Assembly: GCA_021805025.1 (NCBI GenBank)
Contig: JAJZGF010000009.1
Location: 1 to 64,000 of the forward strand
Direction: 5' to 3'
From: Acidobacteriota bacterium
Lineage (GTDB): Bacteria; Acidobacteriota; Terriglobia; Terriglobales; Acidobacteriaceae
DNA: 64,000 bases
Part shown: positions 1 to 64,000 of the stretch, piece after piece
Numbering within the stretch: position 1 is the first letter of the stretch
Layout: every line of letters starts with the position of its first letter
Made by a program: the position numbers and the translations under genes
The notes under the pieces: model-generated
Databases searched by the model: none
Told to the model about the DNA's origin: nothing
What the model saw: the letters and a program-made list of their open reading frames with translations, nothing else

Positions 1-1359
1 TACCTCCTCGATGACGGGATCGAGGTCCTGGAACATGCGATGGAAAATGGTATAACTCCGACTTACCCAAGCCTTGCGGAGATGTTTCCCTGTGCTTTGC
101 ATATGGAGCGCGCGGTCTACGATCTGCTCGGGATAGCAAGCATGGAACCCGATCATCGCGGCTGGTTGCGTCATGGGGGTTGGCCGCGGTCTGAGTTTCC
201 GTTACGAAGGGACTTCGACGCAAGCCGGCAGTTTGCCATCGACTCGCAGCCATATCCGTTTGTCCAGGTAGAAGGCGACGGCGTCCACGAGATCGCCGTT
301 GGGCCGGTTCACGCCGGCACCATCGAGCCTGGGCACTTTCGATTCTCAGTGGTCGGTGAAAAAGTTCTTCGTCTTGAAGAACGCCTTGGCTATACGCATA
401 AAGGCGTCTCGAAGCGATTTGAGCAGATGCAGCAAGCGGAAGGGCACCGCCTTGCAGCGCGATTATCCGGCGATTCTGCCGTCGCCTTTTCATGGGCCTA
501 TTGTGCTGCGCTGGAGGCCATCACCCATACCGGCTGTCCTCCGCGAGCCGCCAACCTGCGCGCGCTTGCACTGGAGCACGAGCGGCTGGCGAATCATCTG
601 GGTGACCTGGGAGCGCTGGGCAATGACGCCGGATTTGCCTTTGGACTCACCCAATTCTCGCGCATGAAAGAGGACCTTCTGCGGATGAATGTAGCAGCCT
701 TTGGAGCGCGCTATCTGCTTGACTTCGTCCAGCCGGGTGGAGTGGCAACAGACTTACCCGAGGATGCGCCTCGGCTACTTCTCGATCATTATCTGGTGCT
801 GGAGGAGAGAGTTTCCGGTCTGCGCGTCATCTACGATAACCATGCAGGCCTCCAGGATCGCTTTCGCGAAGCAGGAACTTTGAGCAGGGAATCGGCGGTA
901 AAACTCGGCGCAGTCGGCCTGGCCGGACGCGCCTCCGGCGTTCCTCTCGACCTACGCGTGCATCATCCATGGCCGCCCTATGACCGGATGAAGCCTAACC
1001 TCGTAATGCAATCCACGGGCGATGTCGCCGCGCGCGTTTACCAGAGGTTTGACGAGGTATTCGAATCGCTTCGGCTCTGCCGCATGATTCTTGAGGACTC
1101 CGTTGCAGGGCCGGTACAGGCAGATTGCCCGCTGGCCGAACCGGGTCGCCTCGGACTCGGCCTGATCGAATCCTGGCGCGGTCCGGTGATCATCGCACTC
1201 GAAAGCGGACCCGGCGGAACCATCCGCCGTTGCCATGCACACGATTCTTCGTGGCAGAACTGGCCTCTGATCGAATACGCAATCCTCAGCAACATCGTGC
1301 CTGATTTTCCATTGATCAACAAATCCTTCAACCTGTCCTACAGCGGACATGACGGATGA
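1..1359 (+). CDS. Group 4 hydrogenase-like / complex I NuoCD-like large subunit, NiFe ligands lost (5' partial)
   Basis: The frame is open from base 1, so the 5' end lies outside the window; the ATG at 40 is internal. The first part resembles the end of a NuoC/30-kDa domain (MERAVYDLLGI). The rest follows HycE/HyfG/NuoD large subunits: GPVHAGTIEPGHFRF, then LEERLGYTHKGV, then LEHERLANHLGDLG. In true NiFe hydrogenases this protein carries CxxC pairs near both ends. Here the N-terminal site reads GDSAVAFSWAYCAALE, with no CGIC, and the C-terminus reads NKSFNLSYSGHDG, with no DPCxxC. A NiFe centre is therefore not expected. This matches the energy-converting-hydrogenase-related (Ehr) type of membrane complex, whose function is unsettled. 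The gene overlaps the next (small subunit) by 11 nt, indicating one operon whose membrane subunits should lie upstream. Confidence 0.85.
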   Translation, partial: YLLDDGIEVLEHAMENGITPTYPSLAEMFPCALHMERAVYDLLGIASMEPDHRGWLRHGGWPRSEFPLRRDFDASRQFAIDSQPYPFVQVEGDGVHEIAVGPVHAGTIEPGHFRFSVVGEKVLRLEERLGYTHKGVSKRFEQMQQAEGHRLAARLSGDSAVAFSWAYCAALEAITHTGCPPRAANLRALALEHERLANHLGDLGALGNDAGFAFGLTQFSRMKEDLLRMNVAAFGARYLLDFVQPGGVATDLPEDAPRLLLDHYLVLEERVSGLRVIYDNHAGLQDRFREAGTLSRESAVKLGAVGLAGRASGVPLDLRVHHPWPPYDRMKPNLVMQSTGDVAARVYQRFDEVFESLRLCRMILEDSVAGPVQADCPLAEPGRLGLGLIESWRGPVIIALESGPGGTIRRCHAHDSSWQNWPLIEYAILSNIVPDFPLINKSFNLSYSGHDG

Positions 1360-1873
1360 GGCAAGCATGATTAACACGCTATCGCGCATGATACGCACGG
1401 GCATATTGACTGAGACCTTTCCTGCTCCGGCGTCCGCTTCGCCCGCAATGGATAGGCTGCAGAAGGATATGAGAAATATCCTGGGCCGCGCTCTCTGCAT
1501 TCGCCATGTCGATGCCGGCTCCTGCAATGGATGCGAACTCGAGATTCAGGCACTCAATAATCCCTACTACAACATCGAAGGTATCGGCATAAAATTCGTA
1601 GCGAGCCCCAGACATGCCGATCTTCTGCTCGTCACGGGTCCAGTCGCCGCGAACATGGAAGAGGCATTGAAACGTACTCTGGATGCCATGCCGGACCCCA
1701 AACTCGTTGTCGCGGTGGGCGATTGCGGAGCTTGCGGCGGAGTGTTTGGGAAGAGCTACGCCAGCCGTGGCGCGGTTGCAAATGTCATTCCCGTGCAGCG
1801 AACGGTGACCGGCTGTCCGCCCAGCCCCGCGGCAATCCTGGAGGCCATTCGGTCCGCAGTCATCGAAACTTGA
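1349..1873 (+). CDS. NuoB/HyfI-like Fe-S small subunit of the hydrogenase-related complex
   Basis: A 174-residue protein of the NADH:quinone oxidoreductase 20-kDa / hydrogenase-4 small subunit family. It keeps the four cysteines of the proximal [4Fe-4S] cluster: the SCNGC pair at residues 59 and 62, one in GDCGACGG and one in GCPPSP. The cluster should still pass electrons even though the partner large subunit has no NiFe ligands. The start overlaps the upstream gene by 11 nt. An alternative ATG at 1367 is preceded by GATGAGG and may be the real start, shortening the protein by six residues. About 40 residues before the conserved core are variable. It is the last gene of the operon visible here. 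Confidence 0.85.
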   Translation: MTDEASMINTLSRMIRTGILTETFPAPASASPAMDRLQKDMRNILGRALCIRHVDAGSCNGCELEIQALNNPYYNIEGIGIKFVASPRHADLLLVTGPVAANMEEALKRTLDAMPDPKLVVAVGDCGACGGVFGKSYASRGAVANVIPVQRTVTGCPPSPAAILEAIRSAVIET

Positions 1874-2329
1874 TTTGCACTTGGCTACAGCGGAGGCAGC
1901 CGGTTGGCAAGGCGAAAGATTCCTTCGCGGTCAACGGGCATCCTTTGGACTGTTCGAGCCCGCTCCGATCCGCAAGCCACGTGATCGTGCATAGCCGCTG
2001 TCCGTGAGGGGGCCGAGCGCGCACGCCATCAACTCGAAGGACTTGCGCCGACATCGCGGGCTCAGGGTGATGTGCAGATGTACACGAACGACGCGAAGGC
2101 GCTGGGGTACGAGTTGAGCCGCGACGTGTCGCACCCGATGGCGATCCAGCAAGAGCCAGCGGCAGTGCAGAAAATTGAGCCACAAGCAGTGGGCATGAAG
2201 ATTTCGCAGGAACTGGGCGTTGGACAGACGGTGAGTCTTCGGCAGAGGAGCGCGATTTCTGACGGCGGCGGAGGGGTTGAATTAGAAGCTAATTAGAGCG
2301 ACATTGGCGAGAACGGTACGACGGGAGGA
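1874..2329 (+). other. Intergenic region, no convincing gene
   Basis: This is a 456-nt stretch between the Fe-S subunit and the convergent gene ending at 2330. A short plus-strand reading frame (2072-2296, 74 codons) and antisense frames exist, but none has a recognisable domain, a good ribosome-binding site or an obvious start. It may be decayed coding sequence. No clear terminator hairpin with a U-tract was seen. Confidence 0.4.
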
Positions 2330-3388
2330 CTACGCCGCGACCCCGCTGGCCACCGCCTCAATCGCAGCATGAATATAGTCCCGATACAGATCGATGATCA
2401 CGCTTCGCAAACAGTGATTCAGTATTCGCGTGTGATCGAGAATTGCTTCAAGATCGGTGACAGTACTGAGGTACAGCGCCCTTATGGAGCCAGGGGTCCA
2501 AGTGCCCGCTAACACGGGTGTTTGTCGATAACCTTTGTCGCTATCTTGGTCGCTCCAGTCATCAATCATCTGCATTAAGAGCGAGGTATCAGCCATCCAT
2601 TTCTGCTCAGCGTTCCAGGATGAAAGAGGAAGCTTCGCGCTTGTGGATGTCACTCCGACGGAGGGTCCAATGGCATACCACATTCCTTTGATTGCGGCAT
2701 CGATCCCTGCCCCACGAAATGAGAGGCCCGTTGCGTCTATCGCTCCAGATACAGCCGATACCTCAGCGCAGCAATACTCTTGCACTGCTGGAAGGATGAC
2801 CGTTCTCCAGTACTCTGTGCGCCAGTTGTCTTCAAACTGCCTAATGGATTTCGCCAATTTTTGAAGTGTCCTCTCGATTGGGTCTACGGTTTCCTCGGGC
2901 TGATCGCTCAGCATAGAGGCGATCCGAAGAGCGGATCGATAGCCGCAAGGCGCAGCCTCATCCAGCACGCCGTCGATTGCTCCCATCAGAGCCGACATGA
3001 TTACTATCCGGCGGTGGGTGGATCGAGGGATGACGTAGTGGAGCATCGGAATCGCCCGGCAGCTTAGCCAAATCACGGTTCTTCGATTTTGCACCATGCC
3101 CGATAATGCTCGAACCGAAACCCGGATTGGAATTGGTCCGGAACTGCTCACAAGCAGCATGGAATAGCATGCGCGCGCATACATATTCGCTATGAATCGC
3201 GCCTTCGAGGTTTGTTCAGGACTAGTGGCAAGCGGAGAACCCCCGAGCGCTGTAGGAACGTGTGCCGTCCACTCTTTTGAGATTAATTGGACGAGCGAAC
3301 CCCGAAGTACCTGCACGTCAGGGCTAGGCCGAGGGATTGCTCGATTCATTTCTTCGAGATGATTGCTCGCTGGAATCACTATGATCAT
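2330..3388 (-). CDS. Unrecognised helical protein with class I terpene-synthase-like motifs
   Basis: A 352-residue protein I do not recognise. It appears mostly alpha-helical with no signal peptide. Two acidic patches resemble the metal-binding motifs of class I isoprenoid synthases: ALMGAIDGVLDEA near residue 135 and MQMIDDWSDQDSDKGYRQTP near residue 280. The second is followed by VLAGTW, and a Gly/Ala-rich helix lies between the two. That arrangement recalls polyprenyl synthase or YtpB-type large-terpene synthases, but no motif is an exact family signature, so the function is inference only. It stands alone: its upstream neighbour is a tRNA on the other strand and its downstream neighbour is convergent. 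The first 90 residues are variable and the true start may be later. Confidence 0.5.
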   Translation of the reverse strand: MIIVIPASNHLEEMNRAIPRPSPDVQVLRGSLVQLISKEWTAHVPTALGGSPLATSPEQTSKARFIANMYARACYSMLLVSSSGPIPIRVSVRALSGMVQNRRTVIWLSCRAIPMLHYVIPRSTHRRIVIMSALMGAIDGVLDEAAPCGYRSALRIASMLSDQPEETVDPIERTLQKLAKSIRQFEDNWRTEYWRTVILPAVQEYCCAEVSAVSGAIDATGLSFRGAGIDAAIKGMWYAIGPSVGVTSTSAKLPLSSWNAEQKWMADTSLLMQMIDDWSDQDSDKGYRQTPVLAGTWTPGSIRALYLSTVTDLEAILDHTRILNHCLRSVIIDLYRDYIHAAIEAVASGVAA

Positions 3389-3656
3389 TTTTAGATGTAT
3401 TGGCAGCAGGTCGCAAGCAGGGAGTCGATATAGTCGCCCACGTCACGGCAAAGATTGTGACTGACGGTGCGCACTCGGCGTCATTCGGCCTTGCTGCCGC
3501 AATCGGTAAGCATACAAGTCGCGCAAGGTTTGAGCGTGGGCTAAGGAGTGGTTGTGTGCCAATTAGCGGATTGACTAAAAATGCGCTGATTCCCGGAGCG
3601 GCAATGGAAAGGGCTCGTCTTCGGATCAGCCCTTTGTATGGTCTAATAGAGATATT

Positions 3657-3743
3657 GGCGGGTTGGCGGAACTGGCAGACGCAGAGGTCTCAAAAACCTC
3701 CGAGAGCAATCTCATATCGGTTCGATTCCGATACCCGCCACCA
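3657..3743 (+). tRNA. tRNA-Leu (anticodon CAA)
   Basis: Complete cloverleaf with a long variable arm (class II). The acceptor stem GGCGGGT (3657-3663) pairs with ACCCGCC (3733-3739), followed by ACCA encoded at 3740-3743. The anticodon stem GAGGT/ACCTC encloses the loop CTCAAAA, giving anticodon CAA, which reads UUG. The T-arm is ATCGG-TTCGATT-CCGAT. The encoded CCA end means no tailing is needed for the first copy. Confidence 0.96.
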
Positions 3744-3819
3744 TCTGGCGTCTTCCCCAAAAATCCATCCGTGGCCAGGCTCTTGCGATTCGTTAGCTGT
3801 TGTGGCTAGACTCGTTCGC

Positions 3820-4749
3820 ATGACGATATCGATTCCCCAGGTTGTCAAACTCACTGCCGCTCTGCTGCTCCCACTCGCTGCCGCTTCCAGCCAGGCGCAG
3901 GACTGGGCCAGAGCCCGGCTCGACGCATCTCCCCGCCATCACGAGTACGTTGCCCTTAAGCACGGCGGCCGCACCGTACAGGCCTTTGTCGTGTACCCCG
4001 AGGTAAAAGACAAAGCCACCGTCGTCATTCTTATTCACGAGATATTCGGCCTCAGCGACTGGGCCAAGGAGATGGCTGACGAACTCGCGGGGCAAGGGTT
4101 TATTGTCGTTGCGCCGGATCTGCTTTCAGGCGTTGGTCCCAACGGCGGAGGCTCCAGCGCGTTTCCCAGCCAGGATGCCACGATCAAAGCCGTTTCCGGT
4201 CTTGATCCGGACGTCGTCAACGCCGATCTGGATGCGGCCGCCGACTATGGAAAGCATATTCCTGCCGCCAACGGCAAGGTCGCTACGGTTGGGTTCTGCT
4301 GGGGCGGAAGCAAGTCATTCGCCTTCGCTGCTCACCGCAAAGATCTTTCCGCGTCCTTCGTTTTCTATGGACAGGGCCCCGCGGATGTTACTTCGATCAC
4401 TGCTCCTGTTTACGGATTCTATGCCGGCAACGATGCTCGAATCGGCGCCACCATTCCGGACACGATTGCGGCAATGAAGACCGCCAGTAAGATGTATGAG
4501 CCGGTGACCTACGATGGCGCCGGCCACGGCTTCATGCGTGCCGGAGAAGACCCTGCAAACACTGTCCCCGGCAACAAGACCGCCCGCGAGCAAGGCTTTG
4601 CTCGCCTCGTCAAGCTCCTCAACGGATTGCAAAACAAACCGGCGGTGAGAAGCACAACGCACAACTACACGCTGGCCAAAAAGTCGACAGGTCCAGCCGC
4701 AACCTGTCACGACACCGGCGGACCGTCCGCAGCGGGAGCAACAATGTAG
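3820..4749 (+). CDS. Exported dienelactone hydrolase family protein
   Basis: An alpha/beta hydrolase of the dienelactone hydrolase (DLH) family, 309 residues from the ATG at 3820. The frame is open upstream through the tRNA, but this ATG starts a clear signal peptide (hydrophobic stretch to about residue 22, ending ASSQAQ). The catalytic triad is visible: nucleophile Cys160 in GFCWGG, Asp205 in YAGNDARI and His236 in GAGHGF. The oxyanion-region glutamate in LIHEIFG is also present. DLH enzymes hydrolyse lactones and esters; an exported form probably works in the periplasm on an unknown substrate. The C-terminal tail of about 38 residues after NGLQNKPAV is longer than usual and looks disordered. 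Confidence 0.85.
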   Translation: MTISIPQVVKLTAALLLPLAAASSQAQDWARARLDASPRHHEYVALKHGGRTVQAFVVYPEVKDKATVVILIHEIFGLSDWAKEMADELAGQGFIVVAPDLLSGVGPNGGGSSAFPSQDATIKAVSGLDPDVVNADLDAAADYGKHIPAANGKVATVGFCWGGSKSFAFAAHRKDLSASFVFYGQGPADVTSITAPVYGFYAGNDARIGATIPDTIAAMKTASKMYEPVTYDGAGHGFMRAGEDPANTVPGNKTAREQGFARLVKLLNGLQNKPAVRSTTHNYTLAKKSTGPAATCHDTGGPSAAGATM

Positions 4750-5078
4750 GTTCTTTCGCGGCTCCCGGCGTGTGCGGTCAACCCGCGTGCATGATTCCTG
4801 TGCCGCCAGTTGTTCTCTGCGTAGCTCCGCCAGCCGCATGTGCAATGCTTGCTCCGATCCGGCGTTCCTTCACCAGGCCGCTCCCAGCGTGAAGCACATC
4901 GAAATGGCGCCAAGCGTACTCTTCGCGGAGTTGTCAGGGTTCCTGTCTTTACGATTCTTAAATGATCGCGACAGCGGAGCGTCGGACGAGCGTTAACGGC
5001 GGCGCGCTCTTCCACTCCGGCTTGATCTCCTGTTCCACCGCGCGGTCCGGCATTCAATCATGGTCTGTCCGGATCCGG
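4750..5078. other. Intergenic region, nothing identified
   Basis: A 329-nt gap between two convergent genes. Overlapping short frames on both strands show no domain, signal peptide or ribosome-binding site. No strong terminator hairpin was found. Confidence 0.4.
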
Positions 5079-6872
5079 CTATTTCCGATCCGATGACCTT
5101 CCGCCAAGGCGCCCGAGTGCCCTTTTGAGCCTCGAACGCAAACCCAATTTGATGCGCAGATCGCTGAGCCACCTGGCTTCTCTTCTCCAGCGGAAACCGA
5201 CGGCAACGTCAAGCAGTAAATCATCCGGCCCGACGTATCTACGTTTCAGAAGATGCGGGTCGTCCCTAAGACAATTCAGGCCCTCGTCCACGCCGAACGC
5301 GAGGTCGAACTCCGCTCGAACCAATTCGCGGACGGTCTCACTGACGTGGCCGTAAGGATATGCGAACGAAACCACCAGCGCTCCAAGCAGGTTCGCCAGG
5401 TCACTCTTACTGCCAGCAATCTCTGCCGCGCATTTGTCGGCAGGCAGTTGGGTCAAATCGGCATGAGTCCGACCGTGCGCTCCAAATTCGATTCCTTCTG
5501 CGGCCCAATACCGGATCTGCTCAGCAGTCATCAGTTGGAGCGTGCCACAGCCTTCGGCCTCGTCCCAGGTGTTGGTGCCGCCGATTCGTTCCGTCACAAC
5601 GAAGACCGCCGCTCCGAATCCGTATCGCCGGAGGATTGGCAAGGCATATTCTGCAGTCTCTGCGTATGCATCGTCAAAAGTGATCAGTATCGGCTTCCTG
5701 GGAAGCCCTGTGCCTTCTCTCCGCCAGCGAAGCCAATCTGAGGGTTTGATCCCGGTGTAACCCCAGCGCGCGAGCCATCGGATCTGCCCCTCAAATTGCT
5801 TCGGTGACACCGTCAACTCTCGAAAGGTGCCAGGATGTGACGGCCCGACGTGGTGATACATGAGTCCGGAACAGAGAATGCCAAACTCTTGCTTCAGCGC
5901 TTTGCAGGAACCGGCAACTGACAAGGCGCTGCGCAGTTGCGCAATCCTGGCCGCAAGAATGAACAAACGCGCGCCTGCGCTGCGCAAAGGGCCACACCGG
6001 TAATACCACTTCTCCAGACGTAGGGGCAGAGCCAGGAACCAGACCGGCGATACGGGAGAGCGCATCAATGCGCTCCTCAGCCACCTTTTCGCGGTACCTG
6101 TGGTTCCCAAGGTTGAGAGCGCTGAATACGGTCTGTACTCCGGATGTTTGCGGCTGGTGCGGATGTCACCGGCCCCCAATGCTCTAGCCTGAGTCCACAG
6201 GTACTGCCACGAAGATTTGTCATAGAGCTCGTAAGCTACAGCAGCCGGTTGATAGCGAAATGATGCCCCCATCTTCCACAATCGGAGCTTCAGTTCCAAA
6301 TCCTCCGCTGCAAGAATCTTCTCGTCGAAGCCTCCGCTCCGTAGCAGCAAGTCCCTGGGCATGGAGCTATTCGCAATTGAAGGAATTACGGTGATACCGG
6401 GTGGGATGGACTTGGGATCGTGCGCATCCATGACCGGCTCGATAGAAAGGTATACGGGATCCGCAAGCCCGGTAAGGTGCCGGACGACCGTCTTCGCGCT
6501 ATTGGGAGCTGTACGGATGCGTCCGTTTACGATACGCACTTCAGAGAGTGAATGCGATGCGCAGTGCTGCCTGAGTAAATCCTTGGCACCGATGAGGTCG
6601 TCGTCCAGGAAGAGTATCAGGTCACCGGAAGCGGCCTGAATGCCCAGGTTGCGAGCAGAACTGGCGCCACGATGCGGCGATTGCAGCGAGCGAAAGGCGC
6701 AATGTGCCTTCCAGCCGCGCAATAGTTCGCTCGTGTCATCGGTCGATCCGTCGTCGACAACGATGATTTCAAAATCTTCGGCCGGAAGGTCCTGGTCCAG
6801 CAGCGCGGACAGGGAACGCTCAAGAACCGATCGGCGATTAAACGTAGGAATAACGACGGACAACTTCGTCAT
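5079..6872 (-). CDS. Two-domain GT2 glycosyltransferase - NodB polysaccharide deacetylase fusion
   Basis: A 597-residue protein with two catalytic domains. Residues 1-250 form a family 2 glycosyltransferase: SVVIPTFNRR at the start, VVDDGSTDDT at about 38-47 for nucleotide-sugar binding, and FLDDD at about 92 for the metal. After a linker, about residues 330-560 form a polysaccharide deacetylase (NodB) domain: LMYHHVG, then ITFDDAY at about 396-402 with the catalytic Asp and metal Asp, then the metal His pair HGRTHADL, then FAYPYG. Sugar transfer and N- or O-deacetylation of the same glycan are probably coupled. It lies 12 nt after the methyltransferase gene and ends the minus-strand exopolysaccharide cluster. 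Both domains look intact, unlike several upstream genes. Confidence 0.85.
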   Translation of the reverse strand: MTKLSVVIPTFNRRSVLERSLSALLDQDLPAEDFEIIVVDDGSTDDTSELLRGWKAHCAFRSLQSPHRGASSARNLGIQAASGDLILFLDDDLIGAKDLLRQHCASHSLSEVRIVNGRIRTAPNSAKTVVRHLTGLADPVYLSIEPVMDAHDPKSIPPGITVIPSIANSSMPRDLLLRSGGFDEKILAAEDLELKLRLWKMGASFRYQPAAVAYELYDKSSWQYLWTQARALGAGDIRTSRKHPEYRPYSALSTLGTTGTAKRWLRSALMRSPVSPVWFLALPLRLEKWYYRCGPLRSAGARLFILAARIAQLRSALSVAGSCKALKQEFGILCSGLMYHHVGPSHPGTFRELTVSPKQFEGQIRWLARWGYTGIKPSDWLRWRREGTGLPRKPILITFDDAYAETAEYALPILRRYGFGAAVFVVTERIGGTNTWDEAEGCGTLQLMTAEQIRYWAAEGIEFGAHGRTHADLTQLPADKCAAEIAGSKSDLANLLGALVVSFAYPYGHVSETVRELVRAEFDLAFGVDEGLNCLRDDPHLLKRRYVGPDDLLLDVAVGFRWRREARWLSDLRIKLGLRSRLKRALGRLGGRSSDRK

Positions 6873-6884
6873 CTGGAGTCCTGT

Positions 6885-7598
6885 CTAGCCTGCAGGTTTC
6901 GTGAATGCGTAATGGACGTAAGGGGAAAAGTAAGTATCAATTCGCTCGTTCGAGAACCTTGAAAAGCCCTTCCTCTCAAGCAACTTCAAGCCAACATTTT
7001 CGGTTTGCCGCACAACAAAGTCAGGCGATGCATAAAACAAATACTCGTCTTCTTCCAAGACGTAGGCCCATTCCTTGAATGCTTTCATACTGTTGCGTAG
7101 CTTCCAACGCATGCGCCCTCGGTAGTAGGGAGAAATCCAATGAAGGGATTTGAGGTTATGCGACGAGTAAATGAAAGTGCCGCCTGGTTTCAAAACGCGA
7201 GCGCACTCGCGAAGTGCGGCGGCTCTTTGCGCGGCGGGATATGCGCAGTCAATTCCGTTAAACGAGATCAAGATATGAGAGAAAGAGGAATCTTCCTCCT
7301 CGATGTGGTCATAGCTCCCGACGTTCAGATCCAGATAAGGCAATCGCCTCTTGGCTATTTCAATGAAGATCTCGGAACGGTCGACGCCACGCACCTTCAG
7401 CCCCATCTCGTGCAACAGCAGGGTCGTTCTGCCCATTCCGCAGGCAAGATCCAGAATGCTCTCACCCGACTTGTAGTATTTAGGAAACAGATACTCTTCT
7501 TCCGGATATAACTTATAGACGGAGAATTCAGCGACTGCTCCGGCATTGTTATAAGACGCGAGATTCTTAGCCAATTCCAGGGGAATCTCTTCCGGCAA
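6885..7598 (-). CDS. SAM-dependent class I methyltransferase in the polysaccharide cluster
   Basis: A class I methyltransferase of about 237 residues. Motif I is ILDLACGMGRTT, followed by the acidic end of strand 2 (VRGVDRS) and ISFNGIDCAYP at motif IV; ECARVLKPGGTFIYSSHN is typical of methyltransferase domain families. The frame is open up to an ATG at 7772, but that would overlap the upstream gene by 115 nt. A TTG at 7598 preceded by AGAGAGAGG at good spacing is the better start. The target is unknown; sugar or polysaccharide methylation is an inference from the neighbouring glycosyltransferase and acyltransferase genes. Confidence 0.75.
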   Translation of the reverse strand: MPEEIPLELAKNLASYNNAGAVAEFSVYKLYPEEEYLFPKYYKSGESILDLACGMGRTTLLLHEMGLKVRGVDRSEIFIEIAKRRLPYLDLNVGSYDHIEEEDSSFSHILISFNGIDCAYPAAQRAAALRECARVLKPGGTFIYSSHNLKSLHWISPYYRGRMRWKLRNSMKAFKEWAYVLEEDEYLFYASPDFVVRQTENVGLKLLERKGFSRFSNERIDTYFSPYVHYAFTKPAG

Positions 7599-7657
7599 AC
7601 TGTACCTCTCTCTCTTCCAAAGGCATAGGTCCCTGCGGCGCTCTGGCCTTGCCTTTT

Positions 7658-8878
7658 CTACTGCCCATGCATTGGGTCGTCCATCGAGGACAGCTGATTT
7701 TGCGCCTGCTGACGCGCCCGCAGCTTGAGATAGGCGAAGGCGCATAAGGTCGAAATCCAGCGCTGATTCCATAGGAGTAATCGGTACGTCCTATGGAAGC
7801 CGGTGGCCCACTTCAGCTTATAGGATTCCTCTCCGCTCAGAAAATCGTACTCAGTGAAGCCGCGAGAAAATCCAAAATCGATAAAGGCGGGAAGGAGCAT
7901 GGTGCCTGGAGACAAGCGCGCAAATTCGTGGTCGTATGCGCCTTGATAGCTCCAGAGTTTCCTGCCGCAACGAAAAACGAGCTCCCAGCCGAGCAATCGC
8001 TCGCGCATCTCCATCACGCCGACGGCAAGCCATCCGCGCTGCCCCAGCGTGCTGAACAGGGATGAAAATGCTTCCGGGTAGCGGCCGAGGAATGGAGAGG
8101 TCAACTTGCCGCCAACGCGCTTCTGCGCCTCAATGGAAATCATCTTCTGGAGCAACCCGGGCTCCTCATGCGGCTGCTCGACAATACGCACACGCAAACC
8201 CTCTGCGGCCATTCCTTCCAGGCGGGATCGCATCCTTCGGAAGGTGCTGCGCGTTCGACTTGACCTGCGATCCAGTATCTCCGAGAATGGGCCGTCGATC
8301 GTCATATACGGGCATTGCACTCTCTCTGAAAAAAGACGATGCGCCAAACCGGCAAGCCGCAAAGCGCCCTCGATCCGCCTTATCCCCTCCGGCGTGGCAT
8401 GTAATTGCCTGAGATCAACAATGTCTCACTCCTTGTTTCTCCGCGCCAGAAAATCCATGACAGTCCGCGTTTGGTCGGCCGGTTCTGCTCCAAGGACAAG
8501 CTCGTTATAGTCTGCGTAATGTGTCACGAACTCCAACTTGCATACGCGCAAGCCGAATTGGGAGGAAACTACGCGTATGAACGGAGCGATGCCTGTAACT
8601 TCTCCGTCCTGCCGCAGGACGAGCACGTAGGGCTGAAAGCGCTGGCGCTGATCCTTGTTTATGTATTGCAAGGTCCAGATCCGGAACCAGGCAAATGTAG
8701 TGAACACATTCGGGAAAGCGGCGGCTTCGCTGAGCCGGTTCCAGTCGGCCTCAATCCCGAGAAGCTCCGCTTCGGACTCTTAGGTCTGGATGGAATAGGG
8801 AACAGCAGCCTTGCCTCCGAAGGAATCGGAGGTCGGACAGGCATGTCTCTCAGAACCGTCAGGCTGCATGTGCATCAT
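7658..8878 (-). pseudogene. Broken CelD/FemAB-like GNAT acyltransferase (two in-frame stops)
   Basis: One reading frame encodes a BioF2/CelD-type acyltransferase of the GNAT/FemAB superfamily but is interrupted twice. From an ATG at 8878 it runs to AAVPYSIQT and then TAA (8780-8782). It continues ESEAELLGIEADWNRL and FTTFAWFRIW to ARRNKE, then TGA (8426-8428). It continues DIVDLRQLHATPEG through the acyltransferase fold (RTRSTFRRMRSRLE, YDFLSGEESYKLKWA) to 7658. The TGA falls where relatives typically have Trp before DVLDLR, suggesting TGG to TGA. The last 234 codons form the longest open piece and could restart from TTG at 8362. Relatives modify exopolysaccharide or lipid with acyl or aminoacyl groups. 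It is co-oriented with other glycan genes. Confidence 0.75.
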
Positions 8879-8988
8879 TTCCTGTGATGAACCCCGGCGA
8901 AAGAAGCCGGGAGCGGCGCAAGCTGTTCTGTTATCCACTCCAAACGCGGCCTTAATGCGCCTGGCCAGTCTTCGTAATAGTTCCCGCG

Positions 8989-9183
8989 AGGTTGGATCAA
9001 AGCCCAATCCAACTCTAAAGCCGTCTGCCTGGAACGTACCGTGATATCTCGCAAGGTAAGGAAGTACAGTAGCTCGCGATGCCGCCGGAGTTCTCTCAGA
9101 CGAAGGCCCCAGGAGGACTTTGCGCCCCGGATCATCACGCTGGCGGCGGAGCCCACATGCTGCGATTGTGATGAAGATGTCAT
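8989..9183 (-). pseudogene. Truncated ABC-2 polysaccharide export permease (N-terminal remnant)
   Basis: From ATG 9183 the frame encodes a stretch typical of the cytoplasmic N-terminus of Wzm-type O-antigen/teichoic-acid ABC permeases: LRLRELRRHRELLYFLTLRD, then ITVRSRQTALELDWALIQP, compare FLTWRDIxVRYKQTxLGxxWAxLQP. After about residue 65 the similarity stops and the frame runs into unrelated sequence to 8875, with none of the six membrane helices. This is the relic of a deleted permease gene in the same orientation as the glycan cluster. No ATP-binding partner gene is seen in the window. Confidence 0.65.
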
Positions 9184-9860
9184 GCTTGACTTGTTGTGAC
9201 GAGTTATCTAGACGGAGTTCCGGTACAGGATAGCAGGGAGGACATCGCCGGCAACCATGCGGGCTCGGTCGCGGCAGGCGTTCCAGTTGGAGCTGTCGCT
9301 ACTTTAGCGCCTAGCCGAGTTTGCATGGTGTCTCCAGCGATCATTGCGAGTTTGCGGTTCTGACAGGCACTGCCCGCTGCGCGACGTGGCGGCTCTTTCC
9401 CCCGGCGGTAAAAGTTCGCACTCCTGTTGAAGAGTATGCACGATGATCGGCAGGCTGGACTCGCGGAGGACGTTGAAACGGTCAAAGGCCAAAGGCTGCT
9501 CGTTGATGCCGTGACGGGCAATCTTCCTCCGGTGAAATCTGGACCGGCTCGCGCCCAAAACGGTCTTCATCCATGCAAAGGAAGTCGAGGATTGGAGTAT
9601 GGATTGGGTAAGCCCGGCACAAGGCAAAATATGCAAGCTGGCCCGCTGAAGAGTCTTCAGCACAGCAGCAGGATGCTTAATGGGAATGAAAAACCGACGG
9701 GCAGAAGTTGTGGCGGGTCATGTCAGGCGCCGCGAGCGAGGAAGAATGCATCTGGAGTGCTCCGGGCCAGCAACGGGTAGGGGAAAGAATCCATGCGACT
9801 GGTGCTCCCGTCAAGAGTCCGCTCGCTCATCGATACGCCAGGCCGCCACCAGCCATCAGA
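9184..9860. other. Decayed region inside the glycan cluster, no gene called
   Basis: These 677 nt hold only short frames on both strands, none with a recognisable domain. Since it sits between a truncated permease and a stop-interrupted glycosyltransferase in the same orientation, it is probably the residue of one or more deleted genes of the cluster. Confidence 0.4.
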
Positions 9861-10934
9861 CTATTCGGTGCGAGGTGCGCCGCGATCCGGAAGTCTGTCG
9901 TAGAGTTCAACAGTTCGACGCGTCATGAGATCGGTGGAAAAGTGCGCCTGGGCACGTCTCCATCCTTCGGCTCCCATCAGCGCCCACCGTTGACGATCGT
10001 TCGCTGCCTCCGTGATGCACCGAACCAGCGCGTCCGTATCACCGGGAGGAAAAAGCCTTCCGGTCATTCCATCGACGACCAGCTCGCAAAGACCGCCGAC
10101 CCGGCTTGCCACAACCGGTCGGCCCGCCGCCATCGCTTCGAGCGCGGAAAGTCCGAAGCCTTCTTCAAGAGACGGCATCACCAGAAGATCCCACGATGCC
10201 AAGAGCTTCTTCACGTCTGCGTCCCAGCCAAGAAAGCGCACCCGCTCGCTCACACCAAGGCTCAAGACGAGCGCGCGCAGCGAAGATTCCGATGGGCCGG
10301 AGCCGGCAATCTCGGCCTGAACATCAATACCTTTCGCCGCAAGGAGGGCAGTGGCTTCGATCAGGGCTTCGATATTCTTCAGCGGAACCAGCCGGGCGAG
10401 AGCTCCCAGCCTGAGCGGCCCGGCCTGGGGCGCAGCAGCGGGGGGTTGGGAACCCGTCTCGATGCCCGCATAGATGACTTCAGCCCGATATCCACGGACG
10501 CAATCGGCTACGGCCTGGGAACACGCGATGACGGCATCCGGCGCGGGAAAGTTCAACTCTGATGCCTGTACCCCATTGGCCTCGTTGATCCGGCCGTGCA
10601 AATGCTGCACCACAGCGCCCACGCCGGCAAAGCGGCATACCGCCCGAACCACCCCTCCCCCGTGGTGCAGGTGGGCGATCTCCGCTCGATGCGTCCGCAG
10701 CCATCGTCACATTTGCCATGCGCCTGACAGATCGCCGCGCTTGCCTGTCCATGCAATCGAACTCGACGGAAAGCCCGCATCCTTCACGGTCGTCATCAAC
10801 GGCCCGTCTTCAAGGAAAAGCACAGAAATCTCGTATCCGAAGGGGCGGAGATGTTTCGCCAGTCCCATGACGATTCGGCAGATTCCGGTACATTCCGGGA
10901 GGGCGCTTTTCACAACATGGACGCAGGTTCGCAA
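9861..10934 (-). pseudogene. GT4 glycosyltransferase interrupted by one in-frame TGA
   Basis: One frame encodes a complete GT-B family 4 glycosyltransferase with a single TGA at 10707-10709. The likely start is TTG 10934, preceded by GGAGGGG at six bases. The N-terminal acceptor domain reads VHVVKSALPECTGICRIVMG to GDLSGAWQM, then stop, then RWLRTHRAEIAHLHHGGG, all in the same frame. The C-terminal donor domain is intact: LGALARLVPLKNIEALIEA, EIAGSGP, FLGWDADV and the EEGFGLSALEAMAAGRPVV nucleotide-sugar site (EX7E). A CGA (Arg) to TGA transition is the simplest cause. The two halves separately (75 and 263 codons) are unlikely to work. Confidence 0.75.
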
Positions 10935-11376
10935 TCGAGTCCCCTCCGCAAACGGGGTGCAGGTGTCATCGGACGCAGCCTCTCTGCTGGCCGTCTACCT
11001 TCCCCGATAGCAGTGAAAAGGCACACAGGCATTCCCTGTGGCGCTCGCTCTCGCGGTTGCTGCGTCGATGGCAGCCGCACGGGATGGGTTCGCCCCATCC
11101 TTCGTGCCGCGTTGGGCGTCAGTGTAGCAGACGGCGCGATTGCCAATTCAAAACACCCGAATCCGCGTGGAGGCTGATCTCTCCGGGCAAGGTCGCGCGC
11201 TGGGCGCCGCCCGATCTCCGCGCTTAGTCGGAGCAGGCGCGATACCAGCCCACGGACCGCTTCCTGGACTCCATTGAGAAACCTGGAACATGCCAGGCGG
11301 CCAAGCCTGCAGATCGCAAATGCTGCTCGACTGCTCAAGCGCAGACCGCGCATTCCCGCCGAGCCTGCCCTTCGCT
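10935..11376. other. Intergenic region, nothing identified
   Basis: This 442-nt stretch lies between the start of the broken GT4 gene and the end of the MFS gene. Only shadow frames are present, with no clear promoter or terminator. A short CACAGG/CCTGTG hairpin near 11025-11041 has no U-tract. Confidence 0.4.
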
Positions 11377-12585
11377 TCACTCCTGCTGCAGGCGCGCCAG
11401 CACCACGACAATCGCCAGCGCGGCGAGCACGCAGCCCAGCGCGAACAGGAAAGCGCTGGGGTAGCCGTACATGCCGATGAGCGTGCCCGCTGTGGGGCCA
11501 ACGAGGAAGAATGAGACGTCTGAAAAACCCGTATACACGCCCAGCGCGGTGCCGCGATTGAACTCCGGCACGCGCTTCACCGCCTCCACGCCCAGCGAGG
11601 GGAAGACCAGCGAGAAGCCGAACCCCGTCAACGCCGCCGCGGCAAAGGCCGTCCACGGCGAGCCGGCTCGCCACAGCAGCAGCACGCCCGCGGATTCGAT
11701 CGACAGGCAGGTGATACCGACCGGAAAGCCGCCAAAACGGTTAATCGTATTGATAAATGCGAGTCGGGCCACGATGAAGGCGATCCCGAACGAGGTCAGA
11801 CATAATGCTGCGCCGTCCCAATGGCGGTTGGCGTAGAACAGCGTGACGAATGTGGCCAGTACGCTGTAGCCTACGCCGCCCAGCGCCAGCCCTATGCCGT
11901 GAGGCGTCACGCGCACTAGCACATCGCGGAAGGGCAGGTGCTCGCCCGGTGTTACCGGTACCGGCGCTTTGAGGCTGGCCATCAGCAGGCTCGCCGCGCA
12001 CACGGCGATCGTCAACACTCCGATTGCGCCAAGGCCCCAGTGTTGCTCCAGCACCACGCCCAGCGGAGCCCCCAGCGCCAGCGCGCCATAAGTGCTGATG
12101 CCGTTAAAGGAGATGACCTTGGCGGTGTGCTCCGGCCCCGCGCTCGTGATGCCCCACAACGTTGCGCCCGTTGAGCCCAGGCTTTCACCGGCGCCCAGTG
12201 CCAACCGGCTCGCCAGCAGGATGCCGAGGCTGAGCCAGGAGGGTTGGCGATGCAGCAGTGCCGCCAGCAATAGCAGCCCGCCGCTCAGTGTGCAGGCAGC
12301 CATGCCCCACTGCACTGAGACCTTTGCACCCGAGTGGTCTGAGATGCGCCCCGCCCATGGCCGGCTGATGAACGTGGCAATGTATTGCACGCTGATGACC
12401 AGGCCCGCCAGAGCGGCGCTGTAGCCCAGCCGCAGATGCACATAGGGCGGCAGTATCGCCAGCGGCAGGCCGATGGACAGATAGCAAATGAAGGTAAACG
12501 AGGTGAAGGTCAGAATCTGCCGAGTGCTGCCGTTCGGCGCGTCCAGCGCCGTGGCGGATGAGCTGTCGATGGCAGAATTCTCCAT
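11377..12585 (-). CDS. MFS transporter (YfcJ/YhhS-like)
   Basis: A 402-residue major facilitator superfamily protein with about 12 hydrophobic helices. The loop 2-3 motif appears as GRISDHSGAKV after SRPWA, and ASRLALGAGESLGSTGA fits the helix 4-5 region. The C-terminal half (FIVARLAFINTINRFGGFPVG) resembles the YfcJ/YhhS group, usually described as sugar or drug efflux carriers; the substrate cannot be read from the sequence. The frame extends upstream to 12744, but ATG 12585 (MENSAIDSSSAT) directly precedes the first helix and was chosen. It is in the inner membrane. The same strand continues from the AI-2E gene about 200 nt upstream. Confidence 0.85.
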   Translation of the reverse strand: MENSAIDSSSATALDAPNGSTRQILTFTSFTFICYLSIGLPLAILPPYVHLRLGYSAALAGLVISVQYIATFISRPWAGRISDHSGAKVSVQWGMAACTLSGGLLLLAALLHRQPSWLSLGILLASRLALGAGESLGSTGATLWGITSAGPEHTAKVISFNGISTYGALALGAPLGVVLEQHWGLGAIGVLTIAVCAASLLMASLKAPVPVTPGEHLPFRDVLVRVTPHGIGLALGGVGYSVLATFVTLFYANRHWDGAALCLTSFGIAFIVARLAFINTINRFGGFPVGITCLSIESAGVLLLWRAGSPWTAFAAAALTGFGFSLVFPSLGVEAVKRVPEFNRGTALGVYTGFSDVSFFLVGPTAGTLIGMYGYPSAFLFALGCVLAALAIVVVLARLQQE

Positions 12586-12784
12586 GCGTGAGGTTACGGA
12601 ACCGGCAGAGATGTGCGGGCACCTCCAGTATACCGGAGGCATTGTGCACGCGAGAGAGGCGGAACGTCTCGCATCGGAGACGGGACGCAGCGCAAATGGC
12701 CGCCGCGGGTTTGCGGACTTCCATTCCGGTTCGCGCCCAATCATCGACCGGCTTTTGCCGGGGTGAACCCGTCAGCGCGCGGGG

Positions 12785-13867
12785 TCACTCACTGCCGGCG
12801 GCCACCGCAGGCGCGTGGGAGACGCCCGCGCCGCGGTCTCGCCAGATCTGCAGCAGCGTCTCGGTGACGCTGAAAGCAATCGGCCCCAGAATCAGGCCAC
12901 TCACTCCAAACAGCACCACCCCGCCCAGCATCGCCAGGAAGATGGGCGCAGAGTGCAGTTGCAGCCGCGACCCCACCAGAATTGGATAGAGCACGTTGTC
13001 CAGCGTGCTGATCACCAGAGACCCTGCGCCGAGCAGAATCAACGCCTGCGCCCAATGGTGAATCGCAAACAGATACCCCACCACGGGTAGCCACACCACA
13101 AACGCACCTACGGCTGGAACCAGCGCAAACAGCATCGTCAAGGCGCCCAGCAGCGTGGCCGCGCCCACGCCCAGCAGCGCATAGGCAATCCCCGCCAGCA
13201 ACCCCTGCAGCGCCGCCACGGCAAAGCGGCCCAGCACCAGCGCCCGCACCGCCAGTTCCACGCGCGTCAGCAGAAAGTCCGTTTCATCCGCGCGTAGAGG
13301 AATCAAGCGCCGGGCCGCCGCCAGGGCCGCATCGCTGTCGCGATAGAGAAAAAACAGCAGGAACAGCATCACGATCACCTGCGTGAAGGCGGAGATCGAC
13401 TTGCCCAGCACCAACGCCACCTGCCCCGCCACCTCGCCTGCGGCTCTCTGCGTGGCTGCGTCCATGTCCACGTTGTCCATCACGTATTTGAGCGCGCCGT
13501 TCAGCGCAGGATGGCTGGCCACAAACAGGCGCAGGTTTTGCTCCGATGCGCCGCTCTGGGCGTTCCGCATCAGTACCAGCACATGGTTGCCCGCGCTCAC
13601 CATTACCATCATGGAAGGCACCACAATGCTGAGTGACACCAGAATCAGCGTTGCCGTCGCCGCCAGCGTGGGCCGCCGCAGCCGCGCCGCAATCCAGCGA
13701 TACACCGGCTGCGTCACAATTGCCAGAACAACCGCCCACGTCATGCCCGCAACAAACGGCGCAACGATCCACAGGCATAGGCCGACTGCGCCAACCGAAA
13801 CCAGGAAGAGCGTCAAGCCGCCCCAGTCAGTTCTGCCCTGCCGCGCTTCCGTGCCGTTCTCGTTCAT
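12785..13867 (-). CDS. AI-2E family transporter (PerM/TqsA type)
   Basis: A 360-residue integral membrane protein of the AI-2E transporter family. Paired helices at the N-terminus (LFLVSVGAVGLCLWIVAPFV) are followed by a soluble middle segment (about residues 80-150) and a C-terminal helical block with the family hallmark around LLAGIAYALLGVGAATLLGALTM and the LFALVPAVGAFVVWLPVVGY region. Family members are proposed sodium/proton antiporters or exporters of small signals; the cargo is not predictable. It diverges from mtaB with about 250 nt between the starts. Confidence 0.88.
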   Translation of the reverse strand: MNENGTEARQGRTDWGGLTLFLVSVGAVGLCLWIVAPFVAGMTWAVVLAIVTQPVYRWIAARLRRPTLAATATLILVSLSIVVPSMMVMVSAGNHVLVLMRNAQSGASEQNLRLFVASHPALNGALKYVMDNVDMDAATQRAAGEVAGQVALVLGKSISAFTQVIVMLFLLFFLYRDSDAALAAARRLIPLRADETDFLLTRVELAVRALVLGRFAVAALQGLLAGIAYALLGVGAATLLGALTMLFALVPAVGAFVVWLPVVGYLFAIHHWAQALILLGAGSLVISTLDNVLYPILVGSRLQLHSAPIFLAMLGGVVLFGVSGLILGPIAFSVTETLLQIWRDRGAGVSHAPAVAAGSE

Positions 13868-14124
13868 TCTTGCTCTCCCGCGAGCCTTACGCTGCGCGGC
13901 TCTGGCTTCGAGTCTATGGCATTTCCCGGAAGGGTGTGGCTCTTTTCAGGCCATCCAGGGTCACCGCGTCCCATTGGCCGCCTCGATTCTTCGGTTGGCG
14001 CCCTCGGTCTGCAGCACGCCAAAAATCTTTGAGCTTCAGCCCATGCACCTCCGCGTGCTGGACACGCGTTCCGCGCAACTTTACCCTGAAACAGACACGC
14101 CCTTTCATTCGACGGAGCCGCACG

Positions 14125-15564
14125 GTGCCCTTTCACATCGAAAATTTCGGTTGCCGTGCCGCGCGGGCAGACGCCGAGGCTATCGGCGCAGCGCTCGTCG
14201 CCGCAGGGCAAGGCCTGCACCAGGCCGCGCAGGCCGATGTCGTGGTGGTGAACACCTGCAGCGTTACCGCGGAGGCCGACCGCGCTGCGCGCGCCTACAT
14301 CCGCCGCGCTCACCGGCTCAATCCCGAGGCGCGCATCGTTGTCACCGGTTGCTATGCGCAGCGTGCCCCGGAAGAACTGGCCGCGCTGCCCGGCGTTGCC
14401 GCCGTCATCGGCAACAGCCACAAGGCGCTCGCGCCCGCCGTTGCCCTCGATCTGCTCGTACCTCTGTCGCCGCTGGTCCAGATTCACCCAGCGCAAGCCG
14501 CTACCGGTCCGCCGCCGATGGTCCTTGCCGACGACCGCTTCGCGCATTCCTTCCTTGAAGAGACGCCGCTCCATCCCGGCGCGCAAACCCGGCCCAATCT
14601 CAAGATTCAGGAGGGCTGCGGCAACCGCTGCTCCTTCTGCGTCATTCCGCAGACGCGCGGCCCTTCGCACAGCCTGCCCGTCGAGCGCATTCTCGCCCAG
14701 GTGCGCGGATTTGTCACCGCCGGGGGCAGGGAGCTGGTCTTATCCGGCATCAATCTCGGCCGCTGGGGCCGCGACCTTGCGCCATCCGATGGCCATCCGC
14801 AGGGTGCGCTGCCCAGCCTCGTGCGGCACATCATCCAACAGACCGATCTGCCCCTGCTGCGTCTCAGCTCCATCGAGCCCATGGACTGGGACGGCGAACT
14901 TATCGCGCTGCTCGTCGAATACGGTGGCAGTCGCCTCGCCCGCCACGCCCATCTGCCGCTGCAGTCCGGCTCCGATGCCGTGCTGCGCCGCATGCACCGC
15001 CGCTATCGTCCCTGGCACTACGCTGAAAAGGTTGACGCCCTGCTCCGCGCCGTCGGCTCGGCGCTTACGCTCGGCGCAGATGTCATGGCCGGCTTCCCCG
15101 GCGAAACCGACCGCGAGTTCGAGGAGACACTCGACTTCATCCGCGCGCTTCCTTTCGGCTACCTCCACCTCTTCCCGTTTTCTCCGCGCCCCAACACCCG
15201 CGCCTGGGCGCTCCACGCCGAGCAGCCGGTCCCTCCCGCGGCCGTGGACGAGCGCATGGCGGCTCTTCGTTCTCTGGCGGCGCAAAAGAGTGAAACGCAC
15301 CAAAGGTCCTTCATCGGGAGCACGCTTGAGGCCCTCACCCTGCACACGCCGGCGGCGGTTGCGGCACGAGGTTGCACGGCGGCGATGACTGAGAACTTCT
15401 TGCCCATCGAGCTTGCCGCCGCGCTGCCCGCCAACCGGAGCGTGCCCGTTCGCGTGACGGGGCTGCATGCCGAGGGCGTGCTCGAAGGTGCTGTCGGCAC
15501 ACGCCTTCACGGCCGCCCGCACCTGCACACATCCGCCGCCTGTGAGATAGAACTACCCGCCTGA
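14125..15564 (+). CDS. mtaB: tRNA (N6-threonylcarbamoyladenosine(37)) methylthiotransferase MtaB
   Basis: A radical SAM methylthiotransferase, 479 residues from GTG 14125; the frame is open about 490 nt further upstream, but the family N-terminus is PFHIENFGCRAA. The first Fe-S cluster cysteines lie in FGCRAARAD, NTCSVTAEAD and TGCYAQR, typical of the N-terminal UPF0004 domain. The radical SAM cluster is CGNRCSFC followed by VIPQTRGPSHS, and the C-terminus is a TRAM-like region. The order of motifs and the NTCSVT signature fit MtaB, which makes ms2t6A at position 37 of ANN-decoding tRNAs, better than MiaB. It is followed by the infC promoter. Confidence 0.85.
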   Translation: MPFHIENFGCRAARADAEAIGAALVAAGQGLHQAAQADVVVVNTCSVTAEADRAARAYIRRAHRLNPEARIVVTGCYAQRAPEELAALPGVAAVIGNSHKALAPAVALDLLVPLSPLVQIHPAQAATGPPPMVLADDRFAHSFLEETPLHPGAQTRPNLKIQEGCGNRCSFCVIPQTRGPSHSLPVERILAQVRGFVTAGGRELVLSGINLGRWGRDLAPSDGHPQGALPSLVRHIIQQTDLPLLRLSSIEPMDWDGELIALLVEYGGSRLARHAHLPLQSGSDAVLRRMHRRYRPWHYAEKVDALLRAVGSALTLGADVMAGFPGETDREFEETLDFIRALPFGYLHLFPFSPRPNTRAWALHAEQPVPPAAVDERMAALRSLAAQKSETHQRSFIGSTLEALTLHTPAAVAARGCTAAMTENFLPIELAAALPANRSVPVRVTGLHAEGVLEGAVGTRLHGRPHLHTSAACEIELPA

Positions 15565-15577
15565 CAAACCGCGCCAA

Positions 15578-15586
15578 TGCTATACT
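15578..15586 (+). promoter_or_regulatory. Extended -10 promoter for infC
   Basis: TG-C-TATACT forms an extended -10 element 14 nt after the mtaB stop. Transcription would begin near 15593, leaving a leader of about 70 nt before the proposed AUC start of infC at 15663. No -35 at standard spacing is seen, as is usual for extended -10 promoters. Prediction only. Confidence 0.45.
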
Positions 15587-15662
15587 CAGGGTGCATCCGT
15601 GCGCCCGCCACACGCGCCGGTTAATGGGCAGGCGGGCAGCGACGGCTCTCTGGAGGAGCACC

Positions 15663-16274
15663 ATCGCACTCGACAAACGAACGGCCAAGTCCTTTATCCG
15701 CATCAACGACCGTATTCGCGCCCGCGAGATTCGCGTCATCGACGAAAACGGCGAGCAACTCGGTATCCTGCCGCCCTTTGAGGCTCTCAAAATAGCCCGC
15801 GAGCGGGGGCTGGACCTGGTCGAGGTTTCACCGAACGCCGCCCCGCCCGTCTGCCGCATCCAGGATTATGGCCGCTACCTCTACGAGAAGGAAAAGAGCG
15901 AGCGCGCCGCCCGCAAGAAGCAGAAGGTCATCGTCATCAAGGAAGTCAAGTTCTCCGTCACGGTGGACGAGCACGACTACCAGACCAAGAAAAATCAGGC
16001 GGTCCGTTTCCTGAATGACGGCGATAAGGTGAAGGCCAGCCTGCGCTTCCGCGGCCGCCAGATGGCCCACCGCGAGCTCGGCTACAACATCATCAACCGC
16101 CTCATCCAGGACATTGGCGAGGCCGGACTGGTGGAGTTCATGCCGCGCATGGAGGGCACCATCCTCCACGCCATTCTCGCGCCCACAAAAAAGGATGCGC
16201 CCAGGCCCAAGCCCGCCGCAGCGCCGCCGCAGCCCCAGGCCGCCGCTCCCAAGGCGCCCGCTCCGCAAGCCTGA
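15663..16274 (+). CDS. infC: Translation initiation factor IF-3, apparent AUC start
   Basis: IF-3 of 203 residues. The N-domain reads RINDRIRAREIRVIDENGEQ and LEVSP-like DLVEVSPNAAPPVCRI; the linker KEKSERAARKKQK leads to the C-domain KEVKFSVTVDEHDY and RFRGRQMAHRELG. A C-terminal Pro/Ala-rich tail of about 25 residues follows. The frame continues upstream to ATG 15591 and 15624, but a strong GGAGG at 15652-15656 sits six nt before ATC 15663, giving the family-like N-terminus [M]ALDKRTAKSF. Rare AUU/AUC starts are known in infC genes and let IF-3 repress its own translation. The predicted promoter start near 15593 also excludes 15591. First gene of infC-rpmI-rplT. Confidence 0.9.
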   Translation: MALDKRTAKSFIRINDRIRAREIRVIDENGEQLGILPPFEALKIARERGLDLVEVSPNAAPPVCRIQDYGRYLYEKEKSERAARKKQKVIVIKEVKFSVTVDEHDYQTKKNQAVRFLNDGDKVKASLRFRGRQMAHRELGYNIINRLIQDIGEAGLVEFMPRMEGTILHAILAPTKKDAPRPKPAAAPPQPQAAAPKAPAPQA

Positions 16275-16389
16275 TCTGCGCTTCCCGCCGGTGGATTCCC
16301 AACAGGCCCGCTTCCCCTCGGGCCGGCAATCCAGGTCCGGCCCTCGCAGACCCCCGTGGCGGCAAAATCCAGCCTGCGTTATAATGAGA

Positions 16390-16468
16390 AGGTTCGTCTC
16401 CCGCACCGGGTGAGGCAGAGGGTAGTCCCTGTGCCCCGGCGAACCTGGGTCGAGGACTCCCCTCTGCC
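16390..16468 (+). promoter_or_regulatory. Predicted pseudoknot leader of rpmI-rplT (L20-type autoregulation)
   Basis: Two interleaved stems lie just before rpmI. Stem A pairs AGGTTCG (16390-16396) with CGAACCT (16440-16446). Stem B pairs GGCAGAGGG (16414-16422) with CCCTCTGCC (16460-16468) and, after one mismatch, AGTCC (16424-16428) with GGACT (16454-16458). The 3' half of stem A sits in the loop of stem B, so the two together form a pseudoknot. The rpmI ribosome-binding site follows at about 16480. In E. coli L20 represses rpmI-rplT through a pseudoknot in the same position; the equivalent role here is inference. Confidence 0.6.
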
Positions 16469-16489
16469 CTGACATGTAAAGAGAAGACA

Positions 16490-16687
16490 ATGCCCAAGTT
16501 GAAGACCCATACGGGCGCGAAAAAGCGCTTCAAAAAGACTGGCACCGGCAAAATCAAGCGGGGCCAGACCAAGACGCGCCATATCCTTTCGTCCAAGTCG
16601 CCAAAGGTCAAGCGCAAGCTCGGCAAGATCGTGCTTGTCTCTGACGGTGACTTCGCAAAGGTCGCGCGCATGATTCCCTACGCCTGA
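16490..16687 (+). CDS. rpmI: Ribosomal protein L35
   Basis: A full-length bL35 of 65 residues, [15 protein letters not shown] at the start, with very high Lys/Arg content and the typical [17 protein letters not shown] core. It binds 23S rRNA in the large subunit. It is the middle gene of infC-rpmI-rplT, 215 nt after infC and 162 nt before rplT; its leader contains the predicted pseudoknot. AGAGAAG lies before the ATG. Confidence 0.97.
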
Positions 16688-16849
16688 TTGCGGTTGGGCC
16701 TCAGTGGAGAGGCCCCCGGCGGTGCGCACCATCCCCGCCGAGAAGTCAGGCGCTGAACGAGCGAGTGAAGAGGCCCCGGCCCGCCATCATGGCTGGCTCT
16801 CCTGCCTCCAGCCGCGTAACCCCCACCACCACCCAAACGGAGAACACCC

Positions 16850-17218
16850 ATGCCCCGCGTAAAACGCAGTACCAAGCGGAACGACCGCCGCAAAAAGATT
16901 CTCGACAGAGCCAGCGGCTACTTCCTTACCAAATCCAAGCTCTACCAGGCAGCCCAGGAAGCCGTCGAGCGCGGCCTCAAGTTTGCCTACACCGGCCGCC
17001 GCCAGAAAAAGCGCCAGTTCCGCTCCCTGTGGATTGTCCGCATCTCCGCCGCCGCCAAGCTCAACGGCACCAGCTACTCCCAGTTCATCAGCGGACTGAA
17101 GAAAGCCGGCATTGAGCTCGACCGCAAGATCCTCTCCGACATCGCCATCAAGGACCCCGCCGGCTTCACCAAGCTGGCCGAGCAGGCCAAGGCCGCCCTC
17201 ACCGCCAAAGCCGCCTGA
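16850..17218 (+). CDS. rplT: Ribosomal protein L20
   Basis: A full-length bL20 of 122 residues: [18 protein letters not shown] start, the [20 protein letters not shown] block and [23 protein letters not shown] at the C-domain. It is needed early in 50S assembly and in many bacteria represses the rpmI-rplT mRNA. The start follows CGGAGAACACCC. A strong intrinsic terminator follows at 17261-17284 and ends the operon. Confidence 0.97.
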
Positions 17219-17255
17219 GAGCAGCAGTCAGCGAGCTGGAATTTCGCAAGCACGC

Positions 17256-17285
17256 AAAAAGCCCCGGATTCGTCCGGGGCTTTTC
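17256..17285 (+). terminator. Intrinsic terminator of infC-rpmI-rplT
   Basis: The perfect 8-bp stem GCCCCGGA (17261-17268) / TCCGGGGC (17273-17280) closes a TTCG tetraloop. It is preceded by five A and followed by TTTTCATT. It sits 40 nt after the rplT stop and could also act on the other strand. Confidence 0.9.
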
Positions 17286-17311
17286 ATTATCAGCCATCTA
17301 TTCCAAATCCC

Positions 17312-17358
17312 TGTCATCTTGAGCGAAGCGCAGCGAAGTCGAAAGATCTGCGGTTGCT
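17312..17358 (+). repeat. Dispersed palindromic repeat, copy 1
   Basis: This 47-nt element starts TGTCATCTTGAGCGAAGC and ends TCTGCGGTTGCT. It contains the imperfect palindrome AGCGAAGCGCAGCGAAGT. It is nearly identical to copy 2 (17484-17530, same orientation) and to copy 3 (17922-17967, inverted). It lies downstream of rplT and of the GIY-YIG gene. Confidence 0.9.
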
Positions 17359-17483
17359 CCTGAAAAATGCCCCCCACACCCATGTCAATTGAGCAAAAGC
17401 CTCGGAACCCCCCGGGGGCCTTTTCATTGCCACCCCGCGACCCCCCACCGCACGCCTGTCATCGCGACCCCACACCACTCGCT

Positions 17484-17530
17484 TGTCATCTTGAGCGAAG
17501 CGCAGCGCAGTCGAAACATCTGCGGTTGCT
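17484..17530 (+). repeat. Dispersed palindromic repeat, copy 2
   Basis: Same orientation as copy 1, with differences in the centre (GCGCAG for GCGAAG, and AACATC for AAGATC). It ends 8 nt before the stop of the GIY-YIG gene on the opposite strand. Confidence 0.9.
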
Positions 17531-17538
17531 ATTCGGCA

Positions 17539-17877
17539 TCAGGAAGTCATCTGGTCCGTAGCCCGCTTCAGGTCCGCGGGCTCCACGTCATACCACTCCC
17601 GGCTCAGGTCCACCCATGCCGGGTTCGTTCGCTCAATCAGCGCAAGCTTCTTCTCACGCCGCCAGCCCTTCAGTTGCTTTTCCCGCGCAATGGCCTCGCG
17701 GACGTCCTGGTGCGTCTCAAACCACACCAGTCGGTCGCAGTTGTAGCGCTCCGTAAAGCCGTCATGCTCCTTCCATTTGTGCTCGAAGACGCGCTTCTGC
17801 AGGTCGCCCGTTACGCCAACGTAGAGCGTATGGCTCCGGCTCGCCATGATGTAAGTGAAATAGCTCCGCTCCCGCAT
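17539..17877 (-). CDS. Stand-alone GIY-YIG nuclease domain protein
   Basis: A single GIY-YIG domain of 112 residues. The two strand motifs are YFTYIMAS and LYVGVTGD (GIY and YIG equivalents), followed by LQKRVFEHK with the catalytic-type Arg and EAIAREKQLKGWRREKK with the metal-binding Glu. This is the YhbQ/UPF0213-like class of small nucleases, whose role is unclear. The gene is bracketed by copies of the palindromic repeat, copies 1 and 2 beyond its 3' end and copy 3, inverted, 44 nt upstream of its start. That layout suggests a mobile or repeat-linked unit, though no transposition feature such as a target duplication was identified. Confidence 0.88.
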   Translation of the reverse strand: MRERSYFTYIMASRSHTLYVGVTGDLQKRVFEHKWKEHDGFTERYNCDRLVWFETHQDVREAIAREKQLKGWRREKKLALIERTNPAWVDLSREWYDVEPADLKRATDQMTS

Positions 17878-17921
17878 GGTCAGGATGATAAACGTCCAAC
17901 TCCCGTGCCCGCGTCAGAAAG

Positions 17922-17967
17922 GCAACCGCAGATCTTTCGACTTCGCTGCGCTTCGCTCAAGATGACA
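17922..17967 (-). repeat. Dispersed palindromic repeat, copy 3 (inverted)
   Basis: This is the reverse complement of copy 1 over 46 nt with no differences that I can see. It is placed upstream of the GIY-YIG start, so the gene lies between inverted copies. A short piece, CTGCGGTTGC, recurs at about 18010. Confidence 0.9.
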
Positions 17968-18503
17968 GACGCTGGGGGACTATGAGCCGATGCCGCCTGA
18001 CAGGACGCTGCGGTTGCCTTTCAAAGAATCCCGCGCGGCGCTTCACCCCGCCACGGCGAAGCTAGCCGCTGGCAGCTGCCTTTCTCGTCAAGGCCCACTC
18101 GCTTCACTTACTCTCTAACCCACTCATTCCACGCAGCAAAAAGTCTCCGCCGTTTTGCAGTCTAATGCAGCCAAACGCGCATACTGGAAACATCAGCCTG
18201 AGAACCGTGCCCACCAGCCCACGTTCTCAGGTATTTTTCTTTTCGGAGACCCGCGCCATGCCGACCAGCCTCGCATCCACACGTCAGTTCATCGGCCCAG
18301 CAACGCCCGCGCACTCAGTCCCGCTGCCGGGGGAAATACCCACGACCCCTTGATTTTCATTGCCGTTTTCGCCCTCGTTTCGCCCCGGCCCACCGCATCA
18401 CTGCCGCAGCACCCTCTCAGGCGATACGATGGATCTTTGCACTCCCTTTTGTACGCGCAGTCCTTCACACGGGCTGCTCCCACCCTGTTGCACGGAGTCC
18501 TAC
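17968..18503. other. Intergenic region upstream of folD
   Basis: About 536 nt without a convincing gene. The folD frame is open upstream to 18360, but that stretch lacks FolD homology. Short frames show no domain. No riboswitch-like fold was recognised by eye. Confidence 0.4.
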
Positions 18504-19418
18504 ATGCCTAAGGTTCTCGACGGCACAGCCATCGCCGCCGCCATCAAGCAGGAAGTTGCCGAAGAAGTTCGCGCCCTCGCCGCCAGGGGCATTCGCCCCG
18601 GCCTCGCCGCAGTCCTCGTCGGCCACGTGCCCGCATCGGAGATTTACGTCCGCAGCAAAGTGCAGACCTGCGCCGACCTCGGCTTGTACAGCGACCTCAT
18701 TACACCGCCCGACACCGTCACCACGGAGGAGATGCTCGACCTCGTCGCTGCCCTCAACGCCCGCGACGACATCGACGGCATCCTCATCCAGCTTCCGCTG
18801 CCCAAACAGGTGGATACCAAGGCGCTGCTCGACGCCGTGCTGCCCGCCAAAGATGTGGACGGCTTCCATCCCGTCAACGCAGGCCGCCTGCAGGCCGGCC
18901 GTCCCGCGCTCGCGCCCTGCACGCCCGCCGGAGTCATTGAAATCCTCAAGCGCAGCCACATCCCCATCAGCGGCGCGCACGCCGTCGTCGTCGGCCGCAG
19001 CGACATTGTCGGCAAGCCCGCCGCCATGCTCCTCCTTCACGAGAACGCCACTGTCACCATCTGCCACTCCAAAACCCGCGACCTCGGAGAGGTCACCCGT
19101 CAGGCCGACATCCTCGTCGCCGCCATCGGCCGCCCCGGCTTCATCGCGCCGGAGATGGTCAAACCCGGCGCGACGGTCATTGACGTTGGCATCAACCGCA
19201 TCACCACCCGCGAAGAGTTCGACCGATTCTTTGCCGGAAACGAGAAGCGCGAAGCCGCCTTTCTAAAGCGCGGTTCTACCCTTGTCGGTGACGTGCACCC
19301 CAAAGCCTTCGAGCTCTCCGGCGCTTACACCCCTGTCCCAGGCGGCGTCGGCCCGCTCACCATCGCCATGCTCATGGCCAGCACCGTCCGCGCCGCCAAA
19401 ATGCGCCGGGGACTTTAG
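18504..19418 (+). CDS. folD: Bifunctional methylenetetrahydrofolate dehydrogenase/cyclohydrolase
   Basis: FolD of 304 residues, which interconverts 5,10-methylene-, methenyl- and 10-formyl-THF using NADP. Visible signatures are SEIYVRSK with the catalytic Lys, DGILIQLPLP, KDVDGFHPVNAGRL, PCTPAGVIEIL and the Rossmann-type VVVGRSDIVGKPAAMLL. PVPGGVGPLTIAMLM is at the C-terminus. ATG 18504 matches the family N-terminus (MPKVLDGTAIAAAIKQE). coaE follows after 3 nt, so the two are co-transcribed. An insert of about 20 residues around TREEFDRFFAGNEKREAAF is common in related phyla. Confidence 0.96.
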   Translation: MPKVLDGTAIAAAIKQEVAEEVRALAARGIRPGLAAVLVGHVPASEIYVRSKVQTCADLGLYSDLITPPDTVTTEEMLDLVAALNARDDIDGILIQLPLPKQVDTKALLDAVLPAKDVDGFHPVNAGRLQAGRPALAPCTPAGVIEILKRSHIPISGAHAVVVGRSDIVGKPAAMLLLHENATVTICHSKTRDLGEVTRQADILVAAIGRPGFIAPEMVKPGATVIDVGINRITTREEFDRFFAGNEKREAAFLKRGSTLVGDVHPKAFELSGAYTPVPGGVGPLTIAMLMASTVRAAKMRRGL

Positions 19419-19421
19419 CTC

Positions 19422-20108
19422 ATGCTCCGCGTCGGCCTCACCGGCGGTCTCGGCAGCGGCAAAAGCACCGTTGCCGGAATGCTGCGCGCGCTTGGAGCGG
19501 AGGTGATTGAAGCCGACGACCTGGGCCGCGCTATGATGGAGCCCGGCCAGCCCGTCTATCAGCAGATCCTGCAAGCCTTTGGACCGCAGGTCGCCGATCC
19601 CGATGGCCGTCTCAATCGCGCTCAGTTAGCCAAACTCGCCTTTGCTGAAGGCCGCCTGCAGCAGTTGAACGCCATCGTCCATCCCGCCGTCATTGAGGCG
19701 CAGCGCCAATGGATGGCTCAACTCTTCCGCCGCGATCCTGCCGCCATTGCCGTCGTCGTCTCCGCGCTCATATTCGAGGTGGAGCGGGATGCCCGCGCTC
19801 GCGGCGAGCAGGACAGCGTACTCGCCGACTGGCGTCGCCGCATGGATCGCGTCGTCGTCGTCACCGCGCCTGACGAGCTTAAGATCGCCCGCTACCTCGC
19901 CCGCTCCGGCCAATCCGGCCCGGCCGGTGAGGCGGACGCCCGCTCACGCCTTGTCTTCCAGATGACCGACGAGGAAAAGGTCGCCCGCGCCGACTTCGTC
20001 CTCCGCAACGACCGCGACATCGACGCTCTCCGCGCGCAGGTGGAACAGCTATGGGTGCGCCTGCAACGGCAGAGCAACATGCAACCCGCTGCCGACTCTC
20101 TAAAATAG
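19422..20108 (+). CDS. coaE: Dephospho-CoA kinase
   Basis: CoaE of 228 residues performs the last step of coenzyme A synthesis. The P-loop GGLGSGKS is at residues 8-15, DADDLGRAMM-like EADDLGRAM follows, and the lid region contains LARSGQSGPAGEADARSRL. It begins 3 nt after folD and is probably translationally coupled to it. About 25 residues at the C-terminus exceed the E. coli length. Confidence 0.94.
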   Translation: MLRVGLTGGLGSGKSTVAGMLRALGAEVIEADDLGRAMMEPGQPVYQQILQAFGPQVADPDGRLNRAQLAKLAFAEGRLQQLNAIVHPAVIEAQRQWMAQLFRRDPAAIAVVVSALIFEVERDARARGEQDSVLADWRRRMDRVVVVTAPDELKIARYLARSGQSGPAGEADARSRLVFQMTDEEKVARADFVLRNDRDIDALRAQVEQLWVRLQRQSNMQPAADSLK

Positions 20109-20193
20109 ATGGCAGCAGTCGCTGAGCTTTCCGGCGGGAACCGTTCCGCTCCGGAGCCGCATCTCAATAAGAGAAAGGTCGTTTTCGAAAACC

Positions 20194-21348
20194 ATGAAAC
20201 TGCGCCGGTTCCTGCTGGTTCTCCTGATCGTCGGTGGATTCTGGTATCTCACCGCCCATCTGCCTTCGAGCCTCAGCCGCTTTTCCTTTCTGGGCGGCCA
20301 CAGCCCCAGCTCTGCGCTCCAGCTCACCCAGGCTGAGGCAGCCCCCGCCTACGATGCGGAAGAGCTGAACAACATCGCCGTCTACAAGCGCGTGCTGCCT
20401 TCGGTGGTCAATATCACGTCGCGACAGGTGATTTTCAACTTCTTCTACGGTGTCGTCCCGCAGGAAGGCCAGGGCTCCGGCTTCATCCTCGACAAGGCAG
20501 GCCACGTACTGACGAACTATCACGTTGTTGAAGGCGCCAATCGCGGCATCCAGGTCACGCTCAGCAACAAGAGCAGCTACAAAGCCACCGTCGTCGGTAC
20601 GGATAAAACGCACGACCTGGCCCTTCTGCAGATCACCGCGCCCAATCTCCAGCCCGTTACGCTGTCGGACTCGTCCGGCCTCGCCGTCGGCCAGAAGGTC
20701 TACGCCATCGGCAATCCCTTTGGCCTCAGCGGCACCATGACGCGCGGCATCATCAGCTCCATCCGATCCATCAAGAATGCCGACGGTGCGCCCATTGAAG
20801 ATGCGATTCAGACCGACGCCGCCATCAATCCGGGCAACTCCGGCGGCCCGCTGCTCAACTCCCACGGCGATGTCATCGGCATCAACACCATGATCGCCTC
20901 CAACGGCGCTGACCAGAGCTCCGGCATCGGCTTCGCCATTCCCATCAATACCGCCAAGGCCGTTCTCAGCGATCTCACCCGCTACGGACGCGTCAAGCGG
21001 CCCTCGCTGGGCATTGTCTCCTTCGCCATCGGGCCGGACCTCGCGGAGCAGATGGGCCTCGCCTCGGATTACGGCGTACTCATCCAGAAGGTCGTGCCCG
21101 GCGGCGCGGCGGAGCGTGCCGGCCTGCACGGCGGCAATGAACAGGCTTACGTCGGCAACACCCCTATCATGCTCGGCGGCGACCTGATTGTTGCCATTGA
21201 TGGCCAGCAGGTCACCGATCCGCAGGACATCAGCGCCATGATGGACAAGCACCAGGCCGGCGACACCATCAGCGTCACCATCCTCCGAGGCCGCCGCCAG
21301 ATGACCTTCAAACTCATCCTCGGCGAAGCCCAGGACATCAACACATAG
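20194..21348 (+). CDS. HtrA/DegP-like trypsin-fold protease with one PDZ domain
   Basis: A 384-residue membrane-anchored serine protease. A signal anchor at residues 5-22 precedes the trypsin domain, with the catalytic triad His110 (TNYHVV), Asp141 (THDLALL) and Ser216 (GNSGGP). One PDZ domain (about residues 265-375) carries the ligand loop SLGIVSF and ends TFKLILGE. The single PDZ and N-terminal anchor resemble DegS-like envelope proteases, but the substrate is unknown. It sits 85 nt after coaE and only a few bases before the NDH-2 gene, which suggests one transcript. Confidence 0.92.
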   Translation: MKLRRFLLVLLIVGGFWYLTAHLPSSLSRFSFLGGHSPSSALQLTQAEAAPAYDAEELNNIAVYKRVLPSVVNITSRQVIFNFFYGVVPQEGQGSGFILDKAGHVLTNYHVVEGANRGIQVTLSNKSSYKATVVGTDKTHDLALLQITAPNLQPVTLSDSSGLAVGQKVYAIGNPFGLSGTMTRGIISSIRSIKNADGAPIEDAIQTDAAINPGNSGGPLLNSHGDVIGINTMIASNGADQSSGIGFAIPINTAKAVLSDLTRYGRVKRPSLGIVSFAIGPDLAEQMGLASDYGVLIQKVVPGGAAERAGLHGGNEQAYVGNTPIMLGGDLIVAIDGQQVTDPQDISAMMDKHQAGDTISVTILRGRRQMTFKLILGEAQDINT

Positions 21349-21356
21349 CAGTGTCC

Positions 21357-22733
21357 ATGGACGAACCGCACAAGCCGCTCGCCGCCGCGCCTTCCGCACG
21401 CCGCCCTCGCGTGCTCATCCTCGGCGGCGGCTTCGGAGGCCTGCATGCGGCCCAGTCCCTGGCCTCGATCCCGGTCGATGTCACCCTCATCGACCGTCGC
21501 AATCACCACACCTTCCAGCCGCTGCTCTACCAGGTAGCCCTCGCCGTGCTCTCCCCGGCAGACGTCGCTCAGCCCATCCGCGGCATTCTGCGCCATCAGG
21601 CCAACGTCCAGGTCCTCATGGATGAGGTCACCGGCATCGACGTCGCCACGCGTCAGGTCGCGCTCGCCTCGGGCGCGCAGATGGCCTATGACTATCTTGT
21701 CGTCGCTACCGGCGCCACGCATTCTTACTTTGGGCATGACGAGTGGGCGCCGCTCGCGCCGGGCCTCAAGACAATCGAAGACGCCACCGAAATCCGCCGT
21801 CGCGTCCTGCTCGCCTTTGAACTGGCCGAGCGCCAGATGCTCGAGCACGGCTGGCATCCGCCGCTCAACTTCATCGTGATCGGCGGCGGTCCCACCGGCG
21901 TCGAGCTTGCAGGAGCCATCTCCGACATCGCGCGCCTCTATCTGCGCCGCGACTTCCGCCACATCGATCCCGCAAAATCCCGCATCCTGCTGCTTGAAGG
22001 TTCGCCGCGCCTTCTCGCGGCCTATCCGCCTGATCTCTCCGCCAAGGCCGAGGCTGCGCTCACCCGGCTCGGAGTCGAGGTCCGCACCAGCACCCATGTC
22101 ACCGGCATCGGCCCCGGATGGATAGAGACCCGCAGCGAGCACGGCTACACGCGCATCGACGCCGTTGTCAGCCTCTGGGCGGCGGGCGTGCAAGCCTCCC
22201 CGCTCGGCAAAATGCTCGGCGGGGTGGGCGGAGAGCACCTCGACCGCCGCGGCTGCGTCCTCGTCGATGACCGCCTCAACCCGCCCGGCCTGCCCGGGAT
22301 CTTTGTCCTCGGCGATCTGGCCCACCTCGAACAGGACGGCCGTCCCGTCCCCGGCGTGGCCCAGCCCGCCATGCAGATGGGCGACCATGTCGGCCGCATG
22401 ATTGCCGCCGACCTTGCCGGCAGACCGCGCACCGCCTTCCGCTACTTCGACAAAGGCGATATGGCGACGATCGGACGCCGCGCAGCCATCGCGAAGGTCG
22501 AATGGCCCTTCAAAGCGCACATGAGCGGCCTGCCCGCATGGCTCACCTGGCTCACCGTCCACATCTGGTTCCTCATCGGTTTCCGCAATCGCATCTTCGT
22601 TTTCGCCACATGGATATGGAGCTACTTCACCTTCACCCGCGCGGCGCGTCTAATCACCGAAGACCAGCATCTGCCCGGCTGGAATGACAAGGTTATGTCC
22701 AAACCGGACAATCGCAACAGCATCAATCCATAA
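21357..22733 (+). CDS. ndh: Type II NADH dehydrogenase (NDH-2)
   Basis: A membrane-associated FAD enzyme that oxidises NADH and reduces quinone without pumping protons. The FAD-binding Rossmann motif LILGGGFGGLHAAQSL is at about residues 20-35, the NAD motif VIGGGPTGVELAGAI at about 175-190, and FVLGDLAH with AQPAMQMGDHVG forms the second FAD contact. The C-terminal helical hydrophobic segment (about 385-435) would anchor it to the membrane. A GTG at 21351 is an alternative start. Together with the cytochromes in this window it fits an aerobic branched respiratory chain. Confidence 0.92.
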   Translation: MDEPHKPLAAAPSARRPRVLILGGGFGGLHAAQSLASIPVDVTLIDRRNHHTFQPLLYQVALAVLSPADVAQPIRGILRHQANVQVLMDEVTGIDVATRQVALASGAQMAYDYLVVATGATHSYFGHDEWAPLAPGLKTIEDATEIRRRVLLAFELAERQMLEHGWHPPLNFIVIGGGPTGVELAGAISDIARLYLRRDFRHIDPAKSRILLLEGSPRLLAAYPPDLSAKAEAALTRLGVEVRTSTHVTGIGPGWIETRSEHGYTRIDAVVSLWAAGVQASPLGKMLGGVGGEHLDRRGCVLVDDRLNPPGLPGIFVLGDLAHLEQDGRPVPGVAQPAMQMGDHVGRMIAADLAGRPRTAFRYFDKGDMATIGRRAAIAKVEWPFKAHMSGLPAWLTWLTVHIWFLIGFRNRIFVFATWIWSYFTFTRAARLITEDQHLPGWNDKVMSKPDNRNSINP

Positions 22734-22901
22734 GCCTTGATGGCCCAAACGTGAAATTTTGCCCTGCATCGGCCCTCATCACAACGCGCCGGTCCCCTCG
22801 TCACTGCAGCCCCGCTCCTGATCGTTCACACTTAACAGATACATGTCTGTCTTCTGGCGCGCCGCCAGGGCCCCCATGGCACGGCAGAAGAAAGGGGGCT
22901 T

Positions 22902-24113
22902 ATGAGCAAGTTGGAGATTCACTCTGCCGGATCTGCCACGCGGCAATCTCTTCCACGCTGCCATGCAGGATTCCGCTCCTCCTTCACTCCCATACAAAGC
23001 GCAGGCATCCGTCTTGCCATCCTGGGAACGATGGTTGCCGCAGCCGTGACCTTGCTCTCCGGCTGCCAGCGTGTTTCATTTGACCCGCGGCCCACCGCCG
23101 ATATCGCCCCGGAACGACTCTTCATGTTTACCGCGGTGCAGGCCCCCGCTCCCGCAACGGGCCTGAGCGCAATGCGGGTGGATCTCGGCCGTCGCCTGTT
23201 TTACGATACACACCTCTCGGTGAACAACTCGGTCTCCTGTGACACCTGCCACAAGCTCACGGCGTATGGCGTCGATCCCGGCAAGTCCGTTTCCACCGGC
23301 CACGACAAGAAGCCCGGAGGGCGAAACTCGCCTACGGTCTACAACGCAGGGCTCCAATTTGTGCAGTTCTGGGATGGCCGTGCCGCCACCCTCGCCGAGC
23401 AGGCCGCCGGTCCCATGATGAATCCGGTAGAGATGGGCATGCCCAGCCCTGAAGCCGTAGTGGCCTATCTGCACTCCACCCCGGATTACAAGAAGCAGTT
23501 CCAGCAGGCCTATCCAGGAGCCAGGGATCCCGTCGTGATGGACAACGTGACCGACGCAATCGCGGACTTCGAGTCCGGCCTGATCACGCCCGCTCGCTGG
23601 GATCAGTACCTGCAGGGCGACACAAATGCGCTTTCAAATGAAGAGAAGAGAGGCCTGCGGGTCTTTCTGCGCTCCGGCTGCGCCTCCTGCCACGCGGGCA
23701 AAGGGCTCGGCGGCAATTCCTACCAGAAACTGGGCGCATACCGCGATTGGCCCGACCGGACTACTGACCTTGGGCGCATGGCGGTCACCCACAATCCTGC
23801 CGACTTGCTCTACTTCAAGGTTCCTCTGCTGCGCAATGTCACCGAAACGGGTCCGTGGTTCCACGATGGAAGGGTCAAGACCATCGACGAAGCCGTCCGG
23901 CTCATGGAGCGTTACCAGACGGGCCGCCGCCTCTCTGAAAACGACGTGCGCTCCATTGTGGCCTTCCTGGGTTCGCTCAAAGGCGAAATTCCCCAGCAGT
24001 ACATCCAGCCCCCGTCCGCCAAAGCGCCACCGATCAGAACGGCTTTGACGCCGGGCACTTCGAGGCAACAGCTCGCGCTCGTTGACCTCAATCCATCGAA
24101 GGAGGGACAGTAG
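22902..24113 (+). CDS. Di-haem cytochrome c peroxidase / MauG family lipoprotein
   Basis: A 403-residue protein with two CxxCH motifs, CDTCH and CASCH, and the CCP/MauG layout: GRRLFYDTHLSVNNSVSC, NSPTVYNAG, FWDGRAATL, then CASCHAGKGLGG, FKVPLLRNV and WFHDGRVKTIDEAVRLM. The N-terminus holds a hydrophobic stretch ending LLSGC, a lipobox, so it is probably a membrane-anchored periplasmic lipoprotein. The start ATG follows AAGGGGG. Such enzymes reduce hydrogen peroxide or oxidise partner proteins. The haem-binding protein gene follows after 2 nt. Confidence 0.92.
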   Translation: MSKLEIHSAGSATRQSLPRCHAGFRSSFTPIQSAGIRLAILGTMVAAAVTLLSGCQRVSFDPRPTADIAPERLFMFTAVQAPAPATGLSAMRVDLGRRLFYDTHLSVNNSVSCDTCHKLTAYGVDPGKSVSTGHDKKPGGRNSPTVYNAGLQFVQFWDGRAATLAEQAAGPMMNPVEMGMPSPEAVVAYLHSTPDYKKQFQQAYPGARDPVVMDNVTDAIADFESGLITPARWDQYLQGDTNALSNEEKRGLRVFLRSGCASCHAGKGLGGNSYQKLGAYRDWPDRTTDLGRMAVTHNPADLLYFKVPLLRNVTETGPWFHDGRVKTIDEAVRLMERYQTGRRLSENDVRSIVAFLGSLKGEIPQQYIQPPSAKAPPIRTALTPGTSRQQLALVDLNPSKEGQ

Positions 24114-24115
24114 CC

Positions 24116-24589
24116 ATGCGTCGCATCCTTTGGATTACCGGAGCACTCCTCGTTCTGTTTCTTCTCGTGATGCAGACACGCCGCCCCAACTTTGACTTGC
24201 CGAAGGTCCACGCAGCGGCCGGCTTCGATGCAACCATGCATCCCAGCCAGCAGATCAGCGACACGCTGCATCAGTCCTGCTACAGTTGCCACTCGGCACA
24301 AGCTGAAATCCCCTGGTACGGCCACGTCTGGCCTGCATCGCACCTTCTCCAGAAAGACGTCCGCCGCGGTCGTGCCCGTCTCGACTTTTCCAATTGGAGT
24401 AACCTCAGCCCGGAGATGTCCCGCATCCGCCTGCTCGACGCCTGCCAGATGATGCGAGAGTCCAAGATGCCGCTCTGGTACTACCGCCCCCTGCATCCGG
24501 GTGCCACTCTGCAGCCGGAACAGGTGGACGCCTTCTGCAACTGGGCGCAGTCGCTGCCCGCCGCCGCGCAGACAGCGAGCCTGCGCTAG
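24116..24589 (+). CDS. Haem-binding domain protein (single c haem), membrane anchored
   Basis: A 157-residue protein with an N-terminal membrane anchor (residues 4-20) and one c-haem site, CYSCHSAQ, then PWYGHVWPASHLL; this pattern is that of the short haem-binding-domain family found beside cytochrome c peroxidases. It starts 2 nt after the peroxidase gene, so the two are coupled. A role as electron donor or acceptor for the peroxidase is an inference from the pairing. Confidence 0.88.
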   Translation: MRRILWITGALLVLFLLVMQTRRPNFDLPKVHAAAGFDATMHPSQQISDTLHQSCYSCHSAQAEIPWYGHVWPASHLLQKDVRRGRARLDFSNWSNLSPEMSRIRLLDACQMMRESKMPLWYYRPLHPGATLQPEQVDAFCNWAQSLPAAAQTASLR

Positions 24590-24791
24590 GCGACTGAACC
24601 CGCCGACGCTGTTCGCAGCTCCCATCGATCGCAAACCGCGGCCGGTGACGCCCACGCCGACCGCTTCAATCGCCACATCTTGCAGCACATCCGCAGGCCG
24701 CTGGCAGACCTGCCGAGAGACTGCCCACTTTCCTTTATGCACATCGTCCAACCCACCGCGGACGGAGTTATCATGGCGCAGGAGAACTGCT

Positions 24792-24956
24792 ATGTCGCAA
24801 TACGTCTTTCATTGCCAGGACTGCAACAAGGAGTTCACGCAGACGCTCCACATGGCGGAGGTGGAAAAGGTTCACCTGACCTGTCCGCATTGCGGCAGTA
24901 AGAAGGTTCACCAGCTCGCTTCCGCCTTCTCTGCCGTGACCTCGAAAAAGAGCTAG
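24792..24956 (+). CDS. FmdB-type zinc ribbon protein
   Basis: A 54-residue protein with two CxxC knuckles (CQDC at 8-11 and CPHC at 31-34), the FmdB/CxxC_CXXC_SSSS-like regulatory zinc ribbon. ATG 24792 follows GGAGAACTGC. Related small proteins occur throughout bacteria; their role is not established. Its frame is open further upstream, but homology and the ribosome-binding site place the start here. Confidence 0.75.
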   Translation: MSQYVFHCQDCNKEFTQTLHMAEVEKVHLTCPHCGSKKVHQLASAFSAVTSKKS

Positions 24957-25043
24957 CGAATCTGTCCTTCCCGCAGAGCGTCCCTTGAAGACCCTCGCTC
25001 CATCAGCACGCCTGCGCCCATTGCCGCGATAAGATAGAAGAGC

Positions 25044-26456
25044 ATGCTCGATTTGAACTTTGTTCGGGGCAATCTGCCCCTTGTGGAAGCCAAACTCCAG
25101 GCGCGCGGAGCTGACCCGGCCGCGCTGCTCGGCGATTTCCGCACCCTCGACCATAAGCGTCGCGAAGCCATTACCCAGGCCGAGCAGCTCAAGGCCCGCC
25201 GTAATGAGCTGTCCCAGCAGGTGGGCGCGCTCAAAAGAGTCGGCAAAGACGCCACCGCTCTGATGGACAAGACCCGCGCGTTGAAGGACCTCCTCGACGA
25301 GCTGGACAAGCTGGCCTCCTCGCTCGATGAGCAGATGCGCTTTGCGCTGTCGTGCATCCCCAACCTCACGCGCGACGAGGTTCCCATCGGCGCATCCGAG
25401 GCCGACAATTCCGTCGTCAAAACCTGGGGCGAAAAGCGCGTCTTCGACTTCGAGCCCAAACCGCACTGGGAGATCGGCGAGGCGCTGGGCATTCTCGACC
25501 TCGAACGCGCCGCCAAGCTCAGCGGTGCCCGCTTCGCCGTCTACATGGGCGCAGGCGCGCGGCTGGAGCGTTCCCTCATCAGCTTCATGCTCGACCGCCA
25601 TACGCGGTCTGTCTCAGAAGGCGGCCACGGCTACACTGAGGTGCTCCCGCCTTTCATGGTGAACTCCAAGAGCCTATACGGTACCGGGCAACTGCCCAAG
25701 TTTGCCGAGGATTTGTTCCGGTGTGCCGACAAACTATACGAAGGCCAGCAAATTGACTTCGCCGATCCCGAATCGGACGAAGTGGCAACCGTTAAGGTGG
25801 GAAGGAACTCCGAAGGCATAACTAATTTTGGCCGATTTAACGACCACTGGCTCATCCCCACTGCCGAGGTTCCCGTCACCAACCTCTATCGCGACGAGAT
25901 CCTCGACGAAGCGCGCCTGCCCATCTGCCTCACGGCTTACACGCCCTGCTTCCGTGCCGAGGCCGGAGCCGCGGGCAAGGACACGCGCGGCATCATTCGC
26001 CAGCACCAGTTCCAGAAGGTGGAGCTGGTCAAATTCACCCGGCCCGAGGACTCCGACGCCGAGCACGAAAAGCTTACCCGCGACGCCGAGGAAATTCTGG
26101 AGGCTTTGGGCCTGCCGTATCGGCGCGTGCTGCTTTGCACCGGCGACACGGGCTTCTCCTCAGCCAAGACCTTCGACCTTGAAGTCTGGCTGCCGGGCCA
26201 GCAGCTCTACCGTGAAATCTCCTCCTGCTCCAACTTCGAGGGATTCCAGGCACGCCGCGCCAACATCCGCTTTCGCACCTCAGGTGCGGGCTCCAAGGGC
26301 AAAGTCGAATACCTTCACACTCTCAACGGCAGCGGCCTGGCAGTGGGCCGCACCTGGCTTGCAATTCTCGAAAACTACCAGCAGGCTGACGGCTCCGTCC
26401 TCATTCCCGAGGCTCTGCGGCCCTACATGGGTGGGCTGGAAAGGATAGAACGGTAA
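25044..26456 (+). CDS. serS: Seryl-tRNA synthetase
   Basis: SerRS of 470 residues. The N-terminal tRNA-binding coiled coil (about residues 30-105) starts [19 protein letters not shown]. The class II catalytic domain has motif 2 [23 protein letters not shown] and motif 3 [16 protein letters not shown], plus [15 protein letters not shown]. About 40 residues more than E. coli SerRS come mainly from the segment [20 protein letters not shown] before motif 1/2, a common lineage insertion. A 7-nt gap separates it from the next small gene. Confidence 0.97.
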
Positions 26457-26463
26457 GACCAGC

Positions 26464-26835
26464 ATGAACAGAATTCTCAAGAGCTATTTCTATTGGACCT
26501 ATCCCCGCGGCAGCTTCCACTATGACGTGATGGTGAGCCTGATCCTGCTGTTCATCTTCGTCACGCCGCACCTGTGGAACTACGGCGACAAGCCCTCCCT
26601 CGCCGCCGGGCCAAGACATCCCATCCAGGTGGTGGGCGACGGCCGGCACGGCGTCATCGTGTCTGTACTTGCAGAGGATGTCCAGATCGCGCCGGACGCA
26701 TCCAACTCCGCCGTGAAGGCCGCCCTGCGTCACGCCATCGAGCCTGTCACCGGCGATGCCGTTTTTGTCGAGCATTGGGAGACCGCGCGGGACCAGGACG
26801 GGAATTCTGTCTGGAAGATATGGGCGCACCGCTAG
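26464..26835 (+). CDS. Conserved-looking small membrane protein, function unknown
   Basis: A 123-residue protein with one membrane helix (about residues 22-40: VMVSLILLFIFVTPHLWNY) after the short basic N-terminus MNRILKSYFYWTYPRG. The outer part (60-120) is mixed alpha/beta and contains GDAVFVEHWETARDQDGNSVWKIWAHR. The shape recalls ExbD/TolR-like small anchored proteins but no signature is visible. It lies 7 nt after serS and just before the LolA-like gene, so the three are likely one operon. Confidence 0.7.
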   Translation: MNRILKSYFYWTYPRGSFHYDVMVSLILLFIFVTPHLWNYGDKPSLAAGPRHPIQVVGDGRHGVIVSVLAEDVQIAPDASNSAVKAALRHAIEPVTGDAVFVEHWETARDQDGNSVWKIWAHR

Positions 26836-26893
26836 CGTGTTACCTCGTTCCGCGCGGCCCGCTCGCGCATCCAACTCCATGAACAGGAATTGC

Positions 26894-27586
26894 ATGAATC
26901 TGAAGAGACACATCCTCCTCGCCGCGGCTCTGGCGCTGTGCGTTCCCGCCGCCCATCCGGCGCACGCAGACGACCTCCAGCGCGTCCTGCATGAACTGGA
27001 TATTGCCGCGGCCCACTTCCATACCACCTCGGCCGACTTCGAGTTCGACTCGATCCAGACGGACCCCATTCCCGACACCGACGTGCAGAAGGGCGCGGTC
27101 TACTACGAGCGCAACGGCAAGGCCTTCCAGATGGGGATCCACATCAACCAGGTGAACGGCCGGCCCGTACCCAAGGCCGTGGTGGTCTCCGGCGGCATCG
27201 TCAAGCTCTATGAGGCGCTGCCCAACCAGGTCACCACGCTCACCAAGCTCAGCCAGTACGAGAGGTGGTTCACGCTCGGATTCGGGGCCAGCGGCAAGGA
27301 TCTGGCCAGCAAATGGGAGATCAAGGACCTGGGCGTCGAGACCCTGGAGGGCATCAAGACAGAAAAGCTGGAGATGGTTCCCAAAGACCCGGCCATCCGC
27401 AAGAACCTGCCCAAGGTCACGCTCTGGCTGGATACCGCGCGCGGCGTGAGCCTGCAGCAGGATTTCGACGAAGGCCAGGGCCAGTCCCGTCACTGCCGCT
27501 ACTTCAACATCAAGGTGAACGAGTCCCTGCCGGGCGACGCGTTCAAATTCAAGACCGACAGCAAGACGCAGTACGTCACGCGATAG
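26894..27586 (+). CDS. LolA-like outer-membrane lipoprotein carrier family protein
   Basis: A 230-residue exported protein with a signal peptide ending PAHAD. The rest is beta-rich and follows LolA-like folds: LHELDIAAAHFHTTSADFEF, KGAVYYERNGKAFQMGI, YEALPNQVTTL and KLEMVPKDPAIRKNLPKVTLWLD. LolA carries lipoproteins across the periplasm; this paralogue may carry another lipid. ATG 26894 preceded by AGGAA is preferred over ATG 26879. Its end overlaps the convergent membrane glycosyltransferase gene by 11 nt. Confidence 0.8.
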   Translation: MNLKRHILLAAALALCVPAAHPAHADDLQRVLHELDIAAAHFHTTSADFEFDSIQTDPIPDTDVQKGAVYYERNGKAFQMGIHINQVNGRPVPKAVVVSGGIVKLYEALPNQVTTLTKLSQYERWFTLGFGASGKDLASKWEIKDLGVETLEGIKTEKLEMVPKDPAIRKNLPKVTLWLDTARGVSLQQDFDEGQGQSRHCRYFNIKVNESLPGDAFKFKTDSKTQYVTR

Positions 27587-29003
27587 ATCGCTGGCCGAGG
27601 CGCCGCATCCGACGCCAGCCCGCGGCCAGCGCCACGCCGCCCAGCACGAAAAGAATCGGGAAGCACTCCAGCGTGTATCTCGCTTCAGGCGCCTGCACGG
27701 TCAGTAACAGAGCACTGCGCAGCAGACAGTAGAGCAGCATCCATGTCCAAAGGCGCGGGCGCAGCCAGAGCCCTGCCGCGGCCAGCAGCAGATAGAGCGC
27801 ATTCAGCGCGGCGTATGCCCAGCTGAACCTGGTCTCCGCGTTGTGGTGCGCATAGTTCCACCAGTCGAGGTCAATGGGCAGGTTCTCCACGCGCGGCCGC
27901 AGCCACATATCCGCCATGCGCCCCAGCGGCAGCCACAGATGGGTGCGCAACGGGTGGGCTTCAACCCGCTGCGTCGCCAGCCGCGCAAAGCGCGCATCGA
28001 GTTCCGGCGTCAGGTCATAACCGTTGCTGTTGTAGGCAGCCGCCAGCGCGGCCGTCTCGGCGCGCTGCGCAGGCGAGTCAAACGCGCGGCTGGGCAGCAG
28101 GCCCACATCCAGCACATCGCCCGGCACATTCCAGTACACGTTGTAGGTGGAAACAAAGTCCAGGCACCAGGTTTTCACCCAGCGCTCCCACCCCGGATAG
28201 ACCGGCTCGCCTGGGTCGGTTGCGGAGCGCGGCACCAGTGGCTGAATCATGTGAAAAGCCCTCCAGTTGCGCCAGGTCCAGGCGCCGAAGGGCGCGAGAG
28301 CGAGCAAGAGGCAGACCACCGCCATGGCGACTCGCCTTCGGCCGCCGATGCGCCGCACCGCAACGAACGCCGGGGCAAGCGCCACCGCGACGAGCGCTCC
28401 ATCCGGGCGCAGCAGTGCGGCGTAGGTGACGGCAAAGGTAAACGCCAGCGCCGGGCCCCACCCTGGCCGCTCTTGAAAACGCGCCGTGGCCCAAAGCGCC
28501 AGCGCGATCAGGAACAGCGTCGGCCCCTCCGCCAGCGGCGTGGCCGCATAGATCGCCGTGAACGGACACAGGGCCGCCAGCCAAAGCGTCGCCCGCGCGG
28601 CATTGCCGCCCCGCCCGGCAGGCGCGATCCGCCCGGCGAAGTCTGCCAGCAACAGACAGCCTGCAAGTTCCAGCACAATCTGCACCCACGCGGCCGCGCC
28701 GTAGTTGTCGATGCCGAAGATCCGAAAGCACGCGGCCAGAAACAACGGATAGCCTGGGAGGCGGATCAGCGTGGACTCCACCGCGCCTCCGCCCCCCGAG
28801 AGGCCGTAGCGCCCATGCAGCATCAGATTCTTTGCCAGGTCGCCGTAGATCAGGGTATCCCCGTTGGCCTGAAAGAATCGCCCCAGCATCCAGGCGCGCA
28901 GCAGCCCGCCGGCCGCAAGCGCGCATACCGCCTGCAGCCACCGCCACGTCAAGCGAGGAACCGGCGCGTCAGCTTTCGATTGACGGGGCGACAGAGCTTC
29001 CAT
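27576..29003 (-). CDS. Multi-pass membrane glycosyltransferase (GT39/ArnT/RgtA-like)
   Basis: A 475-residue polytopic protein of the PMT/ArnT-like GT-C superfamily, which uses polyprenyl-phosphate sugars on the outer face of the inner membrane. The first loop shows GDTLIYGDLAKNLMLHGRYGL with the acidic residues expected for this class, followed by TLIRLPGYPLFLA and AATPLAEGPTLFLIALAL. There are about ten hydrophobic helices and a large periplasmic loop (about 260-390). Start chosen at ATG 29003 (MEALSPRQSK); the frame extends to 29111. It diverges from the GH18-NodB-GT2 gene. Confidence 0.8.
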   Translation of the reverse strand: MEALSPRQSKADAPVPRLTWRWLQAVCALAAGGLLRAWMLGRFFQANGDTLIYGDLAKNLMLHGRYGLSGGGGAVESTLIRLPGYPLFLAACFRIFGIDNYGAAAWVQIVLELAGCLLLADFAGRIAPAGRGGNAARATLWLAALCPFTAIYAATPLAEGPTLFLIALALWATARFQERPGWGPALAFTFAVTYAALLRPDGALVAVALAPAFVAVRRIGGRRRVAMAVVCLLLALAPFGAWTWRNWRAFHMIQPLVPRSATDPGEPVYPGWERWVKTWCLDFVSTYNVYWNVPGDVLDVGLLPSRAFDSPAQRAETAALAAAYNSNGYDLTPELDARFARLATQRVEAHPLRTHLWLPLGRMADMWLRPRVENLPIDLDWWNYAHHNAETRFSWAYAALNALYLLLAAAGLWLRPRLWTWMLLYCLLRSALLLTVQAPEARYTLECFPILFVLGGVALAAGWRRMRRLGQRSIA

Positions 29004-29182
29004 ACGATTCGTACTGTATCGCGCTGACCACCTCCCTGGGGTCATGCGCTGTTTCACTTGCCTTGGCAGAGTCCACCACGCGACCCCGAGGTCGCGGCTT
29101 ATCTCATTCAAAGAATTGTGCTTGCCTCTTCACTGTTCTGCGCGCGATACACTCAATACAAGCCTCGAAAGCGAGAAGGTGG

Positions 29183-32100
29183 ATGGCCGAGAAGCAGATT
29201 TTTTTTGACCCTGAAAGAAAGCGCTGGAAGCTTCTGCGCCGTATTTTCGACATTGCCGCCATTTGCACGACGCTCCTGCTGGCTGCCTTCATTTTTAATG
29301 TCTTTCGCGCCCGGCCGCTGCCGGAGCTGCTGTTGCCTTCGCCGCGGCACAATTACAAGCCCCTCAATGATCGTGCGCCCGCCCTTCGCTCCAGCCGGCC
29401 CCGACCGACCCGTCGCAAAACCGCGCGTCTTCCCTCTGAGATTCCCTTCAACTCGGGCGAAGGCCTGCGGGCCGCCTACTACGCCCCCGACGACGCTTCC
29501 AGCTACTCTTCGCTGAAGGAGCACGTCCACCAGATTGATCTGCTCTTTCCCCAGTGGCTTCACGTGAACGGCAGCCAGCCCACGCTTCTCGCCGTAAGCA
29601 GCGATAACATCCGCCAATACCCGGTTGTCGATGGCGCCAGCGTGCACGACCCCGACGAGCTCAACAAGGTCAAGAACGTCATCGCGGCCTCCCGTGAACA
29701 GACGGAGATCTTTCCTCACCTGAACAACTACAACCTGCACACGCAGAGTTGGGATGCCTCAGTAGGAGACATGCTCAGCGACCCGGCCAAGCGCGCCGCA
29801 CTGCGCGAGCAGGTTGTGCGCATGCTCACCGCCATGCCCGCCTATCACGGCATCTCTCTGGACTTTGAAAGCCTCGCGGACAATGCCACGCCCGGCTATC
29901 TGAGCTTCATTCAGGAGCTTTACGACGATCTGCACTCGCGCAATCTGCGCCTCTATGTCAACGTAGCGGTCTCCGAGCCGGACGCGGACATGGAGACCAT
30001 CGCCGCCAACTCCGATGGCATCATCCTCATGAATTACGACCAGCACGAGGTCGAGAGCGATCCCGGTCCCATCGCCAGCCAGGACTGGTTTATCGCCAAC
30101 CTGCGCCGCACGCTCAAAATCGTTCCCAAAGAGAAGATCATCTGCGCGGTGGGCAATTACGGGTATGACTGGACGCTCACCATCCCCAGCGCCAAGGGTC
30201 GCAATCGCAAGCCGGCCAAGCCGGAGGTGGTAGACACCGAGGATCTCTCCGTCTCCGACGCATGGCAGCGCGCCGCCGATGCGGACGCCGACCTCGATCT
30301 CGATTACAACTCGCTCAATCCGCACTTCGAGTACATCGACGAGGACTCCAATCAGCGCCACGTCGTCTGGTTCCTGGACGGCGTCACGCTGCTCAACGAG
30401 ATGCGGGCGGCGCGCCAGCTTGGTCTGCAGACCTTTGCCCTGTGGCGACTCGGCTCTGAAGATCGCTCCCTGTGGAGCGTATGGGACAAGCCCAGCAGCG
30501 CGGCCTCGCTGCAGGCTCTGGGCTCCGTGCAGCCCGGCCACGATGTAGACAACGAGGGGGAAGGAGACATTCTGCGCGTCACCGGTCTTCCCCAGGCGGG
30601 CAAGCGAACCGTGCAGGTAGACACCGACGAGCCGGACCCCACCAAAAAGCTCATTATTGATGAGCACATGGACGTGTACCCGCACACCTACACGGTCCAG
30701 TACTACGGGTATCACTCCAATGAGGTCGCGCTCAGCTTTGACGACGGCCCTGACGCCAAGTGGACTCCGAAGATCCTCGATGTCCTCAAGCAGAAGCAGG
30801 CCACCGCAACCTTCATGATGATCGGCGAGTCTGCCTTGCAGAATGTAGGCATCATGCAGCGGGCGGTGCGTGAAGGCAATGAGATCGGCAACCACACCTA
30901 CACGCACCCGGACATCAGCGAAATCTCCCATCGCCAGCTCGATCTCGAGGTCCAGCTCACAGAGCGCCTCTTCGCCAGCAAGCTCGGCGTGCAACCGCTC
31001 TACTTCCGTCCGCCTTACGACATTGACGAAGAGCCCGATACCGACGACCAGGCCGCGCCCATCGTACGCGTGCAGCAGGACGGGCTGATCATCATCGGCA
31101 ACAAGATTGACACCAACGACTGGGATGAGCGCGTCCGCAAGACGCCCGCCGAAATCTGCCAGTCGGTTCTCGATCAGCTCCAGGTCATGAAGACCAAGCC
31201 GCAGTTCCGCGGCTCCATCATCCTGCTCCACGACGGCGGCGGCGACCGCGCGGCCACCCTGGCCGCCCTGCCCTTGCTGATCGATACGCTGCGCGCCCAC
31301 GGCTACACCATTGTCCGCGTCTCCGCGCTGATGGGCAAAACCACCGCGCAGGTAATGCCGCGCCTCACATTCCTCCAGTACCTGCGCTCCATTCCAGACT
31401 CCATCGCATTCTCCACCCTGGCCATCATTGGGCATTTCATCGTGCTGGTCTTCTTCGCAGGCGATGTCCTGATGAGCGCACGGCTCATCCTGGTGGGCCT
31501 GTTCGCGGTGATTGACCGCCTGCGCCGCCCCCATCGCCAGGCCTCGCCGGGCTTCAATCCCCGCATCGCCGTGCTCGTTCCGGCCTACAACGAAGAAAAG
31601 GTCATCGTCCGCACCGTCCGCTCCGTGCTCCACTCGGACTATGAGAACCTGCGCGTCATCGTCATAGACGACGGCTCCAGCGACCGCACGTTTGACGTGG
31701 CCCGCGAAGCCTATGCCAAGGAAATCGCCGCCGGGCGCGTCACCGTACTCACCAAGCCCAATGGAGGCAAGGCCGCCGCCCTCAACTTCGCCCTCGACCA
31801 GATCGACGAGGAGTTCTACGTAGGCATCGACGCCGATACCGTCATCGCCGCCGACGCCATCTCCAAGCTCATCCCGCACTTTGAGGATGCAGGCATCGGA
31901 GCCGTCGCGGGCAATGCCAAAGTCGGCAACCGCGTCAATCTATGGACCCGCTGGCAGGCCCTTGAATACATCACCAGCCAGAACTTCGAGCGCCGCGCCC
32001 TCGATCTCTTTCACGTCGTCACCGTGGTTCCCGGCGCTATCGGCGCCTGGCGCACCAGCGCCGTCAAGGCCGCGGGCGGCTATCCCTTGAATACGGTGGC

Positions 32101-32713
32101 CGAAGATGCTGACCTGACCATGAACCTGCTCGAGCAGCAGTTCAAGGTCGTCTATGAAGATCGCGCGCTCGCCTTTACCGAAGCGCCTATCGATGCCAAG
32201 GGCCTGATGCGCCAGCGCTTTCGCTGGTCCTTCGGCATTCTGCAGTCGGTCTGGAAGCACCGCCTCGCCTTTGTCCGCAACAAGGCCATGGGCCTGTTCG
32301 CGCTGCCCAACATCCTCATCTTCCAGATGCTGCTGCCGCTGGTCTCGCCCTTTATTGACCTGATGTTCGTCTACGGCACCATCAACTACTTCATTGACCG
32401 GCACTACCACCCTGAAGCCGCGTCGAGCGCAAACCTGCAGAAGCTGGTGGCCTACTTCCTCGCCTTCCTGCTCATTGACTTCATTACCTCGACGGTGGCC
32501 TTCAGCCTGGAGCGCCGCCACCCCGCCAACAAGGGAGACGGCTGGCTGCTCTTCCACATCTGGCTGCAGCGCTTTGCCTACCGCCAGGTCTTCTCCATTG
32601 TGCTGTTCAAGACGCTCAAACGCGCCATTGACGGCAAGCCCTTCAACTGGGACAAGCTGGAGCGCACCGCCAAGATGAGCAAAGCCACCGAGGCTCTGAC
32701 CGAGACGCCGTAA
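29183..32713 (+). CDS. Three-domain GH18 - NodB deacetylase - processive GT2 protein
   Basis: One chain of 1176 residues. After an N-terminal membrane anchor (about 20-40) comes a GH18-like domain (about 85-430) with the catalytic motif YHGISLDFESL, glutamate at about 229. A NodB deacetylase domain follows (about 510-720): LSFDDGPDAKWTP, metal His pair in NHTYTHPD and FRPPYD. Membrane helices at about 740-775 lead to a GT2 domain (about 790-1020): VLVPAYNEEK, IDDGSSDRT, GIDADTV and the processive motif RQRFRW, with further helices after it. The start ATG follows GAGAAGGTGG. The set of activities equals PgaB plus PgaC, so synthesis, deacetylation and cleavage of an exported beta-linked GlcNAc-type polymer by one protein is the best guess. 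Confidence 0.9.
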   Translation: MAEKQIFFDPERKRWKLLRRIFDIAAICTTLLLAAFIFNVFRARPLPELLLPSPRHNYKPLNDRAPALRSSRPRPTRRKTARLPSEIPFNSGEGLRAAYYAPDDASSYSSLKEHVHQIDLLFPQWLHVNGSQPTLLAVSSDNIRQYPVVDGASVHDPDELNKVKNVIAASREQTEIFPHLNNYNLHTQSWDASVGDMLSDPAKRAALREQVVRMLTAMPAYHGISLDFESLADNATPGYLSFIQELYDDLHSRNLRLYVNVAVSEPDADMETIAANSDGIILMNYDQHEVESDPGPIASQDWFIANLRRTLKIVPKEKIICAVGNYGYDWTLTIPSAKGRNRKPAKPEVVDTEDLSVSDAWQRAADADADLDLDYNSLNPHFEYIDEDSNQRHVVWFLDGVTLLNEMRAARQLGLQTFALWRLGSEDRSLWSVWDKPSSAASLQALGSVQPGHDVDNEGEGDILRVTGLPQAGKRTVQVDTDEPDPTKKLIIDEHMDVYPHTYTVQYYGYHSNEVALSFDDGPDAKWTPKILDVLKQKQATATFMMIGESALQNVGIMQRAVREGNEIGNHTYTHPDISEISHRQLDLEVQLTERLFASKLGVQPLYFRPPYDIDEEPDTDDQAAPIVRVQQDGLIIIGNKIDTNDWDERVRKTPAEICQSVLDQLQVMKTKPQFRGSIILLHDGGGDRAATLAALPLLIDTLRAHGYTIVRVSALMGKTTAQVMPRLTFLQYLRSIPDSIAFSTLAIIGHFIVLVFFAGDVLMSARLILVGLFAVIDRLRRPHRQASPGFNPRIAVLVPAYNEEKVIVRTVRSVLHSDYENLRVIVIDDGSSDRTFDVAREAYAKEIAAGRVTVLTKPNGGKAAALNFALDQIDEEFYVGIDADTVIAADAISKLIPHFEDAGIGAVAGNAKVGNRVNLWTRWQALEYITSQNFERRALDLFHVVTVVPGAIGAWRTSAVKAAGGYPLNTVAEDADLTMNLLEQQFKVVYEDRALAFTEAPIDAKGLMRQRFRWSFGILQSVWKHRLAFVRNKAMGLFALPNILIFQMLLPLVSPFIDLMFVYGTINYFIDRHYHPEAASSANLQKLVAYFLAFLLIDFITSTVAFSLERRHPANKGDGWLLFHIWLQRFAYRQVFSIVLFKTLKRAIDGKPFNWDKLERTAKMSKATEALTETP

Positions 32714-32720
32714 ACAGAAA

Positions 32721-32769
32721 AACGGCCCGTGGGCGGAGATCATGCACATCTCTATACCCGCAGGCCGTT
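32721..32769 (-). terminator. Terminator between the GH18-NodB-GT2 gene and bglX
   Basis: AACGGCC (32721-32727) pairs with GGCCGTT (32763-32769), extended inside by GTGGG/CCCGC after one mismatch and by an inner GAGAT/ATCTC stem. Read on the minus strand it is followed by TTTTTCTGTTT, so it mainly terminates bglX; the stem could also stop the convergent gene. Confidence 0.75.
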
Positions 32770-32793
32770 GATCGTTACTGTCTCTGCCGCGCC

Positions 32794-35100
32794 TTACTCA
32801 GTCACGGTCAGCTCGGTGTGCAGGCTTGCGGTCGAATCCTCGCCGGCCCATACATCAAACACGCCCGGCTCCACGGCCCACACCTTGGTCTGCGGACTCC
32901 AGAAGCTCAGCTCATGCTTGCCCAGCGTGAACTTCAGCGTCTGCGTCTCGCCCGGCTTGAGCGTCAGGCGTTCAAAGCCCTTGAGCTGCCGCACGGGCCG
33001 CGACGCTGATCCGGCGCGTTGATGAATGTAGATCTGCGCCACCGCATCGCCAGCCGCCTTGCCCGTGTTGGTCACGTCCACCTGCACCTCGGTGGCTTCG
33101 CCCGTCTTTATGCTCTTGCTGCCCAGTTTCAAGTTGGTGAACTTGAAGCTGGTGTAACTCAACCCATACCCAAATGGATAGAGTGGCTTCGAGGAGAGAT
33201 CCCAGTAGCGCGACGTAAACTCCGGACGATCCTCAGGCTCATGCGTCAGATTGTGGTTATAGTAGAGCGGCTCCTGCCCGGCCGCGCGCGGCCAGCTTAC
33301 CGGCAGCTTGCCACCGGGATTCACATCCCCGAAGAGTACGTCCGCCACGGCGTTCCCGCCCTCCGTGCCCGGATACCACGCCTCCAGAATTGCCGCCACG
33401 TGCTCCTCGGCCCACCGCAGATCCACGGGACGGCCATTCTCAAGCACCAGCACCACAGGCTTGCCCGTCTCCACCGCCGCTTCCAGCATCTGAAGCTGAA
33501 TGCCAGGCAGATCCAGCGTTGCGCGAGAGGCCGCTTCGCCGCTCATGTTCGCCCCTTCGCCCATCACGGCAACCACCACATCCGCCTGCTCGGCGGCAGC
33601 CTTTGCTTTCGCCACCCAGTCGGCGGTCTCAGCTGCGGTGGGCGGTGGCAGCGGCTTGTTGCCCGTCATCGTATCCAGCATCGAGGGGTAGACGCGCGAC
33701 AGCGCCGGACCCGGCACAAAGCTTACCTGTGCCTGGGCGCCGAGCTTTGCCTTCAACCCCGCCAGCACCGTAACGGGGTGGTTCTTGCTCGCTCCGCCAA
33801 AAAGCCCCTCCACCGTCCAGCCTCCTTCGATGTCTTTGGTCGAGTCGGCCAGCGGCCCGATGACCGCAATCTTATTCAATGTTGCAGACAGCGGCAGCGT
33901 GCGGCGACTGTTCTTCAGCAGAACCATTGAGCGGCCTGCGATCCGGCGCTCCAGTGCAAGGCCCTCGGGACGGCTCAGTGTCGCGTCTACTTTGGACTCA
34001 TCCACGTAGGGCTGATCGAATAGTCCCAGCTCATACTTGGCTTCAAGAATGGGCAGCACGGCCGCATCCAGTTGGGCATCGGTCACCTTGCCGCTTTTCA
34101 CCAGGGCGGGCAGGTTGCGGGTAAAGGTCAGGCTCGCCATGTCCATGTTGAGTCCGGCAGACAAGGCCTTATACGCGGCATCCTGCGGGTCATTGGCATA
34201 GCCATGGGTCTGCAGGCTCGCTACGGCAAAAGCATCCGAGACCACGAATCCCTTGAAGCCCCACTCATCGCGCAGCACCTCCGTCAGCAACCAGTGGTTG
34301 CCCGTCGCAGGCACGTCGTTCAGGTCCATATAGGCGCTCATAAAGCTGCCCGCGCCTGCCTCCTCCGCGGCGTGAAAGGGCACCAGATATACATTGCGCA
34401 GCAACTCCTCGGGGACATAGGACGAGTCGTAGTCCCGGCCTCCGTCGGCCGCGCCGTAGCCGGCATAATGTTTCACGCAGGCCAGCACGCTGTCAGGGCC
34501 GAGCTCAGCGCCCTGAAAGCCGCGCACCTGCGCCCGCGCCATGGCCGCGCCCAGATACGGATCCTCACCTGCGCCTTCCACCATGCGCCCCCAACGAGCA
34601 TCGCGAGCAATATCCACCATGGGCGTGAAAGTCCACTGGATGCCCGCTGCACGGGCGTCCTGCCCGGCAAGATGCTGCGCGGCCTCCTCCACAGTCGGAT
34701 CCCACGACGACGCCATCGCCAGCGGGACAGGGAAGATCGTCCGGTAGCCGTGAATCACATCAAAGCCGAAGAGGATGGGAATGTGGAGCCGCGACTTTTC
34801 CACCGCCAGATGCTGCAGCCGGTTGATCTCCTTCACGTCAGTGAGCCACAGGACGGAACCGACCTTGCCCTGCGTAATCAGCGCGTCCGGCTTTTCGCCG
34901 CCCAGCCCCGGCATGGTGATCCCGGCCGACTGGTTCATCTGCCCCACTTTTTCCTCAACCGTCATCTGCTTGAGCAGAGCCTCGGCGCGCCGGAGGGCCT
35001 CTTCGTGCGAGATGGACGCGGCCTGTGCGCCCGTCACGGACGCAACCGCCAGCAGCGCCCCAGCCATCCAAATTCCCTTTATTCCCAATCCAATCCGCAT
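32794..35100 (-). CDS. bglX: Exported GH3 beta-glucosidase (BglX-like)
   Basis: A 768-residue family 3 glycoside hydrolase with a signal peptide (residues 1-27, ending GAQA). The N-terminal TIM-barrel domain holds KHYAGYGAADGGRDYD and the nucleophile region GFVVSDAFAVASLQTHG. The second domain has VLLKNSRRTLPL and VMGEGANMSGEAASR, followed by the fibronectin-III-like C-terminal domain (VDVTNTGKAAGDAV). Domain order and length match E. coli BglX, a periplasmic enzyme removing glucose from beta-linked oligosaccharides. The start is preceded by GGGAGAGAG. Active on plant-derived sugars by analogy. Confidence 0.95.
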   Translation of the reverse strand: MRIGLGIKGIWMAGALLAVASVTGAQAASISHEEALRRAEALLKQMTVEEKVGQMNQSAGITMPGLGGEKPDALITQGKVGSVLWLTDVKEINRLQHLAVEKSRLHIPILFGFDVIHGYRTIFPVPLAMASSWDPTVEEAAQHLAGQDARAAGIQWTFTPMVDIARDARWGRMVEGAGEDPYLGAAMARAQVRGFQGAELGPDSVLACVKHYAGYGAADGGRDYDSSYVPEELLRNVYLVPFHAAEEAGAGSFMSAYMDLNDVPATGNHWLLTEVLRDEWGFKGFVVSDAFAVASLQTHGYANDPQDAAYKALSAGLNMDMASLTFTRNLPALVKSGKVTDAQLDAAVLPILEAKYELGLFDQPYVDESKVDATLSRPEGLALERRIAGRSMVLLKNSRRTLPLSATLNKIAVIGPLADSTKDIEGGWTVEGLFGGASKNHPVTVLAGLKAKLGAQAQVSFVPGPALSRVYPSMLDTMTGNKPLPPPTAAETADWVAKAKAAAEQADVVVAVMGEGANMSGEAASRATLDLPGIQLQMLEAAVETGKPVVLVLENGRPVDLRWAEEHVAAILEAWYPGTEGGNAVADVLFGDVNPGGKLPVSWPRAAGQEPLYYNHNLTHEPEDRPEFTSRYWDLSSKPLYPFGYGLSYTSFKFTNLKLGSKSIKTGEATEVQVDVTNTGKAAGDAVAQIYIHQRAGSASRPVRQLKGFERLTLKPGETQTLKFTLGKHELSFWSPQTKVWAVEPGVFDVWAGEDSTASLHTELTVTE

Positions 35101-35723
35101 CTTCGGACTCTCTCCCTGGTGTCACTGGTCAATGAAACAGCATTGTCATGAGTCTCCGGCGCTGTGCCTTGGGCCAGCCCGCCGGTCGTCTCGCTCGTTG
35201 AAAGCTCCCCCACAAAAAAAAGCGCCCCCCGAAACGTCCCGCCTGGATGCAATCCAGATCTGGCGAATCGGAGGGGCGAGGAGCCGCAATCACAAGAAAA
35301 TGCGCTACCCTGGTCACTGCTCAACGGAAGAATTGCTTCTTCACACAGCATTGCCGGGCACACATTTTCTGGACCGCAACCAATGTAGCGGTCCGTCCAG
35401 GCGCTCGATAGGTTACATCGGGTACCAACCCCGCAAAAAAATGCAACCTCCTTTCCTGATTCAACTTACTGACGTATAGACAACCGCGCTACGGGGACGT
35501 ATGATACGCAATGCAGACCTTGATGCGTCCTGCTTGCTGCTCTCTTCCGCTCGTCGGGGGCAGACCGGCCACAGGGAAGACGCAGGAAGATTCGCAGAAT
35601 CCAACATCACAGCTGCCAGGAAGTACCCCGGCGGCAGCGTGCGTGTAGTCTCACCCGCGCACGCATATGGCGGAGTTCTCGCAATCAATCTTTCACTATG
35701 GGGAAAGGTTGAAGGAGTGGGAG
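35101..35723. other. Long intergenic region between divergent genes
   Basis: More than 600 nt between bglX and the gene at 35724. It has a poly-A stretch near 35215 and a good plus-strand promoter at 35477-35505. The palindrome CGTATGATACG (35498-35508) overlaps its -10 and may be an operator. No gene with recognisable homology was seen. Confidence 0.5.
35477..35505 (+). promoter_or_regulatory. Sigma70-type promoter upstream of the 35724 gene
   Basis: TAGACA (35477-35482) and TATGAT (35500-35505) are separated by 17 nt, each one base from consensus. The 11-bp palindrome CGTATGATACG straddles the -10, a plausible repressor site. The transcript would have a leader of about 210 nt before ATG 35724. 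Confidence 0.5.
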
Positions 35724-36989
35724 ATGGCATTAGCGCCCAAACCCGAGCTGGAGACTGAGGCGCTGGAGAACGGACTCGATTCGGCTGCCATCCGGGAGCA
35801 ACTGGAGCGCCTCGTCGCCCATCCGCTCTTTGCCAACAGCAAGCGCTATCCGGCCCTGCTGGCCTACGTCGTCGAGCAGACCCTGCTGGGCAATAGTGCC
35901 GATCTGAAAGAACGCTGCATCGGCATCGAGGTTTTTGGGCGCTCGCCCAGCTACGACGCAAACGCTGACCCGGTCGTCCGCATTACCGCGGGCGAGGTCC
36001 GGAAACGCCTCTCGCAGTACTACTACGATGCGAGCCATGCGGGCGAGCCGGTGGTTGAGCTGCCGATCGGTTCGTACGTGCCCGTCTTTCGTGCATCGGA
36101 ACCGCCGCCCGAACCCACCAGCACGGCGCCGGCAGTTGAGATTGTTGCTGCGCCTGTGCCGGTCGCCGCAGAGCGCCCCTGGCGGCTGCGCTGGGGGGTC
36201 GTGACCGTCCTGGTACTGCTCGCCGCAGTCGCCGGCGTGGATCTGGGGCGTCGTTATCCGCCTGTGCCTCCGCCGCCGAAGCCTTCGAATTTTGACCGGT
36301 TCTGGCAGCCGGTGACCTCCAGCGCCAACCCGGCCACGTTTTGTCTGGGTGAGCCCTCAAAGAATATCGACGTGGACACCATCAATAACATGGACGCGCC
36401 CGTTCCGCCCGCCCAGTCCGCGCCTCTCTATGTCCGGCTGCACTACTCCGGCAATCTCGCCCTGGCTGACGTGATTACACTGACGCGCACGGCGGCGGCG
36501 CTGGAGACGCGCCACAAGACCTTCCGCGTCGTGCCCGCATCAGACGCCACCTTCAGTCAATTGCGCGAAGGGCCGGTTGTGCTCATCGGCGCATTCGACA
36601 ATATCTGGACGCTGCGAGTGACGCAAAAGCTGCGTTTCGGGTTCGAGTCAGAAGACGGGGTCGCGCTGCTGGTGGATCGTAAGAGCAACAAGAAGACTAC
36701 CTGGGCCACGGCATGGGATTTGCCCTATCAGAAGCTCTCGCGCGATTACGCCATCGTGGCGCGCATCCAGGACAGCACTACCGGGCAGCCCGTCATCATA
36801 GCCGCGGGCATCTCAGAAGAAGGCACGGAAGCAGCGGGCGAAATTCTCTACAATCCGGTCTATCTGGATTCGCTGCTGGCCAAGGCTCCCGCGGACTGGG
36901 AGCGTAAAAACATGGAGGCCGTCATTGAAACACAAGTGATTCAAGGTCACTCCGGCCCGCCCAATGTACTTGCCGTTGAAACCTGGTAA
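35724..36989 (+). CDS. Membrane protein with a CadC-like N-terminal acidobacterial domain, function unknown
   Basis: A 421-residue protein. The N-terminal part (about 20-110) holds the pattern IREQLERLVAHPLFANSKRY, LKERCIGIEVFGRSPSYD and DPVVRITAGEVRKRL. I associate this pattern with a group of acidobacterial proteins that often join it to a CadC/TolB-like output region. One transmembrane helix (about 150-172) separates it from an outer domain of about 250 residues without a recognised fold. ATG 35724 has AAGGAG six nt upstream; ATG 35667 is an upstream alternative without a good site. A sensor or signalling role is plausible but not shown. Confidence 0.7.
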   Translation: MALAPKPELETEALENGLDSAAIREQLERLVAHPLFANSKRYPALLAYVVEQTLLGNSADLKERCIGIEVFGRSPSYDANADPVVRITAGEVRKRLSQYYYDASHAGEPVVELPIGSYVPVFRASEPPPEPTSTAPAVEIVAAPVPVAAERPWRLRWGVVTVLVLLAAVAGVDLGRRYPPVPPPPKPSNFDRFWQPVTSSANPATFCLGEPSKNIDVDTINNMDAPVPPAQSAPLYVRLHYSGNLALADVITLTRTAAALETRHKTFRVVPASDATFSQLREGPVVLIGAFDNIWTLRVTQKLRFGFESEDGVALLVDRKSNKKTTWATAWDLPYQKLSRDYAIVARIQDSTTGQPVIIAAGISEEGTEAAGEILYNPVYLDSLLAKAPADWERKNMEAVIETQVIQGHSGPPNVLAVETW

Positions 36990-37223
36990 GTCCGGATCGC
37001 AAACCTGCAACAAGTGATGCAAGGGAACGCTGCAGACTGACTGTATCCGCGATCAGCGCGCAGGTTTCGCCTCCCAGGCGGAAGGCTTCTGCTCTGCTGT
37101 CAAGAAATACAACAGACCGTCCGCAGGAGCTATAAGGCTCAAGCAGAAGACAACATCGGCGGCCAGTTGCTTCTCTCCGTCCGCGCGAGTTGCGGGAAAA
37201 CATTCTTCCGCGCGTGGCGCGAA

Positions 37224-37454
37224 CTATTTGGTCTTGGACTTCTGTGCCGCCCAGCGCCTGCGCTGCGCATCGGCAATGCGCTTGCGGGCGTCGGCGCTCA
37301 ACACGCGCTTTTTGGGAGCCTTAACGACGGCATCCTTGACGGCGCGCACAATTCCCTTAGTCGTTACCAGGCCCGTCCTGGACAAAAGCTTACGAACCTC
37401 AGTAAGCTTTGCAATTTCAGCATCAATCAGAGCGAGTATCGAGTCGGTTGCCAT
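37224..37454 (-). CDS. Small basic Lys/Arg-rich protein
   Basis: A 76-residue, strongly basic protein. The first 30 residues form a helix (ILALIDAEIAKLTEVRKLL); the second half carries KRVLSADARKRIADAQRRRWAAQK, a pattern I recall from small acidobacterial proteins and resembling nucleoid or nucleic-acid-binding tails. Function unknown. It is a solitary gene between two larger ones on either side, the downstream neighbour in its own direction being a convergent plus-strand gene. Confidence 0.7.
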   Translation of the reverse strand: MATDSILALIDAEIAKLTEVRKLLSRTGLVTTKGIVRAVKDAVVKAPKKRVLSADARKRIADAQRRRWAAQKSKTK

Positions 37455-37533
37455 GCTTAAAGCATAAATCAGATTCGCGCGACTGCATAATCGCTCTCAC
37501 TTATCCGCCACTTACAGTCGCAGTGTTGTCGCA

Positions 37534-39399
37534 TCAGTCTGCTTTGCCGATCGTCTTGTCTTTGTATGCCTTCTCAAGGACGCTGAAGGCTAACTTCTTC
37601 TGTCCTTGATCAGAGACGAGTCCCTTGCGATTGAATTCATCCTGAATGCCGGTGAGCGGGCGATTCGGCGAACGGAAGTCCATCAGCACCCATGGGCTCA
37701 TTCCGCGCAGTTGCGGAATCTTGTTCAACATGGGCAACTGGTGGCGAAAGACCTCGGCCTGATACTCCTCGGTCCAGCGCTCATCCTTGCTCCCGTGCAG
37801 ACCGGCCTTTGCGCCCGCGCCAAATTCGCTCACGATCAGCGGCTTCTGATAATCAATCTTCCACTGCGTTGTGTCGGCGAGATCCGGATGTCCTTCGTAC
37901 CATCCGATGTATTCATTGATGCCGATCACGTCGAGCGTGTGCCCCAATGGATCATCCACAATCTTGGTATGGCCCTCGGTGCGCACCAGCAGCGCCGCTG
38001 TAATCAACCGTGTTGGATCAAGCGACCGCGCGTGGCTGGCCTCTGTCTCGATAAACCTGGTGCGCTCCGGCGTATTCGGCGTCTCGTTCGCCATCGACCA
38101 CAGGATGATGGCGGAGTGGTTGCGCGACGTATTGATCTCCTCGTCTAACTGCTGCTCGGCCTTGGCCAGTACCTTCGGGTTATCAAACTCGAGCGCCCAG
38201 TAAACAGGATTTTCTGACCATACAAGCAGGCCAAGCCGGTCCGCGGCACGCAGCATCGTCTCATCGTGGGGATAGTGCGCGAGCCGCACATAGTTACATC
38301 CCAGTTCCTTGGCCCAGCCGAGCAACGTATCCGCGTCCTGATCGGAATAGGCGCGACCCGTGCGATAGGGAGCCTCAGCATGGATCGCCACGCCGCGCAG
38401 GAAGATTGGTTTGCCGTTCAGCAGAATCTCCGTGCCGCGCGTTTCAATTGTGCGGAAGCCCATCAACTCGTGCACTGCGTCTCCGCCCGCACTCAGGTCA
38501 ACCTTGTAGAGCTTTGGCTCTTCGGGCGTCCAGCGCTGCAGGCCATTTACACTCATCCGCACCAGCGCCTTGCCGTCCGCATCGGTGATGGCCGTGGCCC
38601 TGGCGCCTAACTCCGGAATAGAAACCTCGACCTTCTCCCCAGGAGGGCCGTCCATCACATGCACCCAGCCTTCAATCACCGAACCCTCGCCGCGATCCAG
38701 ATGCAGGTCATACTGGTCGATGAAGGTCTCTGGCACTTCAATCAGGGAAACTTCGCGGATAAGTCCACCGTAGTTCCACCAATCGGTCTGCAGCGTCGGC
38801 ACGTTATCTTCATGCCGCGTGTTGTCCACGGCGGCCACTACAAAGTTGGAGCCGTCATGGAGCGCCACGGTAACATCGCAGGCAAATGCGGTGTAACCGC
38901 CTTCGTGCTCGCAGACCTTCTGTCCGTTGACCCAGAACCACGAGCGATAGTTGGCAGCGCCGACGCGTAGATAGACGTGGTCATGCGGCTTGGCTGCGTA
39001 GGTAAAGTCGCGTTCGTACCACATGGGCCCCTCGTAGTAGAGCAGGGACGCGCGCTGCGTATTCCAGTCGCCGGGCACCTTCAACTTTGGCGCTTTGGCG
39101 AAGTCGTACTCCGTGGGAAACGGATCGTCCGGTTGTGCCTTCCGATTCAGAAACCAGCCGTTTTTCTTCTCTTCATGATGGAAGCTAAAGAGGCCGGAAA
39201 AATACGGATCGGCAATCGAACCCCACTCGCCATTGAGAGACGTGGCCGGCCGCCGGTCTGCGCCCGTGAGCACAATGGGCGCCGAGACGGCCTGTGCCGC
39301 GCATACCATCGCGGACAAGGCCGCAACCCCGATGAGAGTCATAACAAGACACGACTGCGTCATCACGGGCGCAGAGTAGCGGGCAAAGCAAGGCTTCAT
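37534..39399 (-). CDS. Exported GH2 glycosidase (beta-glucuronidase/galactosidase-like)
   Basis: A 621-residue family 2 glycoside hydrolase. A signal peptide starts at ATG 39399 (preceded by GAGGAA); ATG 39363 is an alternative. The sugar-binding jelly-roll domain begins SLNGEWGSIADPY, with WYERDFTY and HEGGYTAFACDVT; an Ig-like domain follows. The TIM barrel has LRGVAIHAEAPYR, NYVRLAHYPHDE, the acid/base Glu in WSMANETPN and the nucleophile Glu in PLIVSEFGAG. The length fits beta-glucuronidase-type enzymes. The precise sugar cannot be told from sequence. With bglX it suggests growth on plant or microbial polysaccharides. Confidence 0.9.
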   Translation of the reverse strand: MKPCFARYSAPVMTQSCLVMTLIGVAALSAMVCAAQAVSAPIVLTGADRRPATSLNGEWGSIADPYFSGLFSFHHEEKKNGWFLNRKAQPDDPFPTEYDFAKAPKLKVPGDWNTQRASLLYYEGPMWYERDFTYAAKPHDHVYLRVGAANYRSWFWVNGQKVCEHEGGYTAFACDVTVALHDGSNFVVAAVDNTRHEDNVPTLQTDWWNYGGLIREVSLIEVPETFIDQYDLHLDRGEGSVIEGWVHVMDGPPGEKVEVSIPELGARATAITDADGKALVRMSVNGLQRWTPEEPKLYKVDLSAGGDAVHELMGFRTIETRGTEILLNGKPIFLRGVAIHAEAPYRTGRAYSDQDADTLLGWAKELGCNYVRLAHYPHDETMLRAADRLGLLVWSENPVYWALEFDNPKVLAKAEQQLDEEINTSRNHSAIILWSMANETPNTPERTRFIETEASHARSLDPTRLITAALLVRTEGHTKIVDDPLGHTLDVIGINEYIGWYEGHPDLADTTQWKIDYQKPLIVSEFGAGAKAGLHGSKDERWTEEYQAEVFRHQLPMLNKIPQLRGMSPWVLMDFRSPNRPLTGIQDEFNRKGLVSDQGQKKLAFSVLEKAYKDKTIGKAD

Positions 39400-39604
39400 G
39401 CCGGTTCCTCGATAAGTACTGGAGTCTCCAGAAGGCGATGCGCCGGTACAGCGTCGTCCCGCGGCATCTCTCAGTGGACTGACCATCTTAGCCCTCGCGC
39501 CGCTTCCTGCACAATGCGTGCCTTCGGCTTGCCAAGCGCGGTTCCGGGTGGCGATACTGCTTTTGGCGCATCCTCATCGCCATACTCCTGTTCGCGAGAG
39601 TTCC

Positions 39605-40396
39605 GTGACACCTGACCTGCTGACTGCGCGCCTGGTGCGCAAGCAATGTCTCTCCGCAAGCGCACAGTGCTTCCATCTCGACTTCGTGCTCGATGGACAG
39701 GAGGACTTTGTCTTCACGCCGGGCCAGTTCGTCTCTGTGGTTGCCCAGGACGCAGGCGGCAAGCAGCAGATGCGCGCCTACTCCATCGCATCGGCTCCGC
39801 ACGGCAATCGATTTGCGCTGTGCCTGAACCGCGTGGAGGACGGCTTCTTTTCCAATCGACTGGCCGACATGCAGACCGGCGACACAATGCGGATACAGAG
39901 CCCGCTCGGCTACTTTACGCTGCGCGAGCCGCTCACGGATTCGATTCTCATCGCGACCGGCACGGGCATCGCGCCCATGCGCGGCTTTGTGCAGTGGCTG
40001 TTTCCCTCTGATGGACCAGACCGCAGCGGCGGCCTCCGGATCTGGCTCATCTATGGAACGCGGCACGCGACGGAGTTGTACTATCGCGACGAATTCGAGG
40101 CCGTGTCCGCGCGCCATGCCAACTTCCACTACCTGCCCACGATCAGCCGCGCTGCGGCAGAGTGGTCCGGCCTCCGCGGCTATGTGCAGGAGCATGTTGT
40201 GCGAGTTCTGGCGGAGCGTGGCGCAGGCTTGCAGCAACCCGCGCCTGCACCGGAGCAGGCTACGCCCGCAGCCGGCGGAAGCTTTGACATCCACGCGTAT
40301 GTCTGCGGATTGAGCCCCATGATCAATGCGGTTCGCGAGAGACTCAAGGAACTCGGCTGGAACCGCAAGCAGATCATCACCGAGCGCTACGACTAG
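39605..40396 (+). CDS. Ferredoxin/flavodoxin-NADP+ reductase
   Basis: A 263-residue FAD enzyme of the FNR superfamily. The FAD-binding domain includes TPGQFVSVVAQD and RAYSIASAPHGN (the RxYS motif); the NAD(P) domain has IATGTGIAPMRGFVQWL, LIYGTRHATELYY and VCGLSPMI near the C-terminus, ending ITERYD. GTG 39605 is the start that fits the family; the frame is open to 39518. A Pro/Ala insert at about 215-228 (QPAPAPEQATPAAGG) is unusual. Convergent with the EF-G paralogue. Confidence 0.88.
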   Translation: MTPDLLTARLVRKQCLSASAQCFHLDFVLDGQEDFVFTPGQFVSVVAQDAGGKQQMRAYSIASAPHGNRFALCLNRVEDGFFSNRLADMQTGDTMRIQSPLGYFTLREPLTDSILIATGTGIAPMRGFVQWLFPSDGPDRSGGLRIWLIYGTRHATELYYRDEFEAVSARHANFHYLPTISRAAAEWSGLRGYVQEHVVRVLAERGAGLQQPAPAPEQATPAAGGSFDIHAYVCGLSPMINAVRERLKELGWNRKQIITERYD

Positions 40397-40422
40397 GGCC
40401 CGGCGATGACCTGCTGCTGCGG

Positions 40423-42573
40423 TTACTCTTCTTCTTCCTCCACCGGCCGCCTGGCGTTGGCCAGTATCTTGTCGGCCACCAGTTGCGGAACGATGTCGTA
40501 GTGGTCCATCTCCATGTGGTAGCTGCCCTTGCCCTGAGTCATTGAGGTGAGCAGAGTGCCGTACGTCAGCATCTCCGCCATGGGGACCTCGGCGTTGATG
40601 ACAGTCGTGCGACCCTTGGACTCCATGCCTTGCACGCGGCCGCGGCGGCCGTTCAGGTCGCCCATCAGGGTTCCGGCAAACTCGTCCGGCGCCTCGATCT
40701 CGACCTTCATGACGGGTTCAAGCAGACAGGGTTTGGCTGACTCCATGCACTTGCGGAAGGCCAGCCGCCCGGCCATCTTGAACGACATTTCGTTCGAGTC
40801 CACGTCGTGATAGCTGCCGTCGAAGACTGTCACTTTGAAGTCCACCACGGGAAAGCCTGCCAGGTAGCCGCGCGCCGCGGATTCCACAATGCCTTTCTCG
40901 ACGGCCGGAATGAACTGCCGCGGAATCGCTCCGCCAAAGACCTCATTGGCGAACTCGAAGCCACCGCCGCGCGGCATAGGCTCCATGCGGATCTTGCAGT
41001 CGCCAAACTGCCCGTGGCCGCCGGTCTGCTTCTTGTGCCGCCCCTGTGCCTCGGCCCGCCCGCGGATCGTCTCACGGTAGGGCACCTTGGGTGCTTTCAG
41101 CGTGACCTCGGCGTGGTAGCGCTTCTTGAGCCGCGAGACAATCGCCTCAATGTGCGGCTGGCCGGCTCCGGCGATGAGAAATTCATTCGTCATGGGATCG
41201 CGATAGAAGCGAATCAGCAGATCCTCTTCCATCAGCTTGTGGATGGCGGGCGCCAGCTTGTCTTCATCGGCGCGGGTCTTGGGCTCAATGGCGTAGGTCA
41301 TCGCGGGCTCGGGTGGAACGGCGAGTTCCACCTGGATCTCCGCGCCCTTCAGGCCCAGCGTATCGCCGGTAAAGGTCTCGCGCAGCTTGGCAACCGCGCC
41401 CAGATCTCCCGCGTGCAGTTCGGCTACTTCCACCGCCTTGCGCCCTTGCATCACGCTCAGGTGCGAGAGCCGCTCCTGACCGCGACGGGTGTAGTTCTCG
41501 AGCGTCGCATCGTTTTTCACCACACCGCTGACGACCTTGAAAAAGCTGATGCGGCCTGAAAAGGGGTCCGTCATGGTCTTGAAGACCAGCAACGCAGTAG
41601 GCTCGGCGTCGTCTACTTTGCGGAAGAAGGTGCTATTGTCGGCAGTGTCGGCTTCGTCTCCGTGGGCGGCCGCAGCCTGCATCGCTATCGCCTTGAACGC
41701 AAAGGGCGCGCGCTCAATGGGCGCGGGACAGTAGACCTTGATGAAGTCCAGCAGGTGGTCGGCAGCCATATTGGCCAGCCCGCTCGAAAAGAGTACAGGG
41801 AAGATCCGGTCCTCGCGGATGGCCTCGTGCAGCGCGGTGATCAGGTGCTGCTCGGGGATCGTGCCTTCGGCAAAGAACTCCTCCATCAGCTCGTCTTTGC
41901 CTTCGGCCACCAGTTCCACCAGCGCCTCATGCGCGGCCTTGGCCTGCGCGGACAGGCTGGCGGGAATCTCGCCGGTGATCTTGCCGTGACCATCGCCGCC
42001 GGGTGTGTAATAAAAAGCCTCCATGGTCACCAGGTCCACCACGCCGTGGAAGCCCTGCGCATCGGAGATGGGCAACTGGACGGGCACGCAGTTGCGTCCC
42101 CAGCGATCATGCAAATCGTCGATGAGTGCGCTCAGCCCGCCCCCGCCGCCGGCCTTGGGATGGTCCATCTGATTGATGACGACGATGCGGGGGACGTTCG
42201 CCTCTTCGGCATACTTCCACACCCGCTCGGTCACCGGTTCCACACCATTCTGCGCGTTCACCACCACGATGGCAGCCTCCACGGGCAGCAGGGCAGCGCG
42301 GGCTTCGTGCGAAAACATGTGGAATCCAGGCGTGTCGACGAAGTTGATCTTCACGCCCTGCCACTCGGCAAAGGCGACTGCATTCTGCATGGTGATGCCG
42401 CGGGCTACTTCTTCTTCGTCATACGCGGTCACGGCGGAGCCGTCTGCTACGCGGCCCTGGGTCGGGGTCATCCTGGCGGCATGCAGCAAAGCGGCAATCA
42501 ATGTGCTCTTGCCGCTGTGCGCATGCCCCACTACAGCTACGTTGCGGATCTCACTTCCCTGGTACGTTTTCAT
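40423..42573 (-). CDS. EF-G-like GTPase (FusA paralogue)
   Basis: A 716-residue EF-G family protein with an altered G1 motif: GHAHSGKS at residues 16-23 instead of the GHIDHGKT of canonical EF-G. DTPGF (G3) and NQMD (G4) are retained. Domains II to V are present: FKTMTDPFSGRISFFKVVSG, YRETIRGRAEAQGRHKKQTGG, ANEVFGGAIPRQFIPAVEKG and the final MLTYGTLLTSMTQGKGSYHMEMDHYD. Such paralogues (EF-G2-like) are common beside the main fusA and have an unclear, probably ribosome-related role. A good ribosome-binding site, TAGGAG, precedes the start. The canonical fusA is not in this window. Confidence 0.9.
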   Translation of the reverse strand: MKTYQGSEIRNVAVVGHAHSGKSTLIAALLHAARMTPTQGRVADGSAVTAYDEEEVARGITMQNAVAFAEWQGVKINFVDTPGFHMFSHEARAALLPVEAAIVVVNAQNGVEPVTERVWKYAEEANVPRIVVINQMDHPKAGGGGGLSALIDDLHDRWGRNCVPVQLPISDAQGFHGVVDLVTMEAFYYTPGGDGHGKITGEIPASLSAQAKAAHEALVELVAEGKDELMEEFFAEGTIPEQHLITALHEAIREDRIFPVLFSSGLANMAADHLLDFIKVYCPAPIERAPFAFKAIAMQAAAAHGDEADTADNSTFFRKVDDAEPTALLVFKTMTDPFSGRISFFKVVSGVVKNDATLENYTRRGQERLSHLSVMQGRKAVEVAELHAGDLGAVAKLRETFTGDTLGLKGAEIQVELAVPPEPAMTYAIEPKTRADEDKLAPAIHKLMEEDLLIRFYRDPMTNEFLIAGAGQPHIEAIVSRLKKRYHAEVTLKAPKVPYRETIRGRAEAQGRHKKQTGGHGQFGDCKIRMEPMPRGGGFEFANEVFGGAIPRQFIPAVEKGIVESAARGYLAGFPVVDFKVTVFDGSYHDVDSNEMSFKMAGRLAFRKCMESAKPCLLEPVMKVEIEAPDEFAGTLMGDLNGRRGRVQGMESKGRTTVINAEVPMAEMLTYGTLLTSMTQGKGSYHMEMDHYDIVPQLVADKILANARRPVEEEEE

Positions 42574-42969
42574 GTTGTTTCTCCTAAAAGAAATGCACCT
42601 GCGCGCGCCGTCCGGGGTTGGGCCGGCACCGTTTGGCGTTGATAAGGCTGGGCGCCTGCTTGCGTGCGATGCGTCGCAAGGTCAATGGATGAGTCGAGGG
42701 TGAACACGTATGGGCGGCACAGGGACCTCGTAGTGGCGTCCGCAAGGACGTCAGCGGGTCCGGATTTCCGGGCTTGAGGGCCCGGTCTGCCGTCTTCCTC
42801 ATCCATGTCGAGGCACTCCGGCAGGCGCCTGGAGGCGGGATAGGGTACGATTCCGCCGGGCGTCCGTGGCTAAGTAGCGGATGCTATCACACGCGGAGCG
42901 GGAGCGTCCTGTGACCCGGCGCACAGGGTGAAACGCGCTGCCGTATGTGCCGGGGGATTGGGCTTGCGG
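42574..42969 (-). other. Structured 5' region of the EF-G-like gene, no protein gene
   Basis: Almost 400 nt without a credible gene. Read on either strand it holds several hairpins, e.g. CGTCC-GCAA-GGACG inside GGACC/GGTCC near 42718-42762 and CCGGGC/GCCCGG near 42767-42784. This could be a structured leader or a small RNA, but there is no family signature. Confidence 0.35.
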
Positions 42970-45018
42970 CTACCAGTGCAGGATGGGGACCAGGGCGGAA
43001 TAGTCATCGGTCCAGAGTTGCAGCCCCGGCTTCTCCGCAGGCTTTCGCACGTGACCGGCGACGCCGGGCCGGCTGAAGAACGTTGCGTCACCGGTCAGCA
43101 GCATCCAGGTGGCGTTGAATTCGCCCCGCTCGTCGTTGGCAAAACTTGATACGCGCATCGCCTGCATGCCCGCGGCCCCGGCGAGCAGAGCGATGGCCGG
43201 TTCCAGATCCACATGCTGATTTGAGATATGAAAGGCAAGGATGCCGCCGGGAGCCAGATGGCTTCGATAGAGGGCCACGGCCTGCGTGGTCAGCAGGTGC
43301 AGCGGTATGGCGTCGCCGGAGAATGCGTCGACCACCAGCACGTCAAAGTTCTGCGGCTTCTCACCGGCGAGCGATAACCTGCCGTCGCCATCGGTCACGC
43401 GAATCTGCGCACCCGAATCGCGAAGGTAGGTAAAGACGTTCTGGGCAATGGGCGCAACCGCGGGATTGATCTCGTAAAAGCGGATGCGGTCTCCGGGTCG
43501 CCCGTAGGCGGCCAGCGTTCCCGCGCCCAGGCCGATGACCCCGATGTTGCGCGGACGGCCCTGACAGCAAAAGCGGAGCGCCAGCCCTACGCCCGAGTCC
43601 TCAGCATAATAAGTTGTCGGCGTTGTGCGGAGCGCCTCTGTTGCAAAGATCTGGGTGCCGTGCTGAATGGTTCCATTGGTAAGCGTTCGCACCGTTGCTC
43701 CGGGGTAGCTGTGGCCCTGGGTCACGCGCAGGCTGCCGTAGAAGTTGCGGACAGCGGCGATTGTGGAGCGCTCGTAGGCGATGTGAATCCATGAGACCAA
43801 CACGGCCAGCAGAATGCTGGCAACGGACCAGAGCAGGCGCTGCTGCCAGCCGCTGCTCCAGGTTACAGCCAGCGCCAGCAGCGCGGTGACAAGAAACGTA
43901 AGCGCCAGATCGTAGTTAAAGCGGAAGAGAAGCGGCAAAGCAATGCCGATGACAAACGAACCCAGAGCGCCGCCTGCGGCAAAGAGAAGATAAAAGAGAG
44001 TGGACTCCGATGCGCGCCGAGGACGAAGCGCGTATGCCTCACTGTGAAGGAAGTAGCAGGCGATGAGAGTCTCCAATAGAAAGAAGACGATGCCGATGCG
44101 AAGCGGCAGAGAAACGTCCACCTGGACCAGCATGTAGGCAAGACCGCCGAGCATCACGATCAGAAGCCGGGTGACGATGCCGCGCGGCACCAGGCGCTGA
44201 AACTGGAATGCCAGGATCAAGCTGATGAGGTAGGCCGCGAGGGGCAGAATCCAAAGCAGGGGAATGGCCGCGACGTTGGACGTCAAGTGGCTGGTGACGG
44301 CGCTCAATTGCATGGCCGCGCCCATGGGCAGCAGCACCCACAGCAGCTTGTGGCTCAGCGGAGATGCGGGGAGCCTGTCCCCTTCTTCCGCGATTGCCTG
44401 CGGAACGGCACGGACCTCGGAACGCATCAGCAGCGTCAACCGTGCCGATAGAAGCGCAAAGGCTGCAAAGGCGCAGGCCCAGACAAGCCTTTGCGCCCGC
44501 AGTGTGAGATGGGGCTCGATCAGGCCTGGATACAGGCCCAGAGCCAGCAGAGATGCGAGATTGGACAGCGCGAAGAAGCGATACGGAATGCCGGCGGACT
44601 GCAGACGGGACCACCAGAACTGCAGGAGCGGACTGGTGGCGCCGAGCATCAGGAACGGAAGGCCGATCCACGCGCTCAGCGCGGCAAAGACCGTTGTGAC
44701 CGGATGACCGGAACCGCTGCCTGGGCTGATGCTGCGCACGGCCCAGGCAAACGTAGCCGCGGCAGATAGCAGCAGGAGAAGGAAGTGCAGGTTCCATCGC
44801 TCACTGCGCGTGAGCCAGTGCGCATAGAGATAAGCGCAGACCAGCGCGGTCTGAAAGAAGACCAGGCAGGTGATCCATACGGAGGCCGATCCCCCGAGCA
44901 ACGGCAACAATTGCTTGGCTGCAACAGGCTCAACGAGAAAGAGCAGAAAGGAGCCGAGAAAGACCGCGCCTCCAAACAAAAGTCGCAGGCTGAGGATGCG
45001 AACCTTTGGCGTCGGCAT
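42970..45018 (-). CDS. Membrane-integrated spermidine-synthase-like protein
   Basis: A protein of about 682 residues. The N-terminal two thirds hold about 12 membrane helices, beginning LLFGGAVFLGSFLLFLVEPVAAKQLLPLLGG, a start typical of the fused MFS/spermidine synthase family. The C-terminal part is a Rossmann methyltransferase-like domain: NIGVIGLGAGTLAAYGRPGD, FYEINPAVAPIA, VTDGDGRLSL and FDVLVVDAFSGDAIPLHLLT. Polyamine synthesis is unproven for this fused type. The ATG at 45018 is 4 nt after purF; the frame extends upstream into purF to 45054. Confidence 0.85.
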   Translation of the reverse strand: MPTPKVRILSLRLLFGGAVFLGSFLLFLVEPVAAKQLLPLLGGSASVWITCLVFFQTALVCAYLYAHWLTRSERWNLHFLLLLLSAAATFAWAVRSISPGSGSGHPVTTVFAALSAWIGLPFLMLGATSPLLQFWWSRLQSAGIPYRFFALSNLASLLALGLYPGLIEPHLTLRAQRLVWACAFAAFALLSARLTLLMRSEVRAVPQAIAEEGDRLPASPLSHKLLWVLLPMGAAMQLSAVTSHLTSNVAAIPLLWILPLAAYLISLILAFQFQRLVPRGIVTRLLIVMLGGLAYMLVQVDVSLPLRIGIVFFLLETLIACYFLHSEAYALRPRRASESTLFYLLFAAGGALGSFVIGIALPLLFRFNYDLALTFLVTALLALAVTWSSGWQQRLLWSVASILLAVLVSWIHIAYERSTIAAVRNFYGSLRVTQGHSYPGATVRTLTNGTIQHGTQIFATEALRTTPTTYYAEDSGVGLALRFCCQGRPRNIGVIGLGAGTLAAYGRPGDRIRFYEINPAVAPIAQNVFTYLRDSGAQIRVTDGDGRLSLAGEKPQNFDVLVVDAFSGDAIPLHLLTTQAVALYRSHLAPGGILAFHISNQHVDLEPAIALLAGAAGMQAMRVSSFANDERGEFNATWMLLTGDATFFSRPGVAGHVRKPAEKPGLQLWTDDYSALVPILHW

Positions 45019-45022
45019 GGGG

Positions 45023-46546
45023 CTAGAGACTCGCGGCAGCCGGCAGAATCTCATTCACGTCCACCCACTGGGTGGGATAGTTGCCGGTGTAGCAGGCAGT
45101 GCAATAGCCGTTATGCTCGCTGCCGTCGCAGCATTTCAGCAGGCCATCGAGCGAGAGGTAGGCCAGCGAATCGGCCTCGATGTAGCGACGAATCTCTTCG
45201 ACGGACTGGTTGGCGGCGATCAGGTCGCGCTTGCTCGGCGTATCGACTCCGTAGAAGCAGGGGGAGATGGTGGGCGGGCAACTGATGCGCAGATGCACTT
45301 CCCGGGCGCCCGCGCCGCGCACCATGCGGACGATTTTGCGGCTTGTCGTTCCGCGAATGATTGAGTCGTCAATGAGCACGACACGCTTGCCCTCGAGCAG
45401 ATTGCGCACCGGATTCAGCTTGAGGCGCACGCCAAAGTCGCGCACCCGCTGCTCGGGCTCGATGAACGTGCGGCCCACATAGTGGTTGCGAATCAGGCCA
45501 AAGCGGAAGGGAATCCCTGCCTGCTCGGCATAGCCCAGCGCGGCGGTAACACCGGAGTCGGGCACGGGAACAACTACGTCGGCGGGCACGCCGGACTCGC
45601 GCGCAAGCTGGCGGCCCATCTGGTCGCGGCTCTCCTGCACCCAGCGGCCAAAGATGCGGCTGTCGGGCCGCGCAAAGTAGACATGCTCAAAGATGCAACT
45701 GGACTGCGGGATGCCGCTGGCGTACTGGCGGCTGGTGACGCCGTCACCGGTGACCATGACCAGTTCGCCGGGCAGCACATCGCGCTCATACTCGGCGCGC
45801 AACAGGTCAAAGGCGCATGTCTCCGAGGCGAAAACGATGGTGTCCGGCCCTTCCGGATTCTTGATGCGGCCCATGGAGAGCGGGCGGAAGCCGCGCGGAT
45901 CGCGGGCGGCAAAGACGCGGTCGCGGGTCATCATGACGATGGAAAACGCTCCCTCGACCTGCGAAAGCGAATCGGCAATCGCATCCACCAGCGTGCCCGC
46001 CCTGGAGTGCGCGATGAGCTGCACGATGATTTCCGAGTCGGACGTGGTCTGGAAGTACGCGCCGTCGCGCTCCAGGCGTGCGCGCAGATTGCCCAGGTTC
46101 ACCAGGTTGCCGTTGTGCGCGATCGCAATCAGCCCCTTGGTCGAGTCCACGCGAATCGGCTGCGCATTCAGCAGCGCCGAGTCGCCGGTCGTCGAGTAGC
46201 GCGTGTGGCCGATGGCCATGTAGCCGGGTAACTTTTGCAGCACATCGTCGGTAAAGATTTCCGACACCAGACCCATGCCCTTGATATTGGCCAGGTGCTG
46301 TCCGTCTGCCGTAGCAATGCCCGCCGACTCCTGCCCGCGGTGCTGCAGTGCATACAGGCCCAGGTACGCCTGGCGCGCCGCTTCAGGATGGCCGTGAATC
46401 GCGACGATGCCGCACTCTTCGCGCAACTTATCCCACTGCGGAGCGCGCTGAGTGCGGCTGGAATCTTCCGCGCCGACCTGCGCCAGCGCAAGCTCAAGGG
46501 AACGATCCACAACACCCTCAATCCCCTGATACAGCAACCGGCTCAT
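45023..46546 (-). CDS. purF: Amidophosphoribosyltransferase
   Basis: PurF of 507 residues catalyses the first committed step of purine synthesis. The catalytic Cys is at residue 45 ([11 protein letters not shown]) after a 44-residue propeptide to be removed. The glutaminase part shows [24 protein letters not shown] and AHNGNLVN; the PRTase part has [18 protein letters not shown]. The cysteine pair [10 protein letters not shown] near the C-terminus is that of the Fe-S-containing B. subtilis type. It overlaps purL by 4 nt (ATGA), which suggests coupled translation. The propeptide is longer than the 11 residues of B. subtilis. Confidence 0.96.
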
Positions 46547-48990
46547 GCCGTCACCTCGTCGTGGAGCGTGGCTTCAAGTGATCCGGCCCAGCCCTTGCGA
46601 AGTTCGTCCAGTGAGGCATCCACAAACTTGTCGCCGTAAACCGTTATCTCCAGGCGGTCGCCGCCCGTGGCGCCGATACGCGCTGCGTAAAATCCAAAGT
46701 GGTCAGCCAGCTTGTCGATGGCGCTTACCTGATTGGGCTCGGCCGTCACCAGCACGGTCGAGGCCTGCTCCGCGAACAGGCCGAAGAGCGGGTGCACCAT
46801 GAGCGATTCATCCTGCGCCACCGTGGCGCCGATGTTGTGCTCAAAGCAGGCCTGCGCCAGCGCCACGGCAATGCCGCCGTCCGAGAGGTCTCGCGCGGAG
46901 TGAATGATCTCGCGGCCGGCGAGCTCGGCCAGCAGCGTGTGCAGGTCCGCCTCGGCATGAAGGTCCAGCGGCGGCGGTTGGCCCCATATGCCGCCAAGCA
47001 CAACTTTTGCGTATTCCGACGACCCAAAAATCTGCAGTTCCGACGGCGCGGCAGCGCTGATCTCGGCATCGCCCTCGGGCGCAATCGGCTCCGCGTGGCC
47101 CACAATGTTGTGGTTGATCTGTTCCGCGCCAAACGGCACTTTCAACGACGGGTCAGGCTCCTGCCCCAGGGGGATGGGCCACAGCATCACAATCGCATCG
47201 CCCGCGCGCTGGAAGCCTGCCGGAACAGCCTTGGTCACATCGTCCAGAATGCCCACGATGCCCAGCACCGGCGTGGGATAGATGCCCTCGCCGCGCGTCT
47301 CGTTGTAGAGCGAGACGTTGCCGCCGGTGATCGGCGTGCCCAGCTCAGTGCAGGCCTCGGCAATGCCGTCAATGGCCGCGGAAAGCTGCGCCATGATCTC
47401 GGGCTTTTCGGGATTGCCGAAGTTCAGGCAGTTGGTTGCGGCCACGGGAGTGGCGCCGGTGCAGGCCACCTTGCGCGCGGCCTCGGCCGCGGCATGCATT
47501 GCGCCCAGCCTGGGGTTCAGGTAAGACCAGCGGCCATTGCCGTCGAGCGCCATGGCCAGCCCGCGCTCGTGGCCCGGCGTCCCCGTGCCCTTGATGCGCA
47601 TTACGCCGGCTTCGCCGCCCGGCCCCTGCACCGTGTTGGTCTGCACCATGGTGTCATATTGCTCATGCACCCAGCGCTTGGAGCACACATTGGCGCCTTC
47701 GAGCAGCTTCTTCAGGTCTGCGGTGAAGTCGCGATCTTTCTCCAACTCCGCCTGTGCCTTCTCGGGCGGATCGTCGGGCACAGGCGCCTTCCACGTGCCC
47801 ACCGGCCGGTGATAGAGCGGCGCATCGTCCGTGAGCGATTGGTTCGGGATATCGGCCACCAGCACTCCATGATGGCGAATACGCAGCCGCGACTCCGGAA
47901 TCACCGATCCCACGATGACCGCATCCAGGCCCCACTTGGCGAAGACCTTCAGCACCTCGTCTTCACGCCCGCGCTCGGCCACCAGCAGCATCCTCTCCTG
48001 GCTTTCGGAAAGCATGATCTCGTAGGCGCTCATGCCGGTCTCGCGCTGCGGCACCAGGTCGAGCTCCACATCGAGCCCCACGCCGCCGCGCGCGCCCATC
48101 TCGCAGGTGGAGCAGGTGAGCCCTGCGGCGCCCATGTCCTGAATGCCCACAATCGCGCCGGTCTTCATCGCCTCAAGGCATGCTTCGAGCAGCAGCTTTT
48201 CCATAAATGGATCGCCGACCTGCACGTTGGGCCGTTTCTGTTCTGAACCCTCTTTGAATTCCTCACTGGCCATCGTCGCGCCGTGAATGCCATCGCGGCC
48301 GGTCTTGGCGCCCACATAGATCACCGGATTCCCGGTGCCCGTAGCCTTGCCATAAAAGATCTCGTCCTTGCGCACCAGCCCCAGCGCAAAGGCATTCACC
48401 AGCGGATTGCCGCTGTAGCAGGGCTCAAACTTGGTCTCGCCGCCCAGGTTAGGCACGCCAAAGCAGTTGCCGTATCCTGCAATGCCGCTGACGACTCCCT
48501 CCACCACGGAGTGGTTCTTCGCCACCAGTTCCGGCTCCGGCGCATCCGCGGCGTGGATGGGCCCAAAGCGCAGTGAATCCATCACCGCCAATGGCCGTGC
48601 GCCCATCGTAAAGATGTCGCGCAGAATGCCCCCCACGCCGGTGGCAGCGCCCTGGAAGGGCTCAATGTAGCTGGGGTGATTGTGGCTCTCAATCTTGAAG
48701 GCGCAGGCCCAGTTGTCGCCCACGTCAATAATGCCGGCGTTCTCGCCCGGCCCTTGCACCACGCGGTCGCTTTTCGTGGGCAGGCGCTTCAGGTGTACGC
48801 GGCTCGATTTGTACGAGCAGTGCTCACTCCACATCACGGAGTAGATGCCGAGCTCGGTCAGCGACGGCACCCGCCCCAGAGCAGCCAGTATGCGCTCATA
48901 TTCTTCCGAGGTGATGCTATGCTGCGCCAGCAGCTCAGGGGTTACCGTAACAGGCTCAGGGACGACAGCGGAGGAGGCTTCGGTAGTCAT
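46543..48990 (-). CDS. purL: Phosphoribosylformylglycinamidine synthase, large subunit (small PurL type)
   Basis: PurL of 815 residues, the ATP-dependent amidotransferase subunit that works with PurQ and PurS to form FGAM. Signatures: [18 protein letters not shown] near the start, [39 protein letters not shown] in pieces (catalytic His and ATP-binding region), [17 protein letters not shown], and in the second half [24 protein letters not shown]. At 815 residues it is longer than B. subtilis PurL (about 740), mainly at the middle linker. purQ and purS are not beside it. Purine operon purL-purF. Confidence 0.97.
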
Positions 48991-49078
48991 CGCGGTGTCT
49001 CCATTGTCGCATGGGAAGCGGCTCTGGCGCGCCCTCGCGCCCTGTACCGCTGCCGGCGCCCGCTACAATAGATACATC

Positions 49079-49984
49079 GTGGACCTGGTGCAGATTGAGA
49101 CCGTGCGCAGAGCCCCGGCTCCCAAGCCGGAGTGGCTGAAAGCTCGCGCCCCCGTGGGTGAAAACTATCACTCGCTCAAGCGTTTGGCCCGCTCGCTCGG
49201 CCTGAACACGGTCTGCGAAAGCGCGCAATGTCCCAATATCGGCGAGTGCTGGGGCCACAAGACCGCCACTTTCATGATGCTGGGCAACCTGTGCACCCGG
49301 CGCTGCGGCTTCTGCGCCGTGCCCAAAGGCCGGCCTGCGCCCATCGACTTTGACGAGCCGCGCCGCGTTGCAGAGGCCGTGGCAACCCTGGGCCTCGAAC
49401 ACGCCGTCATCACCAGCGTCAATCGCGATGACGATCTACCGGGCGGCGCGCGCGCCTTTGCCCTGGTGATCGAAGAAATTCGCCGTCAGGCCCCGCATTG
49501 CCGCGTGGAAGTGCTCATCCCCGACTTTCAGGGCGACCGCGAGGCCATCCGCATCGTCGTCGAGGCCCGGCCTGAGGTGCTGAACCACAACACCGAATCC
49601 GTGCCGCGCCTCTATCGCGCCGTGCGCTCGGGCGCGCGCTATGAGCGCACCCTTGAGCTGTTGCGCTACTCCAAAGAGTTGAGCCCCGGAGGGGTTACCA
49701 AGTCCGGCGTCATGGTCGGCCTGGGCGAAGAGACCGCCGAACTGCTGCAGGTCTTCCGTGATCTCGTCGCGGTTCACTGCGACATTCTGACCATCGGCCA
49801 GTATCTGCGCCCGTCTCGCGACCACCTGCCCATGGCGCGCCTTTACACGCCCCGCGAGTTTGCCGAACTGAAGACTGAAGCGCTGCGCATGGGCTTCCGC
49901 CACGTCGAGTCCGGCCCGCTGGTCCGCTCCAGTTACCACGCGCACGAGCAGGCTTCCTCGACGCTTGCCCCGCCCACCGCGTAA
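49079..49984 (+). CDS. lipA: Lipoyl synthase
   Basis: LipA of 301 residues, a radical SAM enzyme that inserts two sulfurs into octanoyl-bound proteins. The auxiliary cluster cysteines are in CESAQCPNIGECW, and the radical SAM cluster is CTRRCGFC followed by AVPKGRP. Also seen are HAVITSVNRDDLPG-like VNRDDDLPGGARAF and TKSGVMVGLGEE, with the cluster-ligand Ser in RSSYHAHEQ at the C-terminus. GTG 49079 is chosen; no ribosome-binding site is clear. A TACAAT (49064-49069) only 10 nt upstream could give a nearly leaderless mRNA. Diverges from purL. Confidence 0.95.
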   Translation: MDLVQIETVRRAPAPKPEWLKARAPVGENYHSLKRLARSLGLNTVCESAQCPNIGECWGHKTATFMMLGNLCTRRCGFCAVPKGRPAPIDFDEPRRVAEAVATLGLEHAVITSVNRDDDLPGGARAFALVIEEIRRQAPHCRVEVLIPDFQGDREAIRIVVEARPEVLNHNTESVPRLYRAVRSGARYERTLELLRYSKELSPGGVTKSGVMVGLGEETAELLQVFRDLVAVHCDILTIGQYLRPSRDHLPMARLYTPREFAELKTEALRMGFRHVESGPLVRSSYHAHEQASSTLAPPTA

Positions 49985-50025
49985 GCGGCACAGGGTCGCA
50001 CCCGACGGCCGCTGCCCCAACGAAA

Positions 50026-50057
50026 AGAGGGGACAAGCTGCAGCTCATCCCCCCTCT
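50026..50057 (-). terminator. Terminator between lipA and the His/Gly-rich protein gene
   Basis: AGAGGGG (50026-50032) pairs with CCCCTCT (50051-50057), with an inner AGCTG/CAGCT. On the minus strand it is followed by TTTTCGTT, so it terminates the gene ending at 50085; the stem is also placed to serve lipA on the plus strand. Confidence 0.7.
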
Positions 50058-50084
50058 GACTCACTCTGCCAGTTAGCTCGGAAC

Positions 50085-50642
50085 TTATCGTCCCATATAC
50101 ATCACATGCACATAGGTACCCAGGCGCATGTTATACGCCAGATACCAGCCGACGTGATCCGCGTCCGGATAGATGCTGATGTCGTCGTCATCCCATCGCC
50201 AGTCATTGCAGTAACCCACATCATAGGGAGCAACGCTCCAGTTCCAGCCGTTAAACCAGAACCGGCCCGGCCCGCCTCCCATCAAACGCCACATATGCCC
50301 GCGCCCAAAGCCGCCGTCCCACCGGCCATAGGCCCATGGATGATCCATGCGATAGTGCTCGTCAAAGGGCCCTGTGTCATGGCCAACCCAGCGGTCGCCA
50401 TCCACATGGGGATACATCGGGTGCCCATCGCCGTCGCTGTAGTTATAGCCCTGATCGTAGCGATGCGGGTTGCCGTGATAGCGGCCCGGGCCTTGTCCCG
50501 GCGGACCCCCGTGCGGATTGCCGTGCTCCTTCATCTGGCCCGGCGGACCGCCATGCGGGTTTCCATGGTCGCCGTTGTCCTGCGCCCACGCCGGCGAAAT
50601 AATCGCCAGCAACGCCGTAAGTGCAAGTCCTGCTATGCGCAT
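50085..50642 (-). CDS. Exported His/Gly/Pro-rich protein, function unknown
   Basis: A 185-residue protein with a signal peptide (MRIAGLALTALLAIISPAWA, cut near residue 20). Residues 22-60 contain three repeats of the form HGNPHGGPPGQ. The rest is rich in Trp, Tyr, Asp, Gly and His (DHVGWYLAYNMRLGTY at the end). Periplasmic or outer location is likely; His and Asp could bind metal. Two repeats are close copies at DNA level, so replication slippage may change the number. No family recognised. Confidence 0.75.
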   Translation of the reverse strand: MRIAGLALTALLAIISPAWAQDNGDHGNPHGGPPGQMKEHGNPHGGPPGQGPGRYHGNPHRYDQGYNYSDGDGHPMYPHVDGDRWVGHDTGPFDEHYRMDHPWAYGRWDGGFGRGHMWRLMGGGPGRFWFNGWNWSVAPYDVGYCNDWRWDDDDISIYPDADHVGWYLAYNMRLGTYVHVMYMGR

Positions 50643-50778
50643 ACGTTCCTCCCAAAGACTTTCAAGGCAAGTCGTTCAACCTGCACGCATCCGGTATAAG
50701 TCAGAGTAACTACAATCACTCAGAACCCGCGGGTGCAGTATAAGTTGTGTTCGCAAGAATCTCTGCGGGCCCTGCGCC

Positions 50779-52059
50779 TCAGGCGCCCACAGCAACCGGA
50801 GCCCGCCGCCACGCATACAGCGGGAATTGATTTGCCATTTCGGCAACCTCCACGCGAATGCGCTCCAGCGCCGCATCGTTGTTGCGCTCTTCAAGAGCCT
50901 TCTCAATCCACTTTGCAATCTGGCGCATTTCAGGCTCCTTCATGCCGCGCGTCGTCAGAGCCGGCGTGCCGATGCGAATTCCCGAGGGCTTGAGAGGAGG
51001 ATTCGTATCGTAGGGAATGGCGTTCTTGTTCACGGTAATACCCGCTTTGCCCAGCGCCAGTTCGGCTTCAGAGCCCAGAATGCCCTTCTCGAAGACATCC
51101 ACCAGCAGCAGGTGATTGTCCGTGCCGCCTGAAACCAGACGGAAGCCGGCCTCCTTGAGCGCCGCCGCAAGCGCCTGCGCATTGGCCACCGTCTGCGCAG
51201 CGTAGGTCTTGAATTCCGGTCGCAGCACTTCGCCGAAGGCCACAGCCTTGGCCGCGACGATATGCACCAGCGGCCCTCCCTGCTGACCGGGGAAGACTGC
51301 CTTGTCCACCGCTGCTGCCAGCGACTGTCCGCAGAGGATCAGACCCGAGCGCGGCCCACGCAGCGTTTTGTGCGTAGTGCTGGTGGTGATATGCGCGTGC
51401 GGCACCGGCGAGGGATGCGCGCCGCCTGCCACCAGGCCGGCGATGTGCGCCATATCGAAGATGTAAACCGCGCCCACCTTGTTGGCAATCGCGCGCATCC
51501 GCGCAAAGTCCCACAGCCGCGGATAGGCGCTTGCCCCGCCGATGATGGCCTTGGGCTTTTCGCGTTCGGCAATCGCTTCCAACTCGTCGTAGTCGATCAG
51601 CTCCGTGTCGCGCCGCACATGGTAGAACGTCGGACGATAGAGCTTCCCGCTGAAGCTGAGCTTGTGGCCGTGCGTCAGGTGGCCGCCGTGGGCCAGATCA
51701 AGGCCAAGAATTGTATCGCCCGCCTGCAGCACCGCCATGTATGCCGAAGCATTGGCCTGCGAGCCGGAGTGCGGCTGCACGTTGGCATGTTCGGCGCCGA
51801 AGATCTGTCTGGCTCGGTCGCGCGCCAGGTTCTCCACCACGTCGGTGTACTCGCATCCGCCGTAGTAGCGCCGCCCTGGATAGCCCTCGGCATATTTGTT
51901 GGTGAAGATGGAGCCGGCCGCCTCCAGCACCGCCTCCGAGACAAAGTTCTCGCTGGCAATCATCTCCAGCCCCTCGTGCTGGCGCAGGGTTTCGTGGTCA
52001 ATGGCAGCGGCGACCTCGGGGTCGGCCTGGGCAAGCGACAAGGACATGCGGTCGGTCAT
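50779..52059 (-). CDS. glyA: Serine hydroxymethyltransferase
   Basis: GlyA of 426 residues, a PLP enzyme that forms glycine and methylene-THF from serine and THF. Signatures: [41 protein letters not shown], the PLP lysine in [13 protein letters not shown] and [14 protein letters not shown]. The start has GTC, and an ATG alternative is close. It fits with folD and purL/purF in supplying one-carbon units and purines. Confidence 0.96.
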
Positions 52060-52138
52060 ATTGGAATTCTAGGGCATTTGTGGGGCATCGCGACAGGTGA
52101 AGCTGCACCGGCGCGTAACCTTCGTGTTTACAGGCGTC

Positions 52139-52948
52139 TCACGGTGCGCGATCTAGCGTCTGCTCAGCCACCGCAAGCACGTGCCCCGTCTTGCGGTCCA
52201 CAAGAAATGCGACCAGCCGGACCGAACCGGCCGCTTCGTCTCCATGAGCAAGGCTCCTGCTGGAAAGCCGCAGCGCCCGCCCGTCCGTTGCGCCTGCGCC
52301 GAAGTCCTTGAGAACCCGCACAACAGCCACATGGTGCAGGGTGCGCCCGGCGTTTTCGCCGCGGGCGACCTCGGACCGGGTGCCATTCGCCGCCAGCGCG
52401 ACCATCAATGCGGCAGCGCCACTCGTCGCCCCACGGACGGTAAACTCCGCTGCTCCATCGGCCCAGTGCGCATTCTCAATCGCCAAGGGCTCCTTGGGCG
52501 CTTCGGCTGCCTGCGCCACCGCCTGCGCCACCGCAGCGGTGCTGTTGCCTACAGCCTGGAATGCGCCATCCACCACCACCTGCGGCGTATAGCTACCCTG
52601 CAGCCTGAAACGGCTCACGTAGTCCTGCTGCCGCTCATCCATCGCCGGCATTGAGAACGGATCGTTCCAACCCTCGTGATTCCAGTATGTGACGTGCTCA
52701 CTCAGCACAATTGCATCGGCCCCCGGCACAAACTGGGTGGCGTCCAGCTGCGCCAGCAGCGCATCCGCGGGCGGGCAATCCGAGCAGCCCTCCGAGGTGA
52801 AAAGCTCCACCAGCACGGGCCTCCGCTGCCCCGCCGCAGGGGCTGGCCCAGACTGGCCAAACACCAGTAAGGTCAACAATCCGCCGGCAATCGCCAGTCG
52901 CAGCAAAAGCCGCGTGACCTGAGTCCGGGTGGAAGCCGCGCTCGACAT
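52139..52948 (-). CDS. DUF1223 exported thioredoxin-like protein
   Basis: A 269-residue exported protein with a signal peptide (about residues 15-38) and then RPVLVELFTSEGCSDCPPADALLAQLD, the CxxC-bearing N-terminus of the DUF1223 family, which has a thioredoxin-like fold. FxxGxYTPQVVVDG (FRLQGSYTPQVVVDGAF) is the other family hallmark. Its redox substrate is unknown. It diverges from the gene at 53125. Confidence 0.9.
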   Translation of the reverse strand: MSSAASTRTQVTRLLLRLAIAGGLLTLLVFGQSGPAPAAGQRRPVLVELFTSEGCSDCPPADALLAQLDATQFVPGADAIVLSEHVTYWNHEGWNDPFSMPAMDERQQDYVSRFRLQGSYTPQVVVDGAFQAVGNSTAAVAQAVAQAAEAPKEPLAIENAHWADGAAEFTVRGATSGAAALMVALAANGTRSEVARGENAGRTLHHVAVVRVLKDFGAGATDGRALRLSSRSLAHGDEAAGSVRLVAFLVDRKTGHVLAVAEQTLDRAP

Positions 52949-53124
52949 ACTGCGACTTGGATGGTCCGTTACGGGCGGCGGTTACAGAGAATTGTGCGGC
53001 TTGGGCTCGCACTCTACAACGAAAGTTTTAAGAGTTTTCGCAACTTGCTGCCCGAAGCAGGGGTTAAGATGGCCGTGGGCCGAAATGCCGCACATCAACG
53101 CGAATGACTTTTTGGAGGATTTTC

Positions 53125-53760
53125 ATGTCTAAAGTGCCCTTGCTGTTCGCCGCATTAGCCTTTGCCGTGTCGGCCCCGGCCTTCGCGCAGCAACCTCAAC
53201 CCGCTCCGCAGCCTGCCGCGGCGCAGCCCAGCGAAACCCCGGGAGAGGGCTCGGTCAATGACCGCCGCGGCGACCAGCAGAACCGCATTGCCAACGGCGT
53301 GCAGTCAGGCCAGCTCACGGCCGGGGAAACCAGGAATCTTGAGAGCCGCGAGGCCAACGTCAACCACGAAATCCACGCCGATCGCAGCGCCAATGGCGGC
53401 ACCCTCACGCCGCAGGAGCGCCAGCAGGTCAATCGTCAGCAGAATAACCTCAGCCACTCCATCTACCAGGATAAGCACAACGCCAACCAGGCGCACTTCG
53501 GCAACAATCAAGTGGGCCAGCGCCGGGAGAATCAGCAGGACCGTATTGCTCAGGGTATCCGCAGCGGCCAGATGACCGCCGGCGAAGCGGCACGCACAGA
53601 GGGCCGCGAACAGAACATCAATCGCAGCGTCGCTGCCGACCGCGCAGGCAACGGCGGCAAGCTGACACAGCAGGAGCGGCAGAACATCAACCAACGCCAG
53701 AACAGCACGAGCCGCCAGATCTATCGCCAGAAACACAACGGCGCGCGGGCCCCCAAATAG
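53125..53760 (+). CDS. Exported Gln/Asn-rich protein made of two tandem repeats
   Basis: A 211-residue protein with signal peptide cut after AFAQ (residue 21). After a Pro/Ala/Gln linker two copies of a 72-residue unit follow, one starting RRGDQQNRIANGVQSGQLTA and one RRENQQDRIAQGIRSGQMTA. Each contains a predicted helix pair rich in Asn, Gln, Arg and His (QQERQQVNRQQNN; QQERQNINQRQNS). ATG 53125 follows TTTGGAGGA, the best ribosome-binding site; ATG 53104 lies upstream in frame. Related proteins occur in acidobacteria; function unknown. It lies 51 nt before the M23 peptidase. Confidence 0.8.
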   Translation: MSKVPLLFAALAFAVSAPAFAQQPQPAPQPAAAQPSETPGEGSVNDRRGDQQNRIANGVQSGQLTAGETRNLESREANVNHEIHADRSANGGTLTPQERQQVNRQQNNLSHSIYQDKHNANQAHFGNNQVGQRRENQQDRIAQGIRSGQMTAGEAARTEGREQNINRSVAADRAGNGGKLTQQERQNINQRQNSTSRQIYRQKHNGARAPK

Positions 53761-53811
53761 GCCGCGCCTCTGCATCCCCGGGTTGCGCATGGGAGCCGGT
53801 ATGCTGAACGC

Positions 53812-54696
53812 ATGTCCGGCTCTCGCTGTCTGCACACGCTTCTGCTGTTCGCATTCTTCGCTGCTGTCGCACCCGGCTTGTGCGGAGAGCCGTCCGCCCG
53901 CGTCACCTTGACGCCTGACGTCGTAGAGGCCGGGTCGCCGGAGTTGATTCGCATCGCGGCCCCGGCCAGCGCAAAGATTGAAGGCGAATGGCTGGGCCGG
54001 ACGCTCGCATTCTTTTGGAGCCGCGACAGCCGCGCCTGGTTTGCACTGGCCGGCGTGGATGTGGAAGCGCCCGCAGGCCTGTCGCAGCTCAAAATCGTAG
54101 TAACCGCAGGCTCCGGCAGGGCTGACCTCAGCCAGAGTGTCAAAATTCATCCCGCGCGCTATCGCACCACCGCGCTCACGGTTCCGCCGCGCTTCGTCGC
54201 GCCCAGCGCCGAAGACCTCAAGCGCATTGAGGCCGAGGCGCACCTCAAGCAAAGCATCTTTGGCGCCAGCGCGCCTGAGCCCCTGTGGCGCGGCAGCTTT
54301 CGCGCGCCGGTTCGCGCCGCGCCGACAGACAGCTTCGGCACCCGCCGCGTCTTCAATGGCAAGCTTGACAGCATTCACAAGGGGATGGATTTTCACGCCC
54401 GGCCCGGAACGCCGGTGCGCGCCGGTAACAGCGGCGTCGTGGTGCTGGCGCGACCGCTCTACTACGAAGGAAGCTGCGTCGTGATCGACCACGGCCTGGG
54501 CCTGTTCACGCTCTCCATGCACCTGAGCCGCATCCGCGTGCACGAGGGGCAGCGTGTCGTTGCGGGCCAGCTTTTGGGTCTCAGCGGCGCAACCGGCAGG
54601 GTCACCGGCCCGCATCTGCACTGGGCCGTGCGCTGGCAGGGCGCGTATCTCGATCCGGCAAAGCTGCTGCAGCTCAATCTGAATGCCGTCCGATAG
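53812..54696 (+). CDS. Exported M23 (LytM-type) metallopeptidase
   Basis: A 294-residue exported protein with a signal peptide (about 1-24). The C-terminal LytM domain (about 180-280) has the zinc ligands in IHKGMDFHARPGTPV (His and Asp) and PHLHWAVRW (second His pair), plus GSCVVIDHGLGLFTLSMHLSRI. M23 enzymes cut peptidoglycan cross-links or activate amidases. The N-terminal 150 residues are beta-rich and unrecognised. Ligand pattern complete, so activity is likely. Confidence 0.88.
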   Translation: MSGSRCLHTLLLFAFFAAVAPGLCGEPSARVTLTPDVVEAGSPELIRIAAPASAKIEGEWLGRTLAFFWSRDSRAWFALAGVDVEAPAGLSQLKIVVTAGSGRADLSQSVKIHPARYRTTALTVPPRFVAPSAEDLKRIEAEAHLKQSIFGASAPEPLWRGSFRAPVRAAPTDSFGTRRVFNGKLDSIHKGMDFHARPGTPVRAGNSGVVVLARPLYYEGSCVVIDHGLGLFTLSMHLSRIRVHEGQRVVAGQLLGLSGATGRVTGPHLHWAVRWQGAYLDPAKLLQLNLNAVR

Positions 54697-54878
54697 CCCT
54701 GCGCCGTGCAACAGATCTACCTCGCATCGTTGTCCGCAGCGTTATACGAGAATGACCCGTCTTTGGAAACCGGAACCGGGATAGATCGGCGAAGCGAATC
54801 GGAGAGCACACTACGCTTTTGGCAAGAAGCGGCCTCCGCGCGCACCAGCATCCCAACATACAGGCATCCGAAATCTCT

Positions 54879-55100
54879 TCAGCCGTGACAGCAGGATCGC
54901 TGCAACTGCACGGGCGGACACTTGACCGACCCATACGAGCAAAAGACACAGCAATCCCCAGCCTTTGGACGAAGCAAAGTCTTGCAGTGTTCGCACTCGT
55001 AGAAGAAACTGCAGGAGTCCTGGGGCATCGTCTCCGTTGTGGCATGGCCGCAATGCGGGCACGTAAGAACCGATTGCAATACGACTTCAGAGCCTGTCAT
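54879..55100 (-). CDS. GDCCVxC-type Cys-rich small protein of the mer locus
   Basis: A 73-residue protein with 11 cysteines. CPHC and CEHC form a zinc-ribbon-like pair, and GDCCVFCSYGSVKCPPVQ is the signature that names the GDCCVxC domain (seleno)protein family. Here the positions are all cysteines with no UGA. ATG 55100 overlaps the merP stop (ATGA), so translation is coupled to merP. Such proteins sit beside merT/merP in several genomes and probably bind or pass on Hg(II) or another soft metal; this is inference. Confidence 0.85.
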   Translation of the reverse strand: MTGSEVVLQSVLTCPHCGHATTETMPQDSCSFFYECEHCKTLLRPKAGDCCVFCSYGSVKCPPVQLQRSCCHG

Positions 55101-55387
55101 TTCTGTGAACCTCGATGAAGCGTTGAAGGAAATCCGGCATCCGTCGTGGCCTTTATCAGCGCCGTGCTGGTTGTCCGGCCAGGGTCGTACTTCACGATCG
55201 CCGTCCTGTGGTCGTAGTCCACCTTGGCGTCGATCACCCCTGGAACTTTTTCCAGTGCCTTTCGGACCGTGATCGGACAGACGGAGCAAGTCATATTGTG
55301 CACGTCCAGAACGGCAGTCTGCGGGGTAGCAGCCCATGCCATCAGCGGCAGCCAGACCAGCAGGGAAGCAACGAGTCTGCGCATCAT
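55097..55387 (-). CDS. merP: Periplasmic mercuric-ion binding protein
   Basis: A 96-residue protein with a signal peptide ending AWAA and a heavy-metal-associated domain: VLDVHNMTCSVCPITVRKAL with the metal-binding CxxC, then KVPGVIDAKVDYDHRTAIVKYD. In mer systems it collects Hg(II) in the periplasm and hands it to MerT. ATG 55387 follows AGAGG; ATG 55384 is an alternative. It starts 17 nt after the merT stop. Confidence 0.9.
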   Translation of the reverse strand: MMRRLVASLLVWLPLMAWAATPQTAVLDVHNMTCSVCPITVRKALEKVPGVIDAKVDYDHRTAIVKYDPGRTTSTALIKATTDAGFPSTLHRGSQK

Positions 55388-55404
55388 TTTCAACCTCTTT
55401 CGAT

Positions 55405-55758
55405 TCAGTGATAGAAGAGGGGAATCCACCACGGGCTTGCCATCAGGCCGAGCAGCAGCGGGGTAACGATCCAGAAGATAAGTCGCTGCATTTTGGGCAC
55501 ACCATCCGCAGCACAAGCTGCCTGTGCATCGCAGGCGGGCGCGACAAGGTAAAGCCTGCGGAAGGCAAGGCCGAGAAACAAAAGGCCCAGGACGATGAAC
55601 TCCGGCCGGTAGGGCTCCAGCGCCGTCAGGTGGGCGATCCACGCTCCGCCGATGCCCAGGCTGAGCAGGAGCAGCGGCCCAATGCAACAGGCTGAGGCGC
55701 CGATGCTGGCCAGACCCCCTGCAATCAAGGCAGTTTTCGAATTCAGGAATAGCCGCAT
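55405..55758 (-). CDS. merT: Mercuric-ion membrane transporter
   Basis: A 117-residue, three-helix inner-membrane protein. Helix 1 contains the vicinal pair in GASACCIGPLLLLSLG, and the cytoplasmic loop has CDAQAAC; both are the Hg(II) relay cysteines of MerT. In this family the periplasmic MerP donates the ion, which MerT moves inward to a reductase. It is transcribed from the MerR-controlled promoter at 55783-55814. Confidence 0.93.
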   Translation of the reverse strand: MRLFLNSKTALIAGGLASIGASACCIGPLLLLSLGIGGAWIAHLTALEPYRPEFIVLGLLFLGLAFRRLYLVAPACDAQAACAADGVPKMQRLIFWIVTPLLLGLMASPWWIPLFYH

Positions 55759-55782
55759 TGCAGAACTCGCCTTCGCAAGACC

Positions 55783-55814
55783 ACTATAAACTCCGTACGA
55801 TGGTACGGAGTCAA
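55783..55814 (-). promoter_or_regulatory. MerR operator-promoter (merT promoter)
   Basis: The palindrome ACTCCGTAC-GATG-GTACGGAGT (55790-55811) matches the mer operator. On the minus strand it lies in a promoter with -35 TTGACT (55814-55809) and -10 TTATAG or TATAGT (55789-55784 or 55788-55783), giving the stretched 19-20-nt spacer typical of MerR targets. MerR-Hg would twist this DNA to activate merT-merP-GDCCVxC. The operator also overlaps the merR start. Confidence 0.9.
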
Positions 55815-56224
55815 TGGGAAGTGAGATGAGCTACGGAATGACGATTGGATCCCTGGCAAAGGCCGCCGGAGTCAACGTGGAAACCATCCGCTATTATCAG
55901 CGGCGGGGCCTGCTGCAAGAGCCGCCGAAGCCGCCTGCCGGCTACCGCAGATATTCTCAGGAAACGCTGCATCAAGTGCGATTCATCAGAAAGGCTCAGG
56001 GCCTCGGATTCACTTTGGAGGAGATCAGCGGGCTTTTGCAGCTCGATGAAAGAAAGGCCTGCAAGGAGACGCGCGCAGCGGCCGCACAGAAGCTCGACCT
56101 GATCGAAAAGAAACTCTCCGAAATCTCACGCATCAGGAGGGCCTTGAAACGATTGATCCGTTCCTGCGATGCCCAGGTCGCAGGCGACCCTTGTCCGATG
56201 ATTCATCTCCTTAACCGGGGCTGA
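55814..56224 (+). CDS. merR: Mercury-responsive MerR regulator
   Basis: A 136-residue MerR. The winged-helix starts TIGSLAKAAGVNVETIRYYQRRGLL, followed by PPAGYRRYS; the dimerisation helix ends with Cys-containing segments. The three Hg-binding cysteines are in DERKACKETRAA, RSCDAQVAGDPCP, as in Tn501 MerR (positions about 82, 117 and 126). It diverges from merT with the operator between. Starts at 55814 or, with better GGAAGTGAG spacing, 55826; 55814 overlaps the -35 of the opposite promoter. Confidence 0.92.
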   Translation: MGSEMSYGMTIGSLAKAAGVNVETIRYYQRRGLLQEPPKPPAGYRRYSQETLHQVRFIRKAQGLGFTLEEISGLLQLDERKACKETRAAAAQKLDLIEKKLSEISRIRRALKRLIRSCDAQVAGDPCPMIHLLNRG

Positions 56225-56393
56225 ACGCCGGGTTGAGCCCGCGTGCGGTTGGAATCAGGTAAACGCCTCGTGCTCATCTCTTTCGAGTTCGACGCTTGCA
56301 ACTCGCCAGGCCGATCTTTGACAGCCCCCGCGAATTTGATCTCACTCTCTTTCCAGGCAAATTCGGCCTTGCCTGCGGCTATGCTCGGATAGA

Positions 56394-57785
56394 ATGATTG
56401 CGACCATGAACGCAGCTGTAATGGGTAGTGATTGGGTTGGGCGCCTTGTTGACGGGAGGTTTACTCTCTTGCAGTGGCTGGGCGGCTCTGCGCGCAGTGG
56501 TGTCTTCCTGACCGAGTTGTCCGGTTATCCGCCGCGGAAGGCTGCCCTCAAACTCTTTCCTGTGGATGCCGCAGACGCCGAAGCGCGGGTCGCCGGTTGG
56601 GCGCTGGCGAGGAACCTCGCGCATCCTCACCTGATGCGCCTGTTTGATACCGGACATTGCCAGATCGACGGAACCTCGCTGCTCTACACCGTGACGGAAT
56701 ATGCCGACGAGGTTCTGGCGGGGATTTTGCCGGAGCGAGCCCTGACGGCCGACGAAGCCAAAGAGATGGTAGGCCCCGTCCTCGATGCGCTCGGCTACCT
56801 CCACGGCAAGGGGCTGGTGCATGGCCATCTCAAGCCATCGAATATCCTGGTCGTCGACAATGAGTTGAAGCTCTCCACGGACGGCCTGTTTGCCGCAGGC
56901 AGGATCGACTACGCGTCTACAGCGTCCAGTGTCTATGACGCGCCGGAACTCGTCACAGGCACAATCTCTCCGGCTGCGGACCTCTGGTCGCTTGGCGTTA
57001 CCCTGGTCGAATCGTTCACTCAGCATCCGCCGCTGCGGCGAAGCCCCACGCAGCCGGAGTTGGTTGTTCCGGAGTCCATTCCGGAACCTCTTGCGGGCAT
57101 TGCGCGCGCGTGTCTGGAGCTTGACCCAGCGCGCCGCTGCACGCTTGCCGGCGTGCAGGCTCGACTGGCGCCGGCGCAGCCTGTTGCTGCCGCGCCCAGC
57201 AGGCCGCAGCCTGTTGCGGAGATGGCCGCCGACACCCGAAATGCCGCGCCTGCCAGATGGCGCGGGCCGGTGCTGATCGTCGTGTTACTTGTGCTGGCTG
57301 CGCTCGTCACCGTCGTGCAGATGCGGTCGCACAAGGCTCAACCATCGGCTCCCTCAGCAAGCCAGCAACCGTCGTCGCCGGCTACCGCGCCGCTATCAGA
57401 ACAGACAGTCGTCGCTGCGCCGCCGCAAACGTCTGTTCCCCAGGCATCTGCTCCCAGGGCGGAGGCCGCAAAGGACGCCACGCAGAAGGGTGCGGTTGCG
57501 GACCAGGTCCTGCCCAAGGTACTGCCCAGCGCAATGGACTCCATTCGGGGCACGGTCGTCGTGGTGACAGGGGTCAGCGTCGACCAGGAAGGCAATGTTG
57601 CGGATGCCACTTTGGAGTCGGCTGGGCCAAGCAAGTATTTCGCCAAAGTCGCTCTTGAAGCGGCGCATAAATGGAAGTTCAAGCCTGCGCAGGTGAATGG
57701 TCAGGCATCCGCGAGCGCATGGACGCTGCGATTCGAGTTCAGACAGACTGGAACCGAGGTCACGCCCGCCGAAGTTGCTCCCTGA
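56394..57785 (+). CDS. Pseudokinase - membrane helix - TonB C-terminal domain fusion
   Basis: A 463-residue protein. Residues 20-260 have the Ser/Thr kinase fold: KAALKLF keeps the ATP lysine, but the catalytic loop reads HGHLKPSN rather than HRDLKPxN and the DFG site is TDG in KLSTDGLF. The catalytic and metal-binding aspartates are thus lost or changed, and it is probably a pseudokinase. A transmembrane helix (about 290-308) and a Pro/Ala/Ser linker follow. The C-terminal 90 residues form a TonB-like domain (SVDQEGNVADATLESAGPSKYF, then AAHKWKFKPAQVNGQ). Cytoplasmic sensing linked to an outer or periplasmic target is suggested. Alone on the plus strand. Confidence 0.85.
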   Translation: MIATMNAAVMGSDWVGRLVDGRFTLLQWLGGSARSGVFLTELSGYPPRKAALKLFPVDAADAEARVAGWALARNLAHPHLMRLFDTGHCQIDGTSLLYTVTEYADEVLAGILPERALTADEAKEMVGPVLDALGYLHGKGLVHGHLKPSNILVVDNELKLSTDGLFAAGRIDYASTASSVYDAPELVTGTISPAADLWSLGVTLVESFTQHPPLRRSPTQPELVVPESIPEPLAGIARACLELDPARRCTLAGVQARLAPAQPVAAAPSRPQPVAEMAADTRNAAPARWRGPVLIVVLLVLAALVTVVQMRSHKAQPSAPSASQQPSSPATAPLSEQTVVAAPPQTSVPQASAPRAEAAKDATQKGAVADQVLPKVLPSAMDSIRGTVVVVTGVSVDQEGNVADATLESAGPSKYFAKVALEAAHKWKFKPAQVNGQASASAWTLRFEFRQTGTEVTPAEVAP

Positions 57786-57788
57786 GCG

Positions 57789-59069
57789 CTAACGCGAAAT
57801 GGCCTCTTCTTCCGCGACTTCCGCGGGCACAGTTCCATTCGTTGTTGCGGCTCTCTCTTCGCGCAGCGCCTTGAAGGCGCGATACACAAACGATCCCATG
57901 TACCAGCCATCGATGTATTGGAAGGGCGTTTCGCCCGTGGTGTAGTGGCCGCAGGGCAGCACGCGCGGTTCAAAGGTGAACCCCACGCGCCGGAATGCCG
58001 CCACGACCTGGAGCGAATACTCCTTGGGGAAGGTCAGGTCGTAGTTGGCATACACCAGAAGCGCGCGCTTGTCGCGCCCGCCGGCTTCTTCGCTCACAAT
58101 ACGGTCAAAGTAGCTGACCGGGCTGATGGCCGCCCATAGCGCGCGTATCCGCTCCTGCGTCAGCTCTGCATCCTGCAGCGCTGTGCGGATGTGCCGCGTG
58201 CTCTGACCGGCCCACACCACATCGCCGAATGAGGTTGACGCGTGATTGAAGGCATTCACCCGAAGGCGCTTGTCGTGTGCGCTGGCCAGAAAGGCATAGC
58301 AGGAGCCGAGGCTGGTACCGAGCACGCCGAAGTGCTCGTACCCTTGCTCCTCCAGCCAGTCTACGCAGCAGCGAATATCCACTACCGCCTGGCGACAGGC
58401 AGAGAGCGTGCGCCCGACGTTTGCGCTCACCGCATAGTCTGACCGCTCCAGCTCCGTAGGCCGGCGAATATCGTGATACGGCTTTGAGAGCCGCAGCGCC
58501 GAGATCCCCATCCGATTGAAGATGGCGCAGAGCGCGTTGTGGCTGAAGGCATCCGCGTTCCACTGCGGCAGCACGATAATCGCCTGCCGCGGCCGCTTCG
58601 GGTCCCTGTGCGCGGGCGCGGGATACCAGCGGGCATTGACCTGATCGTTTTCGGGATAGGGCGTGCGTTCCGGCGAGGTGAAGCGCAGATACAGCGCCTT
58701 GGGAATCTTGCCCTCCGCGGCCTGCTGCTTGATGGCCGCATCCTTGGCCAGGGTCTCCGGCCGCACATTCGTCGGGAACAGCTCCGGGTGCCGCTCTTCC
58801 AGCCGGAAGTCCGTGGGCCGCTCGTAGCCGAAGAACTGATCACTGTGGCGGATCAGCACCTCGTTGATGCGCACCATGGCTGCTTCGGTCGCTGCATCGT
58901 CGCGCAGCGCTTCAGGTCCCGGCAACGCCGCAGCCAGCCCGTGCGACTCAAGGAATGGAGCGATCCACTCAAAGCCCCACTCCAGCGGACGCACCACGCG
59001 GTTCTCGTCGCGCGTTGTCAACCGCGTTTCCCACTCATACATCCAGCGCGCGTAGCGTTTTCTCAGCAT
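57789..59069 (-). CDS. Alpha/beta hydrolase, ABHD18-like
   Basis: A 426-residue alpha/beta hydrolase with the nucleophile elbow FGVLGTSLGSCYAFL (GxSxG). AIIVLPQWNADAFSHNALC is the strand before the oxyanion hole; KRALLVYANYDLTFPKEYS supplies the acid and VLPCGHYTTGETP the histidine. The closest family I can name is the ABHD18 (Abhydrolase_18) group, whose substrate is unknown. There is no signal peptide, so it is probably cytoplasmic. Its end lies 3 nt from the end of the convergent pseudokinase gene. Confidence 0.82.
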   Translation of the reverse strand: MLRKRYARWMYEWETRLTTRDENRVVRPLEWGFEWIAPFLESHGLAAALPGPEALRDDAATEAAMVRINEVLIRHSDQFFGYERPTDFRLEERHPELFPTNVRPETLAKDAAIKQQAAEGKIPKALYLRFTSPERTPYPENDQVNARWYPAPAHRDPKRPRQAIIVLPQWNADAFSHNALCAIFNRMGISALRLSKPYHDIRRPTELERSDYAVSANVGRTLSACRQAVVDIRCCVDWLEEQGYEHFGVLGTSLGSCYAFLASAHDKRLRVNAFNHASTSFGDVVWAGQSTRHIRTALQDAELTQERIRALWAAISPVSYFDRIVSEEAGGRDKRALLVYANYDLTFPKEYSLQVVAAFRRVGFTFEPRVLPCGHYTTGETPFQYIDGWYMGSFVYRAFKALREERAATTNGTVPAEVAEEEAISR

Positions 59070-59148
59070 GGTCCAGGGTTCATTTTATCAGCGCGCATCC
59101 TGGCCCCGGTTCGGCCGGCCTGGAGCAGCGCACTCTGACACTTCAAAG

Positions 59149-59183
59149 GTAAGGCCTCGCTCGATGAAGGAGCGAGGCCTTAC
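59149..59183 (-). terminator. Perfect 14-bp hairpin after the Met-rich lipoprotein gene
   Basis: GTAAGGCCTCGCTC (59149-59162) pairs perfectly with GAGCGAGGCCTTAC (59170-59183) around a 7-nt loop. On the minus strand it lies 26 nt beyond the lipoprotein gene and is followed by CTTTGAAG, a poor U-tract, so it may be a weak terminator or a processing/stability element. Confidence 0.5.
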
Positions 59184-59208
59184 GGTTCGATCAGGCAACG
59201 GCCGTAGT

Positions 59209-60669
59209 TCAGTTTGCGCCCATGCGCATCGCCACCATCTTCCACTGGCCGCCATCGTAGAACAGCAGCCCAAAGGTGTGCATGGCAGTTCCACTCGCAA
59301 TGGTCGATCCGCCTTCCATCGTCGTACTGCCCTGCTGGAAGACCATCACGCTGGTTGCGCCGGAGAGCGTGGTGAACGCCGAATCGGAAGGCAGCGTCAT
59401 GGCAAAGCTCGTCGCGGTGCCGCCGGTGAGCGTGACTGAGGCTGTGCCGGTGATGCCCTGCGGCTCCAGTGCAACCTCATTCGCCGTGATGGTTCCCGCC
59501 ATCGAGCCGCCGCCCATCATCCCGCCGCCCATGCCGCCCGATCCGCTCATCATGCCGGTCGAGCTGATTGGCATCACGCTCTGCCCCGCATAGATGTGAT
59601 TCGCGTCGAAGGCCGGTGTGAACGGCAGACTCGTCATATCCATGCCATCCTCGTCCATCTCATAGGTGGTGCTGGAACTCAGATTCACGGTGGCGCCCGA
59701 GGCAAAGTAGGAGGACATCATGCTGGCGCCCGCGCCGTTCTGCATCACCATGGTGAGCGACGTTGGAGGCTGGCCCGTCACCGCTGTGATGATGCCGCCG
59801 CCCATCATACCGCCCGAGGAGCCCATCATCGACTGCACCCTAGTCGCCAGCAGAGAGCCATCGGATTGCATGGTTGCATCCACCAGCGCCAGCATTCCGC
59901 TGCCCATCGCGCTCATGCTGGTGCCATCGAACGTCGTCGAGGAGTTGGTGGCGAAAGTGAACGTCTGCGCCGCCTGCATCGAGGTCATCGTGAACGAGTT
60001 GCCGGAGACGCCGGAGACCATGCCCATCATCTGATTGACGCCGCCATCGGCGTAGTCCATCGGATTGCCCGATCCCTGCGTACCCGATGTTACGTGAAAG
60101 ACAGGATTCATGGACAGCGCGCCATTTGAGCCTTGCGTCACCGAGCTCCCAAGGTCCAGATCAAAGCCCATCGCCATCGGCGTGGAGCCCACCGTGATGG
60201 GACTCGTGAAAGTCACACTGCCTGTGATCGGCCCGGAGATCGTCGCCTGGACCGGCGCTTTGGTCGTCGGGTCCATATACATGACCGTCGCCGAGCCAAT
60301 GGTGACGGTGGCGCCCGTGTAGCTGCCCTGCGGCGCGCTCACCATCGCCAGCGGCTGCATGGTGCCCATCAGATGCATCATTTCCATCGGTGTAGAAGTC
60401 GAAACCACGGTTGCATTCCCGTTGCTTCCGGTCAGCGTCATCGAACTGACGTTCATCGAGAAGGCCAGCATCCAATCCGCGGGCGAGTCGCCCATGTTTA
60501 CCTGGACCGTAGTCTTGGCAGCGGGCGTAGGCGTGGGAGTTGTTCCGGTGCTCGGGGAACTACCGCTCCCGCAGGCACTCAAAGCAAGAGTGAGAAGCAG
60601 CAGGCCGCACGCGATTGTGACGTTCGGCAGCGTGTGCCGCAGAGATAGAAAAGAGCTTGATGATCGCAC
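59209..60669 (-). CDS. Met/Gly-rich exported lipoprotein
   Basis: A lipoprotein of 486 residues. GTG 60669 with GGAGG five nt upstream starts a signal peptide with lipobox LALSACGSG; the frame extends to 60819. The first part (TVQVNMGDSPADWMLAFSMN) resembles DUF4382-type domains, and later parts (GTITANEVALEPQGITGTA) resemble DUF5666-type ones. Methionine is very frequent, often in runs such as MMGSSGGMMGGG and MGGGMMGGGSM, which could bind Cu(I) or Ag(I). Regulated perhaps by the CRP/FNR-type site at 60806-60819. Function unknown. Confidence 0.8.
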   Translation of the reverse strand: MRSSSSFLSLRHTLPNVTIACGLLLLTLALSACGSGSSPSTGTTPTPTPAAKTTVQVNMGDSPADWMLAFSMNVSSMTLTGSNGNATVVSTSTPMEMMHLMGTMQPLAMVSAPQGSYTGATVTIGSATVMYMDPTTKAPVQATISGPITGSVTFTSPITVGSTPMAMGFDLDLGSSVTQGSNGALSMNPVFHVTSGTQGSGNPMDYADGGVNQMMGMVSGVSGNSFTMTSMQAAQTFTFATNSSTTFDGTSMSAMGSGMLALVDATMQSDGSLLATRVQSMMGSSGGMMGGGIITAVTGQPPTSLTMVMQNGAGASMMSSYFASGATVNLSSSTTYEMDEDGMDMTSLPFTPAFDANHIYAGQSVMPISSTGMMSGSGGMGGGMMGGGSMAGTITANEVALEPQGITGTASVTLTGGTATSFAMTLPSDSAFTTLSGATSVMVFQQGSTTMEGGSTIASGTAMHTFGLLFYDGGQWKMVAMRMGAN

Positions 60670-60805
60670 GATGTCCTCCGAGGGAAGCAAGAGATGCATG
60701 GGGTAGAAGCCACATCGTGCGGGCTTTCCAACGGGAGACTTAGGAATAGCCATAGATCCTTGCTTGCATCTTGTTAATGGTGGCAAAGCGGAAGATACGC
60801 TGTCA

Positions 60806-60819
60806 GTGATATGAATCAC
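60806..60819. promoter_or_regulatory. CRP/FNR-family operator, site 1
   Basis: The perfect palindrome GTGAT-ATGA-ATCAC has TGAT-N4-ATCA half sites of the FNR type; it also fits CRP (AGTGA-N6-TCACA). It lies about 143 nt upstream of the GTG of the Met-rich lipoprotein. The same half sites recur at 60939-60952. Confidence 0.7.
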
Positions 60820-60938
60820 ACGGACAAAATTTATGCACGCAGCAATGAAAGCCTATCTGTGAACTCTTGTACCGTGTTGAATTGTTTTCCGAGAGTTTGT
60901 TTTAACGGATTCAGGGCACCTGCTACCTCTCCCATTGC

Positions 60939-60952
60939 GTGATGCGAATCAC
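60939..60952. promoter_or_regulatory. CRP/FNR-family operator, site 2
   Basis: The perfect palindrome GTGAT-GCGA-ATCAC has half sites identical to site 1. Its centre is about 48 nt upstream of the ATG at 60994, a position typical of FNR/CRP activation, though no -10 was identified with certainty. Confidence 0.7.
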
Positions 60953-60993
60953 ATCCTCCCCAAATCGCAGGTGCCATACTCACCACGAAACGC

Positions 60994-61410
60994 ATGAAAC
61001 ACGCGCTCAAAGCCGCGCTTTTGGTGCTAGCGTCCCTGCTCGCGGCGCAGCCCTTGCTTGCGGATGGGCTCTGCGCTGCGGATGCATGCACCGCCGGCGT
61101 GTGCACTGCGGCCTGCTGCGCAACGACGACCTCTGCACTGTCGGCTCATGCACCTGCGGCCAGCGTCTCCCTTGCACGTGACTTTTCGGCGACTGCCGCC
61201 TGCGGACCCTTCGGCTGCCGGTCCTCTTTCACGCAGGCCGTCGCGCAGCCTGGCGCTCTTACCCAAGCCAGGGCGTGGTCTTCGGCTCAGCAGGCGGTTA
61301 CCTCTTCACTCTCCGCGCCTGCAACGCATGCTACGGCTGCGGCTGCTCTCCTCCGATGGCATGCACCCAAGACCTCAAGCGCACGGCACACGCACGTTCT
61401 GCGCATCTAG
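60994..61410 (+). CDS. Exported Cys-rich small protein
   Basis: A 138-residue reading frame with a signal peptide (MKHALKAALLVLASLLAAQP, cut near ADG). Residues 26-45 contain six cysteines (CAADACTAGVC, ACC) and more follow in ACGPFGCRSS; the C-terminal half is Ala/Ser/Thr-rich. It could bind metal or form disulfides in the periplasm. The strong signal peptide and an operator 48 nt upstream support it, but no relative is recognised, so it is a modest call. Confidence 0.6.
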   Translation: MKHALKAALLVLASLLAAQPLLADGLCAADACTAGVCTAACCATTTSALSAHAPAASVSLARDFSATAACGPFGCRSSFTQAVAQPGALTQARAWSSAQQAVTSSLSAPATHATAAAALLRWHAPKTSSARHTHVLRI

Positions 61411-61509
61411 ACCTCTCCTCGTGACACCGCAAAGCAGCAGCCGTCAGGGCCGCTCCGGCCCTGCCACGTGCTCACTTAAACCGTATTGCATCGCACAAGG
61501 AGATTTCCC

Positions 61510-61893
61510 ATGAAGCGTACACTCGCTCTTCTTTCGGTCAGCCTCATTCTGGCCGTTGCCTCCATCGCACAGACCACGCCCGCCGTCAAAGCGGAAAAGC
61601 TCAGCAAGCCGCAATTGCTCTCTCTCATCGCCACCGCACACACGCCCGCCGAGCACGAGCGCATAGCCAATTATTACGACGCGCGCGCCAGGGACTTTCT
61701 GGCGCAATCTGCCGAGCATGCGCAGATGGCTGCGGAGTACAGGAAGAATCCCATGATCAGCTCGTCCAAGTGGGCTACCGGCACCATCAATCACTGCGAG
61801 TATCTGGCGCAGTCGTTGAAAAATGACGCCATCAAAATGCAGGAGCTAGCTCAGTGGCATCGGGAGATGGCAGCCAGCGCCGGTCAGAAGTAA
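61510..61893 (+). CDS. Small exported alpha-helical protein
   Basis: A 127-residue protein with a signal peptide (MKRTLALLSVSLILAVASIAQ). The mature part is helical: LLSLIATAHTPAEHERIANYYDARARDFLAQS, then AAEYRKNPMI and HCEYLAQSLKNDAIKMQELAQWHREMA. This pattern of a four-helix bundle with His, Met and Cys at the faces suggests a cytochrome- or metal-binding bundle, but no CxxCH is present. AAGGAG lies 8 nt before the ATG. A terminator follows at 61901-61950. Confidence 0.8.
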   Translation: MKRTLALLSVSLILAVASIAQTTPAVKAEKLSKPQLLSLIATAHTPAEHERIANYYDARARDFLAQSAEHAQMAAEYRKNPMISSSKWATGTINHCEYLAQSLKNDAIKMQELAQWHREMAASAGQK

Positions 61894-61900
61894 AGAGGAA

Positions 61901-61950
61901 AAAGCCCCGCGGTATTCCGTCCTCTTGCGGACGGCACACCGCGGGGCTTT
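61901..61950. terminator. Bidirectional terminator between the 61510 gene and the cytochrome b fusion
   Basis: AAAGCCCCGCGGT (61901-61913) pairs perfectly with ACCGCGGGGCTTT (61938-61950), with an inner CCGTCC/GGACGG stem. On the plus strand it ends TTTGTTGTT; on the minus strand TTTTTCCTC. It can serve both convergent genes. Confidence 0.92.
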
Positions 61951-61991
61951 GTTGTTGCCGTCAGCACGCGGGCGCGCGCCATGGCGCTCAC

Positions 61992-64000
61992 TCACTGCCC
62001 GTTGGGGGATGCGGGCATCGAGCGAATGTACGCGACCAGCGCCTGCATATCAGGAGGACTCAGGTTGGTGAGCGGCATTCCGCCCTGCTGCATGCGCTTG
62101 CTGTGGTGGCGCAGCAGGTTCTCCAGCACGTCTGCCGGCAGCAGCGAGGCCGTACCTGCCAGCGGCGGCGCCGCAACGGTTCCATGCAGTCCGCCCACAC
62201 CGTGGCAGGTCTCGCACGTCAGGCGCTGGAAGATCTTGTGTCCACTCTCCGCCAGAGGGTTAAGAGGCGCGGGAGCCGCAGCAGGCGTTGCGGCTGTCAC
62301 AGGGGGCGCGCCTGTTTCGGGTGCGGTCGCCGGGGCGCCGCTGGGCGCTGTTCCCAAGTCGGCCTGTGCGGACGGCGCCGCGGCGGTTCCAGGCTCGAGG
62401 CTATCCAGATAAGCCACCAGTTGCGCCAGTTGCGGGTCCTTCAGCGTCACCATCGGCATGCCCCCCGCCTTCATCTTGCTGGTCGGGTGATGCAGCAGCC
62501 AAGGCAATTTGTCGCCGGGAAACTTCTTGCTGATGCTGATCAGCGACGGGGCAAACTGAGTTCCGTGCGCCGTTGGACCATGGCAGGCCGCGCAACCCTG
62601 CGAGAGGAACAGCGCGCGTCCTGGACTTGGCGGCACTGCGGCTGAAGCGGCGCCTGGGGATGCAGTGCCCGTCTGCGCGGTCGCTGCCGCACCGGAAGTC
62701 TCCGCGACCGCTGGAGCGACGCCCTGCGCCATCTCCGGATATTGCACGCTGCCGCCCTGATCCTGGACTGCCGGCGCAGGCTGTCCCTGGGCCTGCTGCT
62801 GCTGCGTCTGCGGCGCGTGCAGCGTCCGCAGATAGGCAATCAGCGCGTTGCGCTGCTCGTCGGAACCAAAGACCGGCGGCATTCCGCCTGCCTTCATCTT
62901 CGCATTGGGAGTGACAAGCAGTTGCGACAATTGCGCGTCGGAGACATGTGCGATCATCGGCGCCATCGCCGGGGCGCGCCCACCCGCGCCCGCCTGCCCA
63001 TGGCAGGCAAAGCAGCCACGCTCCTGGAAGAGTTGCTGCCCTTCCGCTGCCGCCGCGGACATTGGCGCCGCCGCGGCTGCGGCACCCGAACCACCAGCCG
63101 CACTGGCTTCCCCCGGACGGCCTGTTGCTGCGGGCGCGGGAGAAGCGCCTGACATCGCCTGCACGTTTGCCGCACTGGTTCCAATCACGCCCAGGTAAGC
63201 CAACAGAGCAGACATATCGCTGGGCGAGGCATCCACGGCCGGCATGTGCCCGGCGCGCATCGCCGGATTCGGGTTGTGCAACAGAGCAATCAGCTGCGGC
63301 TCGGGAAACTTCGTTGTAACGCCCTTCAAGCTGGGCGCCACGGTCGTGCCTAGACCGACTTCTCCGTGGCAGCCCGAGCATCCATGTTCCTGAAAGATTC
63401 CTCTGCCGCGCGCAACCAGCGGACTCACAGGCCCAATCGGCAGCGCCAACGGCCCGGTTCCGCCGGGTGACTCCATATACGGCTCGAACGGCGCAGCCGT
63501 ATACTCGGCTTCCTGTCTGGCCTGGAGCGCGAGCTGTGCTGCCGTCGTCGGGTCGTCTGCATCGTCCAGATGGCTCCTCATGCCCAGATAGATCGTGCCC
63601 GTCAGCACAATCGCCACCGCGAGTACCGGAATCGGCCTGCGCCACGGTCGGCGCTCCAGCCGCCGGTCAAGAAACGGCAGCAGGAAGAACAGCGCCGCCA
63701 GCAGGCCCGGCGCCACCACCACCGCGAAGACCACCTTGGGCCCTTCCCAGAACTTCAGCCACTCAAACATCGGCAGGTAATACCACTCCGGCCGAGGCAG
63801 AAAGTGCGTGTCCGCAGGGTTGGCAATCGGTCCCAGGCCCTCTGGATGGAAGTATGCGAGGAACCCAAGCCCAACCATCAGCAGCATGGCAAAAGCCATG
63901 TCCATCAGCACCTGGCGCGGATAGAAACCCTCCGGCTTCAGCTTCGGATGGATCGGATCCTCGTTGATCGGTCCTGCCGCTCCAGCCTTGCGGAATAGAA
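61992..64000 (-). CDS. Cytochrome b C-terminal domain fused to four c-haem domains (5' partial)
   Basis: The frame is open to the window edge, so the N-terminus lies beyond 64000. It starts inside the cytochrome b C-terminal (subunit IV-like) region: DEDPIHPK-like EDPIHPKLKPEGFYPRQ, a helix, then NPADTHFLPRPEWYYLPMFEWLKFWEG and two more helices. Four haem c domains follow with motifs CSGCH (63366-63380), CFACH, CAACH and CETCH. Each is followed by a Met-ligand segment of the form MxxGxMP (PAMRAGHMP, AKMKAGGMP, SKMKAGGMP, KRMQQGGMP). Ala/Pro/Gln linkers join them. It should be part of a bc1/b6f-type complex carrying its own electron outlet. The Rieske and cytochrome b N-terminal genes would lie beyond the window. 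Confidence 0.9.
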   Translation of the reverse strand, partial: LFRKAGAAGPINEDPIHPKLKPEGFYPRQVLMDMAFAMLLMVGLGFLAYFHPEGLGPIANPADTHFLPRPEWYYLPMFEWLKFWEGPKVVFAVVVAPGLLAALFFLLPFLDRRLERRPWRRPIPVLAVAIVLTGTIYLGMRSHLDDADDPTTAAQLALQARQEAEYTAAPFEPYMESPGGTGPLALPIGPVSPLVARGRGIFQEHGCSGCHGEVGLGTTVAPSLKGVTTKFPEPQLIALLHNPNPAMRAGHMPAVDASPSDMSALLAYLGVIGTSAANVQAMSGASPAPAATGRPGEASAAGGSGAAAAAAPMSAAAAEGQQLFQERGCFACHGQAGAGGRAPAMAPMIAHVSDAQLSQLLVTPNAKMKAGGMPPVFGSDEQRNALIAYLRTLHAPQTQQQQAQGQPAPAVQDQGGSVQYPEMAQGVAPAVAETSGAAATAQTGTASPGAASAAVPPSPGRALFLSQGCAACHGPTAHGTQFAPSLISISKKFPGDKLPWLLHHPTSKMKAGGMPMVTLKDPQLAQLVAYLDSLEPGTAAAPSAQADLGTAPSGAPATAPETGAPPVTAATPAAAPAPLNPLAESGHKIFQRLTCETCHGVGGLHGTVAAPPLAGTASLLPADVLENLLRHHSKRMQQGGMPLTNLSPPDMQALVAYIRSMPASPNGQ

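Follow-up and report, generated by a model that had tools for sequence, protein, structure and literature searches.

The window analyzed here is a stretch of 64,000 nucleotides from the beginning of an acidobacterial contig (JAJZGF010000009.1; 65,400 bases in total), and it ends inside a gene on the reverse strand, of which the 3' three-quarters (the last 668 of 889 codons; positions 61,992 to 64,000) lie within it. The frame, which has its stop codon at 61,992 to 61,994 and contains four CxxCH motifs, reaches past the window edge as a single open reading frame and continues uninterrupted up to a GTG at contig position 64,661, giving a protein of 889 residues, of which residues 222 to 889 are encoded in the window. 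Pfam searches matched Cytochrome_B, Cytochrom_B_C, and four Cytochrom_C stretches. The N-terminal cytochrome b part lies outside or at the edge of the window (PF00033 at 63,981 to 64,541; E = 2e-49), and the C-terminal part, which carries a PEWY motif, occupies 63,495 to 64,000 of the reverse strand (residues 222 to 389; Cytochrom_B_C match and model helices). An earlier note on this DNA had described a cytochrome b fused to four haem c domains, and this description is borne out by the single 889-residue frame, the Pfam matches, and the recurrence of the fusion in homologs (see below). The note had also pointed to the upstream sequence as the place to look for the Rieske gene and the remainder of cytochrome b; a Rieske gene was found there, and the N-terminal part of cytochrome b proved to be in the same frame as the tail.

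The four cytochrome c domains follow one another on the reverse strand: domain 1 at 63,153 to 63,428 (residues 412 to 503; CSGCH and MRAGHMP), domain 2 at 62,814 to 63,068 (residues 532 to 616; CFACH and MKAGGMP), domain 3 at 62,388 to 62,633 (residues 677 to 758; CAACH and MKAGGMP), and domain 4 at 62,004 to 62,273 (residues 797 to 886; CETCH and MQQGGMP). The first three were delimited by Pfam, motifs, and a structural model, and the fourth by motifs, the model, and an alignment. The CxxCH sites are at residues 428, 550, 690, and 816, and each is followed after 39 to 41 residues by its sixth-ligand motif, as the MxxGxMP segments noted earlier had indicated. A Met residue lies 36 to 45 residues past CxxCH in all 173 domains of the 43 complete tails described below, which points to class-I cytochromes c. 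The domains are separated by linker 1 (63,069 to 63,152; residues 504 to 531), linker 2 (62,634 to 62,813; residues 617 to 676), and linker 3 (62,274 to 62,387; residues 759 to 796), all on the reverse strand and placed by the model and the alignment. The linkers, already described as Ala/Pro-rich, are made up to 80 to 82% of six residue types (Ala, Gly, Pro, Ser, Thr, and Gln). Among 33 four-haem rows of an alignment of 36 selected fusion proteins, mean pairwise identity was 54 to 69% for the domains, which are of near-constant length (66 to 90 residues for domain 4), and 22 to 25% for the linkers (22% for linker 1), which vary in length; domain 4 was the most conserved (69%). An AlphaFold2 model built from 36 sequences contained four domains (approximately residues 412 to 503, 532 to 616, 677 to 758, and 797 to 886; block means mostly 70 to 92) separated by stretches of 28, 60, and 38 residues with pLDDT below 50. 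The whole model was haem-free and had a mean pLDDT of 59.6, a pTM of 0.30, and a poor cytochrome b part, and it was used for the domain and linker pattern of the tail only. The tail would thus resemble folded beads on flexible strings, with a specialized last bead.

In the cytochrome b part, the b-haem ligand pairs H103/H117 and H204/H219 are invariant in all 36 aligned rows, with 13 and 14 residues between them; the 14-residue spacing is one that we take to mark b6-type cytochrome b. PEWY was present in 35 of the 36 rows and PDWY in the remaining one, and the best matches of this part among solved structures were cytochrome b6 chains. The adjoining Rieske gene (PF00355; E = 3e-12) encodes the CxHxGC...CxCH motif. 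Cys35 of cytochrome b6 binds haem ci; at the aligned position, this Cys is missing, 35 of the 36 rows having Val or Ile there and one a gap. These features suggest that the fusion protein belongs to a Rieske/cytochrome b complex of the b6 type, outside cytochrome b6f in the strict sense.

Besides the Rieske gene, a gene for a protein of approximately 440 residues that carries AVPSFARQTGLSCNVCHSNPPEL near its N-terminus lies upstream of the fusion. Keffer et al. 2021 (PMC8406198) define the signature of Cyc2 as AXPXFAR[Q/K][T/Y] before CXXCH and PXL after it, and describe the first motif as unique to Cyc2. The PxL after CxxCH was read off the printed sequences of the upstream gene. No Pfam or NCBIfam model matched the upstream protein, and the label Cyc2-type used here refers to the published motif description and to a barrel model. 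The model (439 residues, again haem-free; mean pLDDT 72.6, with the haem region largely below 50) contained 17 strand elements (16 once two short neighbors are merged), and this predicted fold would agree with the size and barrel described for Cyc2 (at least 365 residues and 16 strands). Foldseek searches with it retrieved outer-membrane barrels (best E = 1.9e-5; TM-score by query at most 0.45 among the matches listed). Cyc2-type homologs in Acidobacteria have been noted previously and are not new; according to a network study (PMC10654088), the putative donors of Leptospirillum Cyc572 include Acidobacteria.

A scan of species genomes yielded 95 relatives, of which the best 80 were retained as named loci, a set in which distant one-haem relatives are undersampled. 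By their titles, 77 of these 80 are from Acidobacteriota, two from Bacteroidota (L084 and L109), and one from Planctomycetota (L099). They comprise 43 C-terminally complete multi-haem fusions (including L077, which is without its 5' end), 7 multi-haem fusions cut by a contig end, 29 one-haem fusions, and 1 locus cut before any haem (L099). The 43 complete tails include 37 with four haems, 4 with five, 1 with three, and 1 with two; the same domain count that the earlier note had proposed to look for in other acidobacteria is the usual one among these complete tails. The carriers include an isolate, Acidipila rosea DSM 103428 (L049; NZ_SMGK01000001). A tree built from 81 rows of cytochrome b unites the multi-haem proteins in one clade of 53 (100/99), to which two proteins with short tails also belong: L070, with two haems, and L078 (strain AB60), with one. 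Fusions of one or two haem c had been mentioned earlier as a known type and one-haem homologs as potentially fatal to the four-haem reading; one-haem forms do exist (29 of the 80 loci), but they do not overturn the four-haem form, as 28 of the 29 fall outside the multi-haem clade and only L078 is nested within it. In plasmid records, the matches (41 records) were all to distant cytochrome b, and in none of them did the match extend over 80% of the query.

The position of L070 and L078 within the multi-haem clade suggests that their tails were shortened secondarily, and since they form a three-member clade with L072 (100/99), both short tails may go back to one event. No haem motif was found within 1.5 kb after the stop codons of the two genes, which gives no sign of a recent break. 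A domain tree (123 domains of 41 selected proteins), which has only 80 columns and a domain 1 group without strong support (86/89), clusters the domains by their position in the tail with few exceptions, so that the duplications must be old. The earlier suggestion that the internally similar domains arose by duplication agrees with this position-wise clustering. In the five-haem forms, the additional copy is akin to domain 2, and the third domains of L065 and L066 also cluster with domain 2. The row of four domains thus stems from old duplications, with copying still ongoing.

Genes upstream of the fusion were counted on the same strand and within 2.2 kb in the best 80 of the 95 relatives, omitting L099 and three loci with little upstream sequence (L077, L087, and L096). 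A Cyc2-type gene was found at 47 of 49 multi-haem loci versus 7 of 27 one-haem loci. For a gene encoding a small cytochrome c separately, the counts were 0 of 49 and 25 of 27; its absence from the multi-haem loci is a local one (same strand, 2.2 kb). The Pfam check of the separate cytochromes c covered L100, which is in the count, and L078, which is outside it. At L085, the separate cytochrome c is a 263-residue open reading frame with two CxxCH motifs. Across the whole locus sequence, 48 of the 50 multi-haem loci and 11 of the 29 one-haem loci had a Cyc2-like motif, and 46 and 2, respectively, the strict motif AxPxFAR[QK][TY]. L079 has the Cyc2-type gene directly downstream instead of upstream, and near the short-tailed L070 there is no Cyc2 gene and no separate cytochrome c gene. 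Clustering of neighbors across the 50 multi-haem loci recovered the three genes of the unit in 46, 45, and 42 loci, followed by a cluster present in 8; no other gene is common to more than 8 of the 50, and no oxidase gene emerged as a shared neighbor. A COX1 signature was found in none of the 50 multi-haem and 29 one-haem loci, although it also missed three of four control COX1 loci, so that the neighbor clustering is the stronger evidence on this point. The multi-haem loci form one clade, and their contrast with the one-haem loci amounts to approximately a single event; Fisher p-values for these counts therefore exaggerate its strength. The best reading of these counts is that the tail would replace a soluble carrier and tether the Rieske/cytochrome b complex to Cyc2.

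We also surveyed 200 genomes of the family (at least 90% complete; a sample from a larger group that overlaps with the named loci). A member of the fusion clade (E <= 1e-200) was present in 26 genomes and a Cyc2 homolog (E <= 1e-100) in 46, of which 22 had no fusion-clade match. As these 22 genomes and the 11 one-haem loci with a Cyc2-like motif show, Cyc2 does not require a long tail. All 24 genomes with fusion frames of 736 to 1,018 residues encode the operon-type Cyc2 (E <= 1e-100) beside the fusion on the same contig; the genome of the window is counted here by a second copy of the unit on contig C112, the window copy being spread over two contigs. The other two, identified from contig numbers and coordinates, are the short-tailed pair, i.e., G123 (= L070; 689 residues, two haems) and G008 (= L078, AB60; 544 residues, one haem), and neither contains an operon-type Cyc2 at E <= 1e-100. 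A looser search (E <= 0.001) retrieved one distant Cyc2-like protein in each of these two genomes, located on another contig and matching in the N-terminal part only (E = 4e-10 and 1e-12), with A[IL]PAFARKY preceding CxxCH. A long-tailed control (G237) has such a distant gene as well, in addition to its operon-type Cyc2. A total absence of Cyc2 from the short-tailed genomes, which we had considered, was overturned by this search; the absence holds for the operon type only. In AB60, a DmsE-family decahaem cytochrome, an MtrB/PioB barrel, and a separate cytochrome c adjoin the complex. In most of the layouts compared, a cytochrome c relay appears between the complex and an outer-membrane conduit. 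The contrasts in tail length and Cyc2 rest on few independent events among loci related by descent.

The domain architecture and the gene neighborhood suggest that some Acidobacteriota possess a built-in wire across the cell envelope. In the mechanism that we propose, domain 1 would take the place of cytochrome c1/f as the partner of the Rieske cluster in electron exchange. Domains 2 and 3 would relay the electrons via tethered contacts, and domain 4, the most conserved, would dock on the Cyc2-type porin from the periplasmic side; the porin would in turn exchange electrons with iron outside the cell. Four domains and approximately 126 linker residues could span the periplasm, and a soluble periplasmic carrier would be dispensable in such a chain. 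The possible electron wire mentioned in the earlier note fits, as an interpretation, with the adjoining Cyc2-type gene, the lack of a local cytochrome c gene, and the lack of an operon-type Cyc2 where tails are shorter. We therefore regard a Rieske/cytochrome b complex that is covalently tethered towards the outer membrane, with the domain roles given above, as the probable, though by no means secure, function of this protein.

As for the direction of flow, the chances are roughly even that the main mode is quinol oxidation with electrons passing outward to Fe(III). We lean this way because of four points: (i) the genome of the window (96% complete) has no RuBisCO match; (ii) the carrier Acidipila rosea is called a chemo-organotroph in a title within the reference list of PMC6435174; (iii) acidobacteria are among the Fe(III) reducers listed in a section of PMC8790237, where Cyc2 of Acidithiobacillus ferrooxidans is also proposed as a final Fe(III) reductase; and (iv) the Fe(III)/Fe(II) potential, given as 770 mV at pH 2 in a passage of PMC8406198, is high enough at low pH that the couple could accept electrons from a bc complex. 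Counting against the outward direction are the Cyc2 members with verified Fe(II) oxidation, i.e., proven Cyc2 activity, described in the same paper, and a table in PMC6435174 in which Acidipila rosea appears as acidophilic, aerobic, and without iron activity. The chain may also be used in both directions. A fuller proposal is that a bc-type complex with a four- or five-haem tail hands electrons directly to a Cyc2-type porin, without a soluble carrier, so that acidophilic heterotrophs would have in it an energy-conserving Fe(III) reductase, and that the length of the tail and the type of conduit have changed together in evolution. We put this forward tentatively and would sooner expect some part of it to fail. 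The distant Cyc2-like genes in the short-tailed genomes slightly lowered our confidence both in the tethering and in the Fe(III)-reductase proposal.

The strongest competitor, which we consider doubtful but only a little less plausible than the Fe(III)-reductase proposal, is the same wiring run in reverse: Cyc2 would oxidize Fe(II) outside the cell and the tail would feed the complex, serving uphill quinone reduction or an oxidase, as in the pathway of Acidithiobacillus ferrooxidans minus rusticyanin. The verified Fe(II)-oxidizing Cyc2 members cited above speak for it, as does an acid mine drainage clone whose nearest named relative, according to an entry in PMC6435174, is Acidipila rosea (96%). 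Set against this are the downhill O2 branch of Acidithiobacillus ferrooxidans, which skips the bc complex in the scheme given in part of PMC8790237, and the missing RuBisCO match, in a carbon-fixation search that covered RuBisCO only. An oxidase gene, moreover, is not among the shared neighbors.

The cytochrome b/c1 precursor FbcH of Bradyrhizobium is cleaved after synthesis, and a comparable polyprotein, whose domains would act as separate soluble carriers once released, would suit both this precedent and the long, variable, Ala/Pro-rich linkers, as well as an operon with no separate cytochrome c gene adjoining. The conserved domain order and position-specific sequences, with the last domain the most conserved, are compatible with cleavage but fit a fixed layout better, and we judge cleavage improbable. 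Slightly less probable still is that the tail serves a terminal oxidase or stores electrons and that Cyc2 adjoins for unrelated reasons. In other bacteria, the c domains of bc complexes serve oxidases, the genome of the window has five COX1 matches, and the short-tailed genomes retain their distant Cyc2-like gene elsewhere; however, the three-gene unit is the sole feature common to the multi-haem loci, with no oxidase among their shared neighbors, and the operon-type Cyc2 adjoins the fusion in all 24 long-tailed genomes surveyed. Finally, although the contig terminates approximately 0.7 kb past the start of the fusion gene, inside the upstream porin gene, an artifact (separate genes misassembled, as the earlier note had cautioned, or a frame without a product) is virtually discounted by the 43 C-terminally complete multi-haem fusions among the best 80 of 95 relatives, including the isolate record NZ_SMGK01000001, by domains that are kept while linkers diverge, by the match, over 161 bases with one mismatch, of the contig end to that of contig C14, where the complete porin gene is found, and by the nearest relative (L030), in which the complete Cyc2-type/Rieske/fusion unit lies on a single contig.

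The tethered complex resembles several known systems. The Cyc2 iron oxidase pathway (Cyc2, rusticyanin, CycA1, and bc1 of Acidithiobacillus ferrooxidans, and neutrophilic homologs) has an outer-membrane-type monohaem porin with the same AxPxFAR[QK][TY]...CxxCH...PxL signature and, as part of PMC8790237 describes, is also linked to a bc complex. Here, in contrast, a tail that is part of the cytochrome b chain, encoded in one unit with the porin, apparently stands in for the soluble carriers. The one-haem cytochrome b/c fusions share the homologous b part and first c domain, and a Rieske gene usually adjoins them, but they have a single c domain, and at most of their loci a small cytochrome c is encoded separately upstream. 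Actinobacterial QcrB/QcrC likewise has tandem class-I cytochrome c domains on a bc complex; QcrC is a separate dihaem subunit that serves an oxidase, whereas here there are four haems fused to cytochrome b. The NCBIfam model for dihaem QcrC matched two stretches at 67.5 bits, below its 200-bit cutoff, and the Foldseek matches to QcrC chains were weak (E = 0.17 and worse). MtrAB/PioAB decahaem conduits are an alternative outer-membrane electron route, and the AB60 layout differs from that of the window in combining a decahaem cytochrome and a large barrel with a one-haem cytochrome b tail.

Among the matches listed in a search of the open-access literature (titles and beginnings of abstracts, with preprints and subscription papers outside its scope), none described a cytochrome b fused to four haem c domains or paired such a fusion with Cyc2. 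The mechanism of iron reduction by extreme acidophiles is little known according to a passage of a review (PMC8790237). The architecture of this compact three-gene unit predicts an entire electron path between the quinone pool and iron in acidophilic heterotrophs, and the cultured carrier Acidipila rosea DSM 103428 makes the predicted path testable. With tails of 1, 2, 3, 4, and 5 haems, the homologs also form a natural length series for asking how the periplasm is bridged.

Two further units were observed in the genome of the window. The fusion of the copy on C112 is truncated by a contig end after two haems. On C192, a Cyc2-like gene lies near a split b6/subunit IV complex, and the unit includes a protein of its own with eight haems, parts of which are class-I stretches.

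In two loci with five-haem tails (L073 and L075), adjacent haem domains 2 and 3 are almost identical, which points to a recent duplication inside the haem row. The multi-haem clade also includes a two-haem member (L070), whose fusion gene has no Cyc2 gene in the surrounding DNA and no separate gene for a cytochrome c there either.

The source genome carries a third Cyc2-like gene (ALPSYARQTGLACSGCH) on contig C192 (locus L008, region 8114-14392). Close to this gene are a Rieske/b6/subunit IV complex and a gene for a 685-aa protein with eight CxxCH motifs, in which some cytochrome c stretches are c7-like and others are of class I. A distant second Cyc2-like type was observed at L121, L122, and L123, in the genomes of two short-tailed members of the clade (G008 and G123) and of the long-tailed control (G237), respectively. 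Its frames (460 to 516 aa) are located apart from the fusion operon, and the CxxCH motif is preceded by A[IL]PAFARKY. Upstream of the one-haem complexes at L101 and L104 lie ORFs of 698 aa (first motif, ANPAWSRKYNAQCTLCH) and 675 aa (first motif, GEPSWARKFNASCTLCH), respectively, each with three CxxCH motifs; these ORFs possibly represent another cytochrome-porin type.

Elsewhere in the window, a gene for a di-haem cytochrome c peroxidase (MauG type) is followed by one for a Haem_bd protein (22902-24589, forward strand). At 55405-56224, a gene for mercuric transport (MerT type) is paired with a divergently oriented gene for a MerR-type regulator, and the two likely constitute a mercury response locus.
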